A stretch of DNA of 64,000 nt, from positions 3,481,001 through 3,545,000 of the forward strand of contig NC_009675.1 of NCBI RefSeq assembly GCF_000017505.1. Reading direction: 5' to 3'. Source of the DNA: Anaeromyxobacter sp. Fw109-5. GTDB taxonomy: Bacteria; Myxococcota; Myxococcia; Myxococcales; Anaeromyxobacteraceae. The notes beneath the pieces are model-generated. The model had not been told where the DNA came from. It made no database searches and saw only the letters and a list, made by a program, of their open reading frames with translations. A program made the position numbers and the translations under genes. Every line of letters starts with the position of its first letter. Position 1 is the stretch's first letter. Below, piece after piece: positions 1 to 64,000 of this stretch.

Positions 1-5883
<5,883 letters not shown>

Positions 5884-5888
5884 ACGAT

Positions 5889-5955
5889 CAGACGGGGGCT
5901 GCGCCCCGGCGTCTTGCCGGGGGGACGCACGAGAAGCGTCCCCCGGTCCCCCCTG
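5889..5955. repeat. Palindromic repeat (family 2) / possible gdhA terminator
   Basis: A GGGGC-tgc-GCCCC hairpin comes first, then a 9-bp perfect stem GGGGGACGC/GCGTCCCCC (5920-5944), then GGTCCCCCC. The same sequence theme recurs at 28102-28150 and, inverted, inside nifD near 48630-48700. It probably also ends gdhA transcription and that of the convergent gene at 6018. Confidence 0.55.
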
Positions 5956-6017
5956 CTAGCTGGCTGAGACTCCTCCCCGCCGGTCGCTCACCACGCAGCG
6001 GCCGGCGGGGTCCCATT

Positions 6018-7925
6018 TCAGCCCCCGCCCGGCTCCTCACGGACCAGCAGCCCCACGCCCACGATCTCGCCGCCGACCCGGACCGGGAACCAGCTCTCGC
6101 GCCGCCGTCGCGTCGTGCCGCCTTCCACGGGCGTCTCCCCGAGCAGCACGGTCTCGATCGCCCGCCCGGTCTCCATCACCGCCCGGAAGTTGGCGGCGAG
6201 CTGCTCGCCGGGCAGGCCCGGCAGCACCTCCGCCGGCGTCTTGCCGAGGTGCGCCGCCGCCGGGAGGCCGTTCATCGCCTCGAGCCGCGCGTTCACCCGC
6301 GCGAAGCGCATCTCGCGGTCGAAGAGCGCGAGCGGCACCGGCGCGGCGTCGAACAGCGCGTCGAGCACCGCCGCCCCCGACTCGGCCCCGGCGCGGCTCG
6401 CGGCCACGGCCTCGTAGAGCCGCGCCCGCGCGAGGGCCTCGGCGCTCGGCGCCGCCACGAGGCGCACGAAGGCGCGCTCGTCCTCGCCGATCGGGTGCGC
6501 CGTGGCGAACGCGACCGTGAGCGCGCCGAGCGTCTCGCCCGACGCGAGCAGCGGCACGGCGGCCCAGGCGTGCTCGTTCGCGCGCGCCGGATCGGCCGCC
6601 TCGTGGGGGAAGCGGAGCTCGAGCTCGGCGCGGGAAGCGAGCCAGACCGCTCGCCCGGTGCGGACGACCTCGCCCGCGAGCGTCGGGGCGTCGAGCGAGC
6701 GCGCCGGGCGGGGGCCGGCCTCCCGCGGGACGAGCATCAGCCGATCGGCGCGATCGAGCGCGTGGAGCTCGGCGCCCGACGCGCCGATGGCGCTCATCGC
6801 GCCGGCCGCGACCTCCGCGACGTCGCGCAGCGTCGCCGCGCCGGAGAGGGCCGCCGCCGCAGTCTGCACGCGCGCGAGCCGCTCGCCGTGACGGCGATAC
6901 GCCTCGAAGAGGCGGGCGCGCTCGAGCGCCTGCGCGCACTGTTGCGCGAGCGCGACGGCGTCGCCGCGGGCGTCGTCGCCGAGCGGCTGCTCCAGGTCGA
7001 GCGCCAGCACGATGACGCCCACGTCGCGGCCCTCGACCCGCATCGGCACCGCGACCCAGGGACCCGCCGCGGGGTCGAGCGCGGCCGCGAGCGACGGCGC
7101 CTCCGCGGCGAGCGCCTCGCCGCTCCCGATCCACCGGCGCCCAAGATCCACGGGCTCGGCCGCGACGAGGGCGAGGGGCCGCTGGGCGTCCGGGTCGAGC
7201 CCGTGCGCCACGACGAGCTCGAGGTCGCCGGCGACGCCCCGCTGGAGCACTGCGCCCGCGCGCGCCCCGCTCGCGAGCAGCTCGCGCAGCGCGACCGCCC
7301 CGACCTCCTGCGGCGTGACGGCCGCGGACAGCTCGGAGGTCGCGAGCTGGAGGCGAGCGATGCGCCCGGCGAGCCTGCGCTCCGCGTCGTAGAGCCGCGC
7401 GCGGTCGACCGCCTGCGCGCACTGGCGCGTCACCGCCTCGATGAAGGCGCGTTCCTCCGCCCCGAACGGCCGGGGGTCGGCGAACCGGAGGCCGATGGCG
7501 CCGCGCCGCCGGTCCAGCACGAGCGGCAACGCCGCCCAGGCCCGATCTCCCTCGTCGCTCGCCAGGTCCGCCGCGAGGGGGTAGCGCGACGCGATCTCGC
7601 CAGGGTCCCGCAGCCACACCGGCTCCCCGGTGCGGAAGGCGTCCGCGTGCGGCAGCCGATCCTCCGCGGAGACGGTGCGCAGGCGCGTGCGGAACTGCTC
7701 GGACAGGCCGACGGTGCGCACCAGCGCGAGCACCCCCGGCTCGCGCTCCAGGAAGAGGGAGACCGCGCGCGCCCCCACGAGCGAGAGCCCGCGGTCGAGG
7801 ACGATGTTCGCCACCTCTTCGATGGTCGCGGCGGCGGACAGCGCGTCCGAGAGGGCGTGGAGCTGCTCGCAGCGCGCGAGGCGCGCCTGGGGATCGGCCG
7901 GCTGCAGGGAGGCGGGTGGCGGCAC
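6018..7925 (-). CDS. Multi-GAF / PAS sensor protein without output domain
   Basis: A 635-aa cytoplasmic protein with three GAF-like domains in series (about 18-185, 195-345 and 350-500) and a C-terminal PAS domain (about 515-630, beginning VLDALFDAAPVPLALFD). No kinase, GGDEF, EAL, helix-turn-helix or phosphatase domain follows; the chain ends just after the PAS with a Gly-rich tail. It may bind a ligand and signal by protein contact, or it may have lost a kinase. The GTG start at 7925 is the furthest upstream choice consistent with the first GAF; its Shine-Dalgarno is weak, so the start is uncertain. It is divergent from the acyl-CoA dehydrogenase gene at 8033. Confidence 0.8.
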   Translation of the reverse strand: MPPPASLQPADPQARLARCEQLHALSDALSAAATIEEVANIVLDRGLSLVGARAVSLFLEREPGVLALVRTVGLSEQFRTRLRTVSAEDRLPHADAFRTGEPVWLRDPGEIASRYPLAADLASDEGDRAWAALPLVLDRRRGAIGLRFADPRPFGAEERAFIEAVTRQCAQAVDRARLYDAERRLAGRIARLQLATSELSAAVTPQEVGAVALRELLASGARAGAVLQRGVAGDLELVVAHGLDPDAQRPLALVAAEPVDLGRRWIGSGEALAAEAPSLAAALDPAAGPWVAVPMRVEGRDVGVIVLALDLEQPLGDDARGDAVALAQQCAQALERARLFEAYRRHGERLARVQTAAAALSGAATLRDVAEVAAGAMSAIGASGAELHALDRADRLMLVPREAGPRPARSLDAPTLAGEVVRTGRAVWLASRAELELRFPHEAADPARANEHAWAAVPLLASGETLGALTVAFATAHPIGEDERAFVRLVAAPSAEALARARLYEAVAASRAGAESGAAVLDALFDAAPVPLALFDREMRFARVNARLEAMNGLPAAAHLGKTPAEVLPGLPGEQLAANFRAVMETGRAIETVLLGETPVEGGTTRRRRESWFPVRVGGEIVGVGLLVREEPGGG

Positions 7926-8032
7926 GGGAAGGAAGACTTACCAGGCCTCGAGGGACCGCAGCCGACCTGTTCGGGCTGGCGCCTCGTGCGCGTGCCGCGC
8001 CCCCGGGTCCGGGCGGTTAGGGAGCGCTCACG

Positions 8033-9715
<1,683 letters not shown>

Positions 9716-9722
9716 GCGCCGG

Positions 9723-9756
9723 GCTCGCCCCGCCCTTCGACGGGCTCGGGGCGAGC
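9723..9756. repeat. REP-like palindrome (family 1, copy A)
   Basis: An outer stem GCTCGCCCC/GGGGCGAGC encloses an inner stem GCCC-TTCGAC-GGGC. Similar elements lie at 29185-29229 and 37469-37501. It sits between the convergent genes ending at 9715 and 9847 and could act as a bidirectional terminator. Confidence 0.7.
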
Positions 9757-9846
9757 GGAGGCGCGAGGGGCTGCGCGGGATCCGGCCTCCGGCGAGCTCG
9801 ACCGCTCAGGCCGCTCGTCCCGAGCGAGGCGACCGGCTGAGGTCCC

Positions 9847-11256
9847 CTACTCCATCGCCGCGCCGCTCGACACCGGGTGCGCGGGGTCCTCCTGCACCAC
9901 CACGGTCTTCACGTTCACGAACTCGCGGATGCCGTCGCGCGCGAGCTCGCGGCCGTAGCCGGAGCGCTTCACGCCGCCGAACGGGAGGCGCGGATCGGAG
10001 GCGACCATCGCGTTCACGAACGTCGCGCCCGCGGCGAGCTCGTCCACGAAGCGGCGCCGCTCCTCGGCGTCGTTCGTCCACACGCTCGAGCCCAGGCCGA
10101 ACGGGACGTCGTTCGCGACCGCGATCGCCTCGTCCACGCTCCCCACGCGGTACAGCGCCGCGACCGGGCCGAAGATCTCGTCGCGGTAGGCGGGCGACGA
10201 GGGCGGGATGTCCCTGATGACGGTCGGAGGATAGTAGGCACCCTTGCGCGCGAGCGGCGCGCCGCCGACGAGCACGCGCGCGCCGGCCTTCACCGCGGCG
10301 GCCACCTGCGCGACGAGCTTGTCGCGCTCGGCCATGCTCGAGAGGGGGCCGACGTCCGTCGCCGGATCCATCGGATCGCCCACCTCGAGCGCCGCCATCC
10401 GCTCGACGAACGCCTGCTGGAAGCGGTCGTAGATCGCCTCGTGGACGATGAAGCGCTTCGCGGCGATGCAGGACTGGCCGTTGTTGATCGTCCGCGCCGT
10501 CACGGCGGTCGCGACCGCCTGCTCGAGGTTGGCGCTCGGCATCACCACGAAGGGATCGCTGCCCCCGAGCTCGAGCACGGTCTTCTTGATGACCCGCCCC
10601 GCGGTGGAGGCCACCGCGGCGCCCGCCGCCTCGCTGCCGGTGAGCGTCGCGGCCGCGACGCGGTCGTCCTCCAGGACGCGCGCGACGCGCGAGGAGCCGA
10701 CGAGCAGCGTCTGGAAGGCGCCCTCCGGGAAGCCGGCCTCGCGGAAGACCTCCTCGATCGCGAGGGCGCACTGCGGCACGTTCGAGGCGTGCTTCAGGAG
10801 CCCGACGTTGCCGGCCATGAGCGCCGGCGCGGCGAAGCGGAACACCTGCCAGAAGGGGAAGTTCCACGGCATCACCGCGAGCACCGGCCCGATGGGCAGG
10901 TAGCGCACGAACGAGCGGGTCGCGGAGGCCTTCACCTCCTCGTCCGCGAGGAAGCGCTCCGCGTTCTCCGCGTAGTAGCGGCAGACCCACGCGCACTTCT
11001 CCGCCTCGCCCACGGCCGACCGGAAGGTCTTCCCCATCTCGGCCGTCATGGTGCGCCCCCAGTGCTCCTTCCGGCGGTCGAGCACCTCGGCGGCGCGGGT
11101 CATGAGCGCCGCGCGCTCCGCGAAGGGCCGGCGCCGCCACGCGGCGAACGTCTCGGCCGCGCGGGCCAGGCGCGCCTCCAGCTCGGCGTCGGTGAGCTCT
11201 TCGAAGCGGGCGAGGACCTCCCCGGTGGCGGGGTTCACGGACGTCATCGTGGCCAC
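9847..11256 (-). CDS. NAD(P)-dependent aldehyde dehydrogenase (succinate-semialdehyde dehydrogenase type)
   Basis: A 469-aa ALDH-superfamily enzyme that oxidises an aldehyde to an acid. Visible motifs are the oxyanion-hole Asn segment MPWNFPFWQVFR, the general-base Glu in VLELGGSDPFVVM, the catalytic Cys in NNGQSCIAAKRF, and the C-terminal PFGGVKRSGYGREL. The last two resemble GabD/YneI succinate-semialdehyde dehydrogenases, though substrate is not decided by these motifs. The GTG start at 11256 is supported by AAGGAAGGG a few bases upstream; an ATG three codons in is an alternative. It is monocistronic and divergent from the CPBP gene. Confidence 0.88.
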   Translation of the reverse strand: MATMTSVNPATGEVLARFEELTDAELEARLARAAETFAAWRRRPFAERAALMTRAAEVLDRRKEHWGRTMTAEMGKTFRSAVGEAEKCAWVCRYYAENAERFLADEEVKASATRSFVRYLPIGPVLAVMPWNFPFWQVFRFAAPALMAGNVGLLKHASNVPQCALAIEEVFREAGFPEGAFQTLLVGSSRVARVLEDDRVAAATLTGSEAAGAAVASTAGRVIKKTVLELGGSDPFVVMPSANLEQAVATAVTARTINNGQSCIAAKRFIVHEAIYDRFQQAFVERMAALEVGDPMDPATDVGPLSSMAERDKLVAQVAAAVKAGARVLVGGAPLARKGAYYPPTVIRDIPPSSPAYRDEIFGPVAALYRVGSVDEAIAVANDVPFGLGSSVWTNDAEERRRFVDELAAGATFVNAMVASDPRLPFGGVKRSGYGRELARDGIREFVNVKTVVVQEDPAHPVSSGAAME

Positions 11257-11294
11257 GAGATCCCTTCCTTTCCGCGCGTCTCGGTTCGGCGGTA

Positions 11295-11945
11295 ATGTCG
11301 AACGTGTCCCATAGCACGGAGCGAGCGAGGTCGCCGCGCCCCCGGTACGTGGCGGCCGCGGCGGGCGCGATGGCGCTCTGGTCGGGGCTCGTGGCGTGGA
11401 GCCCGCCCGACTTCTTTCTCCTCGCGGCGGTGTTCAGCGCCGCCTGGATCGCCCTCTCGGCGACCGCCGCCCCGCCGGGACTCCTCGCGCGCCTGCGGCC
11501 CACCGTCGCGGACGTCGCCCTGGGCCTCGGCACGGGCGGCGCGCTGTACGGCCTCACCCGCGCGTTCCTCTGGGCGACGTGCGGCGGCCTCTCCGAGGCG
11601 CTCTGCCGGCCCCTCGTCGAGATGTACGTCCGGTTCGAGACGCGCGCGCTCTTCCCGGCGCTCGCGCTCGCCCTCCTCATCGCTCCCGCGGAGGAGCTCT
11701 TCTGGCGCGGCGTGGTGCAGCCCAGGCTCGAGGGGCGCCTCGGCGCGCCGGGCGCGGTGGCCCTCGCGACCGTCCTCGCGGCGGTCGTCGCGCTCGCGAG
11801 CGGCGAGCCGTTCCTCGCGCTCGCCACCCTCCCCACCTACGCGGTCTGGGGCGCGCTCACCGCGTGGCGCGGGAGCCTGGTGCCCGCCCTCGTGAGCCAT
11901 GCGGCCTGGAGCGTGCTCGTGGCCTCCCTCGCACCCCCCGTGTGA
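11295..11945 (+). CDS. CPBP family intramembrane protease
   Basis: A 216-aa membrane protein with several hydrophobic segments and the CPBP (Abi/Rce1) signature: APAEELFWRGVVQPRL (EExxxR, near 130) and a later HAAWSV His motif. Members are predicted membrane metalloproteases; roles include prenyl-protein processing and bacteriocin self-immunity, neither suggested by neighbours here. The ATG at 11295 has only a weak upstream GGCGG, so the exact start is uncertain. The gene is convergent with the histidine kinase, with 13 bases between stops. Confidence 0.8.
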   Translation: MSNVSHSTERARSPRPRYVAAAAGAMALWSGLVAWSPPDFFLLAAVFSAAWIALSATAAPPGLLARLRPTVADVALGLGTGGALYGLTRAFLWATCGGLSEALCRPLVEMYVRFETRALFPALALALLIAPAEELFWRGVVQPRLEGRLGAPGAVALATVLAAVVALASGEPFLALATLPTYAVWGALTAWRGSLVPALVSHAAWSVLVASLAPPV

Positions 11946-11958
11946 ACACCGCGGCGGG

Positions 11959-13608
11959 TCACGCGACGGGCAAGGTGAACCAGAAGGTGCTCCCCGCTCC
12001 TACGGCGCTCTCGACCCCGATGCGACCGCCGTGCGCCTCCACGATCCCGCGCGCGATGGCGAGCCCGAGGCCGGTGCCGCTGTAGGTCGCCCCCGCGCCA
12101 CGGCGGTACGGCTCGAAGATCCGCTCCAGCTCGTCCGGAGCGATGCCCGGCCCCGTGTCCGAGACGGCGAACCGGACCGCCGCCGCGCGGGGTTCGGCGC
12201 GCACGCCGATCCGGCCCCCCGCCTCCGTCACCTTCACGGCGTTCGAGACGAGGTTCCCGAGCACCTGGAGGATCCGGTCGTGGTCGGCGAGAACGAGCGG
12301 GAGATCGGGGGCCGCGTCGACGTCCAGCTCCACCCCGTGGCCGCGGACGAGGCTCTGCATGGACTCGACCGCCTCTCGCACGAGCTCTCCGGGGCGGCGG
12401 GGCGACGGGTCCACCGTGAGGCGTCCGGCCTGCACCGCCGCGACGTCGAGCAGGTCGCCGATGAGCCGCTCCATGCGTCCGGCCGACCGCTGGATGACGT
12501 CCGCGATGGCGCCGAGGGCCTCCGGCACCGCGCTGGCGGCGGACGCCCGGAGGCGGTGCGCGCCCATGCGGATCGCGGAGAGCGGCGTCCGGAGATCGTG
12601 CGAGACCACGGCGAGGAGCTGCTCGCGCGCGCGCGCCTCGCGCCGGGCCGCCTCGAGGAGACGGGCGTTCTCGATCGCGAGGGCCGCGCGCCGGGCCAGC
12701 TCGACCGCGATCGGCACCGAGCGCTCGTCGAAGCACCGGCCGGAGGTGGACATCCCGAACGCGAAGGCGCCGATGACGCCCGCCGGACCGCGCAGCGGGA
12801 CCGCGAGGTAGGAACGGATGGCGAGCCGCTCGAGGAGCGCCCGCCCCTCCGCGGTGCCGCCGACGAGCTCGGGGAACCGGCAGTCGGCGTCCTCGACGAG
12901 CAGCGTCTCTCCCTCGCGCAGCACGCGCCCGAGCCCGCGCTGGGCCTGGAGGTCGATGGGATACCGCTCCAGCACCTCGCGGGCGAGCGCGCGCCGTTCG
13001 GGGTCGGCGGTGTGGACCGCGATGCGCCTCAGCTTCCCCCCGGGCTCGAGCAGCACGATGGCGGACCAGTCGGCGAAGTCGGGCACCGCGAGCTCCGCCG
13101 CGCGGTCGAGCTGGGCGGTGAGCTCGGGGCGGGCCGCGAGCTCGTCGCTGACGCGCGCGAGGAGCGCGAGCTCCCGCGCGCGGGCGGAGAAGAAGCGCTC
13201 GCGCGCGTCGGCCGCGGCCCGCGCCGCCGCCGCGACCGCGTCGTGCAGCGCCCGCTCGAGCGCGGCGAGCGCGTCCACGGTGAGGACGGAGGCGTCCGCC
13301 CACGCGCGCACGACGCAGCCGCGGAGCGCGGACAGCTCCGAGATCACGGTCTCGACCTCCACGCCCTGCGCCGCCCGGTGGCGCCCGTGCGCGCCGGGAT
13401 CCCCCGCCGTCCCGCCGCCGGCGAGCTCCGCGGCCACCCGATCCAGGAGCGCGGGGACGTCGTCCCGCAGCGCGGCGCGGGAGAGCTCGCGCGAACCCGG
13501 GAGCCCGCGGACCGCCGCTTCCCAGGCGGACAGGATCTCCTCCCTGCGCGCCCGGAGCATCTCGGCGGCGAGCACGGCGACGTGGGGGGGTGAGCCGCCG
13601 GGTTGCAT
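11959..13608 (-). CDS. GAF-domain sensor histidine kinase
   Basis: A 549-aa soluble kinase. An N-terminal helical region (about 10-150, similar to RsbR/RsbRD-type sensor helices) is followed by a GAF domain (about 180-330), a HisKA domain with VVSHDLRTPLSAIRMG (phospho-acceptor His) and a HATPase_c domain with DTGPGIAPDE and GTGLGLAIARGI. No transmembrane segment is evident, so it senses an intracellular signal. The ATG at 13608 lies four bases after the stop of the NAD-binding protein gene, so the two are translationally linked and downstream of photolyase. No response regulator is adjacent. A light- or DNA-damage-related input is only a guess from context. Confidence 0.87.
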   Translation of the reverse strand: MQPGGSPPHVAVLAAEMLRARREEILSAWEAAVRGLPGSRELSRAALRDDVPALLDRVAAELAGGGTAGDPGAHGRHRAAQGVEVETVISELSALRGCVVRAWADASVLTVDALAALERALHDAVAAAARAAADARERFFSARARELALLARVSDELAARPELTAQLDRAAELAVPDFADWSAIVLLEPGGKLRRIAVHTADPERRALAREVLERYPIDLQAQRGLGRVLREGETLLVEDADCRFPELVGGTAEGRALLERLAIRSYLAVPLRGPAGVIGAFAFGMSTSGRCFDERSVPIAVELARRAALAIENARLLEAARREARAREQLLAVVSHDLRTPLSAIRMGAHRLRASAASAVPEALGAIADVIQRSAGRMERLIGDLLDVAAVQAGRLTVDPSPRRPGELVREAVESMQSLVRGHGVELDVDAAPDLPLVLADHDRILQVLGNLVSNAVKVTEAGGRIGVRAEPRAAAVRFAVSDTGPGIAPDELERIFEPYRRGAGATYSGTGLGLAIARGIVEAHGGRIGVESAVGAGSTFWFTLPVA

Positions 13609-13612
13609 CGCG

Positions 13613-14680
13613 TCAGCCCCGGCGCGGGTGCGGGGTGGGAGGGGTGGTGGGCCGGACGGTCTCCTGCTGCCGCGGCGCGAGCCGGTCCACGAGGAGCTCC
13701 TCGGCGGACAGCACCCACCCGCGCACGCCGCCGGGGCGCCGCCCCTCGTCCTCCGCGAGGGCGCGCCGGGCGGCCTCCTCGAACCGCGTTCGCGGTGGCA
13801 GCCCGGTGAGCGCCCAGTAGCGGTCGTCGCGTGGCAGGAGATCGTGCGAGAGCCCCTGCACGAGCTCCCGCACGACCTGCCACGGCGCATCCGAGACGAG
13901 CTTGAGCCAGAGGGCGGAGATGCGCGGGTGCGGGAGCGGCGCCTCGACGGCCGGTAGCGCCCGGCCGCGCAGCGCCGCGACGCGCTCCAGGATGTCGCGC
14001 ACGGACAGCACCTCGGGCCCGGGGACGTCGTACCAGGCGCTCTCCGGCAGCGGCACGTCGAGCGCGGCGACGAGCGCCGCCACCACGTCCTCGATCGCGA
14101 TCGGGCAGGAGCGCGACCGCGCCCACGCCGGCAGCACCATGGCCGGGAGCCGCATGGCGAGATCGCGCACGATGCGCCAGGAGGCGCTCCCCGGACCCAC
14201 GATCATCGAGGCGCGGAGCTCGAGCGTGGGGACGCGTCCGGCGCGAAGCACCTCCCCCACCGCGAGCCGGCTCGCGAGGTGCTTCGAGGGGCGTCCGCGC
14301 GGCGCCACGCCGCCGAGATAGACGATCCGGCGAACGCCCGCGATCCCGGCCTCGCGGGCGAAGAAGGCCGCCGCGCGCCGCTCGTCGTCCGCGTAGTCCT
14401 CACGCCCGCTCGCCATCCCGTGCACGAGGAAGTAGGCGGCGTCCACGCCCTCGAGCGCAGCCGGCAGCTCGGCGGGCCGGGTGACGTCCGCCCGCACCCA
14501 CTCGACGCGCGGGTCCAGGTCGTCCCGGAGCGCACGCGTGGTCGCGCGGACCGCTCGCCCCCGCGCGAGCAGGGCGGGGACGAGCGCCTGGCCCACGAAC
14601 CCGGTGGCGCCGGTCACGAGGACCGGGCGAGCGGCCTGCGCGCGGCTCGCCGCACCCGACGCTCTCCTCCTCGCGCCCAT
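13613..14680 (-). CDS. NAD(P)-binding epimerase-like protein (NmrA/NDUFA9-like SDR)
   Basis: A 355-aa atypical short-chain dehydrogenase. The Rossmann loop VLVTGATGFVGQALVPALL lies near residue 20, followed by FLVHGMASG and RRIVYLGGVAPRG, typical of NmrA/NDUFA9-like proteins that often bind NAD(P)H without classic catalysis. The Tyr-x3-Lys catalytic pair is not obvious. The start ATG at 14680 is where homology begins. It lies between photolyase (38 bases upstream) and the histidine kinase (start four bases after this stop), in a tight same-strand run. Function in that unit is unknown. Confidence 0.8.
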   Translation of the reverse strand: MGARRRASGAASRAQAARPVLVTGATGFVGQALVPALLARGRAVRATTRALRDDLDPRVEWVRADVTRPAELPAALEGVDAAYFLVHGMASGREDYADDERRAAAFFAREAGIAGVRRIVYLGGVAPRGRPSKHLASRLAVGEVLRAGRVPTLELRASMIVGPGSASWRIVRDLAMRLPAMVLPAWARSRSCPIAIEDVVAALVAALDVPLPESAWYDVPGPEVLSVRDILERVAALRGRALPAVEAPLPHPRISALWLKLVSDAPWQVVRELVQGLSHDLLPRDDRYWALTGLPPRTRFEEAARRALAEDEGRRPGGVRGWVLSAEELLVDRLAPRQQETVRPTTPPTPHPRRG

Positions 14681-14718
14681 CACGGGAACTCTGGGGCGGG
14701 TCGCCGCGTGGCGCACGG

Positions 14719-16200
14719 CTAAGCCGGGCCGTGGCGAGCGAGGTAGCGCCGGACCGCCCACTTCCGCGCGCTGTTCTGGCTCGACATGTAGCGGACGGTC
14801 CCGAAGATCGGCCGCTCGGGCCCCCACGGACGGTCGTAGCGGCCGAGGCACCAGAACACGCCGGAGACGGAGTTCGGGTCGCGCCCGTCGAGCGCCCAGC
14901 GGTCGTTGAGCTCGAGCGCGGCCTCGAGCGCCGCGCGCGGCGACGGCGACCACTCGAGGATCTTCTTGCCCCAGAGCATCCGGAGCGCGTTGTGGATGAC
15001 GCCCTCGACGCGCAGCTGCCGCTGCGCCGCGTTCCAGAGCGGATCGTGCGTCCGGGCCGCGTCGAGCGTGTCCCGGTCGTACGCGTGGGGGCGCGGGTCG
15101 CCCGCGTGGGCCTCGAGCGTCGCGCGCGCCCAGGCCGGGAGCGAGCCGTACTCGCGGTGATCGGCCCGGTGCGCGCAGGTCGCGAAGCCGAGCTCGCGCC
15201 AGGTGACGAGCTGATCGAGGAACGCCTCCGCCGCCGCCGAGACGCCCCACCACCCGGAGCGCGCCCCGGTGACGCCGGGCGAGAGGAGCGCCGGCGTCCA
15301 GCCCTCGCGGCGCAGCACCGCCCGCACCACCTCGAACGAGGAGACGTGGCCGAAGTGCAGCCAGGGCGACAGCCCGCTCGCGACCCCCTCCTCGTCCGGA
15401 TCGCTGCGCGCGTCCGCGTAGCGGGGCAGCCCCTGCTCCAGCCAGCGCGCCAGCCTCACCCCGGCGGCGCGGGCGCCGCCGCGGAGCGGTGCGGGCGGCA
15501 CGCCGTGATCGATGGGGAGCGACGCGGTGAGGCGCGCGGGTCGCGCGAGCGCGTCGGGGGTCACCGCGGGCCAGCGCTGCGCGATGCCGCGCGACAGCGC
15601 CGGCGGCGGCGGCAGCGCGGCGCGCGCGAGGGGATCCGCGGACGGGAGCCGGTCGAGCCACGCCGGCAGGAGTCGCTGGAGGTGGCGGCGGTAGGCGTGG
15701 GCGGTCGGGAAGTCCTTCCCGGCGAGGCGGAACGGCACGACGCAGCTCCCGTCCACCGCCTCGACCCGGACGTCCACCTGCGCCGCGGCCGCCGCGCACT
15801 GGCGAGGGAGGAAGAACGTCGGGAGGTCGTCCGTCACCACCGCGCACGCGCGCGCGGCCAGCGCCTCGAGGAGCCCCTCGCCCTCCCCGGGCGCGCGCTC
15901 GACGTAGGGGTGGTGGAGCACGCGCCCCGCGAGGCGGCGCGCGTTCTCGGCCATTCCCTGCAGGACGAAGGCGTGCAGCCGGTCGCTCGCGTAGGGGTCG
16001 CCGACGCGGAGCGCCTCCAGGATCGCGACGGGCCTCTCCAGCTCGCGGGCGAGCGCGATCGCCCGCTCCAGCGCCGGGTTGAAGCGGACGCGGCGCGCGG
16101 CGGTCATCCAGTACAGCACGTACGCGCGCTCGCGCCTCACCGGCGCGTCGTTCGCGGCGCGGATGCGCTCCTCGAGGCCCACGGCACGGCTCACGATCAC
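14719..16200 (-). CDS. phrB: Class II deoxyribodipyrimidine photolyase
   Basis: A 493-aa photolyase that repairs cyclobutane pyrimidine dimers using light, FADH- and an antenna pigment. The C-terminal FAD domain has the class II pattern: MLWGKKILEWSPSPRAAL, LNDRWALDGRDPNSV and RPIFGTVRYMSS. The N-terminal half (AYVLYWMTAARR, near 27) is the class II antenna domain. The GTG start at 16200 overlaps the stop of the upstream DUF523/DUF1722 gene as GTGA, implying coupled translation; a second GTG two codons in is possible. YbgA-like (DUF1722) genes commonly neighbour phrB, which supports both calls. Confidence 0.9.
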   Translation of the reverse strand: MIVSRAVGLEERIRAANDAPVRRERAYVLYWMTAARRVRFNPALERAIALARELERPVAILEALRVGDPYASDRLHAFVLQGMAENARRLAGRVLHHPYVERAPGEGEGLLEALAARACAVVTDDLPTFFLPRQCAAAAAQVDVRVEAVDGSCVVPFRLAGKDFPTAHAYRRHLQRLLPAWLDRLPSADPLARAALPPPPALSRGIAQRWPAVTPDALARPARLTASLPIDHGVPPAPLRGGARAAGVRLARWLEQGLPRYADARSDPDEEGVASGLSPWLHFGHVSSFEVVRAVLRREGWTPALLSPGVTGARSGWWGVSAAAEAFLDQLVTWRELGFATCAHRADHREYGSLPAWARATLEAHAGDPRPHAYDRDTLDAARTHDPLWNAAQRQLRVEGVIHNALRMLWGKKILEWSPSPRAALEAALELNDRWALDGRDPNSVSGVFWCLGRYDRPWGPERPIFGTVRYMSSQNSARKWAVRRYLARHGPA

Positions 16201-17153
16201 ACGCGGTTCCGCAGCATGAGCTCCTTGGGATCCGGATCGAGGTAGGTCTGCGCGGCGAGGTACGCGACGCCCTCCCGTCGGACGTGGTGGCGGAACAGCG
16301 TCTGCGGCACGACGAGCGGAACGAGCCCGCGCCCGTAGTCGCGGACGACCTCCTCCAGCTCCTTGCGGTCGTCGCGCGGGAGGGCGTCGCGGAAGTAGCC
16401 GAGCATGTGCTGCAGCACGTTGGTGTGCCGCCCGCGCGTCGCCGGCACGCGCAGCGCCTCCATGAAGCCGCGTCCGTACGCGTCGACCACCGGCGCGATG
16501 GAGCCCTTCTTCATCGACGCGACGAGCGCGCCGAGCCGCCGGTACGCCGAGGGGCTGTGGGCGAGGAGCGCGAGCTTGTGCGCCGCGTGGAACGCCACGA
16601 GGTCGCCGCGGCGCATCCCCGCCGCGACCGCGGCCTTCCAGCGCGCGTAGGCGAAGATCCGCTCGATGAAGCTCTCCCGCAGCGCCGGATCGGCGAGGCG
16701 CCCCTCCTCCTCCACCGGCAGCAGCGGCATCGCCTCGAGGAGCACGCGCGCGAACGCGCCGACGCCGTCGCGCCGGGGCGGTCCGCCCTTCTGTGGATAG
16801 ACCCGGACGCGCGCCATGCCGCACGAGGGCGAGTCCTTCTTCGTCACGTACCCCGAGAGCTCGAGCCCCTCGAGCTCCGCCACGCGCGCCTCGGCGTAGC
16901 GCCGCATCGCCTCGGTGTGATCGGCCCCGCTGCGCTCGGCGACGAGCCGCGGGGACCGGGAGGGCCCGACGAGGCGGATCGGCTCGCGGGGCACGCCCAT
17001 CCCGACCTCCAGCTCCGGGCAGACCGGCACCCACTCCACGAAGTCGCCGAGCACCTCCACCAGGAAGGGGTCGCGCTTGTGCTGCCCGTCGTAGCGGACG
17101 TTCCGTCCGAGCAGGCAGGAGGAGACGCCGAGACGGAGCCGGGCCTTGGCCAC
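16197..17153 (-). CDS. DUF523 and DUF1722 protein (YbgA-like)
   Basis: A 318-aa protein with an N-terminal DUF523 domain (RLGVSSCLLGRNVRYDG near 5-21; TKKDSPSCG near 100), whose conserved cysteines suggest metal binding, and a C-terminal DUF1722 domain (about 190-305, with FHAAHKLALLAHSP and RHTNVLQHMLGYF). It is often encoded beside photolyase; the biochemical role is not established. The GTG at 17153 starts at the conserved K-R-L-G-V-S-S segment. Its stop overlaps the photolyase start by four bases, so the two proteins are made together. Confidence 0.85.
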   Translation of the reverse strand: MAKARLRLGVSSCLLGRNVRYDGQHKRDPFLVEVLGDFVEWVPVCPELEVGMGVPREPIRLVGPSRSPRLVAERSGADHTEAMRRYAEARVAELEGLELSGYVTKKDSPSCGMARVRVYPQKGGPPRRDGVGAFARVLLEAMPLLPVEEEGRLADPALRESFIERIFAYARWKAAVAAGMRRGDLVAFHAAHKLALLAHSPSAYRRLGALVASMKKGSIAPVVDAYGRGFMEALRVPATRGRHTNVLQHMLGYFRDALPRDDRKELEEVVRDYGRGLVPLVVPQTLFRHHVRREGVAYLAAQTYLDPDPKELMLRNRV

Positions 17154-17233
17154 GTGCGGATCGTACGCGGACGGCGCCGGCGGCGCACGTCCCGCGGGAG
17201 GAGACCTGCCGGGCGACGGCGCGCCGCTCGCCG

Positions 17234-18334
17234 TCAGTACGATCGCCGCGCCACCAGCACGCCGGCCATGAAGCCGGTCGCGATCGCCATGACGCCGCGC
17301 AGCCGCGGCCGGTCCTGACGCCCCGCTGGCGCCCGCCCGCGCGGGGCGCCGCTCACGCCGGCGCGCGCGAGGGCCGCCTCCGCGGTCGGGGCGGTGCCCG
17401 CCACCGCCGCTGCCTCGGGCGCGGCGCCGGTCGGGACCGGCTCCTTGCCGGGGATCGCCGCGGCGGGCGCCAGGCCGACGTCGGACTTCCGCTTGGCCCC
17501 CTGCCGCTTGCCCTCGACGGACCGGTGCTCGATGAACGCGTTCACCTCGGCGCCGACGAGCAGCACGAGCGAGGTGATCCACATCCACAGGAGCAGGACG
17601 ATCACGCCCGCGAGCGACCCGTAGGTCTTGTCGTAGCTCCCGAAGCTCGTGACGTACCTGGAGAAGCCCCACGACGCGAGCACCCACACCAGGACCCCGA
17701 ACACCGAGCCCGGCGTGATGAAGCGGAAGCGCTGCTCGACGTCGGGGAGGACGTAGTAGACGAGCGCCCAGAGCAGCATCATGACGAGGCCGGCGACGGG
17801 GAGTCGCAGCCAGGTGATGGCGGTCCCGAGCGGCCCGCCGATGGCCTCCGCCAGCGGAGCAGCGGCGATGGCGACGAGCGCCGCGATCAGCCCGAGGGCA
17901 CCGGCCAGCAGCGTCATGAGGATCGCGATGCCTCGCACCTTCCAGAACGGCCGCCCTTCCTTCACGTCGTAGGCGGTGTTGAGCGCGCGCATGACGGCGG
18001 TGACGCCGCCCGACGCTGCCCAGAGGGCCGCCACGGCCCCGAACCCGAGCAGGCTCACGTTCTGCTCCGCCCCGAGCTGGCGGATGCGGTCGCCGATGAT
18101 CTGCGTGACCGCCCCGGGCGCCACCTGGCCGAGCTCCTCGACCATGCGCTCGGCGTCGGACGGCTCGATCACGACGCTCGCGAGCGCCACGAGGAAGAGC
18201 ACGAACGGGAACAGGCTGAGGACGCCGTAGTACGTCACCGTGGCGGCGATGTCCGTGACCTGGTCCTTCGACAGCTCCTCCTTGAGCCCCTTGCCGAACT
18301 CCTTCCAGCTCATCCCCTTCCCTGGCAGCCGCAC
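17234..18334 (-). CDS. YihY/BrkB family inner-membrane protein
   Basis: A 366-aa protein with about six hydrophobic helices in residues 40-270, including the family's TVTYYGVLSLFPFVLFLVAL and YGSLAGVIVLLLWMWI. An Ala/Pro-rich cytoplasmic tail carries a last hydrophobic stretch (GVMAIATGFMAGVLVARR). YihY proteins were once labelled ribonuclease BN in error; their transport role remains unclear. The start may be GTG 18334 (used here) or ATG 18313, which has GGGAAGGGG directly upstream and fits the homologous N-terminus MSWKEF equally well. It is followed by the DUF523/DUF1722 gene after 80 bases. Confidence 0.83.
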   Translation of the reverse strand: MRLPGKGMSWKEFGKGLKEELSKDQVTDIAATVTYYGVLSLFPFVLFLVALASVVIEPSDAERMVEELGQVAPGAVTQIIGDRIRQLGAEQNVSLLGFGAVAALWAASGGVTAVMRALNTAYDVKEGRPFWKVRGIAILMTLLAGALGLIAALVAIAAAPLAEAIGGPLGTAITWLRLPVAGLVMMLLWALVYYVLPDVEQRFRFITPGSVFGVLVWVLASWGFSRYVTSFGSYDKTYGSLAGVIVLLLWMWITSLVLLVGAEVNAFIEHRSVEGKRQGAKRKSDVGLAPAAAIPGKEPVPTGAAPEAAAVAGTAPTAEAALARAGVSGAPRGRAPAGRQDRPRLRGVMAIATGFMAGVLVARRSY

Positions 18335-18473
18335 CGCGCACCCCCGTCGTCGCGGGCGTCAGGCTTCAGGCCGGGCTTCGGGAGAAGCTGTACCCGTAGC
18401 CTGAGGCCGTAGCCTGTAGCCCGCTCCATCCAACGATGTGCATCCGGCGCTGCCGGTCGCCTTGCGCCGCGCG

Positions 18474-19466
18474 TCAGGCGGCGGCCGCCCGCCTGGACTT
18501 CCCCTCGCGCTGCGGCATGCGCTTGAGCGCCCCCTCGAGGCCCGCGTACAGCGCGTAGGCGAGCAGGCCGATCGCCGCGGAGAGGAGGAGCGTCGTGCCG
18601 TACGGCTTCCGGGCCAGCGCCGCGAGCGCGCCTCCCGTTCCGGTCGCCTCCAGCGGCTGCCGCTCGAACGCGGCCTGGACGAGGAACGCCCCCACCAGCG
18701 CGAAGATCGCGCCCTGGGTGCCGAAGCCCAGCGCGGCCACCGCGGCGACGCGCTGGCGGAAGCCCGCGGAGAACCGCTCGAGGTCGAGGGTTTCGAGGGA
18801 GGCGTGCGTCACCCCGAGGCGCGCCTGACGCACGCCGATCACGATGGCGCCGACGCCGATCACGCCCATGGCGAGCGGTCCGGTGGGCTGCTCGAGCACC
18901 CGCGCCGCGAAGCCGCGCGCGAGCTGATCGCCGCTCGGGCCGATGCCCTCCCCCAGGGCGAGCCGGATGCCGAGCGCGCCGAGCGCGACGTAGCCGGCGC
19001 CGCCGATCGCCTGCCCGACGCGGGAGATCGCCTGCAGCCGCCCCGCCCGCGCGCGGAGCGGGTTCGCCAGCCCGTCCAGGACGAACCAGCCCCCGAGGAT
19101 CGCGATCGCCGCACCCACGAGCACCGTGGTGGCGCGGCCCGCGGCGCCCACGTCGAGGACCAGGAGCGCCTCCTTCACGTCGATGGTGCGCCCGCCGCGG
19201 AGGCCGAGCGCGGTCTGGAGGGCCAGCGCGCCGACGACCCCGTACAGCACCGTCTTGCCCAGGAACCCGACCCGCGCGGCCACCTGCACGGCGGGCACGC
19301 ACGCGAGCCGCCGCGCGCGCCGCACGGTGCGACGGCTGGCGCGCTCGAGGACGGCCGCGGCACGACGCGGGAGGGAGCCGCGGCCTGGCGGCCGCCGCGC
19401 CGGGATCGTCCCAGCTCTGCCCGGGTCCGTCGCGTCCCCCACGGGCCGTACGTCCATCGTCGCCAC
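18474..19466 (-). CDS. DUF1206 membrane protein
   Basis: A 330-aa membrane protein. After a basic, Arg-rich N-terminal tail of about 60 residues come three repeats of paired hydrophobic helices, each introduced by a G-x-x-GxxxY/F-like segment (ARVGFLGKTVLYGVVGALAL, ISRVGQAIGGAGYVALGALG, VAALGFGTQGAIFALVGAFL). This threefold repeat is the DUF1206 pattern. Function is unknown. It ends in a poly-Ala tail. About 140 bases separate it from the YihY gene, with no clear terminator between them. Confidence 0.82.
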   Translation of the reverse strand: MATMDVRPVGDATDPGRAGTIPARRPPGRGSLPRRAAAVLERASRRTVRRARRLACVPAVQVAARVGFLGKTVLYGVVGALALQTALGLRGGRTIDVKEALLVLDVGAAGRATTVLVGAAIAILGGWFVLDGLANPLRARAGRLQAISRVGQAIGGAGYVALGALGIRLALGEGIGPSGDQLARGFAARVLEQPTGPLAMGVIGVGAIVIGVRQARLGVTHASLETLDLERFSAGFRQRVAAVAALGFGTQGAIFALVGAFLVQAAFERQPLEATGTGGALAALARKPYGTTLLLSAAIGLLAYALYAGLEGALKRMPQREGKSRRAAAA

Positions 19467-19505
19467 GCCTTCAACGTGGCGTCCCCGGTCGAAGGGCGCA
19501 ACGCG

Positions 19506-19664
19506 TCAGCGCCGCCGGGCCCGCGTGCGGCGGGCGGAGGCGGACTGCACGAGGAACCAGACCACGAACACGATCGCCACCGGCACGAACAGCCGCGGCT
19601 TCCGCGCGACGATGGCGATCACGGCGGCGAGGAGCAGGGCGAGCGGCCAGCTGACGCGGAGCAT
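19506..19664 (-). CDS. Small two-helix membrane protein
   Basis: A 52-aa reading frame beginning MLRVSWPLALLLAAVIAIVA, with a second hydrophobic stretch (LFVPVAIVFVVWFLVQSA) and an Arg-rich C-terminus. Two short helices joined by ARKPR and a positively charged tail are coherent with a real membrane miniprotein. It begins 26 bases after the OtsAB stop on the same strand, so it may be the last cistron of that unit. There is no strong Shine-Dalgarno. I know no family for it. Confidence 0.5.
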   Translation of the reverse strand: MLRVSWPLALLLAAVIAIVARKPRLFVPVAIVFVVWFLVQSASARRTRARRR

Positions 19665-19690
19665 GCCCGGTCATCATACCCGCGCCGCCC

Positions 19691-21865
19691 TCACCTGGCG
19701 TCCGCGATCTCCTCGAGGAACGCCCGCGCCGCCCGCACGTCGGGGATCCGCAGCGGCGCGCGGCTCCACGCGGAGCCGACGTGGACGGCGATGCTCCCCG
19801 TCGGCAGCGCCGCGAAGAGATCCTCGTCCGTTCGATCGTCTCCCAGGGCGACGGCGAGCACGCCCTCACCGGCGCGGGCGAGCGCCGTGGCGACCACGCG
19901 CCCCTTGTGGATCCCGTGCGGCCGGACCTCGATCACCATCGCGCCGGGGAGGATCTCGACCGGCACGTTGGAGAGGAGCGTCTGCAGGTGGAGCGTGAGC
20001 TCCTTCGCCTGCGCGGCGCCGTACTCGGGGTCGGCGCTGCGGTAGTGCCAGGCGACGCCCGCGGTCTTCTCCTCGACGACCGAGCCGGGCGTGCGCTCGG
20101 CGAACTCGCGCAGGATGGCGAGCACCGGCTCGCGCCAGCCGGCGACCGGCACCTCGGCGCCGACCCAGAGCCCGCCCGGCGCGCGCGACCAGAAGCCGTG
20201 CTCCGCGTGGAGGCCGATCGGGAGCGCTCCGAGCCACCGCTCCAGGGTCCCGCGCGAGCGGCCGCTCACCACGTCCACCTGCGTCCGCGGGCGCGCGGCC
20301 AGCCGCCGCAGGAGGTCGAGCAGCCTGGGATCCGGCCCCGCGAGCTCGGGCGTCGGCGCGAACGGCACGAGGGTGCCGTCGTAGTCGAGCAGCAGCGCGA
20401 GCCGCTGGGCCGCCCGGGCGCGCTCGACCGCCGCGCGCAGCGTCTGCGGCGGCGTCGGGCCGGGCTCCTCCGGCTGCCGGCGGATCTGCTCGAGCCGCCC
20501 GATGAAGGCCCGCGCCCATCCGTGCACGTCGTAGCCGAGCACCCGCCCGCGCAGGATGGACATGCGCGTCCGGCGCTCCTCCTCCGCCATCGTGAGGGCG
20601 CGGTGCAGCGTCGCCGCCGTCCGCTGCACGTCGTAGGGGTTCACCACGAGCGCCTCGGCGAGCTCCGCGGCCGCGCCGGCGAACTCCGAGAGCACGAGGA
20701 CGCCGTCGCCGTCCGGACGGGAGGCGACGAACTCCTTCGCGACGAGGTTCATGCCGTCGCGGAGCGGGGTGACGAGCACCGCGTCCGCGGCGCGGTAGAG
20801 GGCCACGATCTCCGCCTGCGACAGGCCGCGGTACAGGTAGTGGATCGGCGACCACGCGGGCGTCGCGAACTCCCCGTGGAGGCGGCCCACGAGCGCGTCC
20901 ACCTCGTCGCGGTACTCGCGGTACGCCTCGACGTTCTCGCGAGAGGGGACCGCGACCTGCACGAGCCGCACGCGCTCCCGCAGCTCCGGGTGCGTGCGCA
21001 GCAGCGCCTCGAACGCCAGCAGGCGCCGGGGAATGCCCTTCGAGTAGTCGAGCCGGTCCACGCCCACGAGGAGCTGCTCGCCGGGGACCCGGTGCGCGTG
21101 CGCCACGGCGCGGACCTCGGGCGTCTCGGCGAGCTTGCCGAGCTGCGCCGCGTCCACGCCCATGGGGAACACCCCGAGCCGCACCTCCCGGTGGCGCCAG
21201 GCGATCCGGTCCACCTCGGTCCAGGCGCCCAGCAGCCGGAGCACCGAGGACGCGAAGTGGCGCACGTACGTGGCGGTGTGGAAGCCCACGAGGTCGGCGC
21301 CGAGCAGGCCCTCGAGGATCCGCTCGCGCTGCGGGAGGATGCGGAAGATCTCCGAGGACGGGAACGGGATGTGGAGGAAGAAGCCGATGCGCGCGTCGGG
21401 GATCCGCTCGCGCAGCAGCTCCGGCACGAGCATGAGCTGGTAGTCGTGGACCCAGACGAGGTCGCCCGGCTCGTACCGCTCGGCGACGGCGTCCGCGAAG
21501 CGCGCGTTCACCGCCTCGTAGACGTCGAAGTCCCGCACCTCCTGCGGGAGGCGCGCGGCGGAGTAGTGGAAGAGCGGCCACAGGACGGCGTTCGAGTAGC
21601 CCTCGTAGTAGCGCGCGATCTCCTCCGCGGAGAGCGGCACCGCCGCGAGCCGGAGCTCGGCCAGCCTCCGCTCGAGCTCCGCCCGCCCGACGCCGGACAC
21701 CCCCCCGAGCTCCCCGGGCCAGCCGATCCAGAGACCTCCGAGCCGCTCGTGCGGCCCGCTCATGCCGGTCGCGAGGCCGCCCGTGCTCGGGGTGACGGAC
21801 GGTGCACCGCCCTCGGCCTTGACGGTCACGGGCAGGCGATTCGAGACGATGAGGAGCCGGGGCAT
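19691..21865 (-). CDS. Bifunctional trehalose-6-phosphate synthase/phosphatase (OtsA-OtsB fusion)
   Basis: A 724-aa fusion. The OtsA-type GT20 glycosyltransferase (about 1-465; [54 protein letters not shown]) makes trehalose-6-phosphate from UDP-glucose and glucose-6-phosphate. The C-terminal OtsB HAD phosphatase (about 485-720; [12 protein letters not shown] near 491, [14 protein letters not shown]) removes the phosphate. One protein can therefore make trehalose, an osmoprotectant, from precursors. The start at 21865 is where OtsA homology begins. Fusions of this kind occur in several bacteria and in plants. No other trehalose gene is nearby. Confidence 0.92.
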
Positions 21866-21997
21866 CTCGGTCCGCCGGAGCGGCGGCGGTCGTCCAGAAG
21901 GTAAGGCCTGGCCGCCAGGCTGCGCTCGCCCCGGAGAGGGGGCGAGCGGGCGGACGTTCACCCGGCGCTCGAGTCCCCGCGCCGGATGGTGCGGCCT

Positions 21998-24808
<2,811 letters not shown>

Positions 24809-24811
24809 GGC

Positions 24812-26674
24812 CTATGCCGGCGCGCCCGCCTCCGCCTCCGGCGCGGCGGCTCCCGCGGGTGGCTGACGCAGGTTCCACTCCAGCCGCCAGGCCTTGCCGC
24901 CCCGGTCGACGCACTCGAGCTCCAGGGTCCCGATCTCCGTCACGTGGGCACGGAGCCTCACCGGCACGACCTCGCCCGGCGCGCGGCCGTCGGGGGGCAG
25001 CGTGGCCTCCACCGGCGGCCCCTCGTCGAGCTCGGTCTCGTCCTCGACCGCGTCGCCCGGGCGGTCCTCGCGCCGGCTCGTGGTCCCGAACAGCCGGAAC
25101 TGGACCGGCTCGCCCACGACGAGCCCCATCTCCTCTCCGGGCAGGTCGACGGTCGTCCCCTCCTCCATGCCCATCGGCGCGAGGCAGACCGCGCGGATGG
25201 GCGGCGGCAGCCCGGGGACCGCGGGCATCGCCGCCTCGACCCCGACGTAGTAGGCGCGCGCCGTGCCGCCGCGGATGCGGATGCCGTGGCCGGCGCGCAC
25301 GCGGCCGTACGTGGCCGCGCCCTTCGCGACGGCGAGATCCGGATCGGCCGCGGGCAGGACGCGCGGCGGCGGCGCGCCCTCCGTCGCGAGCCAGCCGCCG
25401 ACCACCTCGAGGAGCCGCGCGACGAGCGGCTCCGCCTTCGTCACCCCGCCGTTGAAGAGGATGGCGGTCGGGTGCAGGAACGCCTCGCCCGCGAGGGGAA
25501 CCGGGGCGGCGGCGCCGGCGAGCCCGGCCCGGTGCCGCGTGAGGAACGCCGACAGGTGGCGGGTCACGGCCGGATCCGACGCGTAGGGCAGCCCCAGGGT
25601 GGTGAGGCCCGCGCGCCTCGCCGCGAGCGGGTGCGCTCCGACGTCCACGCGCGGGAAGAAGCCGTCCACGAGGACGCCCACGAGCTCCTCGCGCGTGAGC
25701 TCGCTCCGGAGGGCCCCGCCCACGAGCGACGAGCCGCGCCCGGGGATCGCCACGGCCGCCGAGGCGAGCGATGGATCGGCGAAGAGCGCCTCCTTCGCCT
25801 GGCGGGCGCCGTGCGTCAGCGCGAGGAGCTGCCAGCGATCGAGCTTCCGCCCCTCGCGCGCCAGCTTCTCCGAGAGCGCGTGCGCGAGGGCGAGGTCCAT
25901 GTTGTCGCCGCCGAGCAGGATGTGGTCGCCGACGGCCACGCGCTCGAGCCCGAGATCGCCGCCGCGGTCGACGACCGCGATGAGGCTGAAGTCGGTCGTG
26001 CCTCCGCCGATGTCCACGACGAGCACGAGATCGCCCGGGCGCACCTCCCTCCGCCAGCGGTCGCCCATCGCGTCGACCCAGGCGTAGAGCGCCGCCTGCG
26101 GCTCCTCGAGGAGCACCACCTCGCTCAGGCCCGCCTGGCGCGCCGCCTCCACCGTGAGCTCGCGCGCGACCGCGTCGAAGGAGGCGGGCACCGTGAGCGT
26201 CACGCGCTGCGCCGCGAGGGCGCGCGCCGGGTCTCCCTGCGCCATCGCGTGGTCCCACGCGTCGCGCAGGTGGGCGAGGTAGCGCGCCGAGGCGTCGAGG
26301 GGGGACACCCGCGGCACCTCCGGAGGGGCGCCCGCCGGCAGGGTCGCGGCGCGCCGATCCACCCCGGCGTGCGAGAGCCAGCTCTTCGCCGACGAGACGA
26401 GGCGGATCGGCGTCTGCGCGCCCAGGTTGCGCGCGAGCTCGCCGACGAGCTGGGAGGGAGGCTCCGCCGTCCAGGGCAGCCGGGCGTCGTCGGCCGACAG
26501 CTCCTGCGGGTGCGGCAGGTAGAGGAAGGACGGCAGCAGCGCGCGCCCGCGCACGTCACCCGGCCGGACGAGCTGCGGGATCTCGAACACCTCGACGGCG
26601 CCGTCGCCCTCGATCGGTCGGTGCGCGAGCGCGGTGTGGGTCGTGCCGAGGTCGATGCCGACCGCAAGGGTCAC
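24812..26674 (-). CDS. Hsp70-like protein
   Basis: A 620-aa Hsp70 relative with phosphate-1 AVGIDLGTTHTALAHRP (near 4), phosphate-2 LVVDIGGGTTDFSLI and ILFNGGVTKAEPLV. The ATPase domain is complete. The C-terminal part is a beta-type substrate-like domain ending in an Ala/Pro tail, with no helical lid and no EEVD-like end. The GTG start at 26674 overlaps the stop of the DUF2760 gene as GTGA. The paralogue at 21998 follows three bases after its stop. Coupled translation of two different Hsp70s suggests they act together, perhaps as a heteromer; this is inference. Confidence 0.87.
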   Translation of the reverse strand: MTLAVGIDLGTTHTALAHRPIEGDGAVEVFEIPQLVRPGDVRGRALLPSFLYLPHPQELSADDARLPWTAEPPSQLVGELARNLGAQTPIRLVSSAKSWLSHAGVDRRAATLPAGAPPEVPRVSPLDASARYLAHLRDAWDHAMAQGDPARALAAQRVTLTVPASFDAVARELTVEAARQAGLSEVVLLEEPQAALYAWVDAMGDRWRREVRPGDLVLVVDIGGGTTDFSLIAVVDRGGDLGLERVAVGDHILLGGDNMDLALAHALSEKLAREGRKLDRWQLLALTHGARQAKEALFADPSLASAAVAIPGRGSSLVGGALRSELTREELVGVLVDGFFPRVDVGAHPLAARRAGLTTLGLPYASDPAVTRHLSAFLTRHRAGLAGAAAPVPLAGEAFLHPTAILFNGGVTKAEPLVARLLEVVGGWLATEGAPPPRVLPAADPDLAVAKGAATYGRVRAGHGIRIRGGTARAYYVGVEAAMPAVPGLPPPIRAVCLAPMGMEEGTTVDLPGEEMGLVVGEPVQFRLFGTTSRREDRPGDAVEDETELDEGPPVEATLPPDGRAPGEVVPVRLRAHVTEIGTLELECVDRGGKAWRLEWNLRQPPAGAAAPEAEAGAPA

Positions 26675-27543
26675 AGCTCGACCTCGGCGGGGGCGACCAG
26701 CGTCTGGTCCCCGCCGTCCTTCGCGGGCGGCAGGCGCACCTCGCGCGCGCGCCAGCCGTGGTGGCGGAGCGCCCCCTGGAACGGCGGCTTGCCCACGACG
26801 TTGCCGGTGAGGCGGATGGCGGTCGGATCGAAGCCGGTGGCGACGGTGACGCGCGCGCCCTCCGGCTCGCGGAGCACCGGCTCCAGGCGGAAGTACTCCT
26901 CGATGGCACGCTTGCACCCTGCGTGAACGGTGCGTGCGGCGGCGCCGATGGCCGAGTCAGGGAACCCGGCGAGGTCCTCCTCGATGAAGTCCACGAGCCG
27001 GCCCTCCCGCTGGAGCACTGCGAGGAGCTGGAGCGCGGCGCGAGGATCGGGCTTCACGGGCTCGACCGGCTTCGGCGCCTCCACCGGCTTGACGACCTCC
27101 GCCGGCTTCGCGACCTCCGCAGGCCTCGCGGCCTCCGCAGGCTTCGCGAGCTCCGCAGGCTTCGCGAGCTCCGCAGGCTTCGCGGCCTCCGCAGGCTTCG
27201 CGAGCTCGGCGGGCCTGGTCGCGGCCGGCCCCTTCACCTGCGCCGGTCCACCCGTCGCGGGTTCGTGCACGGTCGCCGCCGGAGGCTGCGGGCCGGCGGG
27301 GGCCGCGGCCGGCTTCGCGGAGGGTGCGGGGGCCGGAGCGGGCGCGGCGGGAGGCTCGGCCATCCGCGCGGAGGGACCGGGCGCCGGAGCGGGCTCCGGC
27401 AGCAGGGCGCCTGCGCGGCGCGCCTCGCGCACGCGATAGACGGCGGCCGCGACGTCGGCTCGGAAGAGGATCGCGAAGAAGGCGTAGAAGGCGAGGACGA
27501 GGCGCTGGATGGGCGAGATGTCGGGACCCTGCACGATATTCAC
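26671..27543 (-). CDS. DUF2760 domain protein with KPAE repeats
   Basis: A 290-aa protein. An N-terminal hydrophobic segment (LVLAFYAFFAILFRADVAAA, about 15-35) is followed by a Pro/Ala-rich stretch, an array of KPAE-type repeats (about 110-160) and the C-terminal DUF2760 domain (about 170-290; LLAVLQREGRLVDFIEEDL, FDPTAIRLTGNV). DUF2760 genes regularly precede paired Hsp70-like genes; function is unknown, but a membrane anchor or client adaptor for the Hsp70s fits. The GTG start at 27543 has a weak Shine-Dalgarno and was chosen because hydrophobic and family homology begins there. The stop overlaps the next gene as GTGA. Confidence 0.82.
   Translation of the reverse strand: MNIVQGPDISPIQRLVLAFYAFFAILFRADVAAAVYRVREARRAGALLPEPAPAPGPSARMAEPPAAPAPAPAPSAKPAAAPAGPQPPAATVHEPATGGPAQVKGPAATRPAELAKPAEAAKPAELAKPAELAKPAEAARPAEVAKPAEVVKPVEAPKPVEPVKPDPRAALQLLAVLQREGRLVDFIEEDLAGFPDSAIGAAARTVHAGCKRAIEEYFRLEPVLREPEGARVTVATGFDPTAIRLTGNVVGKPPFQGALRHHGWRAREVRLPPAKDGGDQTLVAPAEVEL
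27070..27215 (-). repeat. Tandem coding repeat (KPAE units)
   Basis: Imperfect units of 12-15 bp encode repeated K-P-A-E-[LAV]-[AV] within the DUF2760 gene. The near-identical DNA (gcaggcttcgcgagctcc type blocks) makes length change by slippage or recombination likely, always in steps that keep the frame. Confidence 0.8.
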
Positions 27544-27784
27544 CTTGCGTTGATGAGCGCAGCCCGCGGAGCGCGGCGCCCTGGCGAGCCGGCCGAGCGC
27601 GGGAGCGGAGATTCGAAAGTGGAAAAGGTGCACCCGTTCCCGGGCGGAGGGAAAGGAGTTTCGGGGGCGGACCACCGAGGGGCCGCTCGCAAGCTCGCCT
27701 GGGTACCGCCGCCGGGGGATGCCTCGCTTCCCACGCGGTTCGCAGCTTTTCAGGAGGCCGACGGACGGCCCAGGGAGGGGAACG

Positions 27785-28036
27785 ATGACGAAGCTGTTCG
27801 GAGCGGCGCTCATGATCGCGGCACTCGGGATCGCGGGCTGCGAGGACCGGAAGGATCTCGACAGCCGGGGCGAGGCGAAGAAGGAGCTGAAGGAGCTCCA
27901 GCCCGGGAACCAGACGATGGAGGAGCGCGCCGAGAAGACCCGCGACGAGCTGAAGGAAGCCGGCCAGGACGTGAAGCGCCAGGGCAGGAACGCGGGGCGC
28001 GAGCTCCGCGAGGGCGCGCGCGACGCGGAGCGCTAA
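27785..28036 (+). CDS. Small lipoprotein
   Basis: An 83-aa predicted lipoprotein. The signal peptide MTKLFGAALMIAALGIAGC ends in a lipobox (L-G-I-A-G-C, Cys19). The mature part is short, highly charged and helical (Lys/Glu/Arg-rich, with KKELKEL and EERAEKTRDELKEAG), resembling small coiled-coil lipoproteins. A GGGAGGGG Shine-Dalgarno precedes the ATG. The stop codon lies inside a large hairpin (28034-28092). No family is recognised. It is divergent from the DUF2760 gene; the 241 bases between them contain no clear promoter. Confidence 0.75.
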   Translation: MTKLFGAALMIAALGIAGCEDRKDLDSRGEAKKELKELQPGNQTMEERAEKTRDELKEAGQDVKRQGRNAGRELREGARDAER

Positions 28037-28092
28037 ACCATGGTTCGTGATTCGCGATCACCTTCGGGTGTCGCGACTCACGCCATGGTTTA
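28034..28092 (+). terminator. Long hairpin with UUCG tetraloop after the lipoprotein gene
   Basis: The outer stem TAAACCATGG/CCATGGTTTA (10 bp, perfect) continues inward as CGCGA/TCGCG and CACC-TTCG-GGTG, closed by a stable cUUCGg loop. The gene's TAA stop is part of the outer stem. The structure is likely an RNA terminator or mRNA-stabilising hairpin, although no T-run follows. Confidence 0.6.
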
Positions 28093-28355
28093 GCCATGTT
28101 CTGACGGGGGCTGCGCCCCCGCCCCGCCGAGCGAAGCTCGTCGGGGCCCCACCTCTGCTACGCGGGGCCCGGGCGCGCTTCGCCCCTCGCATGGCTCGGG
28201 GCTCGCGCGCCGTCCCGCGGGCGCGGCTTCGCCGCGCTGTTTCCGAACCCCGCACGGTCGTTTAGGAGCCTGAGCGAGCGGCGCGGGGACCACCTGCCGG
28301 AGCGGACCCGCCGCGAGGGGCGGCGCCTCGGCGCACCCGTGCCTATCGCTGAGCG
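28093..28355. other. Intergenic stretch with palindromic repeats, no gene seen
   Basis: It contains GGGGGC-tgc-GCCCCC at 28104-28120 (family 2 repeat), CGAGC-gaa-GCTCG around 28126-28141, and several CGCG-rich inverted fragments up to the tail before the DUF72 gene. Open frames here are low-complexity Arg/Pro/Ala and look non-coding. Confidence 0.5.
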
Positions 28356-29084
28356 GTGCGCGTGCTCACGGGGACGAGCGGGTGGAGCTACCCGGCCTGG
28401 AAGGGCCGCTTCTACCCCCGCGACCTGCCCGCGTCCCGGTTCCTCGCGTACTACGCCGCGCGGCTCGCCGCCGTCGAGGTGAACGCCACCTTCTATCGCA
28501 TGCCGCTCGCGCGGACGCTCGCGCTCTGGGGAGCGCAGGCGCCCGAGGGCTTCGTCTTCGCGCTCAAGGCCTCGAGGCGGATCACGCACGAGAAGCGGCT
28601 CGAGGCGGTCGGCGAGGACGTGGCGCGCTTCTTCGGCGCGGCCGCCGCCCTCGGACCCGCGCTCGGACCGGTGCTCTTCCAGCTCCCGCCCACCGCGAAG
28701 CGCGACGTCGCGCGGCTCCGGGCGCTCGTCGAGGTGATCCCTCCCGGCGTCCGGGCGGCGTTCGAGTTCCGCCACGAGAGCTGGCTCGCCGAGGACGTCC
28801 TGCAGACCCTCGCCGACGCCGGCGCCGCGCTGTGCGCCGCGGACACGGACGAGGCGGCGACCCCGCTCGAGCCGACGGCGCCGTTCGGCTACCTGCGCCT
28901 GCGCCGCTCGGAGTACGGCGCCGAGGACCTCGCCCGCTGGGCGGGGCGCATCCTCGCGCAGCGGTGGGGGGAGGCCTTCGTGTTCTTCAGGCACGAGGAG
29001 GCCGCGCGCGGACCCGAGTACGCCCTCCGCATGGCGGCGCTCGTCGCCCCCGCCGAGCCGTTCCCGGCGGCGCAGGGGCCGTGA
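28356..29084 (+). CDS. DUF72 family protein (YecE-like)
   Basis: A 242-aa TIM-barrel-like DUF72 protein. The N-terminus [19 protein letters not shown] is diagnostic, followed by [27 protein letters not shown] and FEFRHESWL. The biochemical role of the family is unknown. A GTG at 28356 starts exactly at the conserved beta strand. It appears to be a single gene, followed by a REP-like palindrome and convergent with the hybrid sensor kinase. Confidence 0.88.
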
Positions 29085-29184
29085 GGCCGGGCGCGTCGGG
29101 TCGAGCTCATGGGCGTGCCCGCTTGCGTCGATCCGGCTGGCTCGCGGTTCGTACACAGCCTCACCGGGAGCGGCATTTCTTGAT

Positions 29185-29229
29185 CCGCTCGCCCCGACCC
29201 CTCGGCAGGCTCGGGGGAAGGGCGAGCGG
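29185..29229. repeat. REP-like palindrome (family 1, copy B)
   Basis: A 10-bp stem CCGCTCGCCC/GGGCGAGCGG surrounds an inner CCTCGGCAGGCTCGGGG region. It is related to copies at 9723-9756 and 37469-37501 and lies between convergent genes ending at 29084 and 29258. Confidence 0.7.
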
Positions 29230-29257
29230 GATGGCTCGACCCGAGTGATCGCGGCCA

Positions 29258-31852
<2,595 letters not shown>

Positions 31853-31964
31853 CGGATGCACCTGCGCATTCGACCACCTCGCCCCGGCGACATCAAGCGA
31901 GCGCCCGCCTCGCCGGCGCCCCATCGTCGACTGGTTTCCACGCTCGACCTGCTAGACTGCGGGC

Positions 31965-32114
31965 GTGATCTCGCTCCGTCGCTCGACCGAGGGACAGCTG
32001 CCCGCGCGTGGCCCCGCTCGCGCCGCCGTGATCGTCGCGCTCGTGGTCGGCGGCGTCGTCGCGATCCTCGTGCCGGTGTTCTTCGCGGTGATGCTGCTCG
32101 GGATGCTCGAGTAG
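31965..32114 (+). CDS. Small single-helix membrane protein
   Basis: A 49-aa frame from GTG 31965 with a basic N-terminus and one hydrophobic helix (VIVALVVGGVVAILVPVFFA) ending MLLGMLE. It fills the space between the hybrid kinase and the aldo/keto reductase. A coherent transmembrane segment argues for a real gene; the weak ribosome site and lack of a known family keep confidence low. Confidence 0.45.
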   Translation: MISLRRSTEGQLPARGPARAAVIVALVVGGVVAILVPVFFAVMLLGMLE

Positions 32115-32145
32115 CGCGGAGGCCGGGAGCGGCTAGCATCCCGCC

Positions 32146-33090
32146 ATGAGCCACCGCTTCTCCCCGCGCCGGGCCATCGGGCGCACCGGCTTCGTCGCCA
32201 CCGCGCTCGGCGCCGGGGATCTCGCCGACCGCTCGGTGCCGAAGGAGCGCTGCGTCGCCACGCTCCGGCGCGCCCTCGACGCCGGGCTGAACGTCGTCGA
32301 CACCGCGCCCATGTACGAGGACGGCTACTCGGAGGAGATCGTGGGGGAGGCGCTCCGGGGACGTCGCGAGGCGGTCTTCCTGGTGGACAAGATCGACCAC
32401 CTCGATCGGCCCGTCGCGCCCCAGCTCGACGAAAGCCTCCGCAGGCTCGGGCTCCCGTCGGTGGACCTCCTCGTCCTGCACTCCTGCTCGGAGCCCGCGG
32501 CGTGGGCGCGAGCGAGGTCGCGCGGAGGCGCGATGGAGGAGCTCGGCGCGGAGGTCGCGCGCGGGCGGGCGCGGCTCCGCGGGATCTCGTCGCATCACCC
32601 GGACGTCCTCGCGGACGCGATCGCGTCGGGGCTCTGCGACGTCGTCATGTTTCCGGTGGGCCCGTACTGCCATCCGCGCTACGTGGACGAGCTCCTCCCG
32701 GCGGCGCGGTCCCGCGGGGTGGGCACGATCTGCTTCAAGACCTTCGGCGCCGGGAAGCTCGTCGCCGACACCGAGGGCTACGGCCGGCCCCTCTCGAAGC
32801 GGCCGCGCGGGAAGGTGTCGTCCGGCGGCGAGGACGGCGCGCGCCCGGTGCTGCCGCACCTGTCCGTCGCGGAGTGCCTTCGCTACACCCTCACGCTGGA
32901 CCCCGACGTCGCCCTGCTCGGGCTCTCGTTCCCGAACGAGCAGGACGCGGCCTTCGACGCGGCTGCCGCCTTCCGCCCCATGACCGCGGCCGAGCTCGCG
33001 GCGACCCGGGATCGCGCGGCGGAGGCCATCCGCGGCAAGGGCGAGGTGTGGTGGAACCCGCACCCCACCCCCGAGAGCACGGTGCGTTGA
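32146..33090 (+). CDS. Aldo/keto reductase
   Basis: A 314-aa TIM-barrel oxidoreductase. AKR features include GRTGFVATALGAG near the start, LDAGLNVVDTAPMY (catalytic Asp/Tyr region, near 45-58), LVDKIDH (Lys) and LLVLHSCS (His). A YEDGYSEEIVGEALRG segment follows the Tyr. The C-terminus contains GLSFPNEQDAAFDAA in place of the usual NADPH-binding GxxxxxQ-like motif, so cofactor and substrate are uncertain. It is followed after 48 bases by the ABC transporter operon on the same strand. Confidence 0.83.
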   Translation: MSHRFSPRRAIGRTGFVATALGAGDLADRSVPKERCVATLRRALDAGLNVVDTAPMYEDGYSEEIVGEALRGRREAVFLVDKIDHLDRPVAPQLDESLRRLGLPSVDLLVLHSCSEPAAWARARSRGGAMEELGAEVARGRARLRGISSHHPDVLADAIASGLCDVVMFPVGPYCHPRYVDELLPAARSRGVGTICFKTFGAGKLVADTEGYGRPLSKRPRGKVSSGGEDGARPVLPHLSVAECLRYTLTLDPDVALLGLSFPNEQDAAFDAAAAFRPMTAAELAATRDRAAEAIRGKGEVWWNPHPTPESTVR

Positions 33091-33138
33091 TCCGCCGCTT
33101 GCGGGCGGCCTCGGGCCCCCGCTAAAGACCGGGGGTCC

Positions 33139-34662
33139 ATGACCCTCGACGACCCAGGACGCGCCGCGCGCCGCGCCGGCCCCGGCGGTGACGAGCGACC
33201 GCTGAGCGCTCCCGCCGCGCCGCCCGCGCTGACCCTCTCCGGCGCCGGGAAGCGCTACGGGCAGCGGGAGGCGCTCCAGCCCCTCTCGCTCGCCATCTGC
33301 GCGGGCGAGCGCGTCGCCGTGGTCGGGCCGAGCGGCGCCGGCAAGTCCACCCTCCTCCGGCTCCTCGCCACCTCGCTCGCGCCCTCGTGCGGCTCGGTGG
33401 CGGTGCTGGGCCACGACGTCGCGGCGCTCTCGCCGCGCGCCCTGCGGCGCCTCCGCGCCCGCATCGGGACGGTGCACCAGCAGCTCCACCTCGTGCCGCA
33501 GGCGAGCGTGATGCAGAACGTGGTCGCGGGCCGGCTCGGGCGCGTGTCGCTCGCGCGGGCGCTCGCCTCGCTCGTCTCGCGCGAAGAGGCGGCGCGCGTC
33601 GCCGCCGTGCTCGCCGAGGTCGGGATCGCCGGCCGCCTCCACGACCGCGTGGACCGGCTCTCCGGCGGCGAGCAGCAGCGGGTCGCCATCGCGCGCGCCC
33701 TGTACCAGGATCCCGAGATCGCCCTCGCGGACGAGCCCATCGCCTCCGTGGACCCCACCCGCGCCTCCGAGCTCGCGGCGCTCCTCGCGCGCGCCTTCGC
33801 GGGGCGCACGCTCGTGGTGACCACGCACCGCCTGGAGCCGCTCCTCCCGGTGGTGACGCGCGTCGTCGGCCTGCGGGACGGCGCGCTCGCGTTCGACAAG
33901 CCGACCGCGGCGCTCACGCTCGACGATCTGTCGCGCCTGTACGCCTCGCGCCGCGGGGCGCCGGCGCCCCGCTCACCCACCGCCGCTCCGGCCGCGGCCG
34001 CGAGCCCCGCCGCGCCCGCCGGCGTGCTCGCGCTCGGCGCCTCGAACACGCCGGGCGAGTTCGTGCTCCCCCGCGCGCTGCGCGCGTTCGTGCGGGATCA
34101 TCCGGGCGTGCGGGTGAGCCTCGCGGTTAAGGATTCCGCGGAGGTGACCGCGGACCTCCTGGCCGGCCGCATCGAGGTCGGGTTCGTCGGGGCGCGCTCC
34201 CCCCACCCCGAGCTCCACTACGAAGACCTCGTCGAGGACGAGATCGTGCTCGTGGCCTCGCCGGCGCTGGAGGGGATCTCCCCGGAGCCCATCTCGCCCG
34301 CCGACGCGGCCCGCCTCCCGCGGGTCGAGCGAGAGGCCGGCTCGGGCACCCGCGTCGTCGTCGAGGAGCACCTCGCCAACCTGGGCGTCCCCCTCGATCC
34401 CGCCGCGGTGGCGCTCGAGGTCGGCACGCTGGCCGGGCTCAAGGCCGCGGTCCTCTCCGGGGTCGGCGTCGCGTTCACCTCGCGCCTCGCGGTCAGGGAG
34501 GAGCTCGAGCACGGGCACCTGCGCGTGCTCCGGCTCGAGGGCGTGCGCATCCCGCGGCGACTCTTCGTGGCGTGGCGGCGCGGCGCCGCGCCGAGCCCCG
34601 CGGCCCGCCGCTTCGTCGAGGTCGCCCGCGCGTCGCTCGCGCACGCGGCGGGGCGCGCATGA
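33139..34662 (+). CDS. PhnC-type ABC ATPase fused to a LysR-type ligand-binding domain
   Basis: A 507-aa fusion. Residues about 30-255 form an ABC ATPase of the phosphonate-importer type: Walker [10 protein letters not shown] (63-71), signature [15 protein letters not shown] (near 173), Walker B IALADEP (near 193), switch His in VVTTHR (near 229). After an Ala/Pro linker (about 268-293) comes a complete LysR-type substrate-binding domain ([20 protein letters not shown] near 294; [40 protein letters not shown]) without any helix-turn-helix. The domain could sense cytoplasmic ligand and inhibit transport, as C-terminal domains do in MetN and ModC; this is inference. Its stop overlaps the permease start (ATGA). 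Confidence 0.88.
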
Positions 34663-36371
34663 GCCCGCGGCGCCCGCCGCTCCCGGCGCTCCTCTCCTGG
34701 CCGGGCCTCGCCCTCGCCGCCGCCGTCGGCCTTTCGTACCGGCTCGTGGACGGCGACCTCCGCGCGCTGCTCGCGGCCGACGCCCGCCGCGCCATGAGCG
34801 ACCTCGTGCGCGGCTTCTGGCCCCCCGCGCACAGCCCCGAGTTCCTGTCCTTCCTCGTCCGTCCGCTCGCGGAGACCGTCGCCATCGCGTTCCTGGGGAT
34901 GTCGCTCGCGCTCGCCCTCGCGGCCCCCCTCGCGTTCCTCGCCGCCTCCCCGCGCGTGCTCTCGGCGGGGGGCGAGCGGACGCCGTGGCCCCGCCGCGCC
35001 GCCTGGCTCGCCGCGCGGGTCGCGCTGAACCTGATGCGCTCGGTGCCGGAGCTCGTCTGGGCGCTCGTGCTCGTGCGCGCCTTCGGGCTCGGGCCGCTCG
35101 CCGGCGTGCTCGCCATCGGGATCGGCTACGCGGGCGTGCTGGGGAAGGTCTTCGCCGAGATCTTCGAGTCGGCGCCCCGGGCGCCCGCCGCGGCGCTCGC
35201 GGGCGCGGGCGCGCCGCCCGCGAGCGCCTTCGCCTTCGGCGTCCTCCCCTCCACCCTCCCGCTCCTCGCCTCGTACGCCCTCTATCGCTTCGACTGCGCG
35301 CTGCGCGCCGCCGCCGTGCTCGGGCTGGTCGGCGCCGGCGGGGTGGGCGTCCAGCTCGAGCTCTCGCTCAAGATGTTCGCCTACGACGAGGTCGCCGCGA
35401 TGGTGATCGCGCTCTTCGCCCTCGTGGCAGGCGTGGATCTCCTCTCCCAGCGGGTGCGCCGCCGCATCCACCTGAGCCGCGGCCTCTTCCCGCTCGGGCT
35501 GGGGGCGCTCCGCCTCCGCCTCGTCGCGGTCGCCGCCTGGGTGGTCGCGGCCTTCGGCGCGGCGCGGGTGCTCGCGCTCTCCTGGAGGGACGTCCTCTCC
35601 CCCGGCGCGTTCGCGAGCGTCGGCGCGCTCGCGGGCGCGATGTGGCCGCCCGATCTCGACCCGGCGTTCCTGCGCCAGCTCGCGCCGGCCGCGCTCGTCA
35701 CGCTCGCCACGAGCGTGCTCGGCACCGCGATCGCCGCGCTCGTCGGCCTCCTGCTCGCGTACCCGGCGGCGTACCGGATCCACGCCGTCGATGGCTCGGC
35801 CGGCGGGTCCGCGGCCGGCCGCGCCGCGGTCGCCGCCGCCGCCTGGCTCGCCCGCGGTCTCATGAACCTGGGACGGACCCTTCCCGAGCTGCTCTGGGCG
35901 CTGGTCCTCATCTTCGCTGTCGGTCTAGGCCCGTTCGCGGGGGCGCTGGCGCTGGGGATCCACACCGCCGGGGTCCTCGGGCGGCTCTACGCCGAGGCGC
36001 TCGAGGAGGTGCCGCTCGCCCCGTCGTCCGCCCTGCGCGAGTCCGGCGCGGGGGACGCCGCCGCCTCGATCTTCGCGGTGCTGCCGCAGGCGTTTCCTCA
36101 GCTCGTCGCCTACACGCTCTACCGCTGGGAGGTGAACATCCGCGCGTCCGCCGTGCTCGGCGTCGTGGGCGCGGGCGGGCTGGGCGGGCTCCTCCACGTG
36201 TCGCTCAACCTCTTCCACCACCACCGCACCCTCACGCTGCTCGCCGTGACCGTGCTCCTCGTCACCGGCGTGGATCTCCTCTCCGGCGCCATCCGCCGGC
36301 GCATCCTGGAGGGCCCGCCGGCCGAGGCGCGCCGGGCGCCCGAGACGCCGGTGATGGCGGACGCCTGGTGA
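34659..36371 (+). CDS. Phosphonate-type ABC permease, two PhnE domains in one chain
   Basis: A 570-aa membrane protein, twice the usual PhnE length, with two homologous permease halves (about 1-285 and 290-570). Each half repeats the PhnE pattern: LMRSVPELVWALVLVRAFG... with LPSTLPLLASYALYRFD in the first, LGRTLPELLWALVLIFAVG... with LPQAFPQLVAYTLYRWE in the second. Both contain a V-x-G-A-G-G-[VL]-G motif. The single chain would replace the homodimer usual in this family. The start overlaps the ATPase gene stop by four bases. It forms the membrane pore of the importer with the flanking ATPase and binding protein. Confidence 0.88.
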   Translation: MSPRRPPLPALLSWPGLALAAAVGLSYRLVDGDLRALLAADARRAMSDLVRGFWPPAHSPEFLSFLVRPLAETVAIAFLGMSLALALAAPLAFLAASPRVLSAGGERTPWPRRAAWLAARVALNLMRSVPELVWALVLVRAFGLGPLAGVLAIGIGYAGVLGKVFAEIFESAPRAPAAALAGAGAPPASAFAFGVLPSTLPLLASYALYRFDCALRAAAVLGLVGAGGVGVQLELSLKMFAYDEVAAMVIALFALVAGVDLLSQRVRRRIHLSRGLFPLGLGALRLRLVAVAAWVVAAFGAARVLALSWRDVLSPGAFASVGALAGAMWPPDLDPAFLRQLAPAALVTLATSVLGTAIAALVGLLLAYPAAYRIHAVDGSAGGSAAGRAAVAAAAWLARGLMNLGRTLPELLWALVLIFAVGLGPFAGALALGIHTAGVLGRLYAEALEEVPLAPSSALRESGAGDAAASIFAVLPQAFPQLVAYTLYRWEVNIRASAVLGVVGAGGLGGLLHVSLNLFHHHRTLTLLAVTVLLVTGVDLLSGAIRRRILEGPPAEARRAPETPVMADAW

Positions 36372-36591
36372 ACGCCCCCGCCGTGGGTTGCGCCCGTGGC
36401 CCGGCCGTGCGATGCACCTGTCCCGGCGAGAGGAGGTGATCGCGTGCTGCGCATCGAGCGTCGTGTCCCCCTCGACCGCTGAGGCCGTCCCGGCGGGAGG
36501 CGAGTTCGCCTCCGAGCATCCGAGCACCCTTCGCGCCGTCTCCAAGCCCACGTACGCCGCGCGGTCCTCCGCAGCGCGGCCGGAGCGTTCC

Positions 36592-37443
36592 ATGCACCGC
36601 CTCACGCGCATCCTCGCCGTCACCCTCTCCCTCCTCCCGCTCGCCGGCATGGCCCAGGAGCCCCTCCGCGTCTCCGCCATCCCCGACGAGTCCCCCACCG
36701 AGCTGCAGCGCAAGTTCGGGCCGCTCGGGAAGTACCTCGAGCGTCAGCTCGGCCGTCCCGTGAAGTTCACCCCCGTCACGGACTACGCCGCCACGGTCGA
36801 GGGGCTCGCCGCGGGCAAGCTCGACCTCGTCTGGTACGGCGGCTTCACCTTCGTCCAGGCACGGCGACGGACCGGCACGGCCATCCCCCTCGTCCAGCGC
36901 GAGGAGGACGCCCGCTTCCACTCCAAGTTCATCGTGCCCGCCGCCTCGAAGGCCCAGCGGCTGCAGGACCTGAAGGGCGCGACGTTCGCGTTCGGCTCGG
37001 TCAGCTCCACCTCCGGCCACCTCATGCCGCGCTACTTCCTGCTTCAGAACGGGATCGACCCCGACCGCGACTTCGCGAGGGTGGCCTACTCCGGCGCGCA
37101 CGACGTGACGGCGAAGTGGGTGGAGGCCGGCAAGGTGGAGGCGGGCGCGCTGAACGAGTCGATCTGGCAGCGCCTCGTCGACGAGAGGAAGATCGACCCG
37201 TCGAAGGTGCGAGTGCTGTGGACCACGCCGGAGTACCACGACTACAACTGGACGGTCCGCGGTGACCTCGACCCCAAGCTCGTCGAGAAGATCCGGGCCG
37301 CCTTCCTCGCGCTCGATCCCGCGAACCCGGAGCACGCGGAGATCCTGGAGCTGCAGCGGGCGAAGCGCTTCATCCCCACCTCGCCCGAGAACTACGCGGC
37401 CATCGAGCAGGCCGCCCGGGCCGCGGGGTTGCTGAAGGACTGA
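36592..37443 (+). CDS. PhnD-family ABC substrate-binding protein (possible selenate/oxyanion binder)
   Basis: A 283-aa periplasmic protein. The signal peptide MHRLTRILAVTLSLLPLAGM ends near Ala-Gln. The mature part begins LRVSAIPDESPTELQRKFGP and contains VTDYAATVEGLAAGKLDLVW, GGFTFVQARRRTGTAIPLVQ and FGSVSSTSGHLMPRYFL, the PhnD-type fold. From memory, the DESPTELQ and YGGFTFVQA blocks resemble a subfamily annotated as a putative selenate ABC transporter binding protein, so phosphonate is not the safest substrate guess. It lies 220 bases after the permease. A REP-like hairpin follows the stop. Confidence 0.85.
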   Translation: MHRLTRILAVTLSLLPLAGMAQEPLRVSAIPDESPTELQRKFGPLGKYLERQLGRPVKFTPVTDYAATVEGLAAGKLDLVWYGGFTFVQARRRTGTAIPLVQREEDARFHSKFIVPAASKAQRLQDLKGATFAFGSVSSTSGHLMPRYFLLQNGIDPDRDFARVAYSGAHDVTAKWVEAGKVEAGALNESIWQRLVDERKIDPSKVRVLWTTPEYHDYNWTVRGDLDPKLVEKIRAAFLALDPANPEHAEILELQRAKRFIPTSPENYAAIEQAARAAGLLKD

Positions 37444-37468
37444 CCGCCTCCCAGGTCGCGCCGCACGA

Positions 37469-37501
37469 CCGCTCGCCCCTCGACGAGCTCGGGGCGAGCG
37501 G
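37469..37501. repeat. REP-like palindrome (family 1, copy C)
   Basis: A perfect 11-bp stem CCGCTCGCCCC/GGGGCGAGCGG surrounds TCGACGAGCTC. It lies 25 bases after the binding-protein stop and just before the hexamer array, and may terminate the ABC operon. Confidence 0.75.
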
Positions 37502-37530
37502 CTCCGTTCACGATCCGCTCGTGCGAGGGT

Positions 37531-37747
<217 letters not shown>

Positions 37748-37995
37748 TCTCGATTCATCACATCCCACGGCGGCAGCACGCGCATGCGGGCAGGTCGTGT
37801 GCCGTCGCCCGTACGCAGACGGGGGCTCGGGCATCGAGGGGAGAAGCGCTCGGTTCCCGGCGTGCACCTCCGCGCATCGCACGCGGCGGGTCTTCGCCCG
37901 CGTCGGCGCGAGGATTGGGCAGCGGGCAGCGCAGGTCCGAGGATGTCGCACGCACGTTCCCGTTGCGCGGCGACATTCACGAATAGTTCTTGCTG

Positions 37996-38080
37996 TCTCC
38001 AGCGATAGCTCCTGCGAGCCACGCGAGTCCCAGTTGCGGTGGGTGAACGTTGCCCTCTTGACGAGGTTCGAGGCGAAACG
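37996..38080 (+). promoter_or_regulatory. Conserved 85-bp leader block of the HNH element (copy 1)
   Basis: 83 of 85 bases are identical to 60839-60923, more conserved than the rest of the leader. It includes CTCTTGACGAGGTTCGAGGC, whose TTGACG could serve as a -35 box. Such conservation in a non-coding stretch suggests a promoter, RNA or protein-binding site. Confidence 0.45.
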
Positions 38081-38245
38081 CGCTCCGACGTCCGCGGTAC
38101 GTCGAGAGCACGTACCTCGCGAGCGCAGGCAGGCCGCGCCGTGCGCGTCCGGCGCGCCGCGTGGACGGCGAGGGGCTGGCCCGGAAAACGGCGCAGGCAC
38201 GATCCTGGCGCGTATCCGAAGGGGCCGAAATCGCGTGTTACGAAG

Positions 38246-38264
38246 GGTGCACAGGAGGTGCACC
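38246..38264 (+). promoter_or_regulatory. Hairpin with Shine-Dalgarno in its loop (HNH copy 1)
   Basis: GGTGCAC, loop AGGAG, then GTGCACC, ending immediately before the ATG at 38265. The loop is the ribosome-binding site itself. The same arrangement occurs in copy 2 at 61090-61109. Confidence 0.7.
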
Positions 38265-39191
38265 ATGCCCGCTGTCGCCCCTTCCGCCCTCGACTCGACC
38301 CTCCTCGCCCAGCGCCTGCGCGAGCTCGCAGGCCAGGAGCGCGACGTCCAGGTCGAGTTCCTCCTCCACCTCGAGGAGTTCGATCGCCGCCGCGCGTACG
38401 TGGACGCCGGCTACCCCTCGCTCTGGGCGTATTGCCTGGAGGTGCTCCACCTTCGCGAGGGCGCGGCCGGGCGACGCATCCAGGCGATGCGGGTGCTGCG
38501 CCGGTTCCCCAGTCTCGAGGGCGCGCTTCGGGATGGCCGCCTTTGCATCTCCACCGTCCAGCTGCTCGGCCAGGTGCTGACCGAGGAGAACCTGCCCGAC
38601 CTCGTCGCCCGGGCCGCCTACCGCACCAAGGCCGAGGTGGATCACCTCGTCGCCTCGCTCCAGGCGCGCACCGCTCCGCGGACAGGCGTGCGCAAGCTGC
38701 CCGACCGCGCCTCAGCCGCGAGCGCCCCGGCGCTGCCGCTGGCGGCAGTGGATGCCGGACCTGCCGAGCCGCAGGAGGCGATCCCCGTGCCTCGGGCGGC
38801 TGCTGGTGGGTCGCCGGCCACGGTTTCCGCCCCACTCGACCCGCCTCGCCCGAAGGCGCGGGCGGAGACCCGCGCCGAGCGAGAGCGACTGGTCGCTGCG
38901 GGTCACCATCGACGCGTCCTGCAAGGAGGACCTCGAGACGCTCACCGCGCTGCTCTCGCACAAGATCCCGGACGGCGATCTCGCGGCGGTGCTCCGCGAG
39001 GCCACGCTCTGGGGGGTCCCTCGACTCTCGACAACGTCCGGCTCGCCTGCAAGCCCCATAACCTGTTGCACGCCGAACAGACCTACGGGCGCGAGCACAT
39101 GGCCCGTTTCCGTCGCATAGGCGTCGCCGGGGCGACGCCAGATGCCGGCGGGGCGCCACCAGCGCCGCAGCAGGCCCTGTGGGGACCGTGA
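38265..39191 (+). pseudogene. HNH endonuclease family gene, copy 1 (catalytic core deleted)
   Basis: The frame is open for 308 codons from the ATG after the Shine-Dalgarno hairpin, but the product is damaged. The N-terminal 200 residues (MPAVAPSALDSTLLAQRLRE onward) are intact, including a helical segment of about 60 residues absent from copy 2. Relative to copy 2, two bases are missing after 38877, shifting the frame. Then 238 bp including the HNH motif are missing near 39004-39015, which restores the frame for the end (GGPSTLDNVRLACKPHNLLH). Residues between are out of frame. No HNH nuclease activity is expected. It may still make the N-terminal domain, possibly DNA-binding. Confidence 0.75.
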
Positions 39192-39296
39192 CCGCGGTCG
39201 GCGGAACGGGAGCAAGTCCGGCCGCAGCACCTTCCGGCGACGCGGCGGATGCGCGGCGAACCGTCGAAGCACGAGCCCGGGGGGGGGGATGCTGCC

Positions 39297-40262
39297 TCAC
39301 CCTCGCGGATCGCGCGCCTCGAGCCCGAGGATCCAGCCCTCGACCGAGCGCGCCATCGGATCCACCGGCTCGTGGAGCTCGGTCCGGCCGAGCACCACGT
39401 CCAGCATCCCGAGCAGCGCCGCCACCGCGTCGAATGGGTCCTCTCCCGCCGCGCTCGGGCCGAAGCCGGAGGCGAGCTGGCCGAGGAGCCGGCGCGACGG
39501 GACCACCCCCGCTCGCGCGAGCCAGCGGCGGAGCGCGGCGCACGCCTCGCGCCGCGAGCGCGGATCCCGCTTGGAGACGCGGGCAACGCCGAGCCGGCCG
39601 TACGCGTCCGCGGGGTAGATCTCCGAGAGCACCACCGCGCCGGGACGCAGCAGCGTCAGCAGCTCGCCGTGGAAGGGCCAGATCACGGCCTGCCCCTCGC
39701 GCAGCGCGGGCAGGACGACGTCTCTCCAGCCCGCGAGCGCCGCCTTGCCCGCCTGCTTGGCGCCGACGGTCCAGAAGAGCGCCTCCGCCGCTCGCCGCCC
39801 GGGACGGGCGCGCTCGCAGGCGCGCCGGAGGGCGTCGATCCCCGGAACCGCGAGGGCGGCGCACAGCTCCGCCTGCCGGTGCTGGCCGGGGCGGCGCGCG
39901 CGGACCGGGTAGAACGGCCGGTGGAGCGTGATCTCGCTCGCCGTGGCGGCCGGCGAGAAGAACGCGTGGTACGGCGGGGCGCCGAGGCCGCGCGCCCACG
40001 GGAGGAACGCCGCGATCCCCGCGCGCTCCGCGTAGGCGGCGGGGACGCCCACGGGGAAGTCGAGCCCGACGAGGGCGGCGCGCCGCGTCCCGGCGCGGCG
40101 CGACAGCCGCGCGACGAGCGTCTCCGCCCGTCCGACGGGACGCGCCCCGCCCGCGCGCCAGCGCCCGTCGCGGCCGCGCACCGCCACCGCGAGCCAGCGC
40201 TTCCGCGCGGCGACGCTCCAGTCTGCGGCGGCGACGAGGTCGGCGGCGAGCGGCTCCGGCAC
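39297..40262 (-). CDS. DUF429-like protein
   Basis: A 321-aa protein with features of the DUF429 (RNase H-like fold) family: an early VAAADWSVAARKRWLAVAV strand pair, GLDFPVGVPAAYA near 66, and a late DPFDAVAALLGMLDVV segment carrying a conserved Asp. Function is unknown. The GTG start at 40262 lies 23 bases after the nifW stop on the same strand, so it may be the last cistron of the nif transcript. It is convergent with the damaged HNH gene. Confidence 0.7.
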   Translation of the reverse strand: MPEPLAADLVAAADWSVAARKRWLAVAVRGRDGRWRAGGARPVGRAETLVARLSRRAGTRRAALVGLDFPVGVPAAYAERAGIAAFLPWARGLGAPPYHAFFSPAATASEITLHRPFYPVRARRPGQHRQAELCAALAVPGIDALRRACERARPGRRAAEALFWTVGAKQAGKAALAGWRDVVLPALREGQAVIWPFHGELLTLLRPGAVVLSEIYPADAYGRLGVARVSKRDPRSRREACAALRRWLARAGVVPSRRLLGQLASGFGPSAAGEDPFDAVAALLGMLDVVLGRTELHEPVDPMARSVEGWILGLEARDPRG

Positions 40263-40285
40263 GTCGCCGATCTAGCCCGCGCCCT

Positions 40286-40606
40286 TCACCCGCGCCTCCC
40301 CAGCTTCACCGGCCGCGCGGCCTGGAGCACCCGGAAGTCTCCCGCCTCGAGCGGCGACTCCCGCGCGAACAGCGCGTGCGCCTCGCGCAGCGCGTGCCGG
40401 AGCGCGGCCCGGCGCTCGCCCTCGGTCGCGTCCGGACGCTCCCGCGCGAGGGCGGCGACCGCGACGCCGAACCGCCTCAGCACGTGCAGCCGGCTCACCG
40501 CGATGACGCCCGGCTCGAAGGGGACGCCGAGCGCGGCGAAGAAGTCCTCCGCCGACTCCAGCCCCTCCAGCTCCGGCAGCGGCGCCGGCGCGCCCGCCTC
40601 GCTCAC
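40286..40606 (-). CDS. nifW: Nitrogenase-stabilising/protective protein NifW
   Basis: A 106-aa protein matching NifW: LPELEGLESAEDFFAALGVP then VIAVSRLHVLRRFGVAVAAL. NifW associates with the MoFe protein and helps its maturation or oxygen protection. The GTG start at 40606 overlaps the nifB stop as GTGA. The family length (about 100-115) is normal. It is the last recognised nif gene of the cluster. Confidence 0.9.
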   Translation of the reverse strand: MSEAGAPAPLPELEGLESAEDFFAALGVPFEPGVIAVSRLHVLRRFGVAVAALARERPDATEGERRAALRHALREAHALFARESPLEAGDFRVLQAARPVKLGRRG

Positions 40607-42090
40607 GCGACCTCCGCCCGCGGAGCGGGATCGCCCCCGGCGGCCTCCACCTCGCCCGCCCGCGCGCGCGCGGCGAACCCCTCGAACCAGGCCAGCGCGG
40701 CCGTCTCGATCGGCCGGAACGCCTGATCGACCACCGCCTCGATGCCCGCGGCGGCGAGCCGTGCGCTGGGACAGCGCCCGATCTTCGAGACCAGCACGGC
40801 GCGGCAGCCGCCGAGCGCGCGCAGCATGCCGTCGAGCGCGTCCTCGTCCCCCTCGCCACCGACGCAGTAGCGCTCGACGGGGCGCCGTCCGACGAGGCGC
40901 GCGCCGGCGCGGCTGACGTCGTACACGAGCAGCTCGCGCGCCTGGCCGAAGTGCTCGTCCACCTGCCCGCCCCCGCGCGTGGCCACCGCGATCCTCGCCG
41001 AGACCGCCGCCGGCACCGCCGCCAGACGCTGGAGCGCGGCGTCGCGCTCGCTCGCGACCCGTCCCCGCACGCGCGCGATCGCGTCGCGGCGCGCTGCTCG
41101 CGCCTCCCGGGCGTCGCGGGCAGGCCCCGGCGGGAGGGAGGCCAGGGTGAACGAGGTGAAGCGATCCTCCCCGAGGCGCCCCACCGCGTCGGCCCGGCAC
41201 TGGCGGCAGTGCCGCATGAGCCGCGCGTCGAGCTCGCAGGCCCGCTGGACCTCCTCCAGCTCCAGGGCGGTCGGACCGCGCCGGCCGGTCCGGCCGTAGT
41301 GCGTGCCGTGCTCCGGCGCCGAGATGAGCGGGACGAGGTTCACGAGGAAGGCGCCCGCCCGCCGCACGGCCCGCGTCACCTCCGGCAGGTGCGCGTCGTT
41401 CACGCCCGGGATCACGACGGAGTTCACCTTCACGAGCACGCCGCGCGCGGCGAGCGCGGCGATCCCCTCGAGCTGCTGCGCCGAGAGGATCCTCGACGCC
41501 TCGGGGCCCCGCACCTTGCGCCCGCCCCGGAGGACCCAGGGGTAGATCCGCTCGCCCACGGCGGGGTCGATCATGTTCACGGTCACCGTCACGTGGCGCG
41601 CCCCGGCCGCGGCGAGCCGCTCCGCGTGCTCCGGGAGCGCGAGCCCGTTCGTCGAGACGCAGAGCCGCAGGTCCGGCGCGGCGCGGTGCACGCCCTCGAG
41701 GGTCGCGAAGGTCGCGTCGGCGTTGGCCAGCGCGTCCCCGGGCCCGGCGATGCCGACCACCGACAGCTCGGGGAGCTCGGCCGCGACGGCGAGCACCTTG
41801 CGGACCGCGTCCTCGGGCCGGAGCCGCTCCGAGACGACGCCCGGTCGGCTCTCGTTGGCGCAGTCGTACTTCCGGTTGCAGTAGTGGCACTGCACGTTGC
41901 AGGCGGGCGCCACCGCGACGTGCATGCGCGCGAAGTGGTGGTGCGCCTCCTCGCTGTAGCAGGGGTGGTCGGCGACCAGCGCGGCCACGTCCTCCGGAAG
42001 CGTGGGCGCGGCGTCGCCGCAGCCCTGCGCGAACGTGCAGTTGGCCGCGGGCGCTGGCGGGGCGGAGCGTTCGAGGACCGGGAGGCGCAT
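40603..42090 (-). CDS. nifB: FeMo-cofactor biosynthesis radical SAM protein NifB
   Basis: A 495-aa enzyme that builds the carbide-containing 8Fe precursor NifB-co. Radical SAM cluster ligands are C64, C68 and C71 in CNVQCHYC. Further NifB landmarks include the N-terminal HPCYSEEAHHHFARMHVAVA, GPGDALAN and HYGRTGRRGP, with Cys pairs at CRQCRADAVG. A C-terminal NifX-like domain (about 360-470; VDEHFGQARELLVYDV) is fused, as in many NifB proteins. It follows the ferredoxin gene by seven bases and overlaps nifW by four. Confidence 0.95.
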   Translation of the reverse strand: MRLPVLERSAPPAPAANCTFAQGCGDAAPTLPEDVAALVADHPCYSEEAHHHFARMHVAVAPACNVQCHYCNRKYDCANESRPGVVSERLRPEDAVRKVLAVAAELPELSVVGIAGPGDALANADATFATLEGVHRAAPDLRLCVSTNGLALPEHAERLAAAGARHVTVTVNMIDPAVGERIYPWVLRGGRKVRGPEASRILSAQQLEGIAALAARGVLVKVNSVVIPGVNDAHLPEVTRAVRRAGAFLVNLVPLISAPEHGTHYGRTGRRGPTALELEEVQRACELDARLMRHCRQCRADAVGRLGEDRFTSFTLASLPPGPARDAREARAARRDAIARVRGRVASERDAALQRLAAVPAAVSARIAVATRGGGQVDEHFGQARELLVYDVSRAGARLVGRRPVERYCVGGEGDEDALDGMLRALGGCRAVLVSKIGRCPSARLAAAGIEAVVDQAFRPIETAALAWFEGFAARARAGEVEAAGGDPAPRAEVA

Positions 42091-42097
42091 GGGGCCC

Positions 42098-42361
42098 TCA
42101 CGCGACCAGCGGCTCGAACGAGAACGCGCCCTTCTTGCAGGTGCGGCCGCAGGCCTCGCACCCGATGCACTCGTCCGCGTTCTCGACCGCCGCGAACATC
42201 TTGGCGGTCTCCTCCTCGTCCACCTCCGCCGGCGCCAGCACGCCGTGCGCGCAGATCTTGATGCAGCGACCGCAGCCGATGCACAGCTCGGCGTCGATGG
42301 ACCTCACGAACCGGGGGGTCCACTCTTTCTTCCCGCGCCTCAGCCCCGTGATGAACGCCAT
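42098..42361 (-). CDS. fdxB: nif-specific ferredoxin III (2[4Fe-4S])
   Basis: An 87-aa ferredoxin with two four-cysteine clusters: C27, C30, C33 and C37 (CIGCGRCIKICAHG), and C65, C68, C71 and C75 (CIGCEACGRTCKKG). The N-terminus GLRRGKKEWTPRFV matches nif-specific ferredoxin III. It probably supplies electrons for NifB or cofactor assembly. It sits between nifX and nifB on the minus strand. Confidence 0.9.
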   Translation of the reverse strand: MAFITGLRRGKKEWTPRFVRSIDAELCIGCGRCIKICAHGVLAPAEVDEEETAKMFAAVENADECIGCEACGRTCKKGAFSFEPLVA

Positions 42362-42404
42362 GGCTTCCTCTCCTCCTCGCAGTGCGCCGGGTCCCGGCGC
42401 GGTT

Positions 42405-42818
42405 TCACTCGTCGCTGTCGCCTGCCGTGGCCGAGCCGCCGTCGCCGTCCTCGCCCGCCGGGACGCCCATGGCCTTCCGCAGCCACGGCGGCGGGCGTCC
42501 CCGCAGGACCTCCTGCAGCCTGCCCACGACCTCCTCCACGGCGACGTCGCCGCTCGCCTTCATCGGCTGGATCCGGCGGGAGACGAGCTTCGCCGCGGCC
42601 GGGCCGCCGATCTGGGCGGTGTAGACGATGGCGCAGCCCGCGAGCGCGCTCGCCCGCGCGGCGATCCGATCGTCCTCGTCCTCGGCGCTCGTGACGGCGC
42701 TCACCCGCTCCACGAAGCGGGCCGCGTCGGGGCCGACCTCCCACACCCAGAAGTGCCCCGCCCGTCCGAAGTGCTCGTCCACCCGCTCGCCGGTGCTGCT
42801 CGTGAACGCGATCCGCAT
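42405..42818 (-). CDS. nifX: Nitrogenase cofactor carrier NifX
   Basis: A 137-aa protein of the NifX/NifY/VnfX family: MRIAFTSSTGERVDEHFGRA, then GHFWVWEV and the later CAIVYTAQIGGPAAAKLVSR. The family binds NifB-co or VK-cluster between NifB and NifEN. The last 20 residues are an acidic Gly/Asp-rich tail. It begins 15 bases after the nifEN stop, so it is cotranscribed. Confidence 0.92.
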   Translation of the reverse strand: MRIAFTSSTGERVDEHFGRAGHFWVWEVGPDAARFVERVSAVTSAEDEDDRIAARASALAGCAIVYTAQIGGPAAAKLVSRRIQPMKASGDVAVEEVVGRLQEVLRGRPPPWLRKAMGVPAGEDGDGGSATAGDSDE

Positions 42819-42833
42819 CCGTGCCTCCGCCCT

Positions 42834-45587
42834 TCAGTTGTGCGCGAGCCGCTGCGCCTCGGTCGCGCTCGCCTGGAACAGGTTCGCCACCTCGAAGACG
42901 AGGTTCATCGTGCCGCGGTAGCCGACCCACACCTTCTGGTGGGCGCCGAGCCGGTCGAACACCGGCAACCCCGCGCGCAGGTGCGCCTTCACCCCGAGCC
43001 TCGCGACCGCCTGGCGGCCGTTGGAGTTGGCCACGACGAGGTCGACCCCCTCGGCCGCGCCCTCGAGGTCCTCGAGGTCACCGGCGGCCACCGTCGCGGC
43101 GGGGAGCTCGTGCAGCCCGCGCGTGCGCGTCGCGGCCAGGGCGGCGGTGACCTCGCAGCCCATGCCGTGCAAGAAGCGGGTGAGCACCTTCAGCGGGTCC
43201 GCCTCCAGGGCGAGCGCGACGCGCTTGCCGCCGAGCTGGTAGTGGCTGTCGACCATCGCGTCCATGAGCCGGCTGCGCGCGCGGCGGAGCGCGCCGGGCA
43301 CCGGCCGGCCGGAGATCGCCGCGAGCGTCGCCACGAGGCGATCGACCTCGCCGATCCCGGTGAGCGAGGTGAACCCGTACGCGGGGACGCCGTGCGCCTC
43401 CTCGAGGCTCCGCGCCGCGCGCGCGAGCGAGTCGCCCACGTAGAGGGTCGCGACGCTGCGGCCGGCGGAGCGGATCGCGTCCACCCCGGCGCCGCCGGTC
43501 GAGAGCGGCGAGACCTCGGCGTCGATGTGGCCGTCGAGCGCGTTCGCCACGTCGGGCACCGCGACGACGGAGAGCCCGAAGGCCTCGATCGTGCCCTTCA
43601 GCTCCTCCACGTCCGCCGGGGTGAGGTGGGCGCCGGGGAGCAGCGTCACCTGGCCCGGGATCGGGGCGCCTCCGTCGACGAGCGTCGAGACGAGCGCCTC
43701 GACCGCCGCGGCGTAGCCCTCCTGCAGCGAGCCGCAGTAGTCCGGCGTAGAGGCCCAGACGATCGGCACGCCGGCGTGCTCGGGGTGCTCCTCGCGGAAC
43801 TGCGCGATCGCGCTCCGCACGTCGTCGCCCATCGTCTCGGTGAGGCCGGAGGTCATCACCCCGACGACGCCGGGCCGGAACTTCTCGATCACGCGGGCGA
43901 GGCCGGCTTTCAGGTTGCTCCAGCCACCGAAGATCGCGGCGTCCTCGCTCATCGCCGTCGAGTTGAGCGCGATCGACTCCTTGAAGTGCCGGGAGAGCTG
44001 CAGCCGGATGAACGTCGAGCAGCCCTGCGCGCCGTGGAGCAGCGCGAGCATCCGGTCGACGCCCAGGTACGCCAGCGTGGCCCCCAGCGCGGGCGAGTTC
44101 TTCTGCGGGTTCACCGTCGCGGGCTTGGCGGGGACCTTCACGCGCGAGGCGGAGAGCTCCTCCGCGAGGAGCGCCGCGCCGTGGCCGCGCGCGGCGGCGC
44201 GCTCCGCCTCGAGGCCGGCGGCGCTCCGCTCCCAGGGGGCGGGAGCGGTCAGCGCGGACCAGATGGGGTTGCTCACCGTGAGGTCGAGCTGCCGCGCGAA
44301 GGTGACCATCCCCTCGTACCCGGCGTAGGGGTGCGCCCGCCCGTGGTTGATGTCGAGGAACGGCGTGCGGGTCTTGAGCGCGAGGAACTTGGTCTTCCCG
44401 CCCGCCACCACCAGGTCCGGCAGCTTCTCGCGCATGATCTCGAGGAGCCCGGCGGTCGAGGTGTCCTCGATGATGCGGGCGTCCCGGTGCATGAGCGCCT
44501 TCATCCGGTGGAAGTCCTCGAGCGTGGAGTTCTGCGTCCCCGCCGCGAGGACCTCGACGCCCAGCTCGCGCAAGGCGTTGACCATCGACCAGGTCTTCAC
44601 GCCGCCCGTGAAGAGCACCGCGCGCTTCCCCTCGAGCCGCGCCCGGTAGGGCGCGAGGCGCGCCCGGCAGCGTTCCTCCTCCTCCGCGACGAGCGCCTCC
44701 ACCGCCTCGGCCATCACGCTCGCCCCGTCGCCGCGCGCGAGGTCGAGCTCGCGCGCGATGTGGCGCAGCGCCTTCGCCGTGTCCGTCATCCCGTAGAACG
44801 ACTCCTCCAGGTACGGGATGCCCCAGCGCTTCTTCATCTTGCGCGCGAGGTTCGTCAGGCTCTTCGAGCAGATGATGACGTTCAGGCGGGCGCGGTGCGC
44901 CCAGCGCAGCTCGTCGAAGCGCGCGTCGCCGGAGATGCAGGAGAGGACCCGGATCCCGAGCCGCTCGAAGAGCGGCAGCATCCCCCACAGGTCCCCGGCG
45001 ATGTTGTACTCGCCGATGAGGTTGACGTCGGACGGGGTCGTCGTGGCCGGCTCGGCCGTGCCGATGACGTGCTCGAGCAGCACCTCGCCGGCCAGCCGGT
45101 TGCCGATGTTCTTGTCGCCGATGAACCCCGGCGTGTTCACCGGCACGACCGGGATCGCCACCTCGCCGGCGACGGAGCGGCAGACCGCCTCGACGTCGTC
45201 GCCGGTCATGGCCGACACGCAGGTCGCGTACACGAAGACGGCCCGCGCCTCCGGGTAGCGCGCCGCGAGGTCGAGGATGGCGCGGCGGAGCTTCTTCTCC
45301 CCGCCGAAGACCACGTCGTTCTCGAGCAGCTCCGTCGTGAAGCCGCGCCGGTACAGCTGCGAGCCGGAGGAGCGCGCGCCGCGGTTGTCCCAGGAGTTGC
45401 CGGCGCAGGCGATCGGGCCGTGGACGAGGTGGATGGCGTCCGTCACCGGCATGAGCACCACCCGCGCTCCGTCGTAGGCGCAGCTCCGCTCGGTGCCCTC
45501 GCCGGGCTCGGACCTCCTGCAGAACTTCGGAGCGCCCTTCTCCTGCGTCTCGCACTCGGGCGCGTCGTAGTAGTCGGGGCGGGGCAT
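42834..45587 (-). CDS. Fused nitrogenase cofactor scaffold NifE-NifN
   Basis: A 917-aa natural fusion of both scaffold subunits that mature FeMo-co. The NifE half (about 1-445) has GPIACAGNSWDNRG, VYATCVSAMTGDDV and VNTPGFIGDKNIGNR, ending near PIWSALTAPAPW. After a linker of about 45 residues the NifN half (about 490-917) starts KPATVNPQKNSPALGATLAY and has LHGAQGCSTFIRLQLSRHFK and GVMTSGLTETMGDD. There is no stop, frameshift or internal start between the halves. It lies 34 bases after nifK and 15 before nifX. Confidence 0.94.
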   Translation of the reverse strand: MPRPDYYDAPECETQEKGAPKFCRRSEPGEGTERSCAYDGARVVLMPVTDAIHLVHGPIACAGNSWDNRGARSSGSQLYRRGFTTELLENDVVFGGEKKLRRAILDLAARYPEARAVFVYATCVSAMTGDDVEAVCRSVAGEVAIPVVPVNTPGFIGDKNIGNRLAGEVLLEHVIGTAEPATTTPSDVNLIGEYNIAGDLWGMLPLFERLGIRVLSCISGDARFDELRWAHRARLNVIICSKSLTNLARKMKKRWGIPYLEESFYGMTDTAKALRHIARELDLARGDGASVMAEAVEALVAEEEERCRARLAPYRARLEGKRAVLFTGGVKTWSMVNALRELGVEVLAAGTQNSTLEDFHRMKALMHRDARIIEDTSTAGLLEIMREKLPDLVVAGGKTKFLALKTRTPFLDINHGRAHPYAGYEGMVTFARQLDLTVSNPIWSALTAPAPWERSAAGLEAERAAARGHGAALLAEELSASRVKVPAKPATVNPQKNSPALGATLAYLGVDRMLALLHGAQGCSTFIRLQLSRHFKESIALNSTAMSEDAAIFGGWSNLKAGLARVIEKFRPGVVGVMTSGLTETMGDDVRSAIAQFREEHPEHAGVPIVWASTPDYCGSLQEGYAAAVEALVSTLVDGGAPIPGQVTLLPGAHLTPADVEELKGTIEAFGLSVVAVPDVANALDGHIDAEVSPLSTGGAGVDAIRSAGRSVATLYVGDSLARAARSLEEAHGVPAYGFTSLTGIGEVDRLVATLAAISGRPVPGALRRARSRLMDAMVDSHYQLGGKRVALALEADPLKVLTRFLHGMGCEVTAALAATRTRGLHELPAATVAAGDLEDLEGAAEGVDLVVANSNGRQAVARLGVKAHLRAGLPVFDRLGAHQKVWVGYRGTMNLVFEVANLFQASATEAQRLAHN

Positions 45588-45621
45588 GGCGTCCTGTCTC
45601 TCCTGAAGGAGCCTGCTTCAC

Positions 45622-47091
45622 TCAGCGCATCATCTCGAAGGTGCGGTCGTCGGAGGTCGCGTCCGCGAGATCGATGAACGTGTTGCAGATCTCGGTGACC
45701 ATGTTGACGACGCCCTGGTAGCCGACCAGCGGGTAGCGGTGCTTGTTGACGCGGTCGAAGATCGGGAACCCGAAGCGGAAGAGCGGGATCTTCGCGTCGC
45801 GCGCGGCGAACTTGCCGTGCGTGTCGCCGATGAGCGCGTCGACCGGCTCGGTCACGAGCAGGGACCGCAGGTGCCACAGGTCCTTGTTCATATAGACCTT
45901 CGCCTCCTTCCCGAACGGAGACGCCTCCAGCAGCGCGTGGAGCTCCTTCTCCAGCTTCTTCGAGCCCTTCGAGCAGAGGACGTGGACCGGCTTCGCGCCC
46001 ATCTCGAGCAGGAAGGAGACGTAGCCGACGAGCTGATCGGCGTCGCCGTAGAGGGCGAACCGCTTGCCGTGGACGTACTGGTGCGCGTCCGTCATGGCGT
46101 CCACCGCCCGGCCGCGCTCCGCCTTGAGCGCGTCCGGGACCGGCCGCTCGAACAGCTCCGAGAGCTTCACGAGCAGCGCGTCCGTCTTGGCGACGCCCAT
46201 CGGCATGGGCAGGGACACGTGCTTGCCGGTGTAGCTCTCCTTGATCCACGTGAACGTCTTCGAGGTCGCGTAGGGCGCGACCGTGATCGTCGCCTTGCCG
46301 TTGATGGAGTCGGCGGCCTCGGCGAGCGGGGTGCCGCCCGGATAGATGCGGTAGGTGCCGTCCAGCGGCGAGTCGAACGTCTCGGAGATGTCGGCGAGGA
46401 AGGTGTACGGGATGCCGAACGCCTCGAGGATCTTCTTGTACTCGCGGTAGTTCCCGACGTTGGCGTCGAAGCCGGCGATGAAGTTGAGCTTGCCCGTGCA
46501 GCGCCCCTCCACGGCCTTGCCCTCGGTGAGGGTCTCGAGGATCGCCGCGAGCATGGCGTCGTAGCCGTGGACGTGGGAGCCGTTGAAGCTCGGCGTGTTG
46601 GCGTAGGGCGCCGGGAGCTCCTTCGGGAGGTGCCCCTTCTGGCGCGCGTTCTTGAGGAACGAGGAGACGTCGTCGCCGATGATCTCGGGCATGCAGGAGG
46701 TGAAGATGGCGATCATCTTCGGGTGGTAGAGCGCGCAGGCGTTCTCCAGCCCCTCGTGCAGGTTGTTCTGCCCGCCGAACACCGCGCCGTCCTCGGTCAT
46801 CGCGCTGCAGACCGCTGGGGCGGGCTCCCGGAAGTGCCGGTTCAGCGTGGACCGGTAGTACGACGCGCAGCCCTGCGACCCGTGCACGAACGGGAGCGTG
46901 CCCTCGAACCCGTGCGCGCACAGCTCCGCTCCCAGCGGCTGGCACGCGTGCGCCGGGTTGATCACGAGCGCCTGGCGCGCGAAGTTCTTCTCCCGGTACT
47001 CGGGCGTGTCGATCCAGGCGGCGACCCGCGCCTCCTCCTCGGGGGTGATCTCGCAGACGGGCTTGACGGTGAGTCCAAGGTTGTTCGCCAT
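45622..47091 (-). CDS. nifK: Nitrogenase MoFe protein beta subunit
   Basis: A 489-aa NifK. P-cluster ligand Cys residues lie in HACQPLGAELCAHG, GSQGCASYYRSTLNRHFREP and FTSCMPEIIGDDV, each in its family context. Later landmarks include TPSFNGSHVHGYDAM and GYQGVVNMVTEICN. The protein is the shorter type, lacking the N-terminal extension of some group I proteins. It starts about 99 bases after nifD, across a gap with a 22-bp palindrome. Confidence 0.96.
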   Translation of the reverse strand: MANNLGLTVKPVCEITPEEEARVAAWIDTPEYREKNFARQALVINPAHACQPLGAELCAHGFEGTLPFVHGSQGCASYYRSTLNRHFREPAPAVCSAMTEDGAVFGGQNNLHEGLENACALYHPKMIAIFTSCMPEIIGDDVSSFLKNARQKGHLPKELPAPYANTPSFNGSHVHGYDAMLAAILETLTEGKAVEGRCTGKLNFIAGFDANVGNYREYKKILEAFGIPYTFLADISETFDSPLDGTYRIYPGGTPLAEAADSINGKATITVAPYATSKTFTWIKESYTGKHVSLPMPMGVAKTDALLVKLSELFERPVPDALKAERGRAVDAMTDAHQYVHGKRFALYGDADQLVGYVSFLLEMGAKPVHVLCSKGSKKLEKELHALLEASPFGKEAKVYMNKDLWHLRSLLVTEPVDALIGDTHGKFAARDAKIPLFRFGFPIFDRVNKHRYPLVGYQGVVNMVTEICNTFIDLADATSDDRTFEMMR

Positions 47092-47161
47092 GTTTCGGTT
47101 CCTTCGGACGAGCGGGGGGCGTTCCGTCCCCGAGGGACGGTGGATCGAGTCTGGTGGAAGC

Positions 47162-47183
47162 GGCGGGGGCCCGGGCCCCCGCC
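47162..47183. repeat. 22-bp perfect palindrome between nifD and nifK
   Basis: GGCGGGGGCCC/GGGCCCCCGCC is its own reverse complement. In RNA it would form a tight hairpin eight bases after the nifD stop. It could adjust the nifD:nifK mRNA ratio or stability, or simply be a repeat remnant. Confidence 0.6.
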
Positions 47184-47190
47184 CGTCGAG

Positions 47191-51902
<4,712 letters not shown>

Positions 51903-52019
51903 GCGCACCCGCTCTCGCAAGGTCGATGCCACCTGCCGGGCGCAGCGTCCGCGGGCGACGGTTCTTGCAGGTCGCGAGGAAACACCGCCGGATCCCGCGG
52001 GATCCCGCCGCCCCCGACC

Positions 52020-52808
52020 ATGAACATCTCGCTCAACCGCTGCAACCTGCCGCCCTGGGTGATCGCGAGCTGCCAGTTCAACGAGCACCCGGTGCCTCTG
52101 GAGATCCAGGGCGTGCGGTCGTCGAACGCCTTCCTGTTCCGCGCCCTCGACGCGCTCGACGACCCGGTGGCGCGCGCGCTCACCTTCGACGACTGGATCT
52201 CGGTGCGCTTCCAGCTCCACAGCTGGGCGGAGCAGGCGACGCCGTCGGCGCGGCGGAGCCTCAAGAACTCCTACCTCCGCTTCCTGCGCGGCTGGGGCAT
52301 GGACGCCTCGAGCATCGAGGGGGCGGTGCTGAAGGGCTGGGTCGAGAGCCGGATGGGCATCGCCCCCTGCTTCCACCGCGCGCCCATCCGCGACCTGCAC
52401 GGCCCCGAGTACGCCCGCTACGCCCTCGATCGCACGCGCGGCAGCGCCTGCACGAGCGCCATCCTCGATCAGCTCGACCTCGTCTACACGTTCACGCAGT
52501 ACGAGCTGGCGCGCCGCCGGCCCGGGGAGCGCTGGGTGACCCTCTGGCGCGGCGTGAACGATCCCGGCGATCACGAGGTGGTCGCGGAGGTCGGCCGGCG
52601 CGAGCGGATCGTGCGGCTGAACAACCTCTGCTCGTTCACCGACGATCGGGAGCGGGCCTGGGAGTTCGGCTCGACGGTGTGGGAGGTGCGCGTCGCGCTG
52701 CCGCGCGTGTTCCTCGCGCCGGACGTCTTCCCGCGCGCGATCCTGCGCGGCGAGCGAGAGTGGCTCGCGGTCGGGGGCGAGGCGCGCGTGCGCCGCGTGC
52801 TCGGCTGA
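52020..52808 (+). CDS. draT: NAD+-dinitrogen-reductase ADP-ribosyltransferase
   Basis: A 262-aa Dra[21 protein letters not shown] at the start, then [36 protein letters not shown] and [15 protein letters not shown]. It transfers ADP-ribose from NAD+ to Arg of NifH (Arg99 here), inactivating nitrogenase when ammonium rises or energy falls. The gene is divergent from nifA across 117 bases and convergent with draG (37 bases between stops), not in the usual draTG operon order. Confidence 0.93.
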
Positions 52809-52845
52809 GAGCGCCGTCCAGAACTCCCCTGTGAGCCGCTCGCGG

Positions 52846-53766
52846 CTAGACCTCGGGCGGGCGCCCCCGTCCCACCGGCGACAGGTCCACCAGCCGGCCG
52901 GCGAGCCGCGCGAGCTCGTCCGTGAGGCGCCGGTCGAGCCGCCGCAGCCATCGCCGCGGGATCGCCTCCGGCCCGTGGTACGCGCCGGCGATGGCGCCGG
53001 CGATCGCCGCGGTGGTGTCGGCGTCGCCGCCCCGGTTCACCACCGCGACGAGGCACTCCTCGAACGAGCGGGTCGCGAACACGAAGTGCAGCACGGTCTG
53101 GAGCGTGTCCACCACGTAGCCGGTCGCGAGCCCCGGGTACGGCGCGAAGCGGAAGCGCGGCTCGGCCGCCACGAGCGCGTCGGCCGCGCCACGCAGCCGC
53201 CGCAGCGACAGCCCGAGGCAGCCGAGCTGGACGAGCTCGCCCACTAGGCGGCACGCGGCGTCGGAGAGCGGGTGGTGGTGCGTGATGCGGCCCTGCTCGA
53301 GCGCGACGCGGCGGAGGGCCTCGCCGTCGCCGAGCGTGAGCAGCGCCACGGGCACCATCCGCACCGCGGCGCCGTTCCCGGCGTCGCCGTCGTGCGGCTC
53401 CCCCTCGAGCGTGCCGTCCAGCAGGTACCGGCGGATGCCGCGCCTGCAGGTGGAGCCGACGTCCACCGGGCCGCTCCGGAGCCACGCCGCGAGCGCGTCG
53501 GCGGCGGCGCGCCGGGACCAGCCGCCCTCCGCGTCGACGGCGCGCGCCAGGCACAGCGACATCTCGGTGTCGTCGGTGACGGCGCCGGGCCTCAGGTGAA
53601 GCCACCCGCCTCCCGTGATCTCCCGATGGACGCCCAGCTCGGCGCGGATCTCGCCCGGCGTCATGAACTCGACGGTAGCGCCGAGCGCGTCGCCCACCGC
53701 AGCGCCGAGGAACGCGGCCCGGGCGCGATCCCGGACGTCGGGCAGGTGAACGCGGAGGGACGTCAC
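52846..53766 (-). CDS. draG: ADP-ribosyl-[dinitrogen reductase] glycohydrolase
   Basis: A 306-aa ADP-ribosylglycohydrolase. Metal-binding Asp/Thr clusters are [28 protein letters not shown] and [20 protein letters not shown]. It removes ADP-ribose from NifH Arg99 and restores activity. Adjacent draT makes the nitrogenase-specific role clear rather than a general ARH. The ATG at 53766 opens directly with the conserved [13 protein letters not shown] region. Confidence 0.93.
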
Positions 53767-53861
53767 GCGGGGGAGGCCATGCGAGAACCGTACCCCGACG
53801 AACGCTCCCGGCTCGGCCGCCTCAGCGGATCCGCGCGAGGGATCGATCGTCGAGATGGAGA

Positions 53862-53887
53862 CGCGGGCGGGGCTCGCCCCGCCCGCG
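53862..53887 (-). terminator. Strong hairpin after the M4 protease gene
   Basis: CGCGGGCGGGGC/GCCCCGCCCGCG type stem of 12 bp with a two-base loop, 23 bases beyond the M4 protease stop. There is no T-run. It lies in the 143-bp gap before draG and probably ends protease transcription. Confidence 0.45.
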
Positions 53888-53909
53888 CTCCGGCTGCGGT
53901 CCTGCTACT

Positions 53910-56900
53910 TCAGTTCTGCCCCGGAGGCGCTCCGTCATCCTCGAGGATCGTCACCACCGCCTCGCCGTCGGCGAGCGTGGCGCCGGTGACGCCGGTGATC
54001 CTCACCAGGAACGCCTCGTCGCCCTCGGGCACGATGTCGCCCTTGAGGCCGATGGCGATGCTCGCGGCCGTCCTGCCCGCCGGGACGACGATCGTGCCGG
54101 AGGTGGCAGCGACCTCGAAGTCGTTCCCGTGCTGGGCGGTTCCGTCGACGACCACGTAGCGGACCGCCACCGGCTGGACCGTCGCCGCGGAGAGCCGGAC
54201 GGTGACGCCCCTCGTCGCGACGCCCGCGTCGCCTTCTGGATACGCCGCGTCCTCGACCGCCACCGTCGCCGCGTTCGGCGTGCAGCTGAACACCTCGACG
54301 TCGTCGACGTACCACCCTCCGCGGCCACCGCAGCCGTCGGTGCCCAGGTCGAAGCGCAGCTGGATCCGGTCCCCGGCCTTCGCGAACGTGCCGAGATCCA
54401 CGTGCGACCGTCCCCAGGTCCCGCTCTTGAGGGTACCGGCGTCCGTGCCGGTCCAGGCCGGCTGACCGGCGAGCGGGTTCGTGTTGCCGGCGGCGGCCGT
54501 CTCGAGGAGCGCGTTGTACCCGTTGTACGTGAACGCCGACGGCGGGAGGAGCTGCCACGGCCCACCGTTGACGCTCACCTTGACGTTCCCGCCGTCGAAC
54601 CCCGCCTCCGTGGCGACCCAGTGCCAGAACGTGGCGCGGGCGAACTCGGTGGTGCCCGGGAGCGTGATGGCGGGGCTCGTCAGCGAGAGCACCCCGGTCT
54701 CGTCCCCGCCCGGTGCGCACGTGCCGATGTTGGGATCCGGGGCGAAGAAGGCGGAGCCCGGCCGGCCGTTCGGGAGCGCGCCGAGCCAGGTCCACTCGCG
54801 CGGGGTGAAGTCGCCGGGCGCCGCCGCGAAGGTCGCGGAGGTCCAGCCGGAGGCCCCCGCGTCGAACGAGAACAGCTGAATCGCCTGCTTCGCTCCGTTC
54901 GTGCCCGCCCCGCACTGCGGCGTCTCCTGCGGGTTGAGGAGCGGCCTGAACCCGCAGAAGGTCGGGGGCGTCCGCAGCTCGACCGCTGCGATCGTCCTCG
55001 CCACCTCCGCGCAATCGGCGGCGGTGATGGTCTCGCCCGAGGCGCCGCCCGTGAGCGCCGGGAGCGTGGCCCCCGTGAGGTCGGCGCAGGAGGACTCGAG
55101 CGCGGTCGCGTGGTCGGCGAAGTCGCTGTCCTCGACCTGGTAGACGTCCGCGGCGCGGAAGTAGAGGTGCGCGGCCTTGGTGAGCCCGATCCCGGCGATC
55201 GTCTGCCCGTTGTACGAGCCGCCGTCGACCAGCAGGGCGAACGCGTGGTTCGGCACGCCCGAGTTGGTGTGCACGCCGCCGTTGTCGCCGGCGTAGTCGC
55301 ACACGTAGTACGCCCGGTCCGTCACCTTGCCCGGGTTCGAGTAGCAGGTCGGGTTCCACATGTCCCGGAGGGCGCCGCTGAACGCCGCCGAGTCCTCGCC
55401 CATGAGCCAGCGCACCGACGCGTCGCTGCCGGGCTGGGCCACCAGCTTCGCGGTCACCACCTCGGCGCCGGCCAGCGCGGCGCGGATGGAGTCGCCCGTC
55501 GCCTTCTGCACGCCGACGGACGGGATGGTCACCGACGCGTCCGACCCGCCCATCCCGGGGAGGCCATTCGCCGCGTTGTTCGCGACGATCACCGCGACCG
55601 CCCCGGCGGTCTGCGCGTTCTTCACCTTGACGGTGAAGTTGCACGAGCCGCGGTTCACGAGGGCGATCTTGCCCAGGACCGCCGCGGCGTTGGTGAGAGG
55701 CGAGCACGCATCGAGGGTGCTGGGGCCTCCGGCGTCGGCGGGATCGAGCGCGGCGACGACCTCGCCCGTGATCCCCGCCGCGGTCAGCCTCGGGCCGAAC
55801 GACGCCGACTGCGCGAAGTACTCGCCCGCGAGGGAGGCCGGCGCCGTCACGACGAGCTTGGCGACCGGCGGCGAGAAGGTCGAGCAGGCGCCCGCGCTGC
55901 GCGCCGCGTCCGGCGCGTCGCCGCCCCGGCCGTTGATGGCGTCCACGATCTCACCCCAGATGTCCGAGTACGCCTCGTTGAGCGCGCCCGGCTGCCACGC
56001 GTAGATGAGGTCGTGGGTGTACTGCGTGTACGCGTGCCCCCACTCGTGCGCGGTCACGTCGTCGGTGGTCGTCCCCGGGCAGAACGAGATGAACGTCCCG
56101 TTCCACGAAGCGTTCGGGCAGCTGTAGCCGCGGTCGAAGATGGCATCCATCGTGGCGCCCTGGCCGTCGAAGGAGTCGCGGCCGAACGCGTTCTTGAAGA
56201 AGTCGTAGACCTCCTTCGACGAGGCGATCATGTTGTTCGCCTCCTCGGACGCGGTCGGGAAGCCCTGCCCCTCCGTCCAGTAGGCGGCGTTCGGGTAGCT
56301 CCTCGGCGCGAACGCGAGCTCGTGCCCGTCGTACGCCCGGCGGTTCAGCTCGTCGTGGATCCCGGCGACGGTCTCGACGACCTTGCCCGTGTGCGCGCCG
56401 ACGTAGACGAGGTCGCGGACGCCGGCGCCGTCGGTCACCTCGATCTCCCACGCGAGCTGCGCTTCGCCCGGGACGCCCTTCGCCAGCCCCTCGCGATAGA
56501 CGTACAGCTTCGTCGAGCCGATCCCGAGGGTGCCCGAGGGGCCCCGCTCACGGACGACCGCGGAGAGCGCGAGCTCTGCCGCCTGCGCGGCGCTCCACGT
56601 CGGCGTCGGGACGACCGCGAGGTCCGGGACCGCGGTGCCGTTCACCGCCTTCAGCTTGTGCGCCGCGTCGAAGTGCGTCTTCACCGTTCCCGCGAAGACC
56701 GGGACGCCGTCGTGGAACTGCCGGTACGTGAGGTGGGTCTCGCCGAGCGCGTCGACGACGGTCGAGACGTGGCGGAGACCGGCGGGATCCGAGACCCCGA
56801 TCGCCGCGCCGTAGCTGCGGAAGAACGCGGCGGACTGCGCCTTCTTGTCGCGCTCCGTCCTTGCCGCGGCCTGGCCGAGCCCGCGTGCAGCCGGCGGCAG

Positions 56901-57071
56901 GCTCACGAACCGCGCCACGTCGGTCGACTTGTGCATCGACACGGCGGCGGTGCCTTTTGCCGCATCCTGTAGCCTCTTCAGCGCGACATCGCGGGCGCGG
57001 GGATCGGCGAGCGCCGGCGAGGCGGCGAGCGCAGCGCTTACGGCAAGGGCGAGACACGAGCGAACTTGCAT
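53910..57071 (-). CDS. Secreted M4 (thermolysin-type) metalloprotease with inserted PA domain and Calx-beta repeat
   Basis: A 1053-aa exoprotease. The signal peptide MQVRSCLALAVSAALAASPA is followed by an FTP/PepSY-type propeptide and the zinc site HEWGH (near 340) with Glu in GALNEAYSDIWG (near 362). A PA domain (about 425-535, LGKIALVNRGSCNFTVKVKN) interrupts the catalytic domain before the catalytic-His block NGGVHTNSGVPNHAF (near 600). C-terminal parts are a MAM/CUB-like region (about 735-940, GGWYVDDVEVFSC) and a Calx-beta domain (about 950-1045). Secreted nutrient hydrolysis or predation is typical of myxobacteria. The ATG at 57071 has AGAGG upstream. Confidence 0.9.
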   Translation of the reverse strand: MQVRSCLALAVSAALAASPALADPRARDVALKRLQDAAKGTAAVSMHKSTDVARFVSLPPAARGLGQAAARTERDKKAQSAAFFRSYGAAIGVSDPAGLRHVSTVVDALGETHLTYRQFHDGVPVFAGTVKTHFDAAHKLKAVNGTAVPDLAVVPTPTWSAAQAAELALSAVVRERGPSGTLGIGSTKLYVYREGLAKGVPGEAQLAWEIEVTDGAGVRDLVYVGAHTGKVVETVAGIHDELNRRAYDGHELAFAPRSYPNAAYWTEGQGFPTASEEANNMIASSKEVYDFFKNAFGRDSFDGQGATMDAIFDRGYSCPNASWNGTFISFCPGTTTDDVTAHEWGHAYTQYTHDLIYAWQPGALNEAYSDIWGEIVDAINGRGGDAPDAARSAGACSTFSPPVAKLVVTAPASLAGEYFAQSASFGPRLTAAGITGEVVAALDPADAGGPSTLDACSPLTNAAAVLGKIALVNRGSCNFTVKVKNAQTAGAVAVIVANNAANGLPGMGGSDASVTIPSVGVQKATGDSIRAALAGAEVVTAKLVAQPGSDASVRWLMGEDSAAFSGALRDMWNPTCYSNPGKVTDRAYYVCDYAGDNGGVHTNSGVPNHAFALLVDGGSYNGQTIAGIGLTKAAHLYFRAADVYQVEDSDFADHATALESSCADLTGATLPALTGGASGETITAADCAEVARTIAAVELRTPPTFCGFRPLLNPQETPQCGAGTNGAKQAIQLFSFDAGASGWTSATFAAAPGDFTPREWTWLGALPNGRPGSAFFAPDPNIGTCAPGGDETGVLSLTSPAITLPGTTEFARATFWHWVATEAGFDGGNVKVSVNGGPWQLLPPSAFTYNGYNALLETAAAGNTNPLAGQPAWTGTDAGTLKSGTWGRSHVDLGTFAKAGDRIQLRFDLGTDGCGGRGGWYVDDVEVFSCTPNAATVAVEDAAYPEGDAGVATRGVTVRLSAATVQPVAVRYVVVDGTAQHGNDFEVAATSGTIVVPAGRTAASIAIGLKGDIVPEGDEAFLVRITGVTGATLADGEAVVTILEDDGAPPGQN

Positions 57072-57124
57072 GCGGACCTCTCGACGGCGGGTAGGGGAAC
57101 GTCGGTGAGAGGGGCATACGCTAG

Positions 57125-57138
57125 CTGATCGATATCAG
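57125..57138. repeat. Short inverted repeat upstream of the M4 protease
   Basis: CTGAT-CGAT-ATCAG, in the only AT-rich patch of the gap upstream of the protease. It could be an operator, but there is no second copy to compare. Confidence 0.25.
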
Positions 57139-57275
57139 TCCTGTCGGGGGAGAGCCCATCGAGGGGGGACGTACGCCCGACATAGGACGGTGGGTGGAAG
57201 GCCCGCGCTTTCGTAGCGCCCGTGCCAGGGCCTCGCGAGACGTTCCCCCGGGACCGCAGCCTCTCAACTCGAGAG

Positions 57276-57310
57276 CGTCGGGACGGTCCCGACGCCCCCA
57301 CCCGTGGGGG
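57276..57310. repeat. Two adjacent hairpins in the 57072-57396 gap
   Basis: CGTCGGGAC-G-GTCCCGACG (9-bp stem, 57276-57294) is followed directly by CCCCCAC-CC-GTGGGGG (7-bp stem, 57295-57310). The gap of 325 bases holds no gene; these hairpins and the repeat at 57125 are all I see. They precede the small membrane-protein gene. Confidence 0.55.
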
Positions 57311-57396
57311 CCCTGTCGAGGGGGGTCACGTCCGAGCGAGCGGGATCTAGTTTCGGAGGTCTGCGGCCGGTGGGTCGGCCGCCGCCGGGTGACACC

Positions 57397-57660
57397 ATGA
57401 ACGTCGCGCTCCTCACGCTCTCAGCCGCCGCCATCATGACGCTCGCCGTGGCCATCGCCGCGACCCGCCGCCGCCGGCGGACGCGCGCGCTCCCCGGCGG
57501 GCTGGACCTCGACCTGGGTCAGACGACGGAGCTGCTGCCCGCCGGGCTGAAGCACCTCGGCGCCCGGCTGAACGAGCCGCTCTCCCTCGGCCTCCGCATC
57601 CCCGCCCCTCACGCGGGGACGGCGCAGAAGCGGCTAGGGCAGCTCATCGGCCTCCGCTGA
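57397..57660 (+). CDS. Small membrane-anchored protein
   Basis: An 87-aa protein starting MNVALLTLSAAAIMTLAVAI, one N-terminal transmembrane helix followed by an Arg-rich stop-transfer (TRRRRRTR) and a hydrophilic part containing DLDLGQTTELLPAGLKHLGA. No family is recognised. The ATG follows CACC with only a weak upstream GGGTG. The hydrophobic-basic topology supports a real gene. Confidence 0.55.
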   Translation: MNVALLTLSAAAIMTLAVAIAATRRRRRTRALPGGLDLDLGQTTELLPAGLKHLGARLNEPLSLGLRIPAPHAGTAQKRLGQLIGLR

Positions 57661-57785
57661 GCGGGCGCTCACGATCGACCTCCGAGCGGCTCCACGGAGG
57701 AGCCTCCAGCTCGGAGACCACGCGGCGAGCGTTGCCCTGCGCAGGCCCTGTTGTAACGAACCGGGCTCCCCGCCGAGGAGCCCAC

Positions 57786-59114
57786 GTGACCGAACCCCGC
57801 CCGAGCTGGCACAGCAACGTCGGCTTCCTGCTCGCCGCGGTCGGCTCGGCCGTCGGGCTCGGGAACCTCTGGCGCTTCGCCTACCTCGCCTCCGAGAGCG
57901 GCGGGGCCGCGTTCGTCCTCGTCTACCTCGTCGTGATCGTCCTCGTCGGCGCGCCCCTGCTCGTGGCCGAGCTGGCGATGGGGCGGAGCGCGCGGGAGGG
58001 CGCGTTCCGCGCCCCGGGCCGGCTCGTGGGCCGCCGGCTGGAGTGGGTGGGCGCCCTGTTCGTCCTCACCGGGTTCGCGATCCTCTCCTACTACTCGGTC
58101 ATCACCGGCTGGACCGCGCGCTACCTCGTGGCCGTCGCGCGCGGCGCAGTGGAACGGGACACGGCGGCGCAGTTCGCGGCGGCGGCGTCCGGCGGCGCCG
58201 CGGTGACCTGGCACCTGGTGGCGATGGCGCTCACCGTCGCGATCGTGGCGGGCGGGGTGCGCGGCGGGATCGAGCGGGCCTCCCTGGTGCTCATGCCGGC
58301 GCTCTTCGTGCTCCTGATCGCGCTCGCCGCATGGGCGGCCACGCTCCCGGACGGCGGCGCGGGCTACGCGTTCTACCTGCGCCCGGACCCCGCCAGGATC
58401 TGGCGGCTCGACACCTTCACGAGCGCCGTCGGTCAGGCGTTCTTCTCGCTGTCGCTCGGCATGGGCGCGATGCTCACCTACGCCTCGTATCTCCAGAAGG
58501 GCGGGAGCCTGGTGCGCGAGGGGTTCGTCATCGCGCTCGCCGACGGCTCGGTCGCCTTCGCGGGCGGGCTCGTCACGTTCCCCATCGTCTACCAGTTCGG
58601 CCTGCAGGGACAGGTCGGCGAGAGCACGGTCGGCGCCCTCTTCATCGCGCTGCCCCACGCGTTCGCGACGCTCGGCGCGACCGGACGGATCGTGGGGACG
58701 GCGTTCTTCCTCGCGCTCCTCATCGCCGCGCTCACCTCGGCGATCTCGCTCCTGGAGGTGCTCGTGGACGCCGTGGTCGCCCGCACCGGCTGGAGCCGCC
58801 GCCGCGCCGTGGTCCTGGCCGGCGGCGCGACGGCGCTGGCCGGCGTGCCCGCGGCGCTGGACCTCCGCTGGCTCGGCGCCGCCGACCGGATCGCGGGCAA
58901 CCTCCTGCTCGTCGTCGGCGGACTCATCATCGCGATCCTCACCGGCTGGATCTGGACCGGGGCCGACGCCGAGCTCGCCGACGGCTTCCCGCATCCGCGG
59001 GTCCGCCGCGCGTGGATCTGGCTGCTGCGGGTCGCGATCCCCGCCGCCCTCGCGCTCGTCCTCGTCGGCGCGGTGCGCGACGCGCTCGGGGTGATCGCCG
59101 CGGCGATCCGGTGA
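57786..59114 (+). CDS. Sodium-dependent transporter (NSS/SNF family)
   Basis: A 442-aa LeuT-fold symporter with the TM1 signature SAVGLGNLWRFAYLASESGG (near 20) that binds Na+ and substrate, then a GFAILSYYSVITGW TM3 region and AFFSLSLGMGAMLTYASY in TM6. It imports an amino acid or related solute with sodium. The GTG start at 57786 is supported by GAGGAG seven bases upstream. The gene is convergent with the AGCS symporter, with only seven bases between stops and no room for separate terminators. Confidence 0.9.
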   Translation: MTEPRPSWHSNVGFLLAAVGSAVGLGNLWRFAYLASESGGAAFVLVYLVVIVLVGAPLLVAELAMGRSAREGAFRAPGRLVGRRLEWVGALFVLTGFAILSYYSVITGWTARYLVAVARGAVERDTAAQFAAAASGGAAVTWHLVAMALTVAIVAGGVRGGIERASLVLMPALFVLLIALAAWAATLPDGGAGYAFYLRPDPARIWRLDTFTSAVGQAFFSLSLGMGAMLTYASYLQKGGSLVREGFVIALADGSVAFAGGLVTFPIVYQFGLQGQVGESTVGALFIALPHAFATLGATGRIVGTAFFLALLIAALTSAISLLEVLVDAVVARTGWSRRRAVVLAGGATALAGVPAALDLRWLGAADRIAGNLLLVVGGLIIAILTGWIWTGADAELADGFPHPRVRRAWIWLLRVAIPAALALVLVGAVRDALGVIAAAIR

Positions 59115-59121
59115 GGGCGGC

Positions 59122-60534
59122 CTAGCCGCGGGCCGCGGGGTGGGAGCGGGACGGCCAGACGGTGGCGCGCGTCTCCGCCACCACGACCGGGACGAGCAGC
59201 ACGAGCCCGACGAGGTTCGGCAGCGCCATGGCGCCGTTCATCACGTCGCTGAACGTCCAGACGAGCTCGAGCCCCTCGGCGTGGCCGAGCTCGAGCACGT
59301 ACGACCCGACGAACGCGCCCACCACGAACAGCAGGCGGAAGAGCGGGATGACGCGCCGTCCGAGGAGGTACTCCAGCGCGCGCTCGCCGTAGTAGGCCCA
59401 GCCCAGGATGGTCGAGAAGGCGAACAGGGCGAGCCCCACGGAGACGATGATCCCGCCCCACTCCCCCGGGAGCCCGGTGCGGAAGGCCGCCATGGTGAGC
59501 GGCGCGCCGGTGAGGGCCTTGCCGGTCACCGCGTCGGCCCGCGTCCACGCGCCGGTCGCGATGATGGTGAAGCCCGTGATGGAGCAGACGACGATGGTGT
59601 CGATGAACGTCTGCGTCATCGAGACGAGCGCCTGGGCCGCGGGCGTGCGGGTCTGCGCGGCGGCGGCCGCGATGCCGCCGGTGCCCAGCCCGGACTCGTT
59701 CGAGAACACACCGCGCGCGAGCCCCCAGCGGATCCCATCGCGCAGCGTGGCGCCGAGGAAGGCGCCGACCGGCGCCGCCGGGCTGAACGCGTCGCGCAGG
59801 ACGTAGGCCGCGATGTCCGGGATGCCGCGCCAGTTGAGCGCGAGCACCACCAGCCCGCCCGCCAGGTAGAAGAGGATCATCGCGGGGACGAAGAGCTCCG
59901 TGACCCGCCCGATCGTCCGGATGCCGCCGACGATGACGAGCCCGGTGAGCGCCGCGATCACGATCCCGGTCCAGAGCGGGCGGATCCCGAACGAGGCGCG
60001 GAGCGCGTCGGCGACCGAGTTGGACTGCACCATGTTGCCGATGCCGAAGCTCGCCATCGCGGCGAAGAGCGCGAAGATCCCGCCGAGCGCGCGGCCCCAG
60101 CGGCCGCCGACCCCGCGCGCCAGGTAGTACATCGGGCCGCCCTGCATGTTGCCCGCCTCGTCCGCGACCCGGTACTTCACGCCGAGCAGCGCCTCCGCGT
60201 ACTTCGTCGCCATCCCGACGAGCCCGGTCACCCACATCCAGAAGAGCGCGCCGGGCCCTCCCGCCGCGATCGCGGTGGCGACGCCGGCGATGTTCCCGAC
60301 GCCCACCGTGGCGGCGAGCGCGGTCATGAGCGCCTGGAAGTGCGAGACGTCGCCCTCGGCGCCCACCTCCTTGCGGACGAGGAACGCGAGCCGGAGCGAC
60401 GCGGCGAGGCGGGTGAACTGCAGCCCGCGCAGCGCGAGGGTGAGGTACAGGCCGGTGCCGACGAGGAGGAGGATCGTGGGGACGCCCCACACGATCCCGC
60501 TCGCCCAGGAGAGGAAGGCTTGGAGGGTGCTCAT
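59122..60534 (-). CDS. Alanine/glycine:cation symporter (AGCS family)
   Basis: A 470-aa sodium/proton-coupled amino-acid symporter. AGCS landmarks are [53 protein letters not shown] and [20 protein letters not shown]. About 10-11 helices are visible. The ATG at 60534 starts just before the first helix; codons further upstream belong to hexamer DNA and the HNH element. Only about 40 bases separate the start from the short hexamer tract of HNH element copy 2, so the native promoter may have been displaced. Confidence 0.92.
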
Positions 60535-60575
60535 CGAGCCCGGACTGTACCGCGGGACGGGGGCAGAGGACGACC

Positions 60576-60598
60576 GGGTCGAGGTCGAGGTCGAGGTC
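60576..60598. repeat. Short GGTCGA tract at the left end of HNH element copy 2
   Basis: Four units (GGGTCGAGGTCGAGGTCG onward) end at the junction GGTCTCTTCATT. The direction is the same as in the long array at 62290, as if one array had been split by the element. Confidence 0.75.
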
Positions 60599-60601
60599 TC
60601 T

Positions 60602-60615
60602 TCATTCGTCACATC
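60602..60615 (+). repeat. Left terminal inverted repeat, HNH element copy 2
   Basis: TCATTCGTCACATC. The corresponding place in copy 1 (37751-37764) reads CGATTCATCACATC, two or three bases different. Confidence 0.75.
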
Positions 60616-60838
60616 CCACGGCGACAGCACGCGCGCGCGCGGGGTTGTGTGCCGCCGCTCGACGCAGAGGGCTCGGGCATCGAGGGGAGAAGCGCCCGGT
60701 TCCCGGCGCGCCTCGGGCATGGCACGCGGCGGGTCTTCGTCGCCGTCGGCGCGAGGACTGGACGAGCGGGCAGAGCAGGTCCGAGGAAGTTGCGCGCACG
60801 TCTCCGCCCATGCCGGCGTTCACTCATAGTCCCTGCTA

Positions 60839-60923
60839 TCTCCAGCGATAGCTCTTGCGAGCCACGCGAGTCCCAGTTGCGGTGGGTGAATGTTGCCCTC
60901 TTGACGAGGTTCGAGGCGAAACG
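60839..60923 (+). promoter_or_regulatory. Conserved 85-bp leader block (HNH copy 2)
   Basis: Identical to 37996-38080 at 83 of 85 positions; see that entry. It starts TCTCCAGCGATAGCTCTTGC and ends GGCGAAACG. Being the best conserved part of the leader marks it as functional or recently exchanged. Confidence 0.45.
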
Positions 60924-61089
60924 TGCTTCGACGTCCGCGGCACGTCGAGAGCACGCTCCTCGCGAGCGCAGGCAGGTCGCACCGTGCGCGTCCGGCGCAC
61001 CGCGTGGATGGCGAAGGGGCGGGCCCGGAACGCAGCGCAGGCGCGAGCCTGGTGCGTTCCAGGAGAGCCGCAAATCGCGTGTTACGAAC

Positions 61090-61109
61090 GGTGCACAAGG
61101 AGGTGCACC
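61090..61109 (+). promoter_or_regulatory. Hairpin with Shine-Dalgarno in its loop (HNH copy 2)
   Basis: GGTGCAC, loop AAGGAG, GTGCACC, then ATG at 61110. The stem is a perfect 7 bp and the loop is a full ribosome-binding site. Loop length differs by one base from copy 1 while the stem is unchanged. Confidence 0.75.
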
Positions 61110-62039
61110 ATGCCCGCTGTCGCCCCTTCCGCCCTCGACTCGACCCTGCTCGCCCAGCGCCTGCGCGAGCTCGCCGGCCAGGAGCGCGACGTCCAGGTCG
61201 AGTTCCTCCTCCACCTCGAGGTGTTCGATCGCCGCCGCGCCTACGTGGAGGCCGGCTACCCCTCGCTCTGGGCGTATTGCCTGGAGGTGCGCAAGGCCGA
61301 GGTGGATCACCTCGTCGCCTCGCTCCAGGCGCGCACCGCTCCGCGGGCGGGCGTGCGCAAGCTGCCCGACCGCGGCTCAGCCGCGAGCGCCCCGGCGCTG
61401 CCGCTGGCGACAGTCCATGCCCGACCTGCCGAGCCACAGGAGGCGATCCCCGTGCCTCGGGCGGCTGCTGGTGGGTCGCCGGCCACGGTTTCCGCCCCAC
61501 TCGACCCGCCTCGCCCGAAGCCGCGGGCGGAGACCCGCGCCGTGAGCGAGAGCGACTGGTCGCTGCGGGTCACCATCGACCGGGGCTGCAAGGAGGACCT
61601 CGAGACGCTCACCGCGCTGCTCTCGCACAAGATCCCGGACGGCGATCTCGCGGCGGTGCTCCGGGAGGCCATCCGCTGCGCCATCGAGAAGCACGGCAGG
61701 CGCAAGGGCGCGGTCGCGCCGCAGCGGCAGCGGGGGACCGACCGGGAGCCACGTCCCTCCGCCGAGTCCGCCGCGCCCACGAGCACGATCCCGGCGATAG
61801 TGCGGCGCGAGGTCTGGAAGCGCGACGGCGGACGCTGCGCCTGGGTCGCTCCGGACGGGCGGCGCTGCAACAGCCGCTGGCAGCTGGAGCTCGACCACAT
61901 CCACCCGCAGGCCCTGGGCGGACCCTCGACGGTCGAGAACCTCCGAGTCGCCTGCAAGTCGCACAACCTGTTGCACGCCGAACAGACCTACGGGCGCGAG
62001 CACATGACCGCTTCCGTCGCATGGGCGTCGCCGGGGTGA
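61110..62039 (+). CDS. HNH endonuclease family protein, copy 2 (internally deleted)
   Basis: A 309-aa protein. The N-terminus MPAVAPSALDSTLLAQRLRE matches copy 1; a 180-bp in-frame gap after WAYCLEV removes about 60 residues present in copy 1. A Pro/Ala linker is followed by SDWSLRVTIDRGCKEDLETL and an intact HNH domain (about 230-290; VWKRDGGRCAW, CNSRWQLELDHIHPQALGG, LRVACKSHNLLHAEQTYG). A one-base loss near 61998-62010 changes the last residues relative to copy 1. The catalytic core looks complete, so nuclease activity is possible, but the missing segment may be needed for folding or DNA recognition. Confidence 0.75.
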   Translation: MPAVAPSALDSTLLAQRLRELAGQERDVQVEFLLHLEVFDRRRAYVEAGYPSLWAYCLEVRKAEVDHLVASLQARTAPRAGVRKLPDRGSAASAPALPLATVHARPAEPQEAIPVPRAAAGGSPATVSAPLDPPRPKPRAETRAVSESDWSLRVTIDRGCKEDLETLTALLSHKIPDGDLAAVLREAIRCAIEKHGRRKGAVAPQRQRGTDREPRPSAESAAPTSTIPAIVRREVWKRDGGRCAWVAPDGRRCNSRWQLELDHIHPQALGGPSTVENLRVACKSHNLLHAEQTYGREHMTASVAWASPG

Positions 62040-62272
62040 CGCCAGATGCCAGCGGGGCGCCACCAGCGCCGCAGCAGGCCCTGTGGGGACCGTGACCCGG
62101 GCCTACGGAACGGGAGCAAAGCCGACCGCAGCGTCTTCCGGCGACGCCGATCCGCGGCGACTCCGCCCCGCGGGCCTCCTCGTAGCCCGCCTTTCCCTCG
62201 CTCGTACTGCTCCGTCGCGCGTGCCCACCGCGGGCGCGCGGTCGGCACCTCGTCCCGAGTCCAGCGCGAGCC

Positions 62273-62286
62273 GATGTGACGAATGA
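62273..62286 (-). repeat. Right terminal inverted repeat, HNH element copy 2
   Basis: GATGTGACGAATGA on the plus strand, the exact reverse complement of 60602-60615. Hexamer array 2 begins four bases later. Confidence 0.75.
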
Positions 62287-62289
62287 CAA

Positions 62290-62587
62290 GGTCGGGGTCG
62301 AGGTCGAGGTCGAGGTCGGGGTCGGGGTCGGGGTCGGGGTCGAGGTCGGGGTCGAGGTCGCGGGTCGCGGGTCGCGGGTCGCGGTCGAGGTCGAGGTCGA
62401 GGTCGAGGTCGGGGTCGAGGTCGCGAGGTCGAGGTCGAGGTCGAGGTCGAGGTCGAGGTCGAGGTCGAGGTCGAGGTCGAGGTCGAGGTCGAGGTCGAGG
62501 TCGCGGTCGCGGTCGCGGTCGCGGTCGCGGTCGCGAGGTCGAGGTCGAGGTCGAGGTCGCGGGTCGCGGGTCGCGGGTCGCGGGTCG
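62290..62587. repeat. GGTCGR hexamer array 2
   Basis: About 298 bp of 6-bp units. GGTCGG units dominate at the left, a long homogeneous GGTCGA run lies in the middle, a GGTCGC block near 62500-62535, and 7-bp GGGTCGC units appear at 62370-62392 and 62558-62585. Internal homogenisation into blocks shows recent slippage or unequal exchange. It fills the space between the HNH element and the glycosyltransferase stop; no gene is supported within it. Confidence 0.9.
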
Positions 62588-62615
62588 GATCCGATTTCCC
62601 GGCAGCCGTGTCGCC

Positions 62616-63410
62616 TCACCCTCCCCGCTCCGCCCTCCGCTCCCACCACGTCCGCAGCAGGATCGGCGCGAACGCAGCGTCCTCGACGAGGTAGCGGCGC
62701 CACAGCCGGCGCGGCTCGCGCGACAGCCGGTGCAGCCACTCGAGGCCCGCGCGCGACATCCAGCGCGGCGCGCGCGGGACGGTCCCCGCGACGAAGGCGA
62801 GGCTCGCGCCGACGCCCAGGACCACCGCCGGCCGGAGCAGCTCGAGGTGGCGGTGGATCCAGAGCTCCTGCTTCGGCGCGCCCAGCCCGACGTAGACGAG
62901 GTCCGGGCGCGCCGCCCGGACGCGCTCCGCGGCGGCGCGGCAGGCCTCGGCGCCCGCGGGCGAGAGGTCGAGGGCCGGCGCGTCCACGCCGGCGATCCGG
63001 ACGCCGGGATCCCGCGCGAGGACCTCCGCGGCCCGCGCCGCGTCGCCGGGCGCGCCGCCGAGCAGGTACAGCCCCCAGCCGCGCCTCGCCGCGCGCGCCG
63101 CGAGCGGCGCCACCAGATCGGAGCCCGCCACGCGCTCGGGCAGCGGCGCCCCGAGGAGCCGCGAGGCCCAGACGAGCGGCATCCCGTCCGCGAGGGCGAG
63201 GTCGGCGCCCGCGTAGGCGGCGCGGAGCTCCGCGTCGCGCTCCGCCTTCACGACGTGGTCCACGTTCGGCGTGAACACCGCCCCGCCCCGCCCCGCGAGG
63301 ACGAGCGCCTCGATCGCGTCGAGCGCCTCCTCCAGGGCGAGCGGGTCGAGCTCGAGCCGGCCGATCCGCAGGCGGCGCGACGGGGGAGGCGGTGCGGGGG
63401 GGGACGCCAC
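62616..63410 (-). CDS. WecB/TagA/CpsF family glycosyltransferase
   Basis: A 264-aa GT26 enzyme that adds an N-acetyl-sugar or similar to a lipid-linked intermediate in surface polysaccharide synthesis. Motifs: VFTPNVDHVVKAE (near 50), LALADGMPLVWASRLLG, GLYLLGGAPGDAARAAEVL and VYVGLGAPKQELWIHRH. The GTG at 63410 has GGGGAGAAG a few bases upstream; a GTG at 63446 is an alternative. An 8-C run lies in the first codons, a possible slippage site. No other polysaccharide gene is in the window. Confidence 0.87.
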   Translation of the reverse strand: MASPPAPPPPSRRLRIGRLELDPLALEEALDAIEALVLAGRGGAVFTPNVDHVVKAERDAELRAAYAGADLALADGMPLVWASRLLGAPLPERVAGSDLVAPLAARAARRGWGLYLLGGAPGDAARAAEVLARDPGVRIAGVDAPALDLSPAGAEACRAAAERVRAARPDLVYVGLGAPKQELWIHRHLELLRPAVVLGVGASLAFVAGTVPRAPRWMSRAGLEWLHRLSREPRRLWRRYLVEDAAFAPILLRTWWERRAERGG

Positions 63411-63514
63411 GCGCCACTTCTCCCCGCGTGCGGGGCGCCCGTCCACTTTTTCGAGCAGCGCAGGACCGAGCCCGCCCGGCGCGGCGGGCAGGCAGCGTGC
63501 GCCGCGGCCGCGCA

Positions 63515-64000
63515 TCAGGCCTGGTGGTCTCCGCCTTGGCCCTCGAGCTCGTACAGCGACGTCCCGAGCCGCCGGTAGCCGCGATCGCGCGCGAGCACGT
63601 CGAGGTGGAGGGTCGGCCAGTCGGAGAGGACCAGCTCCAGGTCCCGCGTGCCGGTGTACGTCTTCACGTAGCCCTTGCACGCCTCGCACACGTCGAGCCG
63701 CAGGCCGGGCTCCTGCTCGAGCTCGAGCACGCCGAGCCGGTTCGCGTCCTCGTTGTCGCAGAACGGGCAGGCCACGCGCTTGAAGGTCCACCGCGTCCGG
63801 CAGCAGCCGCACGCGAGCTGCCGGCCGCGCCCCTCCGCCACCGAGACGAGGGTGCCCATGGTCGGGGCCGATCCGCACGTCGGGCACTCGCCGCGGCGCC
63901 AGCGCTCCTCGTCGCGCCAGCGGTCGAACTCCGCCACGATCGGCGCGAGGACGCGCTGCAGGGCCGTCCACCCGAGGTACCGCACCAGCCCGCCGCCCTC
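63515..64000 (-). CDS. fdhE: Formate dehydrogenase accessory protein FdhE (5' end beyond window)
   Basis: The C-terminal 160 or so residues of FdhE. Four CxxC pairs form the rubredoxin-like metal sites: CPTCG, CGCC, CPFC and CEAC, in the contexts RGECPTCGSAP, QLACGCCRTRW, RVACPFCDNED and DVCEACKGYVKTY. The preceding GGGLVRYLGWTALQ block is also typical. The reading frame continues through the window edge, so the start is not visible. FdhE supports maturation of respiratory formate dehydrogenase, whose genes presumably lie upstream outside the window. Confidence 0.92.
   Translation of the reverse strand, partial: EGGGLVRYLGWTALQRVLAPIVAEFDRWRDEERWRRGECPTCGSAPTMGTLVSVAEGRGRQLACGCCRTRWTFKRVACPFCDNEDANRLGVLELEQEPGLRLDVCEACKGYVKTYTGTRDLELVLSDWPTLHLDVLARDRGYRRLGTSLYELEGQGGDHQA

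Follow-up and report, generated by a model that had tools for sequence, protein, structure and literature searches.

An ABC importer ATPase fused to a LysR-type effector domain in Anaeromyxobacter, a candidate selenium-status sensor on a putative selenium importer

The stretch of DNA considered here (the window, 64,000 nucleotides in length) comes from Anaeromyxobacter sp. Fw109-5, whose genome of 5,277,990 bases forms one contig. At 33139..34662 on the plus strand the window contains 507 codons in one frame with no interruption, encoding a 507-aa protein in which an effector domain of the LysR type is fused to an ABC importer ATPase. The stop codon of this gene is overlapped by the ATG of the next (ATGA at 34659-34662), which encodes a permease of 570 aa with two PhnE units in tandem on one chain (34659..36371, plus strand; TIGR01097 matches twice). 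The permease is followed at 36592..37443, again on the plus strand, by a periplasmic substrate-binding protein (SBP) of 283 aa with a signal peptide, which matches the Pfam family Phosphonate-bd and the model TIGR04553, ‘putative selenate ABC transporter SBP’, with 373.5 bits. The operon holds a single ATPase gene. The same permease and SBP adjoin the fusion in every other fused genome with a long enough contig, with the SBP sometimes found on the opposite strand.

An aldo/keto reductase, recognised by Pfam, is encoded just upstream of the fusion (32146..33090, plus strand) and is probably outside the transport system, since no genomes but the two closest relatives (loci L096/L015 and L099/L016) have it next to the fusion. 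Further upstream, on the minus strand at 29258-31924, is a hybrid sensor kinase with Cache, HAMP, PAS, HisKA, HATPase_c and receiver domains, which has no obvious link to the operon. Just 3' of the SBP gene a GGTCGG-like 6-base unit is repeated in about 36 tandem copies with 90% matches (37534-37747), an array that gives rise on the minus strand to long frames of Asp-Pro or Thr-Pro. Beyond it, at 38238-39191, lies a frame that by eye looks like an HNH-endonuclease-type gene, perhaps decayed, whose central portion reads in a different frame (38752-39120); neither piece has a Pfam match. Between 31500 and 38500 no Rfam family matched at its gathering score, so no riboswitch was seen, and no sigma-70 promoters or terminators were found by a consensus scan, which is uninformative for a high-GC genome.

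Within the fusion protein, Pfam places ABC_tran at residues 46-202 (E 2.3e-34) and LysR_substrate at residues 292-500 (E 7.6e-47), with no match to the HTH_1 DNA-binding domain. The preliminary description of this DNA had proposed a one-gene fusion ending in a LysR effector domain that lacks its DNA-binding part, and on both counts it is borne out; the fusion is a genuine single protein architecture, supported by its single frame, by Pfam and NCBIfam matches and by conservation in 13 genomes. The ATPase domain (about residues 35-270; 33241..33948, plus strand) has every catalytic motif, namely a Walker motif (ten residues, letters not shown) at 63, the signature LSGGEQQR at 174, Walker B/ADEP at 194, an SVDP D-loop at 203 and the H-loop histidine at 230. 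It had been called PhnC-type, a label that is right insofar as PhnC is its best NCBIfam model but that goes too far as a family assignment, the score of 203.8 bits being under the cut-off of 266.1. A Pro/Ala-rich linker of low conservation (about residues 271-290; 33949..34008, plus strand) leads to the LysR-type effector domain (residues 292-500; 34012..34638, plus strand), which appears to have a selenium-type pocket.

The AlphaFold2 model of the fusion (mean pLDDT 83) consists of two confident domains and a disordered stretch at 272-290, where pLDDT is below 50; with a pTM of 0.50, the placement of one domain against the other is not predicted. The LysR part has the fold of the YeiE effector domain (7erq_A), with a Z score of 25.4 and an rmsd of 2.1 across 199 residues at about 30% identity. 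Against the two nearest relatives, NG86 dN/dS lies at 0.17-0.26 in the ATPase and at 0.13-0.16 in the LysR domain, with 0.87-1.73 in the linker. These ratios indicate that both domains are under purifying selection whilst the linker is relaxed, a pattern consistent with two kept domains on a free tether.

The fusion is present, with a match over its whole length, in 13 of 195 Myxococcota genomes belonging to five genera and two families. The carriers comprise all nine genomes of the genus, where the close relatives by name are Anaeromyxobacter soli and A. terrae, and the remaining carriers represent two further genera in this family and two in a second family. The hosts form a small set of Anaeromyxobacter-related bacteria from soil and sediment. 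The 12 further proteins are 48-82% identical to that of the window, and full-length fusion frames were read in all carriers except G037, whose contig ends inside the gene. No fused protein was found among 15 ATPase orthologs from Pseudomonadota (E<=1e-50; 398 genomes), nor among the 39 genomes with orthologs in the phylum of G197 (95 genomes). A mobile or plasmid-borne origin was dropped, as the PLSDB plasmids gave no tblastn match to the fusion at E 1e-30. In the ATPase tree the clade of fused proteins also contains unfused ATPases from G042 and G046, and one from G187 on a long branch; in G046 the frame ends directly after the ABC domain. Because the unfused G042 and G046 proteins nest among the fused ones, the tree suggests one fusion event with later losses of the LysR domain. 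In G102 (L103:5848-8583) the fusion frame is open upstream into GGDEF and PilZ domains, giving a 911-aa frame of GGDEF-PilZ-ABC-LysR. If this were one protein, an internal start also being possible, c-di-GMP-type domains would be tied to the same ATPase.

What the LysR-type domain may bind can be approached through its model scores and its pocket. Scanned alone, the fused domain of the window scores 146.7 bits with the selenium-associated LysR model NF040786 (LysR_Sec_metab), 105.9 with the YeiE model and 70.0 with phn_lysR, and all four fused domains scanned in this way have NF040786 as best model and the same order, 29-41 bits above YeiE. The NF040786 match covers model positions 90-295 and is below the full-length cut-off of 250 bits, which is unreachable because the HTH part is absent. 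The pocket reads A301-S302-x-T304-P305, G351 and S402-x-T404-R405, and A301, P305, G351, S402, T404 and R405 count among its invariant residues. The S-T-I-G motif of YeiE has become S-x-T-P-G in most fused domains, with Pro305 in place of the isoleucine, and Glu145 of YeiE is replaced by Gly351; Pro305 and Gly351 are invariant in 13/13 fused proteins. A highly conserved proline special to LysR_Se has been reported in the substrate-binding domain (Lin et al. 2015, PMC5322559), and in our reading Pro305 is that proline.

The two changes occur together in three of 55 stand-alone LysR loci (L062, L063 and L066), and of the 55 only these three lie within 1.5 kb of a tested selenium gene. L062 adjoins YedE, with a Se/S-carrier-type gene beyond, L063 adjoins a TIGR04553 SBP and L066 adjoins SelD. 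The 55 loci are a small sample picked by NF040786 similarity, and in some of them the motif was missed by the pattern, none of those being beside a tested selenium gene. With three stand-alone genes behind it, the pocket signature may be taken as a lead to a selenium role and not as a law. In Pseudomonadota, by contrast, numerous LysRs that pass the NF040786 cut-off (L148-L172) retain the Ile/Glu pocket of the YeiE type, and around the ones examined a distance of 1.5 kb included none of the selenium genes tested. The NF040786 model may be too broad, and on account of these proteins its cut-off alone was not used as proof of a selenium role. In the LysR tree the 13 fused domains form one clade (support 100/99) whose nearest neighbours are sub-cut-off LysRs (93/91), and the selenium LysRs do not join it. 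The fused clade is thus not inside a supported selenium clade, which counts against a selenium role, and descent from any named LysR clade was set aside since the tree gives no resolution.

The solved structures nearest to the domain are those of the YeiE effector domain, both sulfite-bound and sulfite-free. YeiE binds sulfite (PMC12880088) and, since the nearest solved fold is this sulfite-binding domain, an oxyanion ligand is plausible for the fused domain by analogy. With the same architecture the ligand could be a sulfur oxyanion, the domain acting like YeiE as a sensor of sulfite or sulfate and closing the importer, for example for telling sulfur from selenium, or with the importer itself serving a sulfur oxyanion. 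Such a sensor would agree with the S/T-x-T and GSGTR oxyanion loops that have been kept. We nevertheless consider it unlikely, since the glycine for Glu145 and the proline for the neighbouring isoleucine in every fused protein are as found in selenium-linked LysRs, NF040786 beats the YeiE model in all four domains scored, the SBP is of the TIGR04553 type and selD adjoins the locus in relatives. The ligand that we favour is a selenium-status anion, and for the HrsM regulator selenophosphate has been proposed as the signal (PMC11097638).

For the importer, the selenium reading is favoured by the SBP, which is over the curated TIGR04553 cut-off of 250 bits, and by the setting expected for this family, in which a PhnC-type ATPase and a PhnE-type permease adjoin the SBP. 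TIGR04553 matches at E<=1e-60 occur in 22 Myxococcota genomes (21 over the cut-off), every one of which has selD, compared with 151 of 195 overall; because the counts are uncorrected for relatedness, this co-occurrence is modest evidence for selenium. The selD gene adjoins the transporter locus, beside the SBP, in one fused case (G099) and in 5 of the 15 Pseudomonadota orthologs, and in L137 the gene order is SBP, SelD, MnmH, all over their NCBIfam cut-offs. The window genome has selA over the cut-off (545 bits) and a selD of 397 bits with TGA where L137 has the catalytic Cys, and is predicted from these genes to make selenocysteine. Against the selenium reading, the operon of the window genome was not seen to adjoin any selenium gene, and TIGR04553 is a hypothetical equivalog of which no member was found that had been shown to carry selenium. 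Reviews state that a Se transporter of high affinity is not known (PMC9312934, PMC11097638). TIGR04553 SBP genes also occur in L104 (G040) and L109 (G100) with no orthologous ATPase or permease nearby.

The ATPase, permease and SBP all belong to the PhnCDE superfamily and the fused domain does match the aminoethylphosphonate LysR model (70 bits), as might be expected if the system imported phosphonate, phosphite or hypophosphite and the ATPase-linked sensor recognised that substrate. This is quite unlikely, given that the SBP reaches 172.4 bits with the PhnD model against a cut-off of 261.1 and that the ATPase also misses the PhnC cut-off, while TIGR04553 passes, and that selD or mnmH adjoins the locus in relatives. 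PhnJ of the C-P lyase has no match in the window genome, the control search in E. coli being positive, an absence that bears on the C-P lyase route, this enzyme not being required for every phosphonate user. A phosphonate/C-P lyase importer was rejected on the absence of PhnJ and the two missed cut-offs. From these scores and gene neighbourhoods, selenium is a more probable substrate of the importer than phosphonate.

On a modest balance of probability, we favour a selenium-oxyanion importer in which the ATPase is allosterically governed by the selenium status of the cytoplasm, where the substrate, the ligand, the direction of control and the dimer arrangement are what we infer. The importer would be made up of the ATPase-LysR fusion, the PhnE-PhnE permease and the TIGR04553 SBP, and would carry a selenium oxyanion. 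The LysR domain would be cytoplasmic, presumably paired on the two ATPase copies, and would bind an anion that reports selenium status, either selenophosphate, the product of SelD, or imported selenite or selenate. Binding would change the ATPase cycle, most likely by trans-inhibiting uptake when intracellular selenium suffices, so that the selenium already in the cell would directly limit its own further uptake. Inhibition seems the most likely direction, from which the present data do not separate activation. Selenium is needed in traces and toxic above them, and for this reason rapid control of its uptake would make sense. A more specific proposal, that a selenium-status sensor of the LysR type has left gene regulation for the direct allosteric control of a dedicated selenium importer, with selenophosphate as its ligand, is put forward only tentatively.

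LysR effector domains normally dimerise, and the fused domain might act on transcription, pairing with and sequestering a stand-alone LysR by analogy with MalK and MalT. The SBP of the fusion locus in G102 does adjoin a separate LysR gene whose product passes the NF040786 cut-off (L103:12837-13700), but the other fusion genomes are without a LysR over that cut-off, and control of this kind is very unlikely. Even less probable is a ligand-free structural add-on that stabilises the ATPase dimer or anchors it. The motor can evidently work without the domain, which would be dispensable to it since the orthologous G042 and G046 ATPases lie among the fused ones and lack it. The pocket residues are, however, among the invariant positions, and the low dN/dS of the LysR domain against the nearest relatives likewise speaks against a passive role. 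Finally, there is practically no chance that two genes were merged by an assembly frameshift or that the fusion is dead. Nothing was found in favour of either, and both conditions that the preliminary description had set for its refutation, a frameshift and absence of the fusion from relatives, are contradicted, since the same fusion is an open frame in the 12 other genomes, five genera being represented in all, purifying selection acts on both halves and the permease start overlaps the stop codon of the fusion.

The fusion joins a candidate selenium importer and a relative of a selenium LysR regulator in one expressible unit, which opens both to direct testing. If the allosteric selenium scheme is true, the domain would give direct access to a selenium importer of high affinity as well as to the ligand of the LysR_Se/HrsM regulators, and LysR effector domains would join the small set of sensors that control importer ATPases.

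Among known systems, the closest by SBP is the TIGR04553 ‘putative selenate’ group of PhnD-like importers, to which the system belongs as judged by its SBP family and which has the same ATPase, permease and SBP neighbours in Pseudomonadota. The Pseudomonadota orthologs sampled differ in that their ATPase is not fused and that the permease is mostly split between two genes. By score the system would not be classed as PhnCDE, nor the fused domain as a LysR_Sec_metab equivalog, as it has no HTH and misses the cut-off. The LysR_Se/HrsM/NF040786 regulators nevertheless provide the best-scoring model for the domain and, in our reading, share with it the conserved proline of the first pocket loop. 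Unlike them, the fused domain has no DNA-binding domain, is carried on an ATPase and is below the full-length cut-off. The effector domain of YeiE is alike in fold and differs in the glutamate and isoleucine that are replaced here and in belonging to a protein with an HTH.

Regulation through the C-terminus of an importer ATPase has been described for MetN and ModC, whose C-terminal domains mediate trans-inhibition by substrate (PMC10710835). The position of the regulatory domain is the same, whereas the folds differ, being a small C2 domain in MetN and different again in ModC, and neither is of the LysR type. A LysR-type sensor in this position had at first been thought undescribed. The architecture is conserved, and no description of an ATPase-LysR fusion was found in the published literature, this being weak evidence drawn from open-access texts only; NrtC and CmpC do, however, set a precedent for a type-2 binding-protein-like domain. 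These ATPases of the cyanobacterial nitrate/nitrite (NrtABCD) and bicarbonate (CmpABCD) importers likewise carry at their C-terminus a cytoplasmic domain of the binding-protein type, regarded as a solute-binding regulatory domain, and they are the first and fourth Foldseek matches of the fusion (9u9z_C and 8wm7_C), with alignments that span more than one domain and are the best two-domain matches. Truncation of the C-terminal domain of NrtC leads to ammonium-insensitive uptake, so that the domain is needed for ammonium inhibition (PMC6603209), and the binding-protein-like domain of CmpC is thought to be regulatory (PMC11349869). The NrtC/CmpC domain is about 400 residues long and homologous to the system's own SBP (NrtA/CmpA), whereas that of the fusion is a LysR effector domain (PF03466) of about 210 residues, from another sequence family than its SBP (PF12974). 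NrtC and CmpC also pair with a second, plain ATPase (NrtD/CmpD), in contrast to the single ATPase gene found here. NrtC and CmpC are thus the closest precedent, with the difference that the sensor of the Anaeromyxobacter fusion comes from transcription regulators and not from the SBP of its own system.
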